Program-made: the position numbers and the translations under genes | Notes under the pieces: model-generated | The model's database searches: none | Seen by the model: the letters and a program-made list of their open reading frames with translations, nothing else | Told to the model about the DNA's origin: nothing | In this document: piece after piece, positions 1-42,488 of the stretch | Position numbering within the stretch: position 1 is the first letter of the stretch | Layout: each line of letters starts with the position of its first letter | Assembly (NCBI GenBank): GCA_016871615.1 | Contig: VHCX01000028.1 | Coordinates: 1 to 42,488, forward strand | DNA length: 42,488 bases | Source: Verrucomicrobiota bacterium | Lineage (GTDB): Bacteria > Verrucomicrobiota > Verrucomicrobiia > Limisphaerales > UBA9464 | Direction: 5' to 3'

Positions 1-863
1 TGCCCGTTCTGCTCCGACCCGTTGTCCTTCGCCCCGGGCTCCTGGATGCCGAACCAGAACTGGTTCCGGCCGTTGTAGCCCTGGTCCGTGTCGAACCCAT
101 CGTCGTCGTTGAACGCCGACACCAGGTGCTTCGTGTCCACCGATCCGCCGAAGAACTCGAACCCGTCGTCGGCGACGCAGTACGCCTCGAGGTAATCGAC
201 CGCCGTCCCGCGACCCACGCCACAGAACGACCATCCGTTGATCTCCTTGTCGGTCGTCAGCTTCTTGCCACCGTGCCGCACCGATACGTAGCGCATCGAA
301 CCGCTGCTGTCGTTGTCGTCGGTCCCACCGAACCGGTGGATGTAGTCGATTTGCCCGTTCACCGCATTGGTCACCGCGAGATCGGGCAGGCCTTCGTAGA
401 TGTCGTACGACACGTTGTTCGTCGTCCACGCCGGGTTGTTGAGCCGCGCATTACCGAAGAGCACGAGGCCACCCCAGAGGCCCCGTGTCGGGAAGGGCAA
501 ATCCCCCGGATCGGACACGTCGTCGGACACCGCGGTGAAGACGATCGGCCGGGTCGGCGTGCCGTTGGCGTTGAGCTTGCCGCCCCGGCAGACGAAGAGG
601 CAGCCGAAGTCGTTGGCCGCGCTGCTGGAGGTGCCGGTGCCCGAGGCCCCCTTCACCACCGTGCCCGCCTCGATGTTCAGCACCGCGTTGCTCATCACGT
701 AGGTGAACCCCGTGAGGATGTAGGTGTTGGTCGCCACCCAGGTCTGGGTGCCGTAGAGATGACCTGTGACGAGGTTGGTCGCGGCGCTCGCCCGGGTGGC
801 GAGCAACGCACAGAGGAGGGTGAGCCAGAGGAGGTATCCTGCGGGAATCCGTCGAGTTTTCAT
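1..863 (-). CDS. Secreted beta-helix-like protein, N-terminal part (cut by window edge)
   Basis: The frame opens at an ATG (863-861) and runs off the left edge, so about 287 codons are visible. The N terminus is a classical signal peptide: MKTRR, a Leu-rich core, then an Ala-Ser-Ala cleavage site near residue 27. The mature part contains a segment reading IEAGTVVKG (from about residue 64), then a Gly/Ser loop, 'CRGGKLNANGTPTRPIVFT' and alternating Asn/Gly/Asp-rich strands. That pattern is usual in exported right-handed beta-helix proteins of Bacteroidota and Verrucomicrobiota, which are often encoded near TonB-dependent receptors. It is probably surface or periplasmic. Function is unknown and no catalytic motif is seen. 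It is divergent from the phosphoesterase gene at 1178. Confidence 0.7.
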   Translation of the reverse strand, partial: MKTRRIPAGYLLWLTLLCALLATRASAATNLVTGHLYGTQTWVATNTYILTGFTYVMSNAVLNIEAGTVVKGASGTGTSSSAANDFGCLFVCRGGKLNANGTPTRPIVFTAVSDDVSDPGDLPFPTRGLWGGLVLFGNARLNNPAWTTNNVSYDIYEGLPDLAVTNAVNGQIDYIHRFGGTDDNDSSGSMRYVSVRHGGKKLTTDKEINGWSFCGVGRGTAVDYLEAYCVADDGFEFFGGSVDTKHLVSAFNDDDGFDTDQGYNGRNQFWFGIQEPGAKDNGSEQNG

Positions 864-1177
864 GGGTGATATGGGCCGGACGCCGGGCCTTGGTTCGACT
901 GGTTGGCGGCGACCGGGCGACCACCCTTGGGTCCTCGTGTGACAACCGGATGACGGTTCGATGGTATTCCGGTGAAGTCCGGCCGGGGATCCGTGCCCAC
1001 GCACCCGCCCCAAGGCACCCCTTTTCGACGGCGGCCGGGGCTCCAGCCCCGGTGTTCCGATTCGGCCCGGCGTCGGGCAGGCAACATCGGGGTGACACAC
1101 CGTTTCAGGCTTGGCTCGACCCCCGAGCCCGTCTAGCAGACTGGCGGCAACCCCAGGGTGCTCCCGGGATCTTCGTG
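864..1177. other. Intergenic region between divergent genes
   Basis: This 314-base gap separates the beta-helix gene (minus) from the LpxH-like gene (plus) and should hold both promoters. I cannot assign clear -35/-10 boxes. Its one distinct element is the perfect inverted repeat at 1035-1052. Open frames across it look like non-coding GC-rich reading. Confidence 0.5.
1035..1052. repeat. Intergenic inverted repeat CCGGGGCT-CC-AGCCCCGG
   Basis: Perfect 8-base arms are separated by two bases, giving a very stable GC hairpin with no following T-run, so it is not a canonical terminator. Related short hairpins lie in two other intergenic gaps (30645-30661 and 33579-33590). It may belong to a dispersed palindromic repeat family of this genome, but that cannot be tested with one window. 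Confidence 0.4.
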
Positions 1178-2059
1178 ATGAAATACCACGCGATCTGGAT
1201 TTCGGACCTCCATCTCGGAAGCCGTCATAGCCAGGCCGGGCTGCTGCTGGACTTCCTGCACCAGAACGAGTGCAAGAACCTCTATCTGGTCGGCGACATC
1301 ATCGACGGCTGGGAGCTGCGCCGGCGCTGGCTCTGGAGCACCGAGGCCAACACGGTGATCCAGAAGATCCTGAGGATGAACCGCAAGCGCACCCGGGTCA
1401 CCTACGTGTTCGGGAACCACGACGAGTTCATGGCCCAGTTCCTCGGGCTCAACCTGGGCGGCGTGCGCCTGGTCGAGCGGGTGGTGCATGAAGGCGTCGA
1501 CGGACGGAAATACCTGGTCCTCCACGGGCACCAGCTCGACGGTCTGGTGCTCTTCAACCGCCTGCTCGAGCGGGTCGGTGCGCGCCTGTACGACGCCATC
1601 CTGGAGTTCAACCTGCACTTCAACCGCCTCCGGCGGCGCCTCGGCTTCGGATACTGGTCGGTGGCGGCCTACCTGAAATTTCAGGCCAAGGGTGCCGTGC
1701 GCTACGTCACGCAGTACGAGGAGGCGATGGTGCATCTGGCCCGGCAATCCGGGGTCGAGGGCGTCATCTGCGGGCACATCCACCGGGCGGAAATCCGCAC
1801 GGTCCAGGGGTTCGAGTACCTCAACTGCGGCGACTGGGTGGAGAGCTGCACGGCGCTGGCCGAGGATTTCGACGGAAACATCCATCTGCTGAAACTGCAT
1901 GAATCTGGTGTTCGTGGTGCCGCCGGAAACCCGGGGGGCGATGGTGCAGGCGAGAGCCGTGCACGCATGGTGCCGACGGAACGCTCACCGAGTCGTGCGG
2001 GTGCTGCTGGCCCGGACCGACTGCGAGAGCCCGTCCCCGCGCATCTCCCGGGACTTTGA
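1178..2059 (+). CDS. LpxH-like UDP-2,3-diacylglucosamine diphosphatase family metallophosphoesterase
   Basis: This 293-residue calcineurin-type metallophosphoesterase has all metal-binding blocks in order: SDLHLGS (D10, H12), GDIIDGW (D40, D43), FGNHDE (N80, H81), LHGH (H116, H118) and CGHIH (H200, H202). The closest known role is LpxH-type hydrolysis of UDP-2,3-diacylglucosamine to lipid X at the inner membrane. Relatives with other phosphoester substrates exist, so the substrate is inferred. The conserved domain ends around residue 240. Residues 242-293 are encoded out of phase over the next gene and look unlike a conserved fold (Gly/Arg/Pro-rich), suggesting the ancestral stop was lost. 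Upstream in-frame codons lack protein-like content, so the ATG at 1178 is preferred. Confidence 0.85.
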   Translation: MKYHAIWISDLHLGSRHSQAGLLLDFLHQNECKNLYLVGDIIDGWELRRRWLWSTEANTVIQKILRMNRKRTRVTYVFGNHDEFMAQFLGLNLGGVRLVERVVHEGVDGRKYLVLHGHQLDGLVLFNRLLERVGARLYDAILEFNLHFNRLRRRLGFGYWSVAAYLKFQAKGAVRYVTQYEEAMVHLARQSGVEGVICGHIHRAEIRTVQGFEYLNCGDWVESCTALAEDFDGNIHLLKLHESGVRGAAGNPGGDGAGESRARMVPTERSPSRAGAAGPDRLREPVPAHLPGL

Positions 2060-2987
2060 GGCGCCCACCGAGACGATTCCCGGCGCCGGCGTCCCCATCC
2101 GCATCGATCGTCAACCGTCGGCCCTCCGGTGGTTCCTGGATTGCCTGGGCCGCCGCCGGATCCTGGGCGCCGGACTGGCGGCGATCGACCGGGCCATCGC
2201 CTCGGACGGCGCGGAGGCCGTCGTGAGCTTCATGGAACCCCTGACGGCCTGGCACCGGGCGACCCGGTTCAGCCGGGTGCCGCTCCTGAGCATCGGCCAT
2301 GGGCTCCGCCTCGCGCATCCCGAGAGGCCCCGATCCCGGAGGACACCGGCCGACATCCACCGGATGGCCCGAAGGGCGGGGTGGTGCTCCTTCGGGGGGC
2401 TCCGCCACGCCCTGTCGTTCCAACCGCTCGGAAACCATCCCGACCAGGGCTGGTTCGCAGGCCCGCCGCTGCTCGACAGCCCGACCGAGGACCGGCCGGA
2501 AACCCCCGGGGAGGGCCTCGTGATCCGGCTGGCACGGGCCGAGCAGCGACCGGAGGTCGAACGGTGGCACCTTCAGCACCCCGGGGTGCCGATCGACTGC
2601 TTCTATGACCGCTCGGAAACCGTGGGGAGCGAGGTCGTGGGCACCACCCTGCGCTTCCACCCCCTGGACCGGGAACACCAGCGGCGGTGCATGGCCCGGT
2701 GCGCGGGGATCGTGCTCGACGGCGGTCCGGAGGACCTGGCCGAGGCGGCCTGCCTGGGCAAGCCGCTCCTGCACTGGCTGGGCAGGAGCCACCCGGAATC
2801 CCTCGAGCTGGCCCTCGACGTGGAACGAGCCGGCGTCGGCCTGCGGATGACCCATTTCAACCCGGGGCGCCTCCCGCAGGCGATGCCGACCGGGACGGAG
2901 GCGTTCCGGCAATGGATGGCACAGTCGGACGAACGTCTCGGGGCGGCCTTCGAGCGCCTGCAACGGCAGGCCTCAGGAACCCGGTGA
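1899..2987 (+). CDS. Glycosyltransferase-like protein (GT28/MurG-like fold), degenerate donor motifs
   Basis: The 362-residue protein starts inside the phosphoesterase gene, overlapping it by 161 bases in another frame. The N terminus (MNLVFVVPPETRGAMVQA) resembles the VQGxGRGH opening of a family of two-Rossmann glycosyltransferases, but His is replaced by Ala. A middle motif LLSIGHGLRLAHPE and a C-terminal block DGGPEDLAEAACLGKPLL match the family's SI-H and E-EA-LGKP blocks. Location next to an LpxH-like enzyme suggests glycosylation of a lipid or envelope carbohydrate; this is inference. The changed N-terminal motif leaves activity in doubt. Its end overlaps the convergent methyltransferase by 15 bases. 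Confidence 0.65.
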   Translation: MNLVFVVPPETRGAMVQARAVHAWCRRNAHRVVRVLLARTDCESPSPRISRDFEAPTETIPGAGVPIRIDRQPSALRWFLDCLGRRRILGAGLAAIDRAIASDGAEAVVSFMEPLTAWHRATRFSRVPLLSIGHGLRLAHPERPRSRRTPADIHRMARRAGWCSFGGLRHALSFQPLGNHPDQGWFAGPPLLDSPTEDRPETPGEGLVIRLARAEQRPEVERWHLQHPGVPIDCFYDRSETVGSEVVGTTLRFHPLDREHQRRCMARCAGIVLDGGPEDLAEAACLGKPLLHWLGRSHPESLELALDVERAGVGLRMTHFNPGRLPQAMPTGTEAFRQWMAQSDERLGAAFERLQRQASGTR

Positions 2988-3707
2988 CCCCGCCGGGGTC
3001 GTCGGCGACGCGGGGAGACGCCGCTCCAGCAGGACCGCCCGCGAGGGCTCCCAGGCGGCACGCTCGAGGAAGCTCGCCCGAGGGAAGGCGCCCCGGCCCC
3101 TCGGGTTCACGTAGGCCACCCACACCGGATGCCCATCGTCGCGTCGTCCCAGCCGCCCGGCGACCTCGTCGAGGGTGGGGCCGAGGAACGGATTGTAGAG
3201 GAAGGCCACCAGGGGCCCTCCAGGCGGTTCGTACCGGGCAGCATCGAGGATCCGGATCTCCAAGGCGACACCCGGATGGCGCTCCCGGAGCCTCCGGAGG
3301 TTGCGATCGCAGGCCGCGGCGAGCTCCGGCGAGACCTCCACCCCCACCAGGCGAGGGAACCCGGCGAGCATTCCGACGGCCAACCCGCGTCCCTTGCCGC
3401 AACCGTAGTCGACAAAGGTCGCCTGCGACCGCACGCCGGCCGGGATCCCCAGCAGCACCTCCCGGGCAAGCCCCGGATCCACCCCCTGGTACTGCACGGA
3501 ATCCGCCGGTCGGAACCCCGCCTGATCCTCGGTGGCCTCGACCTCGCGGGGCATGAACGCCTCGAGCCCATGCTTCCGGTCGAAGGTCCACTGGGAGACC
3601 AGGTCGCCCAGACCAGCAACCAGACCACGCTGTCGGGCTGAAACAAGGGCCATCGACCCGTACTTGCGCAGGATGCCCGGCCATGAACCACCGCCTCGGA
3701 GCGACAT
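2973..3707 (-). CDS. Class I SAM-dependent methyltransferase
   Basis: A 244-residue protein if it starts at the ATG at 3707, which is preceded by a G-run; ATG 3653 (226 residues) is an alternative. SAM-binding motif I is clear: FVDYGCGKGRGL (residues 98-109). It is followed by an acidic strand end VGVEVS (near 121-126), an ILDAARYEP block and FLYNPF (169-174). That Asn-Pro-Phe signature is typical of a family of N- or C-methyltransferases. The N-terminal 50 residues are basic and amphipathic. It is divergent from btaA, with 123 bases between the starts, so methylation of a BtaA-derived lipid is a tempting role but only positional. It meets the upstream plus-strand gene tail to tail. Confidence 0.75.
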   Translation of the reverse strand: MSLRGGGSWPGILRKYGSMALVSARQRGLVAGLGDLVSQWTFDRKHGLEAFMPREVEATEDQAGFRPADSVQYQGVDPGLAREVLLGIPAGVRSQATFVDYGCGKGRGLAVGMLAGFPRLVGVEVSPELAAACDRNLRRLRERHPGVALEIRILDAARYEPPGGPLVAFLYNPFLGPTLDEVAGRLGRRDDGHPVWVAYVNPRGRGAFPRASFLERAAWEPSRAVLLERRLPASPTTPAGSPGS

Positions 3708-3830
3708 CCCCCGATTGGGGACCGGCCATGCGTCCATCCGGCATCGACGGGGTGACATTTCCGCGTCGAAGCCCCCGATCCGTTGCCGTGCCGGCCGGAT
3801 GCGGGATAGGGTCCCTGTTGGAAAAAGCGC

Positions 3831-5027
3831 ATGAGAAGCCTGGCCCAATGGACGACGGAGACGCTCTTCAACTACGTCCACGGAAACCACCTGGTCTACA
3901 ACACTTGCTGGGAGGATCCGCGCCTCGACCGGGAGGTGCTCGGCCTCGGGCCGGACGACGAACTGGTGCTCATCACCTCGGCCGGGTGCAACGCGCTGGA
4001 CTATGCGCTCGACGGGCCGAAGGCCATCCATGCGGTGGACATGAACTTCCGCCAGAACGCCCTGCTCGAGCTGAAGCTGGCCGGCATCCGCCATCTCGAC
4101 CATGACGAGTTCTTCGCCGTCTTCGGCGAGGGCGGGACGCCGGAGTTCCGGGCATGGTACCGCGCCCGCCTGCGTCGGGACCTGCCCGCCTACGCCCGCG
4201 ACTATTGGGACCGTCACGTCGGGTTCTTCGACCGGCGCAGGCCGTCGGATTCGTTCTATCTCCGCGGCACCACCGGGCTGTTCGCGCGGATGATGAACCG
4301 GTACCTCCGCATGGCCGGGGTCCTCGCGGACCTGAGGGCGCTCTTCGAGGCGGCCTCCCTCGAGGAACAGCGGGCCATCTATTCGGGGCGGGTGCGCCAC
4401 AAGCTCTGGCGGCCGGCGATCCGGCGAGCGTTGCGGACCGACATCGCGCTGAGCCTGCTCGGGGTTCCGGCGGCCCAGAAGGAGCACCTGGAACGGACCT
4501 GCGGCCTGGACATCGCCGCCTTCATGGAGGACTGCGTCGAGACGGTCTGCATGCGCCTGCCCACCGCCGACAACTACTTCTGGCGGCTCTACCTGTTCGG
4601 GCGGTACACCCGCCAGTGCTGCCCGGAGTACCTCCGCCCGGAGGGCTTCCAGCGCCTGAAGTCGGGACTCGCCGACCGCATCCGCACCCATACCGACAGC
4701 CTCACGGGATTCCTCCGGAAGCACCCGCGCCCGTTGTCGCGCTTCGTGCTGCTCGACCACATGGACTGGCTGAGCCACCGGCATCCCGTGGCCCTTGCCG
4801 AGGAGTGGCAGGCGATCGTGGACCGGGCGCATCCCGGGAGCACCATCCTGTGGCGATCCGGGGGCGTCAGTGCCGACTTCGTCGATCCGGTCACCGTCGA
4901 GCACCGGGGCCGGCGGGCCCACCTCGGTGACCTGCTGCGCTACGACCGGGACCGGGCGGCCGACTGCCACGCGCGCGACCGGGTCCACACCTATGGCAGC
5001 TTCCACATCGCTCGGCTCGCCGCCTGA
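3831..5027 (+). CDS. btaA: BtaA-like S-adenosylmethionine:diacylglycerol 3-amino-3-carboxypropyl transferase (DUF3419)
   Basis: The 398-residue protein belongs to the DUF3419/BtaA family. In characterised members this enzyme moves the 3-amino-3-carboxypropyl group of SAM to diacylglycerol, making diacylglyceryl-homoserine, the first step of betaine-lipid (DGTS) synthesis at the membrane. Family marks seen are YNTCWEDP near residue 23, the SAM loop ITSAGCNALDYAL (48-60), AVDMNFRQNALLELK (68-82), and a late LLDHMDW block. The expected BtaB N-methyltransferase is not fused or directly downstream. Instead a GNAT-fold gene overlaps its 3' end by 35 bases, and a different methyltransferase is divergent. 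The start at 3831 is the first ATG of the conserved N terminus. Confidence 0.85.
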   Translation: MRSLAQWTTETLFNYVHGNHLVYNTCWEDPRLDREVLGLGPDDELVLITSAGCNALDYALDGPKAIHAVDMNFRQNALLELKLAGIRHLDHDEFFAVFGEGGTPEFRAWYRARLRRDLPAYARDYWDRHVGFFDRRRPSDSFYLRGTTGLFARMMNRYLRMAGVLADLRALFEAASLEEQRAIYSGRVRHKLWRPAIRRALRTDIALSLLGVPAAQKEHLERTCGLDIAAFMEDCVETVCMRLPTADNYFWRLYLFGRYTRQCCPEYLRPEGFQRLKSGLADRIRTHTDSLTGFLRKHPRPLSRFVLLDHMDWLSHRHPVALAEEWQAIVDRAHPGSTILWRSGGVSADFVDPVTVEHRGRRAHLGDLLRYDRDRAADCHARDRVHTYGSFHIARLAA

Positions 5028-6165
5028 CCGGGCGGCCCGGATCCTCTGGGCGGGCGAGGCGGCGGCGGCGATCGGGGGAGGCGACTCCGGTCCTCCCTCC
5101 TACTGGAGACGGGTGGCGGGCGAGGCCTTCCGCCCGGCCATGAACCTGGGAGGGCGGCCGGGATGGATCGTGGACGGGAACTTCGGCTGCCCGATCACCG
5201 TGCACGACCGCCGGGGCAACGACTCCTACCCCGTGTCGCTGCTGACCCAGTACCTCGACTACCCCCGCGAGGAACTGGGATTGCTGCCCGGGGCGACGGC
5301 ACGCATGGCCGCGCGGGTCGGCCTCGTGGGCCTGGACCTCATCCTGCGGATCGCGCGGGCCGATCGCACTGTGCAGTGGAACAGTTGGATGTTCTCGACC
5401 AATCCGGTGCCCGTGGGCCTGGCGGAGTCGGCCGAGGCGGTCACCCGGGCGCTGGTCCAAGGGTTTCCCGACCATGCCGTGGTCCTGCGCAATGTCGACG
5501 AGGTCGGGGCACCGGGGCTGGCGGCAAGGCTGGCGCGCTCCAGCCATCGCCTCCTCACTGCCCGCATCGTCCACCACTTCGACGCCCGGGACGGGGAATT
5601 TCGCCCGACGTCCACGCTCCGGCGCGACCAGAAGGAGCTCGCCCGGGACGACGGCTACCGCTGGGTGGGACCTTGGGACATCGAGGCGGCGGACGCCGGC
5701 CGCATCGCCGAACTGTACCGCCGGCTCTACCTCGAGAAGCACTCCCGGCTCAATCCCCAGTATGACGAGCCCTTCGTCCGCGCGGCCATCCGCGACCACT
5801 GGCTGGAGTTCCACGGGCTTCGTGACCGGAAGGGGCGCCTGGCCGGGGTGTTCGGTTTCTTCAGTCTCGACGACCGGGTCACGACCGTGCCGTTCATCGG
5901 ATACGACACCTCGCTGCCGGCGGAGTCGGGGATGTACCGGCGACTCTTCCTCGGAATCCACCGGGAGGTGGGCCGGCGACGCCAGTTGCTCAACTACAGC
6001 TCGGGCGCGGGCGAGTTCAAGCGGCGCCGGGGGTCGATCCCGACGGTGGAATACAACGCGGTGTACGACCGTCACCTGCCACCGGGGCGCCAGATGGCCT
6101 TCCGGACCGCGGGACTCCTCCTGAACCGCCTGGTCAGGCCGTGGATGGAGCGCAGCGGGCTATGA
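4993..6165 (+). CDS. GNAT/FemAB-like acyltransferase-fold protein linked to btaA
   Basis: About 390 residues if the ATG at 4993 is used, which lies inside btaA; ATG 5141 is a shorter possibility. The N-terminal half has the pattern GWIVDGNFGCPITVHDRRG and a helical block. The C-terminal half (from about residue 215) reads as a GNAT-like fold: IEAADAGRIAELYRRLYLEKHS, then FHGLRDRKGRLAGVFGFF and a late LLNYSSGAGEFKRRRG. The last block resembles the substrate-binding strand seen in large acetyltransferase-like proteins. The overlap with btaA implies translational coupling and a shared pathway. A role in N-acylating the amino group of a homoserine lipid would parallel OlsB-type enzymes, but this is a hypothesis. 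Confidence 0.6.
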   Translation: MAASTSLGSPPDRAARILWAGEAAAAIGGGDSGPPSYWRRVAGEAFRPAMNLGGRPGWIVDGNFGCPITVHDRRGNDSYPVSLLTQYLDYPREELGLLPGATARMAARVGLVGLDLILRIARADRTVQWNSWMFSTNPVPVGLAESAEAVTRALVQGFPDHAVVLRNVDEVGAPGLAARLARSSHRLLTARIVHHFDARDGEFRPTSTLRRDQKELARDDGYRWVGPWDIEAADAGRIAELYRRLYLEKHSRLNPQYDEPFVRAAIRDHWLEFHGLRDRKGRLAGVFGFFSLDDRVTTVPFIGYDTSLPAESGMYRRLFLGIHREVGRRRQLLNYSSGAGEFKRRRGSIPTVEYNAVYDRHLPPGRQMAFRTAGLLLNRLVRPWMERSGL

Positions 6166-6251
6166 GGCCGCGCCCGAGGGACATCAAACGTCACCGTCCT
6201 GTTGCCGTCCCGACATCCCCGCGTGACGGAAATCCACAATCTTCGGCACAG

Positions 6252-7094
6252 ATGGAGCTGGATTCATCCCTGCTGCTGCACGAGGAGCGTCTGGAGACGG
6301 CCGCGGAGTGGTCCTTTCCGGCCCCGGGCTGGACGTTCGCCTGGTTGCTTTCCGGTGACGGTTACCTGATGGGCTGCAACCCGGCGCGGGCGATGGGTGC
6401 CGGCGCAGTCGCCGTCCATGGCGGAGGCATCCGCCTCACCCTGCGGGCCAGCCGCCTGGGACCAGTGCGGTTCCGCTGGTTCCGCCTGGAGCCGTCGGCC
6501 CTCTTCGGGGTGTTCACCCTGTTCGAGCGCCGGAGGATCGACCATCCGGAGGACTCCGAACCGCCCCTGCCCTGGGTGCTGGAAGGCGGCACCCCGGCCG
6601 CGCGGCGGTTCGCCGGCGTCGAGCCCTCCCGGGGCGCCAGCGCCCTCGAGCAGCGTGCGCACCTCCTGGAACTGGTGTCGGTGGTGCTGTCGCCACCCCC
6701 GTTCACGTCGGGCATCCCGGTCGGTTCCCCACGGGACGCGGGCGACCGGCTTGAGGAACTGCTGCACCGAATCACCGACTCGGAGCTGATGACCCTTCCG
6801 GTCGAGGAACTGGCCCGTCGCTGCCGTTGCGAGCCGCGCCGGTTGCTTTCGATCTACCGGGAGCGCTTCGGGGAAAGCCTTCCGGGCCAACAGCGGGAGT
6901 GGCGGCGGCTGAGGGCCTGCGCGCTCCTGGCACAGCCGGGAACCGACATCACCACGGTCGCCCGGGCCTGCGGGTACGACGGGGTGGATGCCTTCCGCGC
7001 CTGGTTCCGGCGGGAGTTCGGCATGGCCCCGTCGCAGTGGCGGGAACGGGGCCAGGCAAACGCCACAGGTGTCGATTCCAGGGCGATCCGGTAA
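6252..7094 (+). CDS. AraC-family transcriptional regulator
   Basis: 280 residues from ATG 6252. An ATG at 6162 overlaps the previous stop (ATGA) and would add 30 residues, but those look non-coding. The N-terminal half resembles a small cupin-like sensor, opening with 'LETAAEWSFPAPGWTFAWLL'. The C-terminal third carries the two helix-turn-helix motifs of AraC proteins: LPVEELARRCRCEPRRLLS followed by ITTVARACGYDGVDAFRAWF and the closing FGMAPSQWRE. It directly precedes the lipoprotein-exbB-exbD-receptor operon on the same strand, with a palindrome in the gap, so it probably controls that operon. The inducer is unknown. Confidence 0.8.
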   Translation: MELDSSLLLHEERLETAAEWSFPAPGWTFAWLLSGDGYLMGCNPARAMGAGAVAVHGGGIRLTLRASRLGPVRFRWFRLEPSALFGVFTLFERRRIDHPEDSEPPLPWVLEGGTPAARRFAGVEPSRGASALEQRAHLLELVSVVLSPPPFTSGIPVGSPRDAGDRLEELLHRITDSELMTLPVEELARRCRCEPRRLLSIYRERFGESLPGQQREWRRLRACALLAQPGTDITTVARACGYDGVDAFRAWFRREFGMAPSQWRERGQANATGVDSRAIR

Positions 7095-7120
7095 CCGAAC
7101 CGCGAAGAGTTCGTCGCCGT

Positions 7121-7140
7121 TTTGTCACAAACACGACAAA
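7121..7140. promoter_or_regulatory. Operator candidate TTTGTC-N8-GACAAA
   Basis: Perfect 6-base arms with an 8-base spacer occupy an otherwise GC-rich gap between the AraC gene and the lipoprotein-exbBD-receptor operon. A second, overlapping palindrome TTTGT-C-ACAAA (7121-7131) sits inside it. AT-rich symmetric sites in this position typically bind a regulator. Whether the adjacent AraC protein binds here is inference, since AraC proteins more often use direct repeats. Confidence 0.45.
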
Positions 7141-7174
7141 TTGCCGCCATCTGTCCCCCGGAGCATGACCGGGC

Positions 7175-7510
7175 ATGAACGCTTCGATCCGTCGGGTCAC
7201 CCTTCTCGCCGCCGCCTGCGCCGCCGCCGCCTGGGTCGCCGGGTGCGCCTCCTCCTCCGCCAGACTCAACCAGGTCTCGCTGGGCATGTCCCGCGAGGAG
7301 GTGGTCAAGACCCTCGGCCGCCCGCATGCCGTCTCGGCCCAGGGCGAGGTGGAGTTCCTGACCTACAACCTGATCAACAAGGGCGTGGGTGACATGAAGG
7401 AGTTCGTGGTGCGCCTGCAGAAGGGCTCGGTCGAGTCCTTCGGGGAGCGGGTGAACTTCGGATCCAGCCTCTTCGGCACGAATGCGCCGGCCGGGGCGAC
7501 GGCGAAGTGA
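7175..7510 (+). CDS. SmpA/OmlA (BamE)-like small lipoprotein
   Basis: This 111-residue protein has a lipoprotein signal: basic start, Ala-rich core and lipobox VAGC with the acylated Cys at residue 24. The mature part carries the SmpA/OmlA signature VSLGMSREEVVKTLGRP (about 34-50), then GEVEFLTYNL. BamE in the beta-barrel assembly machine has this small fold, but many unrelated lipoproteins share it. It is the first gene of the exbB-exbD-receptor operon, 43 bases before exbB. It may help assemble or gate the receptor encoded downstream; that role is inferred from position. A GGAG-type ribosome site lies about 10 bases upstream of the ATG. Confidence 0.75.
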   Translation: MNASIRRVTLLAAACAAAAWVAGCASSSARLNQVSLGMSREEVVKTLGRPHAVSAQGEVEFLTYNLINKGVGDMKEFVVRLQKGSVESFGERVNFGSSLFGTNAPAGATAK

Positions 7511-7553
7511 GCCCCGTCGAACACCGCCCACCCCCCGTCCAAACGAGCCTCCC

Positions 7554-8342
7554 ATGGACCCCTTCCAACCCCTCCTCGCCAACGCCCTGACCTTCGCCTT
7601 CGAGAAGGCGACCATCGAGGGCAAGATCACCATCTCGGCCCTGGTCATCGTGTCGATGATCTCCTGGTCGGTGATCATCACCAAGGGCCGCCAGATCCTG
7701 AAGGCCCGTGCCGCAACCAAGCGGTTCCTCGCCGCCTTCCGCGAGATCGAGGACCCGATGCAGCTCTTCCGGGAGAAGCGCGAGTTCCCCGGCGCGCCGG
7801 CCTACGAGGTGTACGCGATGGGATGTGGCGAACTCGAGTATCACCTCGAGAACAACCCGGTGACGGTCAAAGGCCAGAAACGCATCAGCCTCGAGTCGTT
7901 CCAGTCGGTGCAGGTGGCCCTGGAGCGGGGTGTCAGCGCCGAGGCCCTCTCGCTCGAGAAGGGCATGATCATCCTCACCACGGCGGTGGCCGGCGGGCCC
8001 TTCATCGGCCTGCTGGGCACGGTGTGGGGCGTCATGGAGACCTTCTCGGGCATCGCCATGGCGGCCAGCGCCAGCCTCACGGCCATGGCGCCGGGCGTCG
8101 CCGGCGCGCTCATCGCCACGGTCGTCGGCCTCTTCGTGGCCATCCCCGCGATGTTCGCCTACAACCTGATGATCACCTCCATCCGCGGGATCACCCAGGA
8201 ACTGGACAACTTCAACTCGGAGATCATGACCGATCTCGAGCACCGCTACGTCGACAACCGCGCCCTCGCCGACGAGATCGCCGACGCCCTGCGCAACCTC
8301 AACCTCGGCCAGGCGCCCCAGGGCCCGGCCACCCGGCCATGA
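7554..8342 (+). CDS. exbB: ExbB/MotA/TolQ proton-channel protein
   Basis: 262 residues with the three-helix layout of ExbB: helix 1 near 24-43, a long cytoplasmic stretch, then helices 2 and 3 near 135-165 and 175-205. The core motif GGPFIGLLGTVWGVMETF leads into helix 2, and 'APGVAGALIATVVGLFVAIP' forms helix 3. ExbB forms the pentameric inner-membrane motor that, with ExbD, uses the proton gradient to energise TonB. The stop overlaps the exbD start (ATGA at 8339-8342), so the two are coupled. The partner here is the TonB/receptor fusion at 8801 rather than a separate TonB. Confidence 0.92.
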   Translation: MDPFQPLLANALTFAFEKATIEGKITISALVIVSMISWSVIITKGRQILKARAATKRFLAAFREIEDPMQLFREKREFPGAPAYEVYAMGCGELEYHLENNPVTVKGQKRISLESFQSVQVALERGVSAEALSLEKGMIILTTAVAGGPFIGLLGTVWGVMETFSGIAMAASASLTAMAPGVAGALIATVVGLFVAIPAMFAYNLMITSIRGITQELDNFNSEIMTDLEHRYVDNRALADEIADALRNLNLGQAPQGPATRP

Positions 8343-8791
8343 GTTCCGCCTCCGCCGGACGCCGCGGGCGCAAGAAGTACTCCGCATCCCACCATCATGC
8401 GATGGGTGAGCTGAACATCACCCCGCTCCTGGACCTCGCCTTCGTGCTGCTGGTGATCTTCATCATCACCACCGCGCCCTCGACCAACGACATCGACATC
8501 AACCTGCCCTCGGCGGCGCAGCAACCGCCGCAGAACCAGAACAAGCAGGACATCAACAACGTGACGGTCGACTCGGCGGGCAACGTGTACTTCAACGCCG
8601 AGCCCATCACCCTCGAGAAGCTCGAGGACGAGATCATCCGCTTCCGCAAGAGCAACCCCGACCTCAGCGTGGTGGTCCGGGGCGACGAGAACGTGAACTA
8701 CCAGAAGGTGGTGCAGGTGCTCGACATCCTCACCCGGGCCAACGTCACCAAGATCGGCCTCGCGACCGACACGGCCGGCGCGGCCAAATAG
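8339..8791 (+). CDS. exbD: ExbD/TolR biopolymer transport protein
   Basis: 150 residues: a basic cytoplasmic N terminus, a single membrane helix from about 30 to 45 with the essential acidic residue (NITPLLDLAFVLL, D32, equivalent to Asp25 of E. coli ExbD), then a periplasmic domain with the usual YFNAEPITLEKLED and SVVVRGDENVNYQKVVQVLD blocks. It works with ExbB as the proton-driven stator. The start was chosen at 8339 because the ATGA overlap with exbB places it there and it keeps the family N terminus. The following gene starts 10 bases later with an AGGA ribosome site overlapping this stop. Confidence 0.92.
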   Translation: MSSASAGRRGRKKYSASHHHAMGELNITPLLDLAFVLLVIFIITTAPSTNDIDINLPSAAQQPPQNQNKQDINNVTVDSAGNVYFNAEPITLEKLEDEIIRFRKSNPDLSVVVRGDENVNYQKVVQVLDILTRANVTKIGLATDTAGAAK

Positions 8792-8800
8792 GAATCCGGC

Positions 8801-11800
8801 ATGGCCCGAAACGCCAAGAAGACGAGCGACCGGTCGAGCCTCGTCATCTCGATCGTCGTCCACGCTCTGGCCCTGGGCGGCCTGGCCTACCTCGCCCACA
8901 AGGCGGGCTTCGTGCCGCAGGCGATCTACCAGATCACCGGCATCAAGCCGCCGGAAAAGCCCAAGCCCAAGCCCAAGCCGCCGGAGCCGACCCCGGACAT
9001 CCCGAAACCCAAGGCCAGCGACATCGTGGAGGAGACGGCCGCCCCACCGGCCAATGCCGCGCCGGCGACGGCCGCCCCACCCACGGCCAGCGCCGCGAGG
9101 TCCGACGCGCCCCCGGCCCAAGGCGGCGGCGCGGGCAACTTCTTCAAGGCCGAGGCCCGCAAGCCCGACGCCGCCCCGGTCCGGCCCATCCAGGGCAAGC
9201 CGGGCACGGGTGCGGGCAACCTCGCCGCCTCGAAGTCCACGGCGGCCGCCACGGCGGCCAAGTCGGCCTTCGACGAGGCCTCGACCAAGCCGAGCACGGT
9301 GGCCGCCGTGCTCGAGGAGCGGAAGAACGCCGCCACCGCCCAGGAGGCCATCAGCGCCGAGCAGATCGCCCGCACCGGCGGCGGCGACGCGGCCCAGATC
9401 ACCACCAAGATCACGGGCGTGGTGGCGACCGACAACCGCCAGATCGTCATCCGGGGGCTCAACGACCGCTACAACATCGCCACGCTCAACGGGGCCGAAT
9501 TGCCCAGCGCGGACCCACGCCGGCGCGCCCCGCAGCTCGACCTCATCCCGTCGGCGATGATCGACCGGGTGGTCGTGAGCAAGACCTTCACGCCCGACCT
9601 GCAGGGCGGGTTCGCCGGCGGCGCGGTCAACATCGTGACCAAGTCCTTCCCGGCGAAGGGATTCACCTCCGTCTCGGGCGGCGCCGGCCTCAACACGGCC
9701 GCCACGCTCAACGACCGGTTCCTCAACATCCCGGGCGGGGGCAACGATTTCTGGGCGATGGATGACGGATCCCGGGCCCTGCCGTCGCAGGCGCTCATCG
9801 ACCCGTCGATCCTCACCGAGGCCCAGCGCCCATGGCGCAACACCACCCAGCAGGCCGCCGGGGCCCAGCGGCGGGAGTTGGCCGAAAAATACGACGCGGC
9901 GCTGCGCTCCTTCGGCAACACCACCTTCGCCCCGTCCACGGACCAGCCCGGGCCGAACTCGAACTTCTCGGTCTCCAGCGGCGACACGACGTGGCTCTTC
10001 GGGCGACGCTTCGGCTGGTTCGGGACCTTCAACCACGACCGGCAATTCCAGTTCTACGAGGGCGCCTTCCGCGGACGCTATGCCTACGGCACCGACCCGG
10101 TGGACGGCGGACCACTGTTCCGGACCTCCGAGTTCCAGCGCGACCAGGCCATCCAGACGGTGGGCTGGGGCGCGGTGGCCAGCACGGCCATCGAGCTCAT
10201 GCCGGGCCACGAGCTGTCCTTCAGCTTCCTCAACAACCAGAGCGCCCAGCACTACCTGACCGAGGAGACCGGCCGGACCATCAACCAGTTCGACCCGGGG
10301 AACCCGGAACGCACCCGGATCGACCAGCTCACCTACCGCGAACGTTTCCTGCGGAATTTCCAATTCAAGGGCCGTCATGAGTTCCGGGAGGTGGGGGCGG
10401 CCCAGCTCGACTGGAGCTTCTCGAGTTCGGGCACGGGCGAGAACTCACCGGACGAGCGGATCTTCCCGATGATCCTCTTCCCGGCGGGCAACGGGCTGAC
10501 CAACATCATCGCCCAATCAGCCGAACTGCCGAACATCAACCAGCCGTCGCGCTTCTTCCGCGACTCGCAGGACAAGAGCTGGAACTTCCGCAGCGACCTG
10601 ACCATCCCCTTCACCCCGGGCAACGGGCTCGAGAGCTCGATCAAGATCGGCGGCAACGTGCTCGAATCCGAGCGCCGCCTGCGCGAGCAGCGCTTCGAGT
10701 ACGAGATCAACCAGACCTCCGGCGCCAACCAGGCCGATGTCTCGGCCTACGCCAATTCAATCCTCAACTTCCAGGGCCGCCAGTTCGTCACCAATTTCAC
10801 CGGGTCCGGATCGAACGCCCGGACGGCGTACTTCTTCCCCAACGCGACCTTCCTGCGCTCCGGCCTGCCCTTCGACGGCTACGGCTACGACGGCACCCAG
10901 AGCATCCCGGCGGTGTACGCCATGGCCGACCTCTTCGTGATGCCGAAGTTCCGGCTGGTCGGTGGTGCGCGCGTCGAGGAGACGGACCTGAAGGCCGAGG
11001 TGCTGCCGCGCAGCCGCATCCTGGGAGCCTCGCCCAGCGGACGGATCGCCACGACCGACGTGCTCCCCGCGGTCGGGGGCGTCTTCCCGCTGACCAGCAA
11101 CCTGAACCTGCGGCTCAATTGGTCGCAGACCATCGCGCGGCCAACCTACCGCGAGTTCGCGCCCTTCGAGTACTTCGACACCTTCGACGGCCTCGCGTAC
11201 CGGGGCAACGCGGACCTCAAGCGCTCCGCGATCGAGAACTTCGACGCGCGGATGGAATGGTTCCCCCGGCCCGGGGAACTCCTCTCGGTGGCGTGGTTCC
11301 GCAAGAACATCCTCAACCCCATCGAGCCCTACATCGCCGACAACGCGGCCGGCATCGTGAGCTTCACCAACAACGCCAGCGCCGTCGTCTCGGGCTTCGA
11401 ACTGGAGGCGCGCAAGAACCTCGGCGCCCTGGACCCGCTGCTCTCGGGGATCACCCTCGGCGGCAACGCGGCCTTCATCCAGTCGGAGGTCGACGTGTTC
11501 TATCCGGTCGGCAATGGCGTGGGCCTGTACAACCGGCCCCTCTTCGACCAGCCGGAGTACATCCTCAACGGCGACCTCGCCTGGGAGATCGCCCGCAGCC
11601 GCACCACCGTGTCGCTGTCCTTCGCGCGGAGCGGCCAGCGGCTGGCGGTCGACGGCGGCCAGGGCAGCCCGAACATCTACGAACAGCCCATCAACACCCT
11701 TGACCTGTTCGTGAACCAGCGCCTCGGCCGTCGGTGGCGCATGCGCTTCGGCGCGCGCAACCTGCTCGACCCGGACATCCGCCAGACGCTCATCAACGAC

Positions 11801-11896
11801 CTCGGGGCCCGCGAGGAGCGCTACGGCGACCAGTACGTCTTCCGCAGCTACCGGCGCGGCATCACCGTCAGCCTGACCGTGTCGGCCGACTTCTGA
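8801..11896 (+). CDS. Fusion: TonB-type N terminus joined to a TonB-dependent outer-membrane receptor
   Basis: The 1031-residue protein has an N-terminal helix (about 14-32) that keeps the S17-x3-H21 motif used by TonB (Ser16/His20 in E. coli) to couple to ExbB/ExbD. A Pro/Lys segment follows (49-71, KPPEKPKPKPKPPEP), then an Ala/Pro-rich linker to about 160. No TonB C-terminal domain follows. Instead a receptor plug begins near 165: VLEERKNAATAQEAISAEQ, VIRGLNDRYNIATLNGAELP and FTPDLQGGFAGGAVNIVTK. The rest is a large beta-barrel ending in Phe (ITVSLTVSADF), as outer-membrane barrels do. No good signal-peptidase site is seen. It could therefore anchor in the inner membrane and cross the periplasm. 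It closes an operon with exbB/exbD. The substrate is unknown. Confidence 0.88.
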   Translation: MARNAKKTSDRSSLVISIVVHALALGGLAYLAHKAGFVPQAIYQITGIKPPEKPKPKPKPPEPTPDIPKPKASDIVEETAAPPANAAPATAAPPTASAARSDAPPAQGGGAGNFFKAEARKPDAAPVRPIQGKPGTGAGNLAASKSTAAATAAKSAFDEASTKPSTVAAVLEERKNAATAQEAISAEQIARTGGGDAAQITTKITGVVATDNRQIVIRGLNDRYNIATLNGAELPSADPRRRAPQLDLIPSAMIDRVVVSKTFTPDLQGGFAGGAVNIVTKSFPAKGFTSVSGGAGLNTAATLNDRFLNIPGGGNDFWAMDDGSRALPSQALIDPSILTEAQRPWRNTTQQAAGAQRRELAEKYDAALRSFGNTTFAPSTDQPGPNSNFSVSSGDTTWLFGRRFGWFGTFNHDRQFQFYEGAFRGRYAYGTDPVDGGPLFRTSEFQRDQAIQTVGWGAVASTAIELMPGHELSFSFLNNQSAQHYLTEETGRTINQFDPGNPERTRIDQLTYRERFLRNFQFKGRHEFREVGAAQLDWSFSSSGTGENSPDERIFPMILFPAGNGLTNIIAQSAELPNINQPSRFFRDSQDKSWNFRSDLTIPFTPGNGLESSIKIGGNVLESERRLREQRFEYEINQTSGANQADVSAYANSILNFQGRQFVTNFTGSGSNARTAYFFPNATFLRSGLPFDGYGYDGTQSIPAVYAMADLFVMPKFRLVGGARVEETDLKAEVLPRSRILGASPSGRIATTDVLPAVGGVFPLTSNLNLRLNWSQTIARPTYREFAPFEYFDTFDGLAYRGNADLKRSAIENFDARMEWFPRPGELLSVAWFRKNILNPIEPYIADNAAGIVSFTNNASAVVSGFELEARKNLGALDPLLSGITLGGNAAFIQSEVDVFYPVGNGVGLYNRPLFDQPEYILNGDLAWEIARSRTTVSLSFARSGQRLAVDGGQGSPNIYEQPINTLDLFVNQRLGRRWRMRFGARNLLDPDIRQTLINDLGAREERYGDQYVFRSYRRGITVSLTVSADF

Positions 11897-11906
11897 GGCG
11901 GGCCGC

Positions 11907-13276
11907 TTAGCGCTCCTGCCCGCGCAGGTACACCGGGTTGGAAAAGATCCAGGGCCGGCGTTCCCCGTCGAGGGCCAACCACAGCTCGACCCGGTACACG
12001 CCGGGCCGGGAGGCCGGGGCCTCGAGGGTGTGCCCCTCGGCCAACGCCTCGACCGAGCCGTCCCGAAGCAGCCGGATCGTCGCCGGCAACGGGGAGCGGA
12101 CCTGCAACCGGAGACCAGGGGACCAGGGGCGCTCGTCGCCCATCGGGACGCTGAGCCCGGAGGGACCCTGTCCCCCGGCGACCGCATGGAAGTCGAACCC
12201 GGTGGGATCGCCCATCCAGTCGTGCGAGACGTAGACGCGGCCCGCCTTGGCCGCCGCCCGGAGTGCCGGCTCGGTCTGCGCGGGGGCGAGCACATGGGTG
12301 GAGACGTTGCGGAAGGACCGCTCGTAGGGGTCGAAGTCGATCTGGGCCACGATGGCGCCCGGTGCCTTGCCCGCCAGCATGGGCCGGAGCGTGGGACGCA
12401 GGGAGGCCCGCACCTTCCGCATGCCCTCGTCCTTGTCCACGATGGTTCCCAGCAGCGCCGTCTCGTCGTCCACCTTCTTGAGCAGGAAGATCTGGTTGTG
12501 ATGGCAGTCGTTGGCGGCCACCCCGGTGAAGCGCCCGGTGGCATTGGCCGCATCCCACTTGTCCAGATAGGCCTGGGGGTAGAGGCACTGGGCCGCCAGG
12601 CAGGCGTCGGGGAACCGCTCGACCAGGCTCGACAACTCCTTCAGCCGTTCCGGATCGGTGAGCCGGAGCACCAGTTGCAGCATGCCGGTGAAATCCCGCT
12701 TGGCGTCGTAGTGGCGATTGTAGATCTCGAGGCCCGTCAGGCCATCCATCGGGTGGTCGGGCCGCTCTTCGATGTGCGAAAGGAAGGCCATGCCCTCGCC
12801 CCGCACGACCGCCGGGACCAGCTCGGGCACGGGCTTGTCCATGTGGGGAAAGACCGATGCCTCCGGATGCAGCAGGAGGCCGCGCGCCTCGGAGCCCGGG
12901 ATGAAGAGCACGCCGTCGCGCAGGCCGCGCCAGCTGTCCATGTAGTCGCGGGGCGGACGGAAATGGTCCGAGAGGAACACCACCTGCACCCCGGCGTGCT
13001 TCGCGGCGGCGAGCATCTCCTCGGGCTTGCCACCGGTGTGCGAGGAGTCGCCCGCATGCGCATGGAAGATGCACCGCAGGTCGCGCAGGCCGTCGGAACG
13101 CGGCAGGAGGTCCCGACGGCGGGCCGCCAGCAAATCCACCGAGGCCTGCACGGCCTGCAGGCGCGCGGCCTCCAGGCGGCCGTTGGGCGGGTGAGCCGGC
13201 TGCTCCAGGGGCGGGGCCGCGTGGGACGCCAGCACCAGCGCGGCCAGCGGGATGCCCAGGATCCGGCCGAAGCGCC

Positions 13277-13280
<4 letters not shown>
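11907..13280 (-). CDS. Exported PHP-domain metallohydrolase
   Basis: 457 residues from a GTG at 13280 that overlaps the upstream gene's TGA (GTGA), so the pair is translationally coupled. A short hydrophobic leader ends near an Ala-rich site at about 20-22. PHP-type metal motifs follow: CIFHAHAGDSSHTGG (H73, H75), VVFLSDH (D105, H106), a later GMAFLSHIEERPDHP block and AANDCHH. The C-terminal 100 residues form an Ig-like tail (RVELWLALDGE...). PHP proteins hydrolyse phosphoesters or related bonds using two or three metals. The secreted form with a 'CehA/McbA-like' partner suggests an extracytoplasmic substrate, not identified. The gene converges with the receptor gene, 10 bases apart. Confidence 0.75.
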
Positions 13281-15556
<2,276 letters not shown>

Positions 15557-15696
15557 GGGCGGTGCGCGGAGATCGGGAAGATGAGGCCGACGATGCCGCA
15601 CGGTCGCAGGCCGAGGCAAGCTGCCGGAAGGGGACGAATGCAGCGCCGGGGGGCTTGCGCGGGAACCGGCGGGACCCCAATGATCGATCCAATCCC

Positions 15697-18141
15697 ATGA
15701 ATTCCCGGGTCAGCCTCTTCGCGTGCCCCGGACTGCCGCCTCGCCGTTGGCCTGTCCGGATTCCTGCCATCCTCAACAGCCTGATCCTTGCAGCCATCGC
15801 GCAGAGCGGCCTTCAGGCCGAGTTCCTGCAACCGGTCGATGTCACGGTGTCCAACGGCGAGGAGGTCAAGGACACGCTCATCGATGGCAACGGCTTCGAG
15901 GACCCCGGCGTGGGCAGCCCTGACTCCGTGCACATCACGGCGGGGTCGGAGATGTGGTCGTCGGTGGGATCGGTGCGCGCGGAACTGGTCTTCGACCTCG
16001 GCAAGACCGTGGACCTGACCCGTGTCCTGCTCTGGAACTTCAACGCGGGCACCGACACCGACGTCGGCATGCGGGACGTCGACGTCTTCGTGTCGCCGGA
16101 CGCCAACCCGGCGACCGCGAAGTTCACGGGCATCGCCAGCTTCAGCCTCACCGAGGGAGGCTCGGCCGCGCAGGCGTTCCTGGTCTCGGGCACCGACGTG
16201 CGGCTGGTCAAGCTGCGCAACACCAGCAACTGGGGCAACGGGTACCGCATCGGCCTGGCGGAGGCCCGCTTCGAGTCGGGCGACATCGCCGGCAACGTCC
16301 CCGTGGTGTCGATCACCGGCCTGAAGAATGGCGACACCGTGCCCCTGGCCAGCGACTTCACCCTGGCCGCCACGGTCACCGACAAGGACTCCAACCTCTC
16401 GAAGGTCGAGTTCTTCGACGGCAAGACCAAGCTGGGCGAGACCAACCGGGCGCCCTTCACCGTGTCGCTCAAGTCGCTGGGAAAGGGCGACCATTCCCTC
16501 CGGGTGGTGGCCACCGATGCCACCGGGCTGAAGGCCTTCGACACCGTCGATGTCTCGGTCCGCGAGATCGTCCCGGGCAAGGTGATCCAGATCGACGACA
16601 CCCGGGACCGCGGCACCAACCTCAACCAGATCCGCTACGTCGGCACCTGGAACGTGGGCCAGGGCAACGCCAATGACCCGCGCTTCCTCAACGCCGACCG
16701 CTACTCGGACTCCTCGTCGGCCTACTACGAAGTGCGGTTCGTGGGCGTGAAGATCGACATCTTCGCCACGGTGGCCAGCCACCACGGGACGGCCGCCGCG
16801 GTCATCGACGGGGGCACGCGCTACGTCATCAATTACAAGGCGACCCAGCGCGGCGAGCAGAAGCTCATCTGGAGCAGCCCGCTCCTGCCCAACCGCGAGC
16901 ACGTGCTCCGGGTGAGCGTGCTGGGCACGGGTGTGGTGACGGCCGACCGCTTCGACGTGACCCAGTCCGACACGCCGTCCACCGACCGGGCCCTCGTCAA
17001 GCGCTGGGAGGCCACGCGCGACCGCTTCACGATCGACCTCGAGGACCTCGGCACCAGCCGGGTGGACACCAACACCGTGGTCCTGCGGATCGACGGGGCG
17101 GCGGTGCCGGTCACGGTGAGCCGATCGGGCCCGGTGACCACCGTGGTCCACGTGGCCCCCGCGCCGTTCGTCCCGGGCTCGGTCCGGCCCTTCCGCATCG
17201 AGGCCAGGGACCTGCTGGGCAACGTGATCGCCTCCGAGGCGACCTTCACGGTGCCGGCGCCGCCCTTCCCGCTGGACGGGCTGGGCGGACCGACGGGCGC
17301 GGCCGGAGGCTGGGGCATCCGCCAGGTCTGGGGCGGCGGGCGCGCCGACGCCGTGGTCACGGCCGTCGAACTGGCCCGGGCGGCGACGACCCAGGGCTTC
17401 ACCGGCCGCAGGTTCGACACGACCGCGCCCGTGGTGAACTTCGAGCTCGGCGCCGATGGGCTCGGGGGCCTGATGCCCGACGACGCCCCGTTCCCGGCCG
17501 AGGCCGAGGGACTCGTCGCAAGCGACTGGATCACGATCGCCCGGGGCCGGGTGCGCATCCCGCGTGCCGGCGACTGGACGATCGGGGTCCATTCCGACGA
17601 CGGGTTCGCGCTACGTTTCGCCGGCCACCCCTTCGCCAGCGTCTCGGGCGGCGGGCGGATCGACGAGGAGTTCCCCGAGTACGTTCTGTTCCCGCTCGGA
17701 ACGGCCGACAGCAACACCCGGGCGGTGCTCAAGGGCCTGCGGGCCGGCAACTACGGGGTGGAGTTCCTGCACTTCCAGCGCTCCGGCGGGGCCCACGCCG
17801 AGGTCTACGCCGTCGAGGGCGCCTTCACCGAGGATGCCGACACCGGCGCCTGGGCGCTGATCGGCGGGCCGGGCGGCCTCGAGTTGGTCGCCGAGGAGGC
17901 GCCGCCGGCCGGGCCCTTCAGGCTGGGTCGCCTGGGCCTGGAGACGGGCCGGATGACCCTCGACTTCGAGTCGCCCCGCCCGACGGGTCGCCATACCCTC
18001 GAGGAGAGCGCCGACCTGAGGTCCTGGACCCCGGTGCCCTCGGCCACCTTCGCGCCGACCACCGGCCGGGGGGTCCGGGCCACCGCCGCCGCACCGACCG
18101 GAACCACGAGGTTCTACCGGGTGAGCGTCGCCGCGCCCTGA
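15697..18141 (+). CDS. Large secreted modular carbohydrate-binding-type protein
   Basis: 814 residues. The N terminus is a signal peptide ending near SGLQAEF. Domains in order: a discoidin/F5-8-like beta-sandwich (about 30-190, DVTVSNGEEVKDTLIDGNG); a bacterial Ig-like domain (195-285, ITGLKNGDTVPLASDFTLAA); a galactose-binding-like module (290-420, with VGTWNVGQGN and FVGVKIDIFATVASHHG); another Ig-like stretch; a PA14-like block (from about 600, WTIGVHSDDGFALRF and VEFLHFQRSGG); and a closing Verrucomicrobiota-type tail ending FYRVSVAAP. No enzyme active site is seen. It probably binds polysaccharide or mediates surface attachment. The start was set at the ATG before the signal peptide. Confidence 0.75.
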   Translation: MNSRVSLFACPGLPPRRWPVRIPAILNSLILAAIAQSGLQAEFLQPVDVTVSNGEEVKDTLIDGNGFEDPGVGSPDSVHITAGSEMWSSVGSVRAELVFDLGKTVDLTRVLLWNFNAGTDTDVGMRDVDVFVSPDANPATAKFTGIASFSLTEGGSAAQAFLVSGTDVRLVKLRNTSNWGNGYRIGLAEARFESGDIAGNVPVVSITGLKNGDTVPLASDFTLAATVTDKDSNLSKVEFFDGKTKLGETNRAPFTVSLKSLGKGDHSLRVVATDATGLKAFDTVDVSVREIVPGKVIQIDDTRDRGTNLNQIRYVGTWNVGQGNANDPRFLNADRYSDSSSAYYEVRFVGVKIDIFATVASHHGTAAAVIDGGTRYVINYKATQRGEQKLIWSSPLLPNREHVLRVSVLGTGVVTADRFDVTQSDTPSTDRALVKRWEATRDRFTIDLEDLGTSRVDTNTVVLRIDGAAVPVTVSRSGPVTTVVHVAPAPFVPGSVRPFRIEARDLLGNVIASEATFTVPAPPFPLDGLGGPTGAAGGWGIRQVWGGGRADAVVTAVELARAATTQGFTGRRFDTTAPVVNFELGADGLGGLMPDDAPFPAEAEGLVASDWITIARGRVRIPRAGDWTIGVHSDDGFALRFAGHPFASVSGGGRIDEEFPEYVLFPLGTADSNTRAVLKGLRAGNYGVEFLHFQRSGGAHAEVYAVEGAFTEDADTGAWALIGGPGGLELVAEEAPPAGPFRLGRLGLETGRMTLDFESPRPTGRHTLEESADLRSWTPVPSATFAPTTGRGVRATAAAPTGTTRFYRVSVAAP

Positions 18142-18301
18142 GCGTCGGGCCCGGTTCCCATCCAGCCCGAAACCGTCCCGCCTCGTTCCCGGAATCCCTC
18201 TCGGCCGAACCCGACGCGGGACCTGGAAATCGCAGGTCCCGCAGTCGGGCCGACTGCTCCCTATCCATCGGCCCCGGCTTCGGATACGATCCCATTCCGG
18301 A

Positions 18302-18985
18302 ATGACCAAGACGTTCGCCGAGCTGGGTTTCGGGGGTCGGCTCATCGCCGTCGAGGGGCTCGACGGCTCGGGCAAGTCCACGCAGATCTACCTGCTCAAG
18401 CGGTGGCTGGAGATGCGCGGGCTCAAGGTCTTCTTCAGCGAGTGGAACTCGTCGGCGCTGGTCAAGAGCGCGACGAGCAAGGGCAAGAAGCAGAACCTGC
18501 TCACGCCCACGACCTTCTCGCTCATCCACGCCACCGACTTCGCCGACCGCTACGAGCGCCAGCTGCTGCCGCTGCTCAAGGCCGGCTACCTGGTGCTCTG
18601 CGACCGGTACATCTTCACGGCCTTCGCCCGCGACGTGGTGCGCGGCTGCCCGCCGGCCTGGGTGCGAGGCCTCTACAGCTTTGCGGCCCTGCCCGACATC
18701 ACCTTCTTCTTCCGCTCGCACCTCGAGGTGTCGCTCAACCGCATCCTCGACAACCGGCCGACCCTCAAGCACCACGAGGCCGGCATGGACCTCGGCCTCT
18801 CGAGCGATCCCTACGAGAGCTTCCGGATCTTCCAGGGGCGGATCTTCGAGCAGTACCTGGCAATGAGCACCGAGTTCCACTTCGTGGTCATGGACGCCAA
18901 CCAGCGCATCGAGGAGCAGCAGGGGCTGGTCCGGCGCCTGGTGGAGAAACGCATCGACCTGCCCTCCTTCACCGCCACCCCGTGA
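18302..18985 (+). CDS. Thymidylate-kinase-like protein, first of a tandem pair
   Basis: 227 residues of the thymidylate kinase/P-loop family. The Walker A loop is intact (VEGLDGSGKSTQ, Lys25), and a TMK-type acceptor motif appears as LCDRYIFTAFARD (D101-R102-Y103). The second half is helical (SSDPYESFRIFQGRIFEQYL) and is not the standard TMK lid. dTMP kinase makes dTDP for DNA synthesis, but this family looks divergent and the phosphate acceptor is uncertain. The stop overlaps a GTG of the next gene. A second copy follows immediately and shares the same helix pattern. Confidence 0.75.
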   Translation: MTKTFAELGFGGRLIAVEGLDGSGKSTQIYLLKRWLEMRGLKVFFSEWNSSALVKSATSKGKKQNLLTPTTFSLIHATDFADRYERQLLPLLKAGYLVLCDRYIFTAFARDVVRGCPPAWVRGLYSFAALPDITFFFRSHLEVSLNRILDNRPTLKHHEAGMDLGLSSDPYESFRIFQGRIFEQYLAMSTEFHFVVMDANQRIEEQQGLVRRLVEKRIDLPSFTATP

Positions 18986-18993
18986 CCCGAGCC

Positions 18994-19752
18994 ATGGCCA
19001 GGAAACCCAGATCCGCCAAGCCCACGACGGCGACCGACGCCGCGGTGCTCGTGCCCAAGGTCACCCCGAAGCGCTTCTTCGGCCTGGGCCTGCCGGGCAT
19101 CGAGGTCGAGAAGCTCTCCGGCAAGCTCATCGTGGTGGAGGGCGCCGACGGCTCGGGCCGTTCGACCCAAATCGCCCGGCTGGTGCAGTGGCTCGAGGCC
19201 TCGGGACACCACACGGTGCAGGTGGGGCTCAAGCGTTCGTCGCTGGTCAGCGAGGAGCTCGAGGCGGCCCAGCAGGGCAACATCCTCTCGCGCACCACGC
19301 TCTCGCTCTTCTACGCCACCGACTTCGCCGACCAGCTCGAGAACACCATCCTGCCGGCGCTGCGGGCGGGCTCGATGGTTTTGGCCGACCGCTACATCTA
19401 CACGCTGATGGCCCGAGACCTGGTGCGCGGCGTCAATGAGCAGTGGCTGCGGAACCTGTACGGCATCGCGCTGGTGCCCGACGCGGTGTTCTACCTGGAG
19501 GTCCGGCCCGAGAAGCTGGTGCAGCGGGTCTTCGCCAAGCAGCAGGCCCTCGACTACTGGGAGAGCGGCATGGACCTGGGCCTGTCGCGCGACATGTTCG
19601 ACAGCTTCCTGCAGTACCAGAGCCGCATGCGCGACACGTTCCGGCGGCTGCAGCGCCACTACGGCTTCGACCTCATCGACGCCGAGCGCCCGGTCGAGCG
19701 CATCAGCGTTGACCTGCAGACCAAGATCGAGACGGTGCTCGCCGGGGGCTGA
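18994..19752 (+). CDS. Thymidylate-kinase-like protein, second copy, P-loop Lys replaced by Arg
   Basis: 252 residues from ATG 18994. A GTG at 18982, overlapping the preceding stop as GTGA, would add four residues and would make the pair translationally coupled. It aligns by eye with the first copy along its length: P-loop region, ATDFAD, ADRYIYTLMARDLVRG and a shared GMDLGLS motif. An extra Lys/Pro-rich N-terminal stretch of about 40 residues precedes the P-loop. That loop reads VEGADGSGRSTQ, so the phosphate-binding Lys is Arg (residue 56). Catalysis may be altered or lost, and a regulatory or heterodimeric role with copy one is possible. Confidence 0.75.
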   Translation: MARKPRSAKPTTATDAAVLVPKVTPKRFFGLGLPGIEVEKLSGKLIVVEGADGSGRSTQIARLVQWLEASGHHTVQVGLKRSSLVSEELEAAQQGNILSRTTLSLFYATDFADQLENTILPALRAGSMVLADRYIYTLMARDLVRGVNEQWLRNLYGIALVPDAVFYLEVRPEKLVQRVFAKQQALDYWESGMDLGLSRDMFDSFLQYQSRMRDTFRRLQRHYGFDLIDAERPVERISVDLQTKIETVLAGG

Positions 19753-19848
19753 CGGCGCCAGAGCACCCCAGGGCCCGGCACCACAGGCCGACAACATGGG
19801 GGCCGACGACACCGGACCGACGACATGGGGGCCCGGCTGCCGGCTGGC

Positions 19849-21354
19849 CTACGGCGTGGGAGCCTTCGAGGCCCCCGGAGCGCCCGAGGCGCCCGAGGCG
19901 TCGGGACGGGGGGAGATCGACGGAGCCCGGGAGGCCGGGTTCGGAACCCCTGCCACCGGGGTGGCGTCTCCCCAGCGCACGAGGCCGAAGAACACTCCGT
20001 GGCGCGTGCCTTCAGGACCCGACTCCTGGCGCCACAGGTTCCACAGCAACGACCGGCTCCGCCGCCCGGTCCGGGCATCGTGCTCGTGGCGGTAGAGTGA
20101 CCAGAGGGGGCTCCACCCGCGGACGATGCCCTCGTTCGAGGGGAAGGCCCCCTCGGCCAGCGCCAGCACCTGCAGGCGTTCCCGGCCCTCCCGGTCGCGG
20201 GCGTGCTGGAACAGCGGCCAAAGCGCCCGGCGGCGGTACTCCGCCCCGGAGCGGCGGTCGCGCTCCGCAAGGTCCACCCAGAGGTAGAACACGCTGCGGG
20301 TCTGCTCGCGATCGAGGTCCTCGGCCAGCAGCCGCTTGTGGGTGTAGAAGGGCCACAGCACGAAGTCGCTCTGTTGCTCGGCGTTGGTGGCGCGGCCCCA
20401 GAGCGGCCAGAGCCGGCGCGCGTGTTTGCCGGGCCCATCGGCCCAGCCGACGAAGGGCCAGGGCGCGCCCCACTCGACAAACCCGCGCTCCCGGTCCTCG
20501 GTCCGGGTGAAGAACGGCCAGAGCACCGTGGTGTTGTCGCGGGGCTTGGACCGTTGCCGGGAGAAGAGCGGCAAGGCCATGGTGTTGGTGACCGGAGTCT
20601 CCGAGCCGATGCCCTGGCGGTCGGTGATCCAGAACGGCCAGGCGATGAAGCGTTTCTCGTGGCCGGGCACGACCTCGGGCAAGTCGCTCAAGGCGTTGGT
20701 CCGCACCAGCGGCGCCCGATGCTCCTGCCCGTAGAAGGGCCACACCTGCCAGCCTTCGGCCGCGCCGGAGCGCACGTGGACGAACGGGGCGAGGTAGTTG
20801 TCGGTGACCACGTCGCGCTTGCGGGTCCGGACCCAGAGCGGCATCGCGACGAAGCGGATCTCGTCGCGGAACAGGCGTCCCTGAAGATGGCCGTAGAACG
20901 GCACCAGCGCCCGGTACGACTCAGCCGGGTCGTCGGAGCGCTGGCTGAACCAGAACGGAAACAGCGTGAAGCGGTCCTTGTCCGGGCCGGCGTTGCCTTG
21001 GCCGCCGCTCCAGCTCACAAACTGCACCAGGTGGAACCGGTACTGCGAGCCGTACTGGTCGAACGACACCAGCGGGTAGAGGAACTCGGCCTGCGTGCGC
21101 TCGACGCCGGGCTCGTGCTGGTAGGACACCCAGGGCGAGAAGCCCCAACCCCACGCCTCCGGCGTCTGCTGCCAATGGAAGAAGGGCCCCAGCGCCTCGC
21201 CGCGATGCCCGGCGCGCAGCGTCAGCGGGAACTCCTCGGCCAGCGGCCCGAACCGCACCTCGATGCCGGGCTCCGCCAGCGCCGACACCCCACCCCCGCC
21301 GGCCAGCAGCAGGGCGGAAACCAGGGGCCTGAGGGCACGGAGCGGCTTCGTCAT
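19849..21354 (-). CDS. Exported protein with repeated WPF/LWP motifs
   Basis: 501 residues, starting at the ATG before a signal peptide (LLLAGGGGVSALAEP, cleavage near ALA). The mature protein repeats a short aromatic unit such as FPFWF, MPLWV, VWPFYG, AWPFWI, LWPFFT, LWPLWG, LWPFYT and LWPLFQ, each followed by charged residues and spaced tens of residues apart. This suggests amphipathic strands of a barrel or solenoid, but I know no named domain. The last 40 residues are Pro/Ala/Ser/Gly-rich and of low complexity. It converges with the tandem kinase genes. Function is unknown. Confidence 0.65.
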   Translation of the reverse strand: MTKPLRALRPLVSALLLAGGGGVSALAEPGIEVRFGPLAEEFPLTLRAGHRGEALGPFFHWQQTPEAWGWGFSPWVSYQHEPGVERTQAEFLYPLVSFDQYGSQYRFHLVQFVSWSGGQGNAGPDKDRFTLFPFWFSQRSDDPAESYRALVPFYGHLQGRLFRDEIRFVAMPLWVRTRKRDVVTDNYLAPFVHVRSGAAEGWQVWPFYGQEHRAPLVRTNALSDLPEVVPGHEKRFIAWPFWITDRQGIGSETPVTNTMALPLFSRQRSKPRDNTTVLWPFFTRTEDRERGFVEWGAPWPFVGWADGPGKHARRLWPLWGRATNAEQQSDFVLWPFYTHKRLLAEDLDREQTRSVFYLWVDLAERDRRSGAEYRRRALWPLFQHARDREGRERLQVLALAEGAFPSNEGIVRGWSPLWSLYRHEHDARTGRRSRSLLWNLWRQESGPEGTRHGVFFGLVRWGDATPVAGVPNPASRAPSISPRPDASGASGAPGASKAPTP

Positions 21355-21624
21355 GAACGGTCGAGGAAGGTCTCGCGCCCCCCGATGCGGGTCAAGGTGC
21401 GGGGGCTCGCCATGAACCACGCGTAAACACTTTTTTGGGGACCTCGGTCGGGCACTCCGAGCCGGAAGAGAGCGGGTTGGCGTCCGAACCTTCTACGAAG
21501 CGCCGTGCGCTACATCGAAGAGTTGGCACAGGGCTTGAGGTCTCAACTCAGCGGGGCGCGAGAGAACACCATCGTTTCTTACGCGTGGATTTGGGGCTCC
21601 TTGGAACAGCCACCGAAAGCAGGC
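21355..21624. other. Non-coding gap before the gene remnant
   Basis: About 270 bases, less GC-rich than the surroundings in part. A short plus-strand frame from 21505 (RYIEELAQGLRSQLSGAR...) is the only protein-like stretch, and it lacks recognisable homology or a clear start. No repeat or RNA gene was identified. Confidence 0.4.
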
Positions 21625-21876
21625 TTATTTTTCCGACGTTGGAAGGTCGGGCACCTCGATGCGGTCGCCGTCACGCAACCAGAAGGAGGCTGTGATCTCG
21701 GCGTCCGATCCATCGATGTTCTAGGTTTGGACACCCGTCGACCCCCGGCGCTCGATGCGCAGGTTGCGAAGGTCCGAGGTGGTGCGGAGCAGCGACGGCT
21801 GGCTGAGGGCTCCGTTCAGACTGAACGGTTCTTGCGCCTGCATGCCGAAGATCGATTTTTTGGTCTTCAGGGATCC
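21625..21876 (-). pseudogene. Fragment of a possible SLBB-type polysaccharide-export protein with an in-frame TAG
   Basis: Reading the minus strand gives SDLRNLRIERRGSTGVQT, then a TAG (21723-21721), then NIDGSDAEITASFWLRDGDR and IEVPDLPTSEK in the same frame, ending at TAA (21627-21625). The LRDGDRIEVP ending is typical of the SLBB domain of polysaccharide-export proteins. The sense continues across the TAG, so this looks like the 3' remnant of a gene, not a short ORF. No intact upstream part is present. It lies just downstream of the tRNA-Asp 3' end, a common site of integration and decay. Confidence 0.35.
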
Positions 21877-21973
21877 AACGATGGGCTCCGACGGTTTTGA
21901 CGGGCCGCAGGAACGGAGGGCTTTGACCCGTTCATGACCCGAAGGCGTTGGGCCGGGTGGATCGCGGGGCAAC

Positions 21974-21997
21974 AAAAAACCGGCTTCGGGGACCGGT
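21974..21997 (-). terminator. Rho-independent terminator of tRNA-Asp
   Basis: On the minus strand ACCGGT-CCCCGAA-GCCGGT forms a 6-pair stem (one G-T) followed by six T residues, 17 bases past the tRNA 3' end. Confidence 0.75.
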
Positions 21998-22013
21998 CTT
22001 CAGCGCGGGAAAG

Positions 22014-22090
22014 TGGCGGGAGTGGCGGGGCTCGAACCCGTAACCTCTGCCGTGACAGGGCAGCGCTCTAACCAGTTGAGCTACACCCCC
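22014..22090 (-). tRNA. tRNA-Asp (anticodon GTC)
   Basis: A 77-base cloverleaf folds by eye: acceptor GGGGGTG/CACTCCC with one G-T pair, D-stem GCTC/GAGC, anticodon arm CTGCC-CTGTCAC-GGCAG with anticodon GTC, and T-loop TTCGAGC. The T-stem has one outer A-C mismatch. The discriminator is G, as expected for Asp, and the CCA end is encoded. A terminator follows. Confidence 0.93.
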
Positions 22091-22106
22091 GCGTTGGGGA
22101 GCGGAA

Positions 22107-22134
22107 AGTCTTCGCAATGCACCCTCCCCGTCAA
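22107..22134 (-). promoter_or_regulatory. Promoter candidate for tRNA-Asp
   Basis: On the minus strand TTGACG (22134-22129) matches the -35 box at five of six positions and is followed after 16 bases by AAGACT (22112-22107), a weak -10. The implied start lies shortly before the tRNA 5' end. Confidence 0.4.
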
Positions 22135-22139
22135 CGATT

Positions 22140-22159
22140 TTGTCGGGAATCTTGTCGGG
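22140..22159. repeat. Direct repeat TTGTCGGG, 12-base period
   Basis: Two exact copies of TTGTCGGG (22140-22147 and 22152-22159) separated by AATC lie just upstream of the tRNA-Asp -35 box, where an activator or growth-rate regulator could bind. Confidence 0.3.
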
Positions 22160-22342
22160 CCATCCACCGCCGGGCGCCCGGTCGGGTCGGGGGGTGTCTG
22201 GCAATGGGACCACGCCCTGCAGGCAACCTGCCGGCAGAACCCGCCGCATGGCACGCCGCGCCAGGACCGGCCAGCGGAAGCCGATGAGGAAGCCGATGAT
22301 GGACAAGGCGGAACGTCGGACGAAAACTCCAAAGCCAATCCC

Positions 22343-23242
22343 ATGAATCCCGCACTGTGGCTCGGCCTCGTCTGCCTCTGGATCGGATCCCCTCTCCTCG
22401 GGGCCGACCCGAAGGATTCCACCCCACCGCCGAGCCAGGCCCCGGCCGCGACCGCCGCCACGAAGGCCGCCGCTCGCTCGCCATGGCCGGGCGGCCGCGA
22501 GGACCGCTGGCACGGGTTCGTGCGCCACCGGTTCACCGTGGAGGGCGCCACCACCGGCTGGGTCGTCAAGCCCCGTCAGGCCGCACCCGGCAAGCCCTGG
22601 ACCTGGTGCCTGGAATTCCCCGACGCCTTCACCGAACGGACCGGGGTGCTGCAACTGCTCGAGCAAGGCTTCCACCACGTGCACCTGGGGGTGGGCAACA
22701 CCTTCGGATCCCCACGGGCCCTGGAGCAGTTCGACGCCTTCTATGAGGCGCTTCGGCGCGGGGGGCTCGGGCCCAAGGCCGCCCTGGTGGGCATCAGCCG
22801 TGGGGGTCTCTACGCCTACCGCTGGGCGGCCCGGCATCCGGAACGGGTGGCCTGCATCTATGGCGATGCACCGGTGTGCGACTTCAAGAGCTGGCCCGGG
22901 GGCAAGGGCACGGGCAAGGGCAGCCCCGGCGACTGGACCCAACTGCAGCGCCATTACGGGTTCGCCACCGAGGCCGAGGCGCTGGCCTTCACGGGCAATC
23001 CCGTGGACCAACTCGCCCCGCTGGCCAAGGCGGGGGTCCGGCTCATCCATGTGGTCGGCGACACCGACGACGTCGTGCCCGTGGCCGAGAACACCGCGGT
23101 GGTGGCCTCCCGCTACCGGGCCCTTGGCGGCCGCATGGAGGTCATCCACAAGCCCGGCGTGGGCCACCATCCGCATGGTCTCGACGATCCGGCCCCGGCG
23201 GTGACCTTCATCCGCGGGAGCTTCGGCGACCAGGGACGTTGA
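22343..23242 (+). CDS. Exported alpha/beta-hydrolase
   Basis: 299 residues with a signal peptide (LWLGLVCLWIGSPLLGADP). The alpha/beta-hydrolase core shows the nucleophile elbow GISRGG (Ser152), an acid turn GDTDDVVP (likely Asp242) and the closing His in GVGHHPHG (His275 or 276). The length and single domain fit a small esterase or peptidase-like hydrolase acting in the periplasm. The substrate cannot be told from sequence. The ATG at 22343 was chosen because it opens the signal peptide; upstream in-frame sequence covers the tRNA. It stands alone between two tRNA genes. Confidence 0.8.
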   Translation: MNPALWLGLVCLWIGSPLLGADPKDSTPPPSQAPAATAATKAAARSPWPGGREDRWHGFVRHRFTVEGATTGWVVKPRQAAPGKPWTWCLEFPDAFTERTGVLQLLEQGFHHVHLGVGNTFGSPRALEQFDAFYEALRRGGLGPKAALVGISRGGLYAYRWAARHPERVACIYGDAPVCDFKSWPGGKGTGKGSPGDWTQLQRHYGFATEAEALAFTGNPVDQLAPLAKAGVRLIHVVGDTDDVVPVAENTAVVASRYRALGGRMEVIHKPGVGHHPHGLDDPAPAVTFIRGSFGDQGR

Positions 23243-23365
23243 GCCCGTCGCTAGAGTCTGGATCCGAAGACGGTCGGCGCCCGGTCAGGCAGCTCCCCGA
23301 TCGAGCCCAGGGAAGGCCTAGACCGATCCCGCGATCCACCGACACACCGCCCGCAGAACAAACTG

Positions 23366-23394
23366 TTGCCCCGCGGGGGGCGGGTTCCTAAAAT
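23366..23394 (+). promoter_or_regulatory. Promoter of tRNA-Arg
   Basis: TTGCCC (23366-23371) and TAAAAT (23389-23394) are spaced by exactly 17 bases, a good sigma70 match. The tRNA starts 13 bases after the -10 box. Confidence 0.65.
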
Positions 23395-23407
23395 CTGAAT
23401 CCACGTT

Positions 23408-23484
23408 GCGCGGGTAGCTCAATTGGATAGAGCGTCGGTCTCCGAAGCCGAAGGTTGTGGGTTCGACCCCCGCCCCGCGCACCA
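23408..23484 (+). tRNA. tRNA-Arg (anticodon CCG)
   Basis: A 77-base cloverleaf has a perfect acceptor stem GCGCGGG/CCCGCGC, D-stem GCTC/GAGC, anticodon arm TCGGT-CTCCGAA-GCCGA with anticodon CCG, T-loop TTCGACC, discriminator A and an encoded CCA. It reads the Arg codon CGG. Confidence 0.93.
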
Positions 23485-23561
23485 CTTCTTCCGCCAAATT
23501 CGCTTCCGCCGGATCCATTCCACCGCAGACCGATTCCCTCACGGACCTCGGTCGGGCCTGA

Positions 23562-24497
23562 TCACGGCGCGGAGGTGCGCCCTCGGGACAGTTCCCTGGC
23601 GAAGTCCGCCGGCATCCGCGGAGTAGCCCCCGCCCGGGTGCAGACGAAGTCGGCGACCCGATGGGCGATGCGAAGGATCTCTTCCGGCGGATCACCCCAC
23701 AACAAACCCAACGCCAGGGCCGCCGTGTAGCTGTCGCCCGCTCCCACCGTGTCCACCACCGGGAATGGCACCGGACTTCCGGTGAGAGGCCATGACACGC
23801 ACCGTCCGTCGAGCCACAAGCGACTCCCCCGGCCTCCGCGCGTCAGGGCCACGGCCCGAAGTCCGAACCGCTCGGCCAAACGGCCCAGGCACCGCTCTTC
23901 ATCGACCTCGGTCCAGCCCAGCAACCCGACCAACACCGGCAGTTCCTCGTCGTTGAGCTTGAGCACGTTGGCCATGTGCAGCGATGGCAGAATCACCGTA
24001 TGGGACCAGAACCGTTGGCGGAGGTTGATGTCGAATATCCGGAGCGCATCGGACCGGGTGGTCTGCAGCACACGCCCGATGGACTCGCGGGCCACCGGGT
24101 GTCGTTGGGCCAACGTCCCGAAACACACCGCGTCGGCCCTGGCCGCATCCCGCAACACCTCGCTGCTAGCCTCCAGGAAGTCCCAGGCCACCTCAGGATG
24201 GATGGTGTAGGCGGGCTGACCCGAGGGATCCAACGCGACGCTGACGGTGCCGGTGGGCGCGTCGGGATCGACGGAGACGCCCACCGTGGAAAGCCCCAAG
24301 CCGCCCAGGCGCTCCACGATGTCCCGGCCCAGGTCATCAGCACCCACCCGCGAGATCACCCTCCCCTCGGCTCCTAACGCATGGGCATGGTAGGCGAAGT
24401 TGGCCGGCGCCCCGCCCAACTGGCGGCCATCGGGCAGGAGGTCCCAAAGAACCTCCCCGAGGCCGATGCAACGGAAACGGCGGGATGCGGAGTTCAT
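23562..24497 (-). CDS. PfkB-family sugar kinase (fructokinase-like)
   Basis: 311 residues. The N-terminal substrate motif GGAPANFAYHAHALG and the C-terminal PfkB signature DTVGAGDSYTAALALG, which holds the anion hole and catalytic Asp, are both intact. DINLRQRFW marks the middle. This is the fructokinase-like subgroup, which phosphorylates free sugars with ATP in the cytoplasm. It is the last gene of the sugar transport operon, 29 bases after the permease, so it probably phosphorylates the imported sugar. The exact sugar is not determined. The ATG 24497 start is preferred over an upstream TTG overlapping the permease stop. Confidence 0.88.
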   Translation of the reverse strand: MNSASRRFRCIGLGEVLWDLLPDGRQLGGAPANFAYHAHALGAEGRVISRVGADDLGRDIVERLGGLGLSTVGVSVDPDAPTGTVSVALDPSGQPAYTIHPEVAWDFLEASSEVLRDAARADAVCFGTLAQRHPVARESIGRVLQTTRSDALRIFDINLRQRFWSHTVILPSLHMANVLKLNDEELPVLVGLLGWTEVDEERCLGRLAERFGLRAVALTRGGRGSRLWLDGRCVSWPLTGSPVPFPVVDTVGAGDSYTAALALGLLWGDPPEEILRIAHRVADFVCTRAGATPRMPADFARELSRGRTSAP

Positions 24498-24526
24498 GCA
24501 GGGCGACCCTCGGATGGATTGAGGGG

Positions 24527-25852
24527 TCAACGGATCCCGCGGCCCTGACGCAACCGGTCAAGCAGGACGGCGGCCAGGATCACCGATCCCAGCACCACCT
24601 TCTGGGTGTAGCTCTCGACGTTCGTCAGGTTCATGCCGTTCTGGATGACGGCGATGGTGAAGGCGCCGGTCAGCGTTCCCAGCATGCGACCCTCGCCGCC
24701 GCTCAGGCTGGTGCCACCCACCACCACGGCGGCGATCACATACAGTTCGTACATGTTGCCATAGGTCGGCGAGCCGCTCTTGAGCTGCGAGGCCATCACC
24801 ACCCCGCCCACCCCCGCCAACAGGCCGCTGGCCACGTAGGCGAATAGCAGCACCCGGCGAACCGGCACGCCCGAGAGCCGCGCCGCCTCGGCATTGCCGC
24901 CCACCGCGTAGAGGTACCGCCCGAGCTTCATCCGCGACATGAGCACGTGGGCCAGGGCGTACAGCACCAACATGAGCACCACGGCATTGGGCAGGCCCAG
25001 GAGGTCCGCGCCGCGTCCGAGCCAGACGAAGGCATCGGGGATCTGGTAGATCGATTGCCCCCGGGCCAGGATGTAGGCCAGCCCGCTGCCCACCAGCATC
25101 ATGGCCAGCGTCACGATGAAGGGCGGGATGGCAAAGCGGGTGATCATCAGGCCGGAGAAACCTCCGACGGCCCCACACGCCAGGATGGCCAGCAGGCACC
25201 CCAGCACCATGCCACCGGTCGAGGCGGCCACGCCCCCGGCCTGGTCCCGGATGAACCCCGCCGCCAGCACGGCCGACAACGCGATGAGGCTCCCGACGGA
25301 CAGGTCGATGCCGCCGGTGATGATCACCAGGGTCATGCCGACGGCGACGATGGCGATCACGGCGATCTGGTTGGCGATGTTCAGCAGATTCTCGGGCTTC
25401 AGGAAATTGGGCCACCGGTAGCTGGCGGGCATGATCACGCGAGGCGAGCCCAGCGACGGGAACTCGGAGGCCACGCTGGTGAGGACCCTCCAGCCTCCGG
25501 CCACGCGGGTGGCTGCGACCACGTCGATCGCCGAACCGGCCGCCTGGATCTTCTGCAGGGCCTCGCGCGCATCGCGTGGTTCCCCGGTCACCGACGCGAG
25601 GACCCGGGCACCCGCGGCCTCGAGGTCGCGCTCGACCCGTGCCGCGAAGGCCGCATCCCCGGGCTGGTCGCTGGCGGCGACCAACACGCGGGCCCCCGGT
25701 GGCATGGCCTTCAACGTGGCCTGGACCACCTGGGAGGCCGCGGCCTCGCCGGTGGGTGATTGCTCGCTGGTGGTCACCGCGCTGAAGAAGGCGCACAGAA
25801 GCACCAACACCAGGATCATGCCGTAGTCGGCCAGGAGGCGGCGGGTCTTCAT
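24527..25852 (-). CDS. RbsC-like ABC sugar permease with extra N-terminal insert
   Basis: 441 residues. The C-terminal 310 residues are a standard RbsC-type permease with eight to nine helices and the motif IITGGIDLSVGSLIALSAV; it closes with NVESYTQKVVLGSVILAAVL. The N terminus is unusual. After helix 1 (about 9-27) comes a hydrophilic stretch of about 100 residues (VVQATLKAMPPGARVLVAAS ... AVDVV-like pattern), probably periplasmic, before the next helix near 140. It resembles part of a periplasmic-binding fold. It forms the membrane pore with the neighbouring ATPase. ATG 25879, overlapping the ATPase stop, is an alternative start. Confidence 0.85.
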   Translation of the reverse strand: MKTRRLLADYGMILVLVLLCAFFSAVTTSEQSPTGEAAASQVVQATLKAMPPGARVLVAASDQPGDAAFAARVERDLEAAGARVLASVTGEPRDAREALQKIQAAGSAIDVVAATRVAGGWRVLTSVASEFPSLGSPRVIMPASYRWPNFLKPENLLNIANQIAVIAIVAVGMTLVIITGGIDLSVGSLIALSAVLAAGFIRDQAGGVAASTGGMVLGCLLAILACGAVGGFSGLMITRFAIPPFIVTLAMMLVGSGLAYILARGQSIYQIPDAFVWLGRGADLLGLPNAVVLMLVLYALAHVLMSRMKLGRYLYAVGGNAEAARLSGVPVRRVLLFAYVASGLLAGVGGVVMASQLKSGSPTYGNMYELYVIAAVVVGGTSLSGGEGRMLGTLTGAFTIAVIQNGMNLTNVESYTQKVVLGSVILAAVLLDRLRQGRGIR

Positions 25853-25871
25853 GGGTGGGGCGGCTACGGGG

Positions 25872-27410
25872 TCAGGCATGGGCCAAGCGGAGGATCTGCT
25901 CCTGGGTCGCCCGGGCCACGTCGGTGATCTCGCCGGTGATCCGGCCCCCGTGCATCACCAGGATCCGGTCGGCCATCCCCAGGACCTCCGGCAGCTCGGA
26001 GCTGATCACGACGATGGATTTGCCGACGGCGACCAGTTCATTCATCAGCAGGTAGATTTCGTGCTTCGCCCCGACATCGATGCCCCGGGTCGGCTCGTCG
26101 AAAATCAGCACCTCGCAGTCGTGGGCCAGCCACTTGGCCAGCACCACCTTCTGCTGGTTGCCGCCCGAGAGGTGTCCGACCCGCATCTCGGGGTCGGCCA
26201 GGCGGATGCGCAAGGCCGCGATGCAGCGGTCCAGCTCGGAGCGCTCGCGGCCATGCTGCACAACACCGCGCCGGCACCACCGCCGCAGGTTGGGCAGGCC
26301 GAAGTTCTCGCGGATGGAATGCCTCAGCACCAGGCCTTGGAGCTTGCGGTCCTCGGTCAAGAGCCCGATGCCCGCATCGATGGCGTCGCGCGGTGAACGG
26401 ATGTCGAGGACCCGTCCATCGAGCCGGATTTCCCCGGCATCCTTGGGATCGGCCCCGAACACGAGCCGGACGGTCTCGGTGCGCCCCGCTCCGACCAAGC
26501 CGGTCAGCGCCAGGATCTCGCCCCGGTGCGCCCGGAAGGACACGTCCCGGACGGCCGTTCCCCGGCGTAGGCCGAGGACTTCCAGCCGTGGACCGCCACG
26601 GGTCACCCGGCGGGACGGGAACTCCTGGTCGAGGGGTCGGCCCACCATGCGCTCGATCATCTCATCACGGGTGATCGCACCGATGGAGCGGTCGCAGACA
26701 GGCACCCCGTCGCGCAGGATGGTCACCCGGTCGGCGATGGTGAACACCTCCTCCAGCCGGTGACTGATGTAGAGGATCCCCAGACCCTGGGCCCGCAGTT
26801 CCCGCATGAGGACGAAGAGCTTCTCCACCTCGTGGGAGGTCAGCGCGGCCGTGGGCTCGTCCATCACCAGGATCCGGGCCCGGTGGATGAGGGCCTTGGC
26901 GATCTCGACCAACTGCTGCTGGGCGGTGCTGAGGAGGCGGCAGGGCACGTCCAGGTCCACATCGACACCCATCCGTTGGAACAGGGCCGAGGCCTGTTCC
27001 CGTTCCCGGCGACGGGCCAAGAAGCCGCCGGAGGTCTCCTCCTGCCCAAGGAAGATGTTCTCCACCGCCGTGAGCGCCGGGATCAAATGGAACTCCTGAT
27101 GGATCACCGCCACGCCGGCGGCCCGCGCTTCCTGCGGCGAGCGGACGACCCGGGCCATCCCGTCGATGGCCAGGGTGCCCGCATCGGCGGCCTCGGCCCC
27201 TCCGATGATCTTCATCAGGGTGCTCTTGCCCGCGCCGTTCTCGCCCAGCACCGCAAGGATTTCCCCGGCCTCCAGCCGCAGGTCGACCCCGCGCAGGGTC
27301 CGGACTCCGGGAAAGGACTTTTCGATCCCGCTCAGGGACAAGAGCGGCCGGTTCGTCGAATTCCGGGGATTCGGAGAACTTGGCGACACGGGCGGACTCG
27401 ACAGGCTCAT
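25872..27410 (-). CDS. RbsA-like ABC sugar transporter ATPase, two nucleotide-binding domains
   Basis: 512 residues with two ABC domains, as in RbsA/XylG. Domain one: Walker A GENGAGKST (56-64), signature LSTAQQQLVEIAKAL and Walker B ILVMDEPTAAL. Domain two has the degenerate Walker A GLVGAGRTE that is normal for this family, then LSGGNQQKVVLAKWL and VLIFDEPTRGIDVG. It powers uptake of a monosaccharide or similar small sugar. The start ATG overlaps the preceding AroE-like gene stop by four bases (ATGA), so translation is coupled. Confidence 0.92.
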   Translation of the reverse strand: MSLSSPPVSPSSPNPRNSTNRPLLSLSGIEKSFPGVRTLRGVDLRLEAGEILAVLGENGAGKSTLMKIIGGAEAADAGTLAIDGMARVVRSPQEARAAGVAVIHQEFHLIPALTAVENIFLGQEETSGGFLARRREREQASALFQRMGVDVDLDVPCRLLSTAQQQLVEIAKALIHRARILVMDEPTAALTSHEVEKLFVLMRELRAQGLGILYISHRLEEVFTIADRVTILRDGVPVCDRSIGAITRDEMIERMVGRPLDQEFPSRRVTRGGPRLEVLGLRRGTAVRDVSFRAHRGEILALTGLVGAGRTETVRLVFGADPKDAGEIRLDGRVLDIRSPRDAIDAGIGLLTEDRKLQGLVLRHSIRENFGLPNLRRWCRRGVVQHGRERSELDRCIAALRIRLADPEMRVGHLSGGNQQKVVLAKWLAHDCEVLIFDEPTRGIDVGAKHEIYLLMNELVAVGKSIVVISSELPEVLGMADRILVMHGGRITGEITDVARATQEQILRLAHA

Positions 27411-28261
27411 ACCCCCATGGCCGCCTCGAGAGCCCGGCGCATCACCCCGGCGTCGGGCTCGATGCCCGTCCAGTACCTCACGCCCACGATGCCTTGGTTG
27501 ACCAGCATGCCCAGCCCGTCCAGCGGCCGACAGCCGCGCGAGGCGGCCTCGGCCAGGAAGCGCGTCTGGACGGGATTGAAGACCACGTCGGCGGCCACCA
27601 TGCCGGGCCGCAGCGAGGCGAGGTCGATGGGCAGGCGCGCCGCCGGACCGTACAGCCCGATGGAGGTGCCGTTGATGACGATGTCGGTGTCCTCCGGCAC
27701 CCGGTCGTCGCCGCGCCAGACGACCAGCTCGGCATCCACCTTCAGTCGGTCCCGCAGGAGCCTGACCAGTTCGGCCCCGCGCGCCTCGGAACGGTTGACG
27801 ATCCTCAAACGCCGGACGCCCGCCAGCCCGAGCTCCACGGCGATGGCCCGGGCGGCCCCGCCGGCCCCGTAGAGGACCACGGACTTGCCGCGCGGATCGA
27901 CCAGCGCCTCAAGCGACTTGAGGAAGCCCTTGCCATCGGTGTTCTCACCGATGAGGCGCCCATCGCGGCGCACCACGCAGTTGACGGCCCCCATGACCGC
28001 GGCGGATTCGCCCAGCCCGTCGAGGTGGGCGATGACGCTGACCTTGTGCGGCAGGCTGCAGTTGAAGCCCCGGAAGCCCATGGCCTTGGCGCCCTTCACG
28101 GCGGTTCCCAGATCCTCCGGCGTCACCTCCAGGTTGATGTAGCGCCAGTGCAGCCCGTGATGGCGGAAGGCCGCCTCGATCATCGCCACGGTGGGGTTGC
28201 CGTCGGCGCCCTGGGACATGGATCCGACGAGTTCGTGCAGGAAATGTTGGGTCTGGCTCAT
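27407..28261 (-). CDS. Shikimate/quinate dehydrogenase-like protein (AroE family)
   Basis: 284 residues. AroE family features: catalytic Lys73 in NCSLPHKVSV, Asn94 in GAVNCV, Asp109 in GENTDGKGF, the nucleotide loop YGAGGAARA (131-139) and an NRSEARG cofactor loop. The substrate loop, which in biosynthetic AroE reads like HSxSP, is here GSMSQGADGNP, keeping two Ser but not the usual ending. It sits between the sugar-binding protein and the ATPase in one operon, so it is probably catabolic, oxidising a polyol, cyclitol or shikimate-like compound brought in by the transporter. That substrate is inference. Confidence 0.85.
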   Translation of the reverse strand: MSQTQHFLHELVGSMSQGADGNPTVAMIEAAFRHHGLHWRYINLEVTPEDLGTAVKGAKAMGFRGFNCSLPHKVSVIAHLDGLGESAAVMGAVNCVVRRDGRLIGENTDGKGFLKSLEALVDPRGKSVVLYGAGGAARAIAVELGLAGVRRLRIVNRSEARGAELVRLLRDRLKVDAELVVWRGDDRVPEDTDIVINGTSIGLYGPAARLPIDLASLRPGMVAADVVFNPVQTRFLAEAASRGCRPLDGLGMLVNQGIVGVRYWTGIEPDAGVMRRALEAAMGV

Positions 28262-28281
28262 GGGTGGCTGGAAGGGGCGGG

Positions 28282-29259
28282 TTATTGGAGGGTGGGATCG
28301 TTCAGGGCGTCGGCCTTCCGGTAGAGCCGCGTCGGGATGAGCATCTGCGGCGGCAGGGTCTCACCCTTGGAATGCCGCACGATGGCGTCGACCATGCGGA
28401 TACCCATCTGGTCGGGGAACTGGATCGGGTCGGCGTGGATCTTGCCGTCCTTGATGGCCTGCTTGCCCTCGGGCTGCCCGTCGAAGCCGATGATCAGGAT
28501 CTGGGTCTTGCCAGCCTTCTCCAGCGCCGCGCGCGCCCCGAGGGCCGCCGGGTCGTTGATGGCGAAAATGCCGCGCAGGTCGGGGTGGGCCTGCAGGGCG
28601 TCCTCGGCGGCCTTGTAGCCCAGGTCCTTGGCCCCGCCGCTCTCCAGTTCGGTGACCACGTCGATCCGGCCCTTGCCCGACGCGTTGTGGGCCCGGACGA
28701 CCTCCAGGAACCCCTTCACGCGCAACTGGCACGACTCGGCCTGCTTGAAGTGCAGCACCGCCACCTTGCCGCCGGCCTCGCCAAGGGCCTCGATCATGGC
28801 CCGGCCCGCCTCGCGCCCGCCGCCCTCGTTGTCGGTGGCGATCTGGGTGACGATCTTCACACCGGGCTCGTTGCACGGGATGTCCACGGTGAAGACCGGG
28901 ATCCCGGCGGCGTTGGCCTCCCGGATCACCGGCAGGATCGACTTCGAATCGCAGGGGCTGAGCACGATGGCGCTGACCTTCTTGACGATGAAGTCCTTGA
29001 TCTGGTTGCCCTGCTTGGCGACGTCCTTGTCGCCGCTGACCACCAGGGTCTGGTAGCCGTGCTTCTTCCCCTCGGAGGTGATGTGGTCGCCGATGACCTT
29101 GAAGAAGGGGTTGTCGAGCGTGAGCAGCGAGACGCCGATGAGACCCTGGGCGTTGCCGGACGGGGCGGATGTTCCGGTCGATCCGGAGGGCGTGTCGCCG
29201 CACCCGCCGGCCAGGGCGAGCAGGAGGGCGGTGAGGAGGAATCGGCGCAAGGGATTCAT
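28282..29259 (-). CDS. RbsB-like sugar-binding lipoprotein
   Basis: 325 residues. The lipoprotein signal ends in LAGGC, acylated Cys20, so it is anchored instead of free in the periplasm. The mature protein is a periplasmic-binding type I fold: IGVSLLTLDNPFFKVIGDHI, VVSGDKDVAKQGNQIKDFI, SPCDSKSILPVIREANAAGI and a closing HADPIQFPDQMGIRMVDAIV. This is the ribose/inositol subgroup of binding proteins. It is the second gene of the operon and captures the sugar for the RbsA/RbsC-like transporter. The ligand is not determined; the PFF near the N terminus fits the RbsB-type aromatic contacts. Confidence 0.9.
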   Translation of the reverse strand: MNPLRRFLLTALLLALAGGCGDTPSGSTGTSAPSGNAQGLIGVSLLTLDNPFFKVIGDHITSEGKKHGYQTLVVSGDKDVAKQGNQIKDFIVKKVSAIVLSPCDSKSILPVIREANAAGIPVFTVDIPCNEPGVKIVTQIATDNEGGGREAGRAMIEALGEAGGKVAVLHFKQAESCQLRVKGFLEVVRAHNASGKGRIDVVTELESGGAKDLGYKAAEDALQAHPDLRGIFAINDPAALGARAALEKAGKTQILIIGFDGQPEGKQAIKDGKIHADPIQFPDQMGIRMVDAIVRHSKGETLPPQMLIPTRLYRKADALNDPTLQ

Positions 29260-29314
29260 GGGCGGTGGTGCTTTCAGGGAACGGGTGGGTGAACAGGTCG
29301 TGGACGATGGCGAT

Positions 29315-30559
29315 TCAGAGCGTGCCGGTCTTGAGGAACTCGTGGCGCACCGGGGCGCTCACGCGCTGACCCGAAGCCGAGACAAAGGTCGCCATCCCGG
29401 GGGAAAACTCGACCCGCTGCACCGCTTCGAATCCGGCCGGCACGCGGACCACGCCCTGGAGGTAGTTCACCACCGTGGGCCGGTCGGGACGGAGGGTCAC
29501 CGAGGTGGCCACACCGTCCCGGGTGAGCACGTTGTCGGTGGTCGATGCGGCCAGACCATCGGCGAAGAAGGCTGTGACGTCCTCGAGTCCCAGGCAGTGG
29601 TTGCGGCCGTTCCAGGGATGCCCGTGCCGGCCGTGGTTCTCGATCCAGAACACCGTGCTGTTGAGCACACCGGAGTCCTTGAAGGCGAACCAGAGGTATC
29701 CCTGCTCGGTGAAGGTCGCGGTGGTCCAGGCCGGGCCGCCAGTCTTCTCCCACGGCTCGTGGACGCATTGCACGAGGTCGGCGTGGCCGAAGCGGGCGGG
29801 CAGACGGGTCAGGTCGGCATCGGGGGAGCCCTTCCAGGCGACGGGCACCTTCGCGAGGTCGGTCCAGCGCGCGCCCGGCAGCAGCGACTGGTACTCACGC
29901 TGGCGGGGATCGCTGAAGAGGGACGGACAGGTCATGCCCCAGCGCAGGGGGCTGGTGGCGATGCGCACGGAGCCTTCGGTCTCGGGCATGGCCAGCGTGG
30001 CATGGTGCCCCAGCGGCATCCGCCCGGAGTATCCGGCCAGGAGGTGGCGCGAGTAGACGACGTTGTGCCCATCGACGAGCGATAGCTCCTTGGTGATCTT
30101 CCCGCGCCGCACGCGGGTCTCGAACTCGGCGGTGAGCGTGGTGACGCCGCCCGAGCGCCGGGTGCCAACCAGGCGCCACGGCTCGCCCACGATCTCGCCA
30201 TGGGGCGGGTGCTTCTCGCCGGCGACCGTCTCGGAATTGCCGCCGAAGGGCGCACAGAAGAAGTCGCCGCGCAGGGGCCCGAGCACCGGCGCCGGCATGG
30301 CCGAGGGTTTCTCGTCCTGCCAGGGCGACACGTGGTAGGGCTTCACCGGACGGTCGGAGTCGCGGAAGAAGGTGACCGGGGCCATGTGGCCTCCGCGACG
30401 GGTGAGCGCCACCTCGACCTGTGGCGTGGCGACGATCCAACTGGACTGGGAATGGACCGTGCGTTTCGGGGTGGCGACCTCGGCGGCCGGGAGGGTCGAC
30501 ACCGGCGGCAGCAGCAGCAGGAGCACCCATGCGGTGCGGATCGGGAGGGTATTGTTCAT
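29315..30559 (-). CDS. Secreted mutarotase-like (galactose-mutarotase fold) protein
   Basis: 414 residues with a signal peptide (TAWVLLLLLPPVSTLPAAE). The body is beta-rich: VEVALTRRGGHMAPVTFF, PYHVSPWQDE, LRGDFFCAPFGGN, GHHATLAMPE and WIENHGRHGHPWNGRNHC. The opening and the GDFFCAPFGG block resemble proteins with the aldose-1-epimerase fold. Catalytic residues of a true mutarotase are not certain. It is first in the sugar operon, 55 bases before the binding protein, and could prepare or recognise the sugar outside the cell. I do not recognise a named family with confidence. Confidence 0.6.
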   Translation of the reverse strand: MNNTLPIRTAWVLLLLLPPVSTLPAAEVATPKRTVHSQSSWIVATPQVEVALTRRGGHMAPVTFFRDSDRPVKPYHVSPWQDEKPSAMPAPVLGPLRGDFFCAPFGGNSETVAGEKHPPHGEIVGEPWRLVGTRRSGGVTTLTAEFETRVRRGKITKELSLVDGHNVVYSRHLLAGYSGRMPLGHHATLAMPETEGSVRIATSPLRWGMTCPSLFSDPRQREYQSLLPGARWTDLAKVPVAWKGSPDADLTRLPARFGHADLVQCVHEPWEKTGGPAWTTATFTEQGYLWFAFKDSGVLNSTVFWIENHGRHGHPWNGRNHCLGLEDVTAFFADGLAASTTDNVLTRDGVATSVTLRPDRPTVVNYLQGVVRVPAGFEAVQRVEFSPGMATFVSASGQRVSAPVRHEFLKTGTL

Positions 30560-30644
30560 GACACGAACGGGGTGGACTCCTCCGTCATGCCCCCGCACGT
30601 GGGCCGCCGTCAATCCCCACGCCGTCCGGCCGGGCGGATTTCCA

Positions 30645-30661
30645 CGGGGCCAGGAGCCCCG
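30645..30661. repeat. Intergenic hairpin CGGGGC-CAGGA-GCCCCG
   Basis: Perfect 6-base arms in the divergent gap between the mutarotase-like and glucose-dehydrogenase-like genes. No T-run follows. It resembles the reverse complement of the repeat at 1035-1052. Confidence 0.35.
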
Positions 30662-30762
30662 GAGCGACCCAGGTCGGACGCTGCGCCGCCGCCGGGGGAC
30701 GCCGGTTGGGGAGTTGCGTCCGCCACGCGATCGGGCCAGCCTGACTCCACATCCCACCCGTT

Positions 30763-31989
30763 ATGCCCCTGCCCAAGCGCCTCCTGGCGGCCCTGGCCGC
30801 CGCCCTGACCTGCTCCTCCACCCTGTCCGCCGCGGTGAACCTCCCGCCGGGCTTCGCCATCGAGACGATCGCCGGCCCGGAGGCCGTCAGTGAACCCATG
30901 GAACTGGCCTTCGCCCCGGACGGCGCGGCCTGGGTGACGGGGCGTGCCGGCCAGGTCTGGCGCATCGACGCCACCACTCGGGCGGTGCAGCCGGTGGGAT
31001 CGGTGCCGACGGAGGTCAGCGGTGACCGGGGCCTTCACGGCATCGCCTTCCACCCGGACTTCCCGAAGACCCCGCACCTCTTCCTGGCCTACCACCTCAC
31101 CAACGCGCCGCAGGGCAAGTATGTGGCCCGCGTGGCCCGCTGGACCGTCTCGGGCGGCGGCGGCGCAAACCCGCGCCTCGACCCGGCCAGCGAGAAGTCC
31201 CTGGTGGACTGGGAGGGCGACCAGGCCGGTCAGCACGTGGGCGGCGCTCTGCTGGCCCACCCCACGGAGCGGGTGCTCTACGTCACCACCGGCGAGAACA
31301 ACCAGAACGCCAACCTGCGCAAGTACTGCGACGATCCCGACAACAAGGCCCAGGCCCTGGGCGACGTGCGCGGCAAGGTGCTGCGCATCGGCTTCGACGG
31401 GTCGGTGCCCAAGGACAACCCGCATGTGAAGACCGCCGGGGCCGACCCACGTGTCTTCACCCGGGGCCACCGTCAACCGTGGTCGCTCTCCTACGACGCC
31501 CCCACCCGGCTGATCCTGGTGGCCGAGAACGGCGGCGACCTGAACGACGACCACGACGAGATCAACCGCATCGTCTCAGGCGCGAACTTCGGCTGGCCGA
31601 AGGTCTTCGGGCCGGGCCTGCAGACCCTCACCCGCACCAACCGCGTGGAAGGCTTCACCGATCCCTGGTTCCACTACCCCCGCAACACCGGTGCTTCCTG
31701 CGTGGGGGCCCTGATCTATCGCCCCGGAACGTCGGGACAGGCCTACCCGGCGAAGTACCGGGGCGCGCTCTTCTACGCCGACTTCGCCCGCAAATCGATC
31801 CGCACGGCCCCGGTGGATCCCAAGACGGGCAAGGCGGGCGCAGGCGAGGCGTTCCTGCAGGGATTGCCGGCGGGCCCGCTGGCCCTGGGCCTGGGCAAGG
31901 ATGGCGCCGTGTACTTCATCACCCACGGCGGTGGCACCAAGGCCTCGACCAACGACACCGTGGCCCGGATCGTCTGGAAGCAGCCTTGA
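30763..31989 (+). CDS. Soluble glucose/sorbosone dehydrogenase-like beta-propeller
   Basis: 408 residues with a signal peptide (LLAALAAALTCSSTLSAAVN). The six-bladed propeller of the GSDH family is recognised by FAPDGAAWVTGRAGQVWRID, GDRGLHGIAFHPDF, HVGGALLAHPTERVLYVTTG, FTRGHRQPWSLSYDAPT and AENGGDLNDDHDEINRI. Members oxidise aldoses with PQQ in the periplasm, but many lack the cofactor sites, and I cannot confirm PQQ binding. It is 28 bases upstream of the beta-lactamase-like gene on the same strand, so the two are probably co-transcribed and divergent from the sugar operon. Confidence 0.8.
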   Translation: MPLPKRLLAALAAALTCSSTLSAAVNLPPGFAIETIAGPEAVSEPMELAFAPDGAAWVTGRAGQVWRIDATTRAVQPVGSVPTEVSGDRGLHGIAFHPDFPKTPHLFLAYHLTNAPQGKYVARVARWTVSGGGGANPRLDPASEKSLVDWEGDQAGQHVGGALLAHPTERVLYVTTGENNQNANLRKYCDDPDNKAQALGDVRGKVLRIGFDGSVPKDNPHVKTAGADPRVFTRGHRQPWSLSYDAPTRLILVAENGGDLNDDHDEINRIVSGANFGWPKVFGPGLQTLTRTNRVEGFTDPWFHYPRNTGASCVGALIYRPGTSGQAYPAKYRGALFYADFARKSIRTAPVDPKTGKAGAGEAFLQGLPAGPLALGLGKDGAVYFITHGGGTKASTNDTVARIVWKQP

Positions 31990-32017
31990 GCGACGGCGCC
32001 GACCGGAGCTCCCCAAA

Positions 32018-33532
32018 ATGACTCGCAGCCGATCGATCCTCCTCCCGATCACCCTCGCCCTGCTGGTGATGGCTCCCCGGGACGGATGGGCCGCCTCCAC
32101 CCACCTGCCCCGCAGCACCCCGGAACGCCAGGGGGTGCCGCCGGGCGCGCTGCTGGCCTTCGTCGACGCGCTCGACCGCATGGACCAGGTGCACAGCGTG
32201 ATGGTCGTCCGCCACGGACACGTGGTGGCCGAGGGCTGGTGGGGTCCCCATGACGCGGCCACGCCGCACGAGCTCTACTCGCTGAGCAAGAGCTTCACCT
32301 CCACCGCCGTCGGCCTCGCCGTCGCCGAGGGCCTGCTGGCGATCGACGACCCGGTGCTGAGGCACTTCCCGGGCGATGCGCCCGAGTCGCCCGGGCCCAA
32401 CCTCAAGGCCATGCGTGTCCGGGACCTGCTGACCATGAGCACCGGCCACCAGGACGAACCGCCCGTCGCGCCATCGCTGGTGTCGGCGAGGTCGTTCCTC
32501 GCGCATCCGGTCCCGCACAAGCCGGGCACCCACTTCAAGTACAACACGCCGGCCACCTTCCTGCAGTCGGCGCTGGTGCAGCAGGCCAGCGGCGAGACCA
32601 CGGCCGAGTTCCTCGAGCCCCGGCTCTTCCGACCGCTGGGAATCACCGGGGCGCGCTGGGACACCAACTTCCAGGGCATCAGCCTCGGGGGCTACGGCCT
32701 CCGGCTGAAGACCGAGGACATCGCGAAATTCGGCCAACTGCTGCTCCAGCGGGGCCGATGGGACGGCAGGCGCGTGCTGCCCGAAGGCTGGGTGCGCGAG
32801 GCGACCTCGAGGCAGGTGTCCAATGGCAGCAACCCGGACAGCGACTGGGAGCAGGGCTACGGATTCCAGTTCTGGCGCTGCCGGCACGGCGCCTACCGGG
32901 GCGACGGCGCCTTCGGCCAGTACTGCGTGGTCCTGCCCGATCAGGACGCCGTGATCGCCATCACCAGCGGCGTGAACGACATGGCCGGGCAGTTGAACCA
33001 CCTCTGGACGACGCTCCTGCCGGCCTTCGCCCGGGGGCCGCTGAAGGCCGACGCCCCGATGCGCACGCGCCTCGAGCGGCGCCTGCTGGGCCTGCAGGTG
33101 CCCGTGACCCGGGGAAACCCCACCTCCCCGTCCTCGCCCGACGTGCTGGGCCGGACCTACCGCTTCGAGACCAACGTCGCCGGTCTGGAATCGCTCCGGC
33201 TCGAGGACGCCGGCACCGAGGGCTGGGTGCTGACCCGCACGATCTCCGGCAGGAACGAGTTGCTGCGTTGCGGCCACGGGCGCTGGAGCACCGGCACCGG
33301 GCACCTGGGCGACACGCCGCGCGGGCCCACCCGGCCCCTCGGCGAGGAGAGCCTCGCCGCCAGCGCCGCCTGGACCTCGGACGACACCTGGACGGTCAAG
33401 ATCTGCGCCCTGGGAACCCCGTTCCAGACCACGCATACGCTGCGCTTCCAAGGCACGGAGGTGCAGGTGGCCACCCGCACGCAGGTCCGCTTCGGGGCCG
33501 CTCCGGTCGGACCCTTGAGCGGCCGCCGCTGA
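32018..33532 (+). CDS. Exported serine beta-lactamase-fold hydrolase
   Basis: 504 residues. Signal peptide (ITLALLVMAPRDGWAASTH). The catalytic Ser-x-x-Lys is SLSK (Ser88, Lys91) in HELYSLSKSFTST, then KYNTP (Tyr175) as the second motif and GDGAFGQYCVVLPDQD as the third-strand region. The core of about 350 residues matches class C beta-lactamase/esterase-type proteins. A C-terminal domain of about 130 residues is beta-rich. Such enzymes are often esterases or D-amino acid peptidases rather than antibiotic resistance proteins. It follows the dehydrogenase-like gene by 28 bases. Confidence 0.82.
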   Translation: MTRSRSILLPITLALLVMAPRDGWAASTHLPRSTPERQGVPPGALLAFVDALDRMDQVHSVMVVRHGHVVAEGWWGPHDAATPHELYSLSKSFTSTAVGLAVAEGLLAIDDPVLRHFPGDAPESPGPNLKAMRVRDLLTMSTGHQDEPPVAPSLVSARSFLAHPVPHKPGTHFKYNTPATFLQSALVQQASGETTAEFLEPRLFRPLGITGARWDTNFQGISLGGYGLRLKTEDIAKFGQLLLQRGRWDGRRVLPEGWVREATSRQVSNGSNPDSDWEQGYGFQFWRCRHGAYRGDGAFGQYCVVLPDQDAVIAITSGVNDMAGQLNHLWTTLLPAFARGPLKADAPMRTRLERRLLGLQVPVTRGNPTSPSSPDVLGRTYRFETNVAGLESLRLEDAGTEGWVLTRTISGRNELLRCGHGRWSTGTGHLGDTPRGPTRPLGEESLAASAAWTSDDTWTVKICALGTPFQTTHTLRFQGTEVQVATRTQVRFGAAPVGPLSGRR

Positions 33533-33578
33533 CCGGTCGCCGCCGAGCGTGCCGCGGGGGCGCCATCCCGGGCCGGGT

Positions 33579-33590
33579 GCCCTCCAGGGC
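33579..33590. repeat. Intergenic palindrome GCCCT-CC-AGGGC
   Basis: A short perfect palindrome with the same CTCCAG centre as the 1035-1052 repeat, in the gap between the beta-lactamase-like and DUF3050 genes. It could also extend imperfectly to outer GGG/CCC pairs. Confidence 0.3.
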
Positions 33591-33705
33591 GGACCCCCCA
33601 CCCACCGGTCGGCATGCCCCGAGGCGACCCCCCCCGGAGACGACGAGCCGGGCGGTATTGACCCGGGCGTCCTTCGGGGCACCTTACGCGGCCGATAGAC
33701 ACCGC

Positions 33706-34479
33706 ATGGACGCCCCCGCCGACCCCATCGCCTCCCGCCTCGAGGACACCCGCCAACGCCTCCTGAAGCACGCGATCTACCGCCGCGTAGCCGGCCCCGA
33801 GGCCCTCCGGACCTTCCTGGAATCCCATGTCTTCGCCGTCTGGGACTTCATGTCGCTGCTCAAGCGGCTTCAGCGCGAGCTGACCTGCGTGGACCTGCCG
33901 TGGCGGCCGGTGGGCGACCCGGAGGTGAGGTTCCTGATCAACGAGATCGTCTGCGGTGAGGAATCCGACCTGGGACCGGATGGCGCGCACACCAGCCACT
34001 TCGAACTCTACCTCCGGGCCATGCGGGAGGCCGGCGCCGACCCCTCGGCGATCGACGGGTTCCTTGCGGCACTGGCGGCCGGGCAGCCCACGGCCGAGGC
34101 ACTCGAAGGCGCCGGCGTGCCGGCCGGGGTTCGGCGGTTCACGGGGTTCACCCTGGGGCAGGCCTGTGGTGGCGCGTTGCACGAGGTGGCGGCCGCCTTC
34201 ACCTACGGGCGCGAGGACGTGATCCCCGAGATGTTCCTGCCGCTGGTGGACACGCTGGTGGGCTCGGGACGGTCGCAGTTCGGGCTGCTCAAGTTCTACC
34301 TGGAACGGCACATCGCCCTCGATGGCGGCCACCACGGCCAACTGGCCCGCCGGATGATCGCACGCCTCTGCGGGACGGATCCGACCCGGTGGATCGAGGC
34401 CGCCGACGCCGCCGAGGCGGCCCTCCGGGAACGCATCGCCCTATGGGATGCAATCCTCGATCGGTTGCCGGCGCGCTGA
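33706..34479 (+). CDS. DUF3050 family protein (heme-oxygenase-like fold)
   Basis: 257 residues, all helical. The pattern SHVFAVWDFMSLLKRLQREL near 40-59, FLINEIVCGEESD near 76-88 and TSHFELYLRAM near 96-106 matches DUF3050. Possible metal ligands are E80 or E86, H95 or H98, H159/E160, H202, D206 and H210. The D206-x3-H210 spacing is like that of heme-oxygenase-fold diiron oxidases, so an oxidative role is possible but unproven. It is 173 bases after the hydrolase gene and converges with the FG-GAP gene. Confidence 0.7.
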   Translation: MDAPADPIASRLEDTRQRLLKHAIYRRVAGPEALRTFLESHVFAVWDFMSLLKRLQRELTCVDLPWRPVGDPEVRFLINEIVCGEESDLGPDGAHTSHFELYLRAMREAGADPSAIDGFLAALAAGQPTAEALEGAGVPAGVRRFTGFTLGQACGGALHEVAAAFTYGREDVIPEMFLPLVDTLVGSGRSQFGLLKFYLERHIALDGGHHGQLARRMIARLCGTDPTRWIEAADAAEAALRERIALWDAILDRLPAR

Positions 34480-34512
34480 CCCGGCACGGGCCCCGAGCCA
34501 CCCGGGCGCGTC

Positions 34513-37500
34513 TCAGCGCAGGACCGTCAGCTCAGCCGAGTCGGCCACCCGCCGCACGCGCACCTCGCGGGCCCCGGCCGGCACGGGGTTCACGGTGGTG
34601 CGCCCGCCGCCGGGCCACGCGATCTCCAGCACGGCCGCGCCCCCGGGAAGGGCCAGGACCTGGACGGCCGAGTCCTGCGACCAGTGACCACCGCCGGCCC
34701 GGACATCGCGGGCCGGGCCGGGCCGGCCGGCCGGACCGTCCCGCAGCCGCAGGCGGGCCCCGAGGGCCATCAGGTTGCCCGCCGGGCCCTCGAGCCGGAC
34801 CCGCAGGCCGGGACGACCGGCGGTGTTGTGGAACAGGCGCACCGGTCCCCGGTTCTGCGCGAGGGCCAGGTCGGCACGGCCGTCACCATCGAAGTCGGCG
34901 ACCGCCAGCGCGCGCTGCTCGCCCCAGACGAGCACGCCGGAGCGCCGGGCCTCGAGCGGGCGGAAGGTCCCGTCGCCTCCACCCAGCAACACCAGCCCGC
35001 GGCCGGCGTCGAACCGGGAGGTCTCGGGCTCGACACCGAAGAAGTTCTGCGCGAGCGCGAGGTCCTCGCGCCCGTCGCCGTCCCAGTCGCCCACCCCGAT
35101 CCCGAAGACCGGCGCCAGCTGGGCCTCGACCGGCAGCGGGCGTCGCTCGAGACGGCCACCGCGATTGAGCAGCACGACCGACTCGCCGGAAGCGGCCTCG
35201 CGGACCCGGAAGGCCGCCGCCCGGTCGCCCAGGACATCGGTGACGGAGGCCTGGCCGTAGGCCCGGAACGTGGGCAGGCGCTCGGAGAGGCCCGGGAACG
35301 ACCGGCCCACCGTCTCGGCATCGCGCCAGGGCAGCCAGCGGGCGCTGTCGACGTGCCAGAACGCCTCGATGAGTTCCAGCCGGCCGTCGCCATCGGCATC
35401 GCCGAAGTGGACCCGGGCCGGATGGACGGCCAGGTGGTCCTGCCACCGCGAATTGCGGCCCCAGTTGCCGAGCACGAGGTCCATGCGCCCGTCGCCGTCC
35501 CAGTCGCCGGCCTGCACCGAGGTCCACCAGCCGGTGAGGCCGCCCAGCCCCCAGGCCGCGGTCCGGTCCACCGGCACGCCATTGGTCCAGGAGAAGATGG
35601 CCGGCGTGTCCCACTCCCGGGCCAGCACCAGCTCGGCGCTCCCGTCGCCGTCCAGGTCGGTGAACACCGCCCCACCCACCAGTCCCACCGACCGGAACGC
35701 GGTGGCGGCCGCCGGGTCGGGCTTCCAGCGCCCGCCCTCCCGGAGCCACAGGCCCGAGTCGGCCGACTCGGGATAACGGCACGGCACGGCGCGCCCGCCG
35801 ACAAAGAGCACCAAGCCAGGACGGCCGGCCACGGAGCCGGCGGCGACCGGCCCGGTCGAGGACGTGGAGCCTGGCTCCAACGGCCGCGCCTCCGGGACGG
35901 CAGCGCCCGCAGCCGGTGCGGCGACGGTGGTTGCGCCGGCGGTCCCACCCACAGCCAGGGATTGCACGAGGGCCCGGGGCCGCTGCGAGCCCGGATCCTC
36001 CATGCTGGAGACGCCGATCACCAGCTCGCGACCGCCGCCGCCGCCATCGGCCGGGAGCCCGAGCAGCCCGGCCGTGTCCAGCGGCAACGGCGCGGCCAGC
36101 AGCGGTTCGGTCTGGCGGTTGAATCCGCCCCGGCCGTCACCGAGGAAGACCGCCGGCATGCCGCCGGAGCCGCTGCCGACCACAAGGTCGTCGTCGCCAT
36201 CGCCCTCGAGGTCGAACCAGGCGAGCGCCGGACCCAGCTCGCCCAGCCGGCGCGACAGCAGGGGCTGGCCCTGGAACTCGTCGAAGGGCGGGTCCTCATG
36301 CACATGGGCCAGCAGGGGGCTGGCGTCGGTGAAGAGGGGCGGTTCGACCGGCGGCGGGCCCCCGGGCTTCGGGGTCGGACCGGCAGCACTGGCCACGGCC
36401 CCGGCCTCATCCACCTCGTACAGGCTGTCGGCCTCGACGCCCTCGAGGCGCGACACCCGGCCGGAGCGCCAGCGCACCTCCAGGGTCATGGGCCCCTTGG
36501 ACGACGCCGCGAAGACGCGCAGGCCCTCGTCGCAGGACAGGTAGCGGCCGCCGCACATGCGCTCCTGCGACTGCTCGGGCACCGGGCCGCCGAGCAGGCG
36601 GATCCGCGCGCCGATGCCCCCGGTGTCGGGGGACAGGCCCCGGAGGCGCACGGCGATCCGCGGCGCGGTGCCCACGTTCTCATGGAGTTCCGCCGGGCCC
36701 TGGAGGCGGTTGACCACCAGGTCGAGGTCGCCATCGAGATCCAGGTCGGCCAGCGCCATGCCGTTGCGGATGCCCGGCGCGGACAAGCCCCACGAGGCGC
36801 GCATGTCCTCGAAGGTCAGGTCGCCCCGGTTGCGGAAGACGGCCATGGGCGTCTCGAGCCTCGGGAAGCGCCGGAGGTTTTCCACGGCATCGCCTGCTGC
36901 ATCGCGCCCGTCGCGCCCGCGCACCTGCCGGAGCAGGTCGGCGTCGAGCACGTCGTGGTCGTTGCCGGTGCCCACCAGCAGGTCCTCGAACCCGTCGAGG
37001 TCCACGTCGAGGAAGATCGGGCACCACGACCAGTCCGAGGCGGCGACGCCCGCCAGTTGCGCGATCTCGGCCCAGGTGCCGTCACCCCGGCCGAGGTAGA
37101 GCATGTTGCGCGACACCTCGGGTCGGAAGGCCGGGTCGTGCAACGGCCAGTCGAAGGCTGTGAGGTGATTGGCCCGCTGCCGCTGCCTGGCGGCCGGGTC
37201 TCGGGAGAGCATGTCCACCACCACGACGTCGTCGATGCCGTCGCGGTTGATGTCTGCGAAGTCGACACCCATCGAGGACATGGGGATCTGCCGGATCGCC
37301 TCCGGGGCGAAGGCCTGCAGGCCGCGGCCCCCGGTGTTCCGCCAGAACCCGTCGCGGGACAGGACGAAGTCGTTGCAGACGTACAGCTCGGGCAGCAGGT
37401 CGCCGTCGAGGTCGCGGAAGGCCACGCTGAGGGCCCAGTCGAGCGGCGGTTCGGTCAGCGATCGACCCTGCGCATCTCGGAAGGCGCCCGCCGTCCACGA

Positions 37501-38517
37501 CACCGGTCCGAACGAGCCGCCGCCCTTGTTGCGGTAGAGGATGTCCACCTCGCCGCGCTCGTTGACCATCACGCCGCCGCCCCGGACCGGCGTGGCCCCG
37601 AAGCGCGAGGCCGGGGTCGCCACGGGCTTGCCGTCGACCCTGCGCACGGAGGGTCTGGCCCCGTCGAAGCCGTCGCGGTAGGTGGTGGTGCGGTAGTTGC
37701 CGACGTAGACCTCGGGCAGGCCGTCGCCGGTCAGGTCGGCCGCCGCCATCGAGGTGGCCCCAAGCCGCCGGGCGAAGCCGCTGTTGGTCGATTCGGTGAA
37801 GCGACCCCGGGCGTCGTTGAGGAAGAGCCGGGTGCCCCCGCCCAGCGCGTTGACCAGCAGGTCCAGGTCGCGGTCGCCGTCGACGTCGAGCAGCAGGCAC
37901 CCGGTCGAGGCCTGCCCCCCGCAGGCCACGCCCGCCGCCTGGGCCGCCTCCTCGAAGCGCCAGCCGCCCCGGTTCAGGTACAGGGCGTTGGTGCCCTCGA
38001 GGCTGCAGAGATACACGTCGGGGCGACCGTCGCCATCGACATCGCCCAAGCCCACGCCGGAGCCGTTCTCGAGGATGCGGTTGCGGGCGGCGGAGGCTTC
38101 GGCCAGCGCGTTGGTGAAACGCAGCCCGGTCCGGGCCGGATCCAGGGCCCGGAATCCGGTGGCGGTCCCGGAAGCCTTGGGCAGCTTCCAGCGCCGGAAC
38201 CCGGCGCCCGCCTCGACACCCCGTGCAGACGCCCCCGCCCCAACGGAACCAGCGGTAGCCGCCGCGGGAGGCTTTGGCAGGGCGTCATCGGCCCTCGCGG
38301 CCGCAAGGCCCCAACCCCTGCCCGGGCCGCCGATGCCGCCCAGCGTCAGGGCACCCAGGAGGCCCAGCAGACGCCCGGCGGCGGCAATGCCCGCGCGGCC
38401 CGGGAAGCCCGGCCACAACGGGTCGCCCGCTCGCCGTGTCGGATGACCGGTCCCGGCCAGAGTTTCGGAATCCCGCCGGAACCTCCGCCGCAACGTCGAC
38501 CCGCGCTCCCGGATCAT
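34513..38517 (-). CDS. Very large FG-GAP/ASPIC-UnbV repeat protein, two modules
   Basis: 1334 residues. The N terminus is long and basic, with a hydrophobic segment near 44-67, so a late signal peptide is likely or the true start is further in. Two modules follow. Module 1 has FG-GAP/VCBS calcium-binding repeats (GLGDVDGDGRPDVYLCSLEG, LDVDGDRDLDLLVNALGGG, DLDLDGDLDLVVNRLQG) ending in an ASPIC/UnbV-like domain (VRLRGLSPDTGGIGARIRL, 'MTLEVRWRSGRVSRLEGVEA'). Module 2 repeats the design (FTDLDGDGSAELVLA, DWDGDGRMDLVLGNWGRN, DFDGDGRADLALAQNRG) and ends with a second ASPIC-like domain. It is coupled by ATGA to the cytochrome c/FG-GAP gene upstream. Its role is probably surface or periplasmic binding. 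Confidence 0.8.
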   Translation of the reverse strand: MIRERGSTLRRRFRRDSETLAGTGHPTRRAGDPLWPGFPGRAGIAAAGRLLGLLGALTLGGIGGPGRGWGLAAARADDALPKPPAAATAGSVGAGASARGVEAGAGFRRWKLPKASGTATGFRALDPARTGLRFTNALAEASAARNRILENGSGVGLGDVDGDGRPDVYLCSLEGTNALYLNRGGWRFEEAAQAAGVACGGQASTGCLLLDVDGDRDLDLLVNALGGGTRLFLNDARGRFTESTNSGFARRLGATSMAAADLTGDGLPEVYVGNYRTTTYRDGFDGARPSVRRVDGKPVATPASRFGATPVRGGGVMVNERGEVDILYRNKGGGSFGPVSWTAGAFRDAQGRSLTEPPLDWALSVAFRDLDGDLLPELYVCNDFVLSRDGFWRNTGGRGLQAFAPEAIRQIPMSSMGVDFADINRDGIDDVVVVDMLSRDPAARQRQRANHLTAFDWPLHDPAFRPEVSRNMLYLGRGDGTWAEIAQLAGVAASDWSWCPIFLDVDLDGFEDLLVGTGNDHDVLDADLLRQVRGRDGRDAAGDAVENLRRFPRLETPMAVFRNRGDLTFEDMRASWGLSAPGIRNGMALADLDLDGDLDLVVNRLQGPAELHENVGTAPRIAVRLRGLSPDTGGIGARIRLLGGPVPEQSQERMCGGRYLSCDEGLRVFAASSKGPMTLEVRWRSGRVSRLEGVEADSLYEVDEAGAVASAAGPTPKPGGPPPVEPPLFTDASPLLAHVHEDPPFDEFQGQPLLSRRLGELGPALAWFDLEGDGDDDLVVGSGSGGMPAVFLGDGRGGFNRQTEPLLAAPLPLDTAGLLGLPADGGGGGRELVIGVSSMEDPGSQRPRALVQSLAVGGTAGATTVAAPAAGAAVPEARPLEPGSTSSTGPVAAGSVAGRPGLVLFVGGRAVPCRYPESADSGLWLREGGRWKPDPAAATAFRSVGLVGGAVFTDLDGDGSAELVLAREWDTPAIFSWTNGVPVDRTAAWGLGGLTGWWTSVQAGDWDGDGRMDLVLGNWGRNSRWQDHLAVHPARVHFGDADGDGRLELIEAFWHVDSARWLPWRDAETVGRSFPGLSERLPTFRAYGQASVTDVLGDRAAAFRVREAASGESVVLLNRGGRLERRPLPVEAQLAPVFGIGVGDWDGDGREDLALAQNFFGVEPETSRFDAGRGLVLLGGGDGTFRPLEARRSGVLVWGEQRALAVADFDGDGRADLALAQNRGPVRLFHNTAGRPGLRVRLEGPAGNLMALGARLRLRDGPAGRPGPARDVRAGGGHWSQDSAVQVLALPGGAAVLEIAWPGGGRTTVNPVPAGAREVRVRRVADSAELTVLR

Positions 38518-40214
38518 GGCCCCTTCCGGTCGACGGTCGTGTTGCGGAGGATCACGAACGGGACGTGCTCGCGCTCCCAGTCCGTCTGGAGGCGGTCCGG
38601 CACGGGGGTGGGCCCGTGGACATGCGAACCGAGCGCAAGGTCCTCGTCGCCATCACCGTCCAGGTCTCCGCTGTCGAGCGTCAGCCAGCGGCCCTTGAGG
38701 CTTTGCTCGAAGGTGGCGGCCGCGAAGCGGAAGTTGCCCCGGTTTTCCAGGCAGACGAAGCCCTCCTCGGGCGACTTGGCGTAGTCGGGAAAGAACGACA
38801 CCGCGGCGATCTCCGGGTGCCCGTCGCCATCGAAGTCGCGCACCACCGCCTTGAAGGCCCCGTTCAGCGGGTAGAAGAAGACCTCGCGGAAGGTGACGTC
38901 GGGCCGGCCCATGTAGATGCGGATGCCGTGGTAGCGCTTGGTGGGCGAGGGATATTCGCCGTTGTCGCCATTGGTCACCACCAGGTCGGGTCGGCCGTCG
39001 CCGTCGAAGTCGGCCACGTCGAAGGAGGTGTGCCCGAAGAGCGGCGACTGCTGGAAGCCCACCTTGAGGTTGAACCGCCCGCCGCCCTCGTTGAGGAACA
39101 CCAGGAACGATTCGGTCTCCTGGGCCACCAGCACCCCGATGTCGGGCCGGCCGTCCTGGTTGAAGTCGAGCACGCGCGCGGCGATGGCCCCGGGTTTGTC
39201 GAGCAGCACATGCTCCACGAAGCGCCCGCCGCCCTGGTTCTCGTGCCAGGAGAAGCGGCCCATGGTGTTGCCGAAGGCGCAGACCAGCAGGTCCTGGCGG
39301 CCGTCGCCGTTGAGGTCCTCAAGGGTCGCCTGGGTGACGCGTGGCAGGTTGGTGAGGACGATCGAGGAAGACCCCCCGGCTTCCGGGGCGGCACTCCAGC
39401 GGCGGACGTCGGCGACCGGCCGGTCGGAGGGCATGAAGCTGCCGATGGAGGCCAGCACGGCCATGCCGGGGGTGAAGGACAGGCCCACCGGCACGTTGCC
39501 GATGGACTGGGTGTGCCGCAGGCCGCCATCGGCACCACGCACCTCCAGGGTCTTGCGCACGCCATCGCCCACCATCAGGCGGCGATTCGGCGGGTCGATG
39601 TGCACCAGCGTGGTCTCCGGCGCGTTGGTCACCCCGGGGGCCAGGGTGCCCAACTCGACCCGGAAGGACTTGAGGCCGACCCGGATCGGCTGGGTGCGGC
39701 CTTGAGGCAGCGCCCGGGCGGGAGCGCTGGCCACGTAGTAATTGGTGATGGCCTTCCAGTCCTCCAGCGGGACGAACGGGCTGCTGGCAAACCGCCCAGA
39801 AGCCTTGAGCAAGTCAGCCTCCGGATGGCCCTCGATCGACTGGGGCATGAAGCCCAGACGGATGGACATGCGCGGCAGGGTCTGGGAGTACCAAGTGGCC
39901 TGATCGAGCTGGTCCGGGTCGGGCTGGAGGTGGCAGCCCTGGCAGTGCTGGCGGGCCAACTCGCGTCCGCGGGCCAGCGGGTCGGCTGCCGCGAACAGCG
40001 GGATCCCGGCAGCGGATGCCCCGGGGACGGCCGGTTCCGCCTGAGGGACCCTGGGCGGGAGCGGCTGGGCGGGCACGCCCGCCGCCGGTGGGGTCTCGGC
40101 GTGGGCGATCCTGCCGATGACACCGGGCCAAACCGTCAGGAGGGCCAACGCGAGCCCACCGGAGAGGATTCCCCGGGCGGATCCGGAGCGTCGTGCTGCC
40201 GAGGGGACGTTCAT
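38514..40214 (-). CDS. Cytochrome c fused to FG-GAP beta-propeller
   Basis: 566 residues. Signal peptide (GLALALLTVWPGVIGRIAHA). A single c-type heme site CQGCH (Cys91, Cys94, His95) with a likely Met ligand in LPRMSIRLGFMP, then a long FG-GAP propeller: LEDLNGDGRQDLLVCAFGN, VLDFNQDGRPDIGVLVAQE, VADFDGDGRPDLVVTNGDN, VRDFDGDGHPEIAAVSF and SGDLDGDGDEDLALGSHVHG. This pairing of a periplasmic cytochrome with a propeller suggests electron transfer linked to substrate binding. It is the first gene of a two-gene unit with the double FG-GAP protein (4-base overlap). Confidence 0.85.
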   Translation of the reverse strand: MNVPSAARRSGSARGILSGGLALALLTVWPGVIGRIAHAETPPAAGVPAQPLPPRVPQAEPAVPGASAAGIPLFAAADPLARGRELARQHCQGCHLQPDPDQLDQATWYSQTLPRMSIRLGFMPQSIEGHPEADLLKASGRFASSPFVPLEDWKAITNYYVASAPARALPQGRTQPIRVGLKSFRVELGTLAPGVTNAPETTLVHIDPPNRRLMVGDGVRKTLEVRGADGGLRHTQSIGNVPVGLSFTPGMAVLASIGSFMPSDRPVADVRRWSAAPEAGGSSSIVLTNLPRVTQATLEDLNGDGRQDLLVCAFGNTMGRFSWHENQGGGRFVEHVLLDKPGAIAARVLDFNQDGRPDIGVLVAQETESFLVFLNEGGGRFNLKVGFQQSPLFGHTSFDVADFDGDGRPDLVVTNGDNGEYPSPTKRYHGIRIYMGRPDVTFREVFFYPLNGAFKAVVRDFDGDGHPEIAAVSFFPDYAKSPEEGFVCLENRGNFRFAAATFEQSLKGRWLTLDSGDLDGDGDEDLALGSHVHGPTPVPDRLQTDWEREHVPFVILRNTTVDRKGP

Positions 40215-40277
40215 GAAGTCCGGAAAACCTAGGTGTCTTCGAAGGGGAGTGGGAGTCGAAAACCGGATCGCACCATG

Positions 40278-40309
40278 AAAAAAGGGGACCGAGGCATGCC
40301 CCGGTCCCC
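40278..40309 (-). terminator. Rho-independent terminator after the LamG/PA14 gene
   Basis: On the minus strand GGGGACCG and CGGTCCCC form a perfect 8-pair stem around GGGCATGCCT, which itself can pair, followed by six T residues. It lies 24 bases past the stop of the gene at 40333 and just before the cytochrome gene. Confidence 0.85.
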
Positions 40310-40332
40310 CTGTTGACTTCAGGACTCAACCC

Positions 40333-42488
40333 TTATTTGACGATGCGAGCGAACTGCGCATCGGCACTCGGGGTGATCGTGAGCGGACTGGCCGCGCCAG
40401 CAACGTCGGTCCACGGACCCTTGGGGCTCGCTGCGGATTGCAGCTTGCCGCCACCGGTCCAAGTAATGGTCAGCGAGCCGTTGGCATTGCGGGTGATACC
40501 AGTGAACTTGATGGGCTCCTCGACGGCCGTGTACGGGATGAAGGCCATGTAGTCCATGTCGCCGTTGCCGCCCGGGAGGGTCAGCCGCAAGGTTACCTTG
40601 CCGCCGAGCTCGAGGACGACGGGGTCCTTGGTGCCGGGGCTGTTGAACTGGAAGAGCTCCAGGTTGTCCCAGCCCGCGGTCGCGCGGCCGGGCTTAATTT
40701 CCGCAAGCGGCTTGAGGGTTTGGGTTTCAGTTCCCACACCAGCGGTCACCTGATCCAACACGAACTGAATCGGGGCGCCACCCGAGGAGGCGAAGCCGTA
40801 CACAGAGTACTTCTTGGCCGGGGTCGGGAAGGTGCGGGTGTAGTTCTGCCAGTCGCCCGCGTCGTTCCAGCCGACGGTGTAGCTGACGTCGACGTCGAAC
40901 AGACCGCGGTTGCGGCCGCCGCCATTCGGGCCCTTGCCCGCGGCCACGCCGGTATCCGGGCGGTAGGGCTGGCCGGCGTTGCCACCGGGGTTGTTGAAGT
41001 CGACGCCCGGGATGCCACCCTTCCCATTGAAGGCGTCACCCGGATACTTGCCGTTCATGCCGATCTTCTGGTCGGTGATGGTCTGGCCACCGTCGAAGTC
41101 GAAGTCCTCGGCCTCGATGAAGAGGGCGTTCGGATCGTTCAGCGGGTTGGTGGAGAAGGACCACTCGTAGGAGGTCGGCTTGCCGGCCACGTCCAGGTAG
41201 CTGAGCTTGGCCGAGTGCTTGGTGTTGGGCGCGAAGTTCGCCGTGAACTTGGCGGTCAGGAAGATGCCCGACTTCTCGATGGTGGCGTTCACCTTGGCGC
41301 CATCGACCTCCAGGCTGGTGGTCGCGACGGCCTGCACCGTGCGGCCATCGACGTGGACGATCTCGATGTTGTTGCCGGCCTGAACGGTGTTCGGCCTGGG
41401 CGACACGCTCTTGATGAAGCCCGCGGGCGAGGCCACGGCCTCGGCGCTCAGGAACTTGCCGTCGATGGGCTTGAGGGAGCCGGCCGGGGTGGCATCACCT
41501 TCCTTGCGCCAGGCGACCTGGCCGTAGTCACCGCCGCCGCCCTCCTTGTAGATCAGGCGGATGAAGTACTTCTTGCCGGCGACCAAGGCCACGGGCTCGG
41601 ACGTCTCCTCGGCGTCGGGCTCGGTGAAGAACCTGCAGCAGCCGGTCTCCTCGGCGATCTGGACCAGGTTGGCCTCCTTGTCGTCGGTGCTCAGGAAGAG
41701 CTGGCCGCCGTCGTCGGTGTAGATGAAGAAGCGGTAGTTGCCGCTCTCGGCCGGGGTGAGGATGGCGTCGATGGTGGCGCCGTAGCTGTCCAGCGCGTCG
41801 GTCGGCAGGGCATCACGGCTGTTCATGCTGAACAGCGCGGCCGTCCGGTCGGGGCTGGCCGGATAGCGCGGGTCGTCCAGCAGGGCCTGCACGGCGTTGC
41901 CGCCGATGCCGGTCCAGATCGAGATCTTGGCAATGCCGTTCCGCAGGGTAACCCAGGCGTAGGCGCTGACCTTGGAGCCGGCCGCGATGGTCTTCTTGGA
42001 CAGGTCCTGCACGTTGCTCACGGAGACCGTGTACTCGGTGCCGTCGAGGTTCTGCTTGGCGGTGGTCAGCGTCACCGTGTTGCCCTTGACCGCGGCGGCG
42101 GTCACGGACAGGGCCGGGGAAACGCTGTAGTTGCCGACGGTGCCGGCGGTGACGGGGTCCACCTTCTCGCTGAAGGTCAGCACCAGCTTGGTGCCGGAGG
42201 CGTCGCCCGAAGCGCCCACCAAGGTCGGCGGGGTCAGGTCCTTCGGATCGGTGCCGGCATTGTACTCGGCCACGTTGTCAAAGCCGTCCTTGTCGAAGTC
42301 GGTCTTGGCGTCGGCCGGATCGTTCGGGTTGAAGCCGTACTGAATTTCCCAGTCGTCCGGCGTGCCGTCCTTGTCGGTGTCGATCACCAGGTCAGACGGC
42401 TTGGCGCCACCGGCCAGCTTCTTGATCTGGTCGGGGCTCAGGGCACCCTGCCAGATGGCGAAGTCGTCGATCGTGGCATCTGGGATGT
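40333..42488 (-). CDS. Large LamG/PA14/carbohydrate-binding surface protein, C-terminal part
   Basis: The frame continues past the right edge, so the N terminus is missing and about 718 codons are visible. The first residues read DFAIWQGALSPDQIKKL, the usual end of a LamG domain. Next are a type-3-like calcium segment (DTDKDGTPDDWEIQYG and DFDKDGFDNVAEYNAGTDP), an Ig-like domain (TFSEKVDPVTAGTVGNYS), a PA14-type domain with DDGGQLFLSTDD, another Ig-like unit, and a CBM6/35-like carbohydrate module starting FIEAEDFDFDGG with VGWNDAGDWQNYTRTF. A short closing domain ends the protein. No catalytic site is visible in this part. It is a probable polysaccharide-binding surface protein. Confidence 0.85.
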   Translation of the reverse strand, partial: IPDATIDDFAIWQGALSPDQIKKLAGGAKPSDLVIDTDKDGTPDDWEIQYGFNPNDPADAKTDFDKDGFDNVAEYNAGTDPKDLTPPTLVGASGDASGTKLVLTFSEKVDPVTAGTVGNYSVSPALSVTAAAVKGNTVTLTTAKQNLDGTEYTVSVSNVQDLSKKTIAAGSKVSAYAWVTLRNGIAKISIWTGIGGNAVQALLDDPRYPASPDRTAALFSMNSRDALPTDALDSYGATIDAILTPAESGNYRFFIYTDDGGQLFLSTDDKEANLVQIAEETGCCRFFTEPDAEETSEPVALVAGKKYFIRLIYKEGGGGDYGQVAWRKEGDATPAGSLKPIDGKFLSAEAVASPAGFIKSVSPRPNTVQAGNNIEIVHVDGRTVQAVATTSLEVDGAKVNATIEKSGIFLTAKFTANFAPNTKHSAKLSYLDVAGKPTSYEWSFSTNPLNDPNALFIEAEDFDFDGGQTITDQKIGMNGKYPGDAFNGKGGIPGVDFNNPGGNAGQPYRPDTGVAAGKGPNGGGRNRGLFDVDVSYTVGWNDAGDWQNYTRTFPTPAKKYSVYGFASSGGAPIQFVLDQVTAGVGTETQTLKPLAEIKPGRATAGWDNLELFQFNSPGTKDPVVLELGGKVTLRLTLPGGNGDMDYMAFIPYTAVEEPIKFTGITRNANGSLTITWTGGGKLQSAASPKGPWTDVAGAASPLTITPSADAQFARIVK

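Follow-up and report, generated by a model that had tools for sequence, protein, structure and literature searches.

Can the transducer and the receptor of a Ton system work as one polypeptide? The question is raised by a gene at positions 8801..11896 (forward strand) of the window, the 42,488-nucleotide stretch of a Verrucomicrobiota genome (contig VHCX01000028.1) analysed here, which encodes a TonB/TolA-type anchor, a linker and a TonB-dependent receptor in a single chain of 1031 residues. We consider it likely that this chain forms a Ton system in which, the transducer and the receptor being covalently joined, the motor pulls the plug by a permanent tether. Such a fusion in a group of Verrucomicrobia makes old questions on the Ton pull testable, and one molecule could span both membranes.

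Domain architecture of the fused gene

The 1031-residue frame runs without a break and ends in Phe. Its hydrophobic anchor helix (residues about 13-33, 8837..8899, forward strand) holds S17 and H21, and is followed by a Pro-rich periplasmic linker (residues 34-164, 8900..9292, forward strand) with a Pro/Lys run at about residues 49-71. The segment directly behind the helix (residues 37-62, 8909..8986, forward strand) is the putative equivalent of the site in TonB and HasB for ExbD; the accessible part of PMC10771500 gives residues 46-61 of HasB as its ExbD-binding stretch. Measured by a yardstick of our own, the linker comprises 120-149 residues in 37 fused copies, which is long enough, if extended, to span a periplasm.

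The linker leads into a Plug domain (residues 175-275, 9323..9625, forward strand; Pfam PF07715, E = 1.5e-9) and a β-barrel (residues about 286-1031, 9656..11893, forward strand; Pfam PF00593 at residues 579-988, E = 6.1e-27). Modelled with AlphaFold2, residues 150-1031 (mean pLDDT 75.3, pTM 0.77) fit solved receptors, and their best Foldseek match is FepA (PDB 1fep, E = 2.9e-28, strands not being counted). A full-length model was poor (pLDDT 43) and was discarded. Pfam searches at E values up to 1 gave no TonB C-terminal domain (TonB_C, TonB_2 or TolA) in the chain. Translation and Pfam thus bear out the first-pass annotation, which had read a TonB-type helix with S17 and H21, a Pro/Lys spacer and a whole receptor in one frame, with the TonB C-terminal domain missing; its linker of some 130 residues, able to cross the periplasm if extended, lies within the range found over the 37 copies.

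The unfused receptor relatives carry an N-terminal extension with a TonB-box-like stretch and, judged by eye, a signal peptide; the single relative submitted to Pfam (L052) also has a CarboxypepD_reg domain. The TonB-box pattern [YF][EV]VTA, a weak motif in general, occurs in 19 of the 33 unfused rows versus none of the 37 fused rows. A looser pattern is found in 27/33 unfused versus 0/37 fused rows, one of the six unfused rows that fail it being cut. In two fused rows (f52 G210 and f62 G253) the letters VTA are kept near the junction. Since the motif is weak, two fused rows keep VTA and six of the 33 unfused rows fail as well, the missing box is no proof against the action of a separate TonB.

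The motor genes and the N-terminal anchor

Immediately upstream of the fused gene lie genes for an ExbB/TolQ-type motor subunit of 262 residues (7554..8342, forward strand; Pfam MotA_ExbB, E = 1.8e-27) and an ExbD/TolR-type subunit of 150 residues (8339..8791, forward strand; Pfam E = 1.6e-30), the latter with the membrane Asp in the alignment. The exbB stop overlaps the exbD start and nine bases separate exbD from the fusion; both the Pfam matches and this position confirm the earlier reading that ExbB and ExbD are encoded in the fusion's operon. Alignment against the solved ExbB (PDB 7ajq) showed that the Ser-x3-Trp in the first membrane helix is kept, and Thr/Pro positions of the later membrane helices also match. 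For both subunits the TolQ/TolR models outscore the ExbB/ExbD models, all scores being under the curated cut-offs. In every one of the 38 gene copies both genes lie upstream of the fusion and on its strand (37 by script and L042 by hand, with exbB partial in G002 and G086), and no second exbD was seen in the fused operons.

Further upstream is a small protein with a BamE-like domain and, by eye, a lipoprotein-like N terminus (7175..7510, forward strand), whose Pfam match (E = 2e-5) is barely over its cut-off. The gene is present upstream of exbB in fused operons of the window's family (genera g1 and g8), and BLAST gave no match in 17 fused loci of other families, some of which have little upstream sequence. 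An AraC-type regulator, possibly linked to the operon (6141..7094, forward strand; Pfam HTH_18, E = 1.4e-16), recurs upstream in the g1 loci with sufficient sequence and has no match in the g8 loci. As a clue to the substrate, ten neighbouring proteins (nine next to the fused genes of relatives and one in the window) were submitted to Pfam, and no family was common to them. The cargo probably differs between lineages.

The anchor retains the residues by which TonB contacts its motor. In the accessible text on the E. coli TonB-ExbBD structure (PMC12215075), Ser16 and His20 of TonB contact Trp38 and Ser34 of ExbB, and the His is termed essential; His21 of the fusion is kept in all 37 fused copies checked, with position 17 being Ser in 31 of them, including the window's copy, and Ala in six. 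Over residues about 5-116 the fusion resembles the family's solo TonB_2 transducers (best identity 41%, E = 1e-13). A crude scan for an AxA-like motif after the hydrophobic core found it in 1/22 fused versus 24/31 unfused receptors, which makes an ordinary signal peptide unlikely; the scan covered 22 of the 38 fused copies and, as the comparison set, 31 of the 33 unfused receptors, among which the core taken for the Thiomicrospira row is clearly no signal peptide.

Wherever it is defined, dN/dS stays within 0-0.35 in every part of the fused gene, the highest values being 0.345 (barrel, pair G014-G000) and 0.336 (helix, pair G013-G001); the ratio is saturated for G017-G000 and undefined in one segment of G013-G001. 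Residues 1-36, at 0.09-0.34, lie above the plug and mostly above the linker, and are not extra constrained. Residues 37-62, a segment of only 26 codons, fall below the helix and the linker in six of the seven pairs with a defined, unsaturated value.

These data bear on whether the helix stays on the protein. A signal peptide in place of the anchor, or a cut in the linker after export, would free the receptor to the outer membrane, where it would work as an ordinary one, the N-terminal part perhaps being lost or serving as a separate stub. Such an outcome has some appeal, since a hydrophobic N-terminal helix can direct a protein to the Sec pathway, the genome encodes other transducers, and residues 1-36 are constrained no more than the rest of the protein. 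We nevertheless regard it as unlikely in view of the homology of the helix to the solo-transducer anchor, the His within the core in every copy checked, the rarity of AxA-like sites, the loss of a recognisable TonB box, and the exbBD genes upstream of every copy, with motors of one group (see below). Cleavage of the helix in particular seems unlikely from the anchor homology, the invariant His21 and the AxA scan, which speak against it indirectly.

More improbable still is that the chain stays whole but its anchor merely docks or regulates, for example in ligand sensing or motor gating, while a separate TonB pulls. Separate transducers do exist in the window's genome, with three TonB_C matches that include its single TonB_2 match, and a permanent tether poses a problem of idle cycling; yet no fused row has a recognisable TonB box, the transducer linker and the motor-contact residues are retained, and the fused operons have a motor group of their own.

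Proposed working and known relatives

The domain make-up, the homologies, the gene order, the conservation, the spread and the conflict of trees are observed; anchor retention, a location in two membranes, direct pulling and transport we infer. Kept uncleaved, the N-terminal helix would be seated in the inner membrane, where its Ser/Ala17-His21 face would meet the fusion's own ExbB-ExbD; the Pro/Lys linker would span the periplasm and lead to the barrel in the outer membrane. As protons pass through ExbB/ExbD, the linker would be pulled and, being one chain with the plug, would open it. Neither a TonB C-terminal domain nor a TonB box, the two partners that normally join and part, would be involved.

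The opening of a receptor by the Ton motor is a matter of debate, with rotation, wrap-and-pull and plain pulling as the candidates, and TonB is believed to be drawn to the TonB box when ligand binds, according to the accessible part of PMC11658791. The fusion would be a natural 1:1 covalent version of the Ton system, in which the recruitment step is gone and both ends are fixed. If it transports, TonB need not be exchanged by recruitment and release, the transducer of the fused system cannot rotate endlessly against the receptor, and ligand gating must operate elsewhere. It also poses a puzzle of cell biology: one end of the chain would have to enter the inner membrane and the other, beyond the cell wall, would have to be assembled into an outer-membrane barrel.

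The fusion shares its motor family, anchor motif, plug and barrel with canonical TonB-ExbB-ExbD and its transporters, but it lacks a TonB C-terminal domain and a recognisable TonB box, and no TonB is shared among receptors. The nearest known case is HasB-HasR of Serratia marcescens haem uptake, where the transducer likewise serves one receptor and HasB is described, in the accessible part of PMC10771500, as likely perpetually bound to the transporter even when the ligand is absent. HasB and HasR are dedicated yet separate proteins with a C-terminal domain and a TonB box, of which the fusion has no recognisable versions. Similarly, FusB of the FusB-FusA system (Pectobacterium ferredoxin uptake) is the TonB homologue of one system with an unusual direct role; as far as the available portion of PMC13253070 describes it, FusB is separate from FusA and works by its C-terminal domain, unlike the fusion. 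In TolA-TolQ-TolR and in the Verrucomicrobiota TonB_2 solo transducers of exbB-exbD-tonB-exbD operons, the anchor half and the motor are homologous to those of the fusion, which differs from them in having a receptor in place of the C-terminal domain and in that no second exbD was seen. The force transducers with vWA domains (Mol Biol Evol 2025, PMC12204202) are likewise described as tethered to the inner membrane and linked to a motor, in Verrucomicrobia too; unlike the fusion they end in vWA domains rather than an outer-membrane barrel, and the accessible text names no receptor fusion. A literature search, conducted mostly apart from subscription papers and bioRxiv and on partly accessible sources, found no description of a fused or covalent TonB-receptor or of an envelope-spanning barrel.

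Distribution and history of the fusion

A match from helix to plug was found in 37 of the 320 genomes of the window's order (Limisphaerales), spread over 12 families. The fused frame is complete and uninterrupted in 32 of the 37 genomes and is broken by contig ends or interruptions in the other five. Within the window's genus, 18 of 19 genomes match (its own included), 14 of them at full length in one piece. Among the fused copies of the order, one (G144, locus L102) comes from a genome whose assembly consists of a single 4.73 Mb contig. The two doubts raised by the first-pass annotation, that the fusion might be missing from related genomes or might be an assembly join, did not survive the 37 genomes and the single-contig copy, respectively.

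Those named records in which the fusion occurs are metagenome bins. Two of the 38 copies are interrupted by sequencing error or decay (G002 and G155), the match in one of the 37 genomes contains a stop, and a remnant of the gene is found in a further genome, G196. That the fusion is an artefact of assembly or gene calling, or a gene in decay, is nonetheless hardly credible given that 37 of 320 genomes have it, with one assembled as a single contig, and that dN/dS is well below 1 in every part. Outside the order, none of the matches listed spans both the helix and the plug in the class and phylum samples (384 and 288 genomes, overlapping, with the window's genome in both, order members in the class sample and few candidates scored per genome). 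In sequence searches of the PDB, no single chain matched both the helix and the plug.

All three of the solo relatives submitted to Pfam are TonB_2 proteins, and the solo transducers lie in exbB-exbD-tonB-exbD operons at 26 of 31 loci, the others being cut or missing a gene. The sequences suggest that the joined parts were a solo transducer minus its C-terminal receptor-binding domain, and a receptor that had lost its signal peptide, its CarboxypepD_reg domain and its recognisable TonB box. The origin may have been a solo exbB-exbD-tonB(TonB_2) operon in which the C-terminal domain of the transducer was swapped for a receptor cut directly behind its TonB box; several later exchanges of the receptor part would then have followed.

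In the motor tree, one branch (99/97; 100% of 200 bootstrap trees) sets the 26 rows from fused operons apart from all others. The tree sampled 26 of the 38 fused operons, omitting ten close relatives and the two with partial exbB (G002, G086), together with 28 solo operons (L147, L150 and L155, with ExbB cut or without a match, being omitted), and took the higher-scoring exbD where an operon has two. The receptor tree was built from a 59-row set minus three distant rows and six close relatives, L029 having been excluded from the receptor rows earlier as it is without the anchor motif. On it the fused state needs seven changes, six of them forced by supported branches, and the fused receptors form one group in 0% of 200 bootstrap trees. 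Because the motor and receptor trees conflict, one shared history for the whole fused gene is unsupported; because the motors group and the receptor parts do not, the barrels seem to have been exchanged on a single motor-plus-anchor cassette. We think it fairly likely, with a shade less confidence than for the tether, that one chain combines an inner-membrane anchor with a gated outer-membrane barrel, always coupled to its own proton motor, and that the barrels act as exchangeable cartridges. Together the conserved motor and the swapped barrels offer nature's own set of parts from which defined uptake systems could be built in harmless laboratory strains.

The seven state changes and the scattered fused receptors would also fit several independent receptor fusions onto similar motors, or the origin of some unfused relatives by fission, as the receptor tree cannot separate gain from loss of the fusion. 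We rate this as possible but clearly the less probable course, since the grouping of the 26 sampled motors is explained most easily by one origin with barrel exchange. The choice touches the history of the protein, not its working. The spread over 12 families, the want of a recognisable TonB box and the grouping of motors but not of barrels go beyond the first-pass account of the locus.

Domain architecture and distribution of the fusion

The fused gene (8801-11896, plus strand) encodes 1031 residues in a frame without a stop. Its N terminus is an anchor, a membrane helix in which S17 and H21 lie. A Lys/Pro-rich stretch and a low-complexity linker come next, after which Pfam assigns a Plug domain (residues 175-275) and a TonB_dep_Rec barrel (residues 579-988). 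A Pfam search of the protein found no TonB C-terminal domain. The gene is preceded on the same strand by exbB (7554-8342) and exbD (8339-8791), with an ATGA overlap at the exbB/exbD junction and 9 bases between exbD and the fusion start. On all these points, namely the coordinates of the unbroken frame and its residue numbers, the absent TonB C-terminal domain and the shared operon with ExbB/ExbD genes, the first-pass annotation was right. AlphaFold2 predicted a plug-barrel fold for residues 150-1031 (mean pLDDT 75.3, pTM 0.77), and the model resembles solved receptors including FepA, PfeA and Cir. The source genome is a 3.8 Mb draft of 183 contigs; public records list its close relatives as metagenome bins of Verrucomicrobiota. 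Six barrel receptors were found in this genome, the fusion among them, and no TonB-type anchor was seen by eye in the N termini of the other five.

Within the same genus, 19 genomes were compared, with that of the window among them; 18 match the fusion, 14 of the matches being full-length in one piece and the rest broken or ended by contig ends. A second genus of the family also has it, at ~55% identity. Across the order Limisphaerales, 320 genomes were searched with an anchor-plus-plug profile; in 37 of them, spread over 12 families by the codes of the search tool, the match reaches from anchor to plug (model position 3 or less to at least 269). The frame is complete and uninterrupted in 32 of these 37. 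Among the 37, G155 has an internal stop and G144 is a single contig of 4.73 Mb. Outside the order, the matches listed in class and phylum samples cover plug or anchor, never both. In every part of the fused gene, dN/dS is 0 to 0.35 where defined. The first-pass annotation had named an assembly error and absence from related genomes as possible refutations; given this recurrence across genus, family and order, including the single-contig genome, and the low dN/dS, we reject an artefact.

Some copies are irregular. The fused genes at L072 (G002) and L110 (G155) are broken by a frame change or TAG, reflecting decay or sequencing error. At L152 (G196, 4358-5386) lies a remnant in which anchor and linker are readable before the frame departs, and the barrel is matched only in pieces. 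The G009 bin holds two copies (L020 and L006) on separate contigs, either a true duplication or mixed strains.

Separate counterparts and history of the two halves

In related genomes the halves occur as separate proteins. The anchor half (residues about 5-116) is similar, at up to 41% identity (E 1e-13), to TonB_2-type proteins, hereafter solo transducers; all three sent to Pfam have a terminal TonB_2 domain. In total, 26 of 31 solo loci are exbB-exbD-tonB-exbD operons, the other five being cut (two) or without one or more genes (three). The receptor half is similar to unfused receptors from the same order, which by eye start with an apparent signal peptide and have a TonB-box-like stretch, e.g. 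EMEEYEVTAE, immediately ahead of the plug; L052, the only one submitted to Pfam, carries a CarboxypepD_reg domain ahead of the plug. Missing from the fusion are the C-terminal domain of the transducer and, on the receptor side, the apparent signal peptide, the regulatory domain and a recognisable TonB box. The pattern [YF][EV]VTA occurs in 0/37 fused versus 19/33 unfused rows, and a looser acidic-aromatic pattern in 0/37 versus 27/33; the letters VTA remain in two fused rows, and the looser pattern is missing from six unfused rows, one of them cut. If the boxes are what they look like, both normally interacting faces would have been lost at the join.

In a concatenated ExbB and ExbD tree, one branch (99/97; recovered in 100% of 200 bootstrap trees) separates the motors of 26 fused operons from the others; under a midpoint root they nest within the 28 solo operons. 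In the plug and barrel tree of 50 receptors, fused and unfused members are intermixed: seven changes of state are needed, six of them forced by supported branches, and the 22 fused receptors form one group in 0% of 200 bootstrap trees. The simplest account of these trees is that a founding fusion occurred once, on a dedicated motor, and that receptor parts were exchanged afterwards. Several fusions onto one kind of cassette, or some fissions, might also underlie the one motor branch and the intermixed receptors, but we consider this less likely. The solo motor closest to the fused group (G064, L139; 93/90, not a strong branch) belongs to an exbB-exbD-tonB operon that has no further exbD copy, and is a possible forerunner.

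In Thiomicrospira, Campylobacterota and Verrucomicrobiota, unfused relatives (L030-L036, L112, L113) have upstream a gene cluster that combines exbD with two genes of ExbB type, a longer ExbB-like one and a shorter exbB. The cluster, in some cases cut at the locus end, is another motor that may be dedicated.

Probable anchor retention and contacts with the motor

All 38 fused copies read have exbB and exbD upstream on the same strand, as confirmed by script for 37 and by hand for L042, whose exbD frame was read stop to stop. With G155 left out because of its stop, the alignment has His21 in 37/37 copies and Ser (31) or Ala (6) at position 17. In E. coli TonB-ExbBD cryo-EM, Ser16 and His20 of TonB contact ExbB Trp38 and Ser34, and that His20 is called essential (PMC12215075). 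Aligned with a solved ExbB, the window ExbB keeps the Ser-x3-Trp of the first membrane helix and the later-helix Thr and Pro positions; the window ExbD keeps the membrane Asp. In a crude scan, an AxA-like motif follows the hydrophobic core in 1/22 fused versus 24/31 unfused receptors. Of the helix, the segment next to it (residues 37-62) and the linker, the segment shows the lowest dN/dS in 6 of the 7 pairs that could be used, over 26 codons only. By analogy it may correspond to the ExbD-binding site of HasB and TonB, which bind by strand addition (PMC10771500). These features suggest that the anchor is probably in use. Speaking against it, the dN/dS of residues 1-36 shows no stronger constraint than plug or linker, and we grade our explanation slightly lower because the helix region is not more constrained than its surroundings.

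Proposed working of a tethered receptor

From sequence, model and comparison, we think it likely that the fusion is a Ton system with transducer and receptor in one chain, whose motor pulls the plug through a permanent tether. The uncleaved helix would bring the chain into the membrane as with TonB, the barrel would be assembled in the outer membrane, and motor force would reach the plug through continuous peptide. The linker measures 120-149 residues in 37 copies by one yardstick; at ~0.3 nm per residue of extended peptide it could span the periplasm, in agreement with the first-pass annotation. An ordinary TonB is shared among several receptors. Ligand binding is thought to recruit it to the TonB box (PMC11658791). 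A permanent tether could not rotate indefinitely against the barrel, a point of relevance to the rotary and wrap-and-pull models (PMC11658791), and it would need a way to avoid idle cycling when ligand is absent. For HasB, the dedicated partner of HasR, lasting attachment is considered likely (PMC10771500); the fusion would carry this trend to a covalent conclusion. The individual parts are known already; as far as could be seen their arrangement is new, and no published transducer-receptor fusion was found among the listings of an open-access library.

No clue to the cargo came from the genes nearby (Pfam, 10 proteins: nine beside relatives' fused genes, one in the window), and the large frame downstream of the fusion (13277-15619, minus strand) has no Pfam match at E 0.001. 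A BamE-like gene (7175-7510 in the window) comes first in the fused operon of family f1; its product could help assemble a barrel tied to the inner membrane at its other end. The otherwise loose linker has a short conserved motif at residues 102-120 (9104-9160; same place in L097-L109), DAPxxxGxxxFFxDTR-like in many of the families and DAPPAQGGGAGNFFKAEAR in the window by alignment. Several solo transducers have a comparable stretch, IGADFxFSDGAK, ahead of the C-terminal domain. The linker motif possibly docks to the cell wall, ExbD or the plug.
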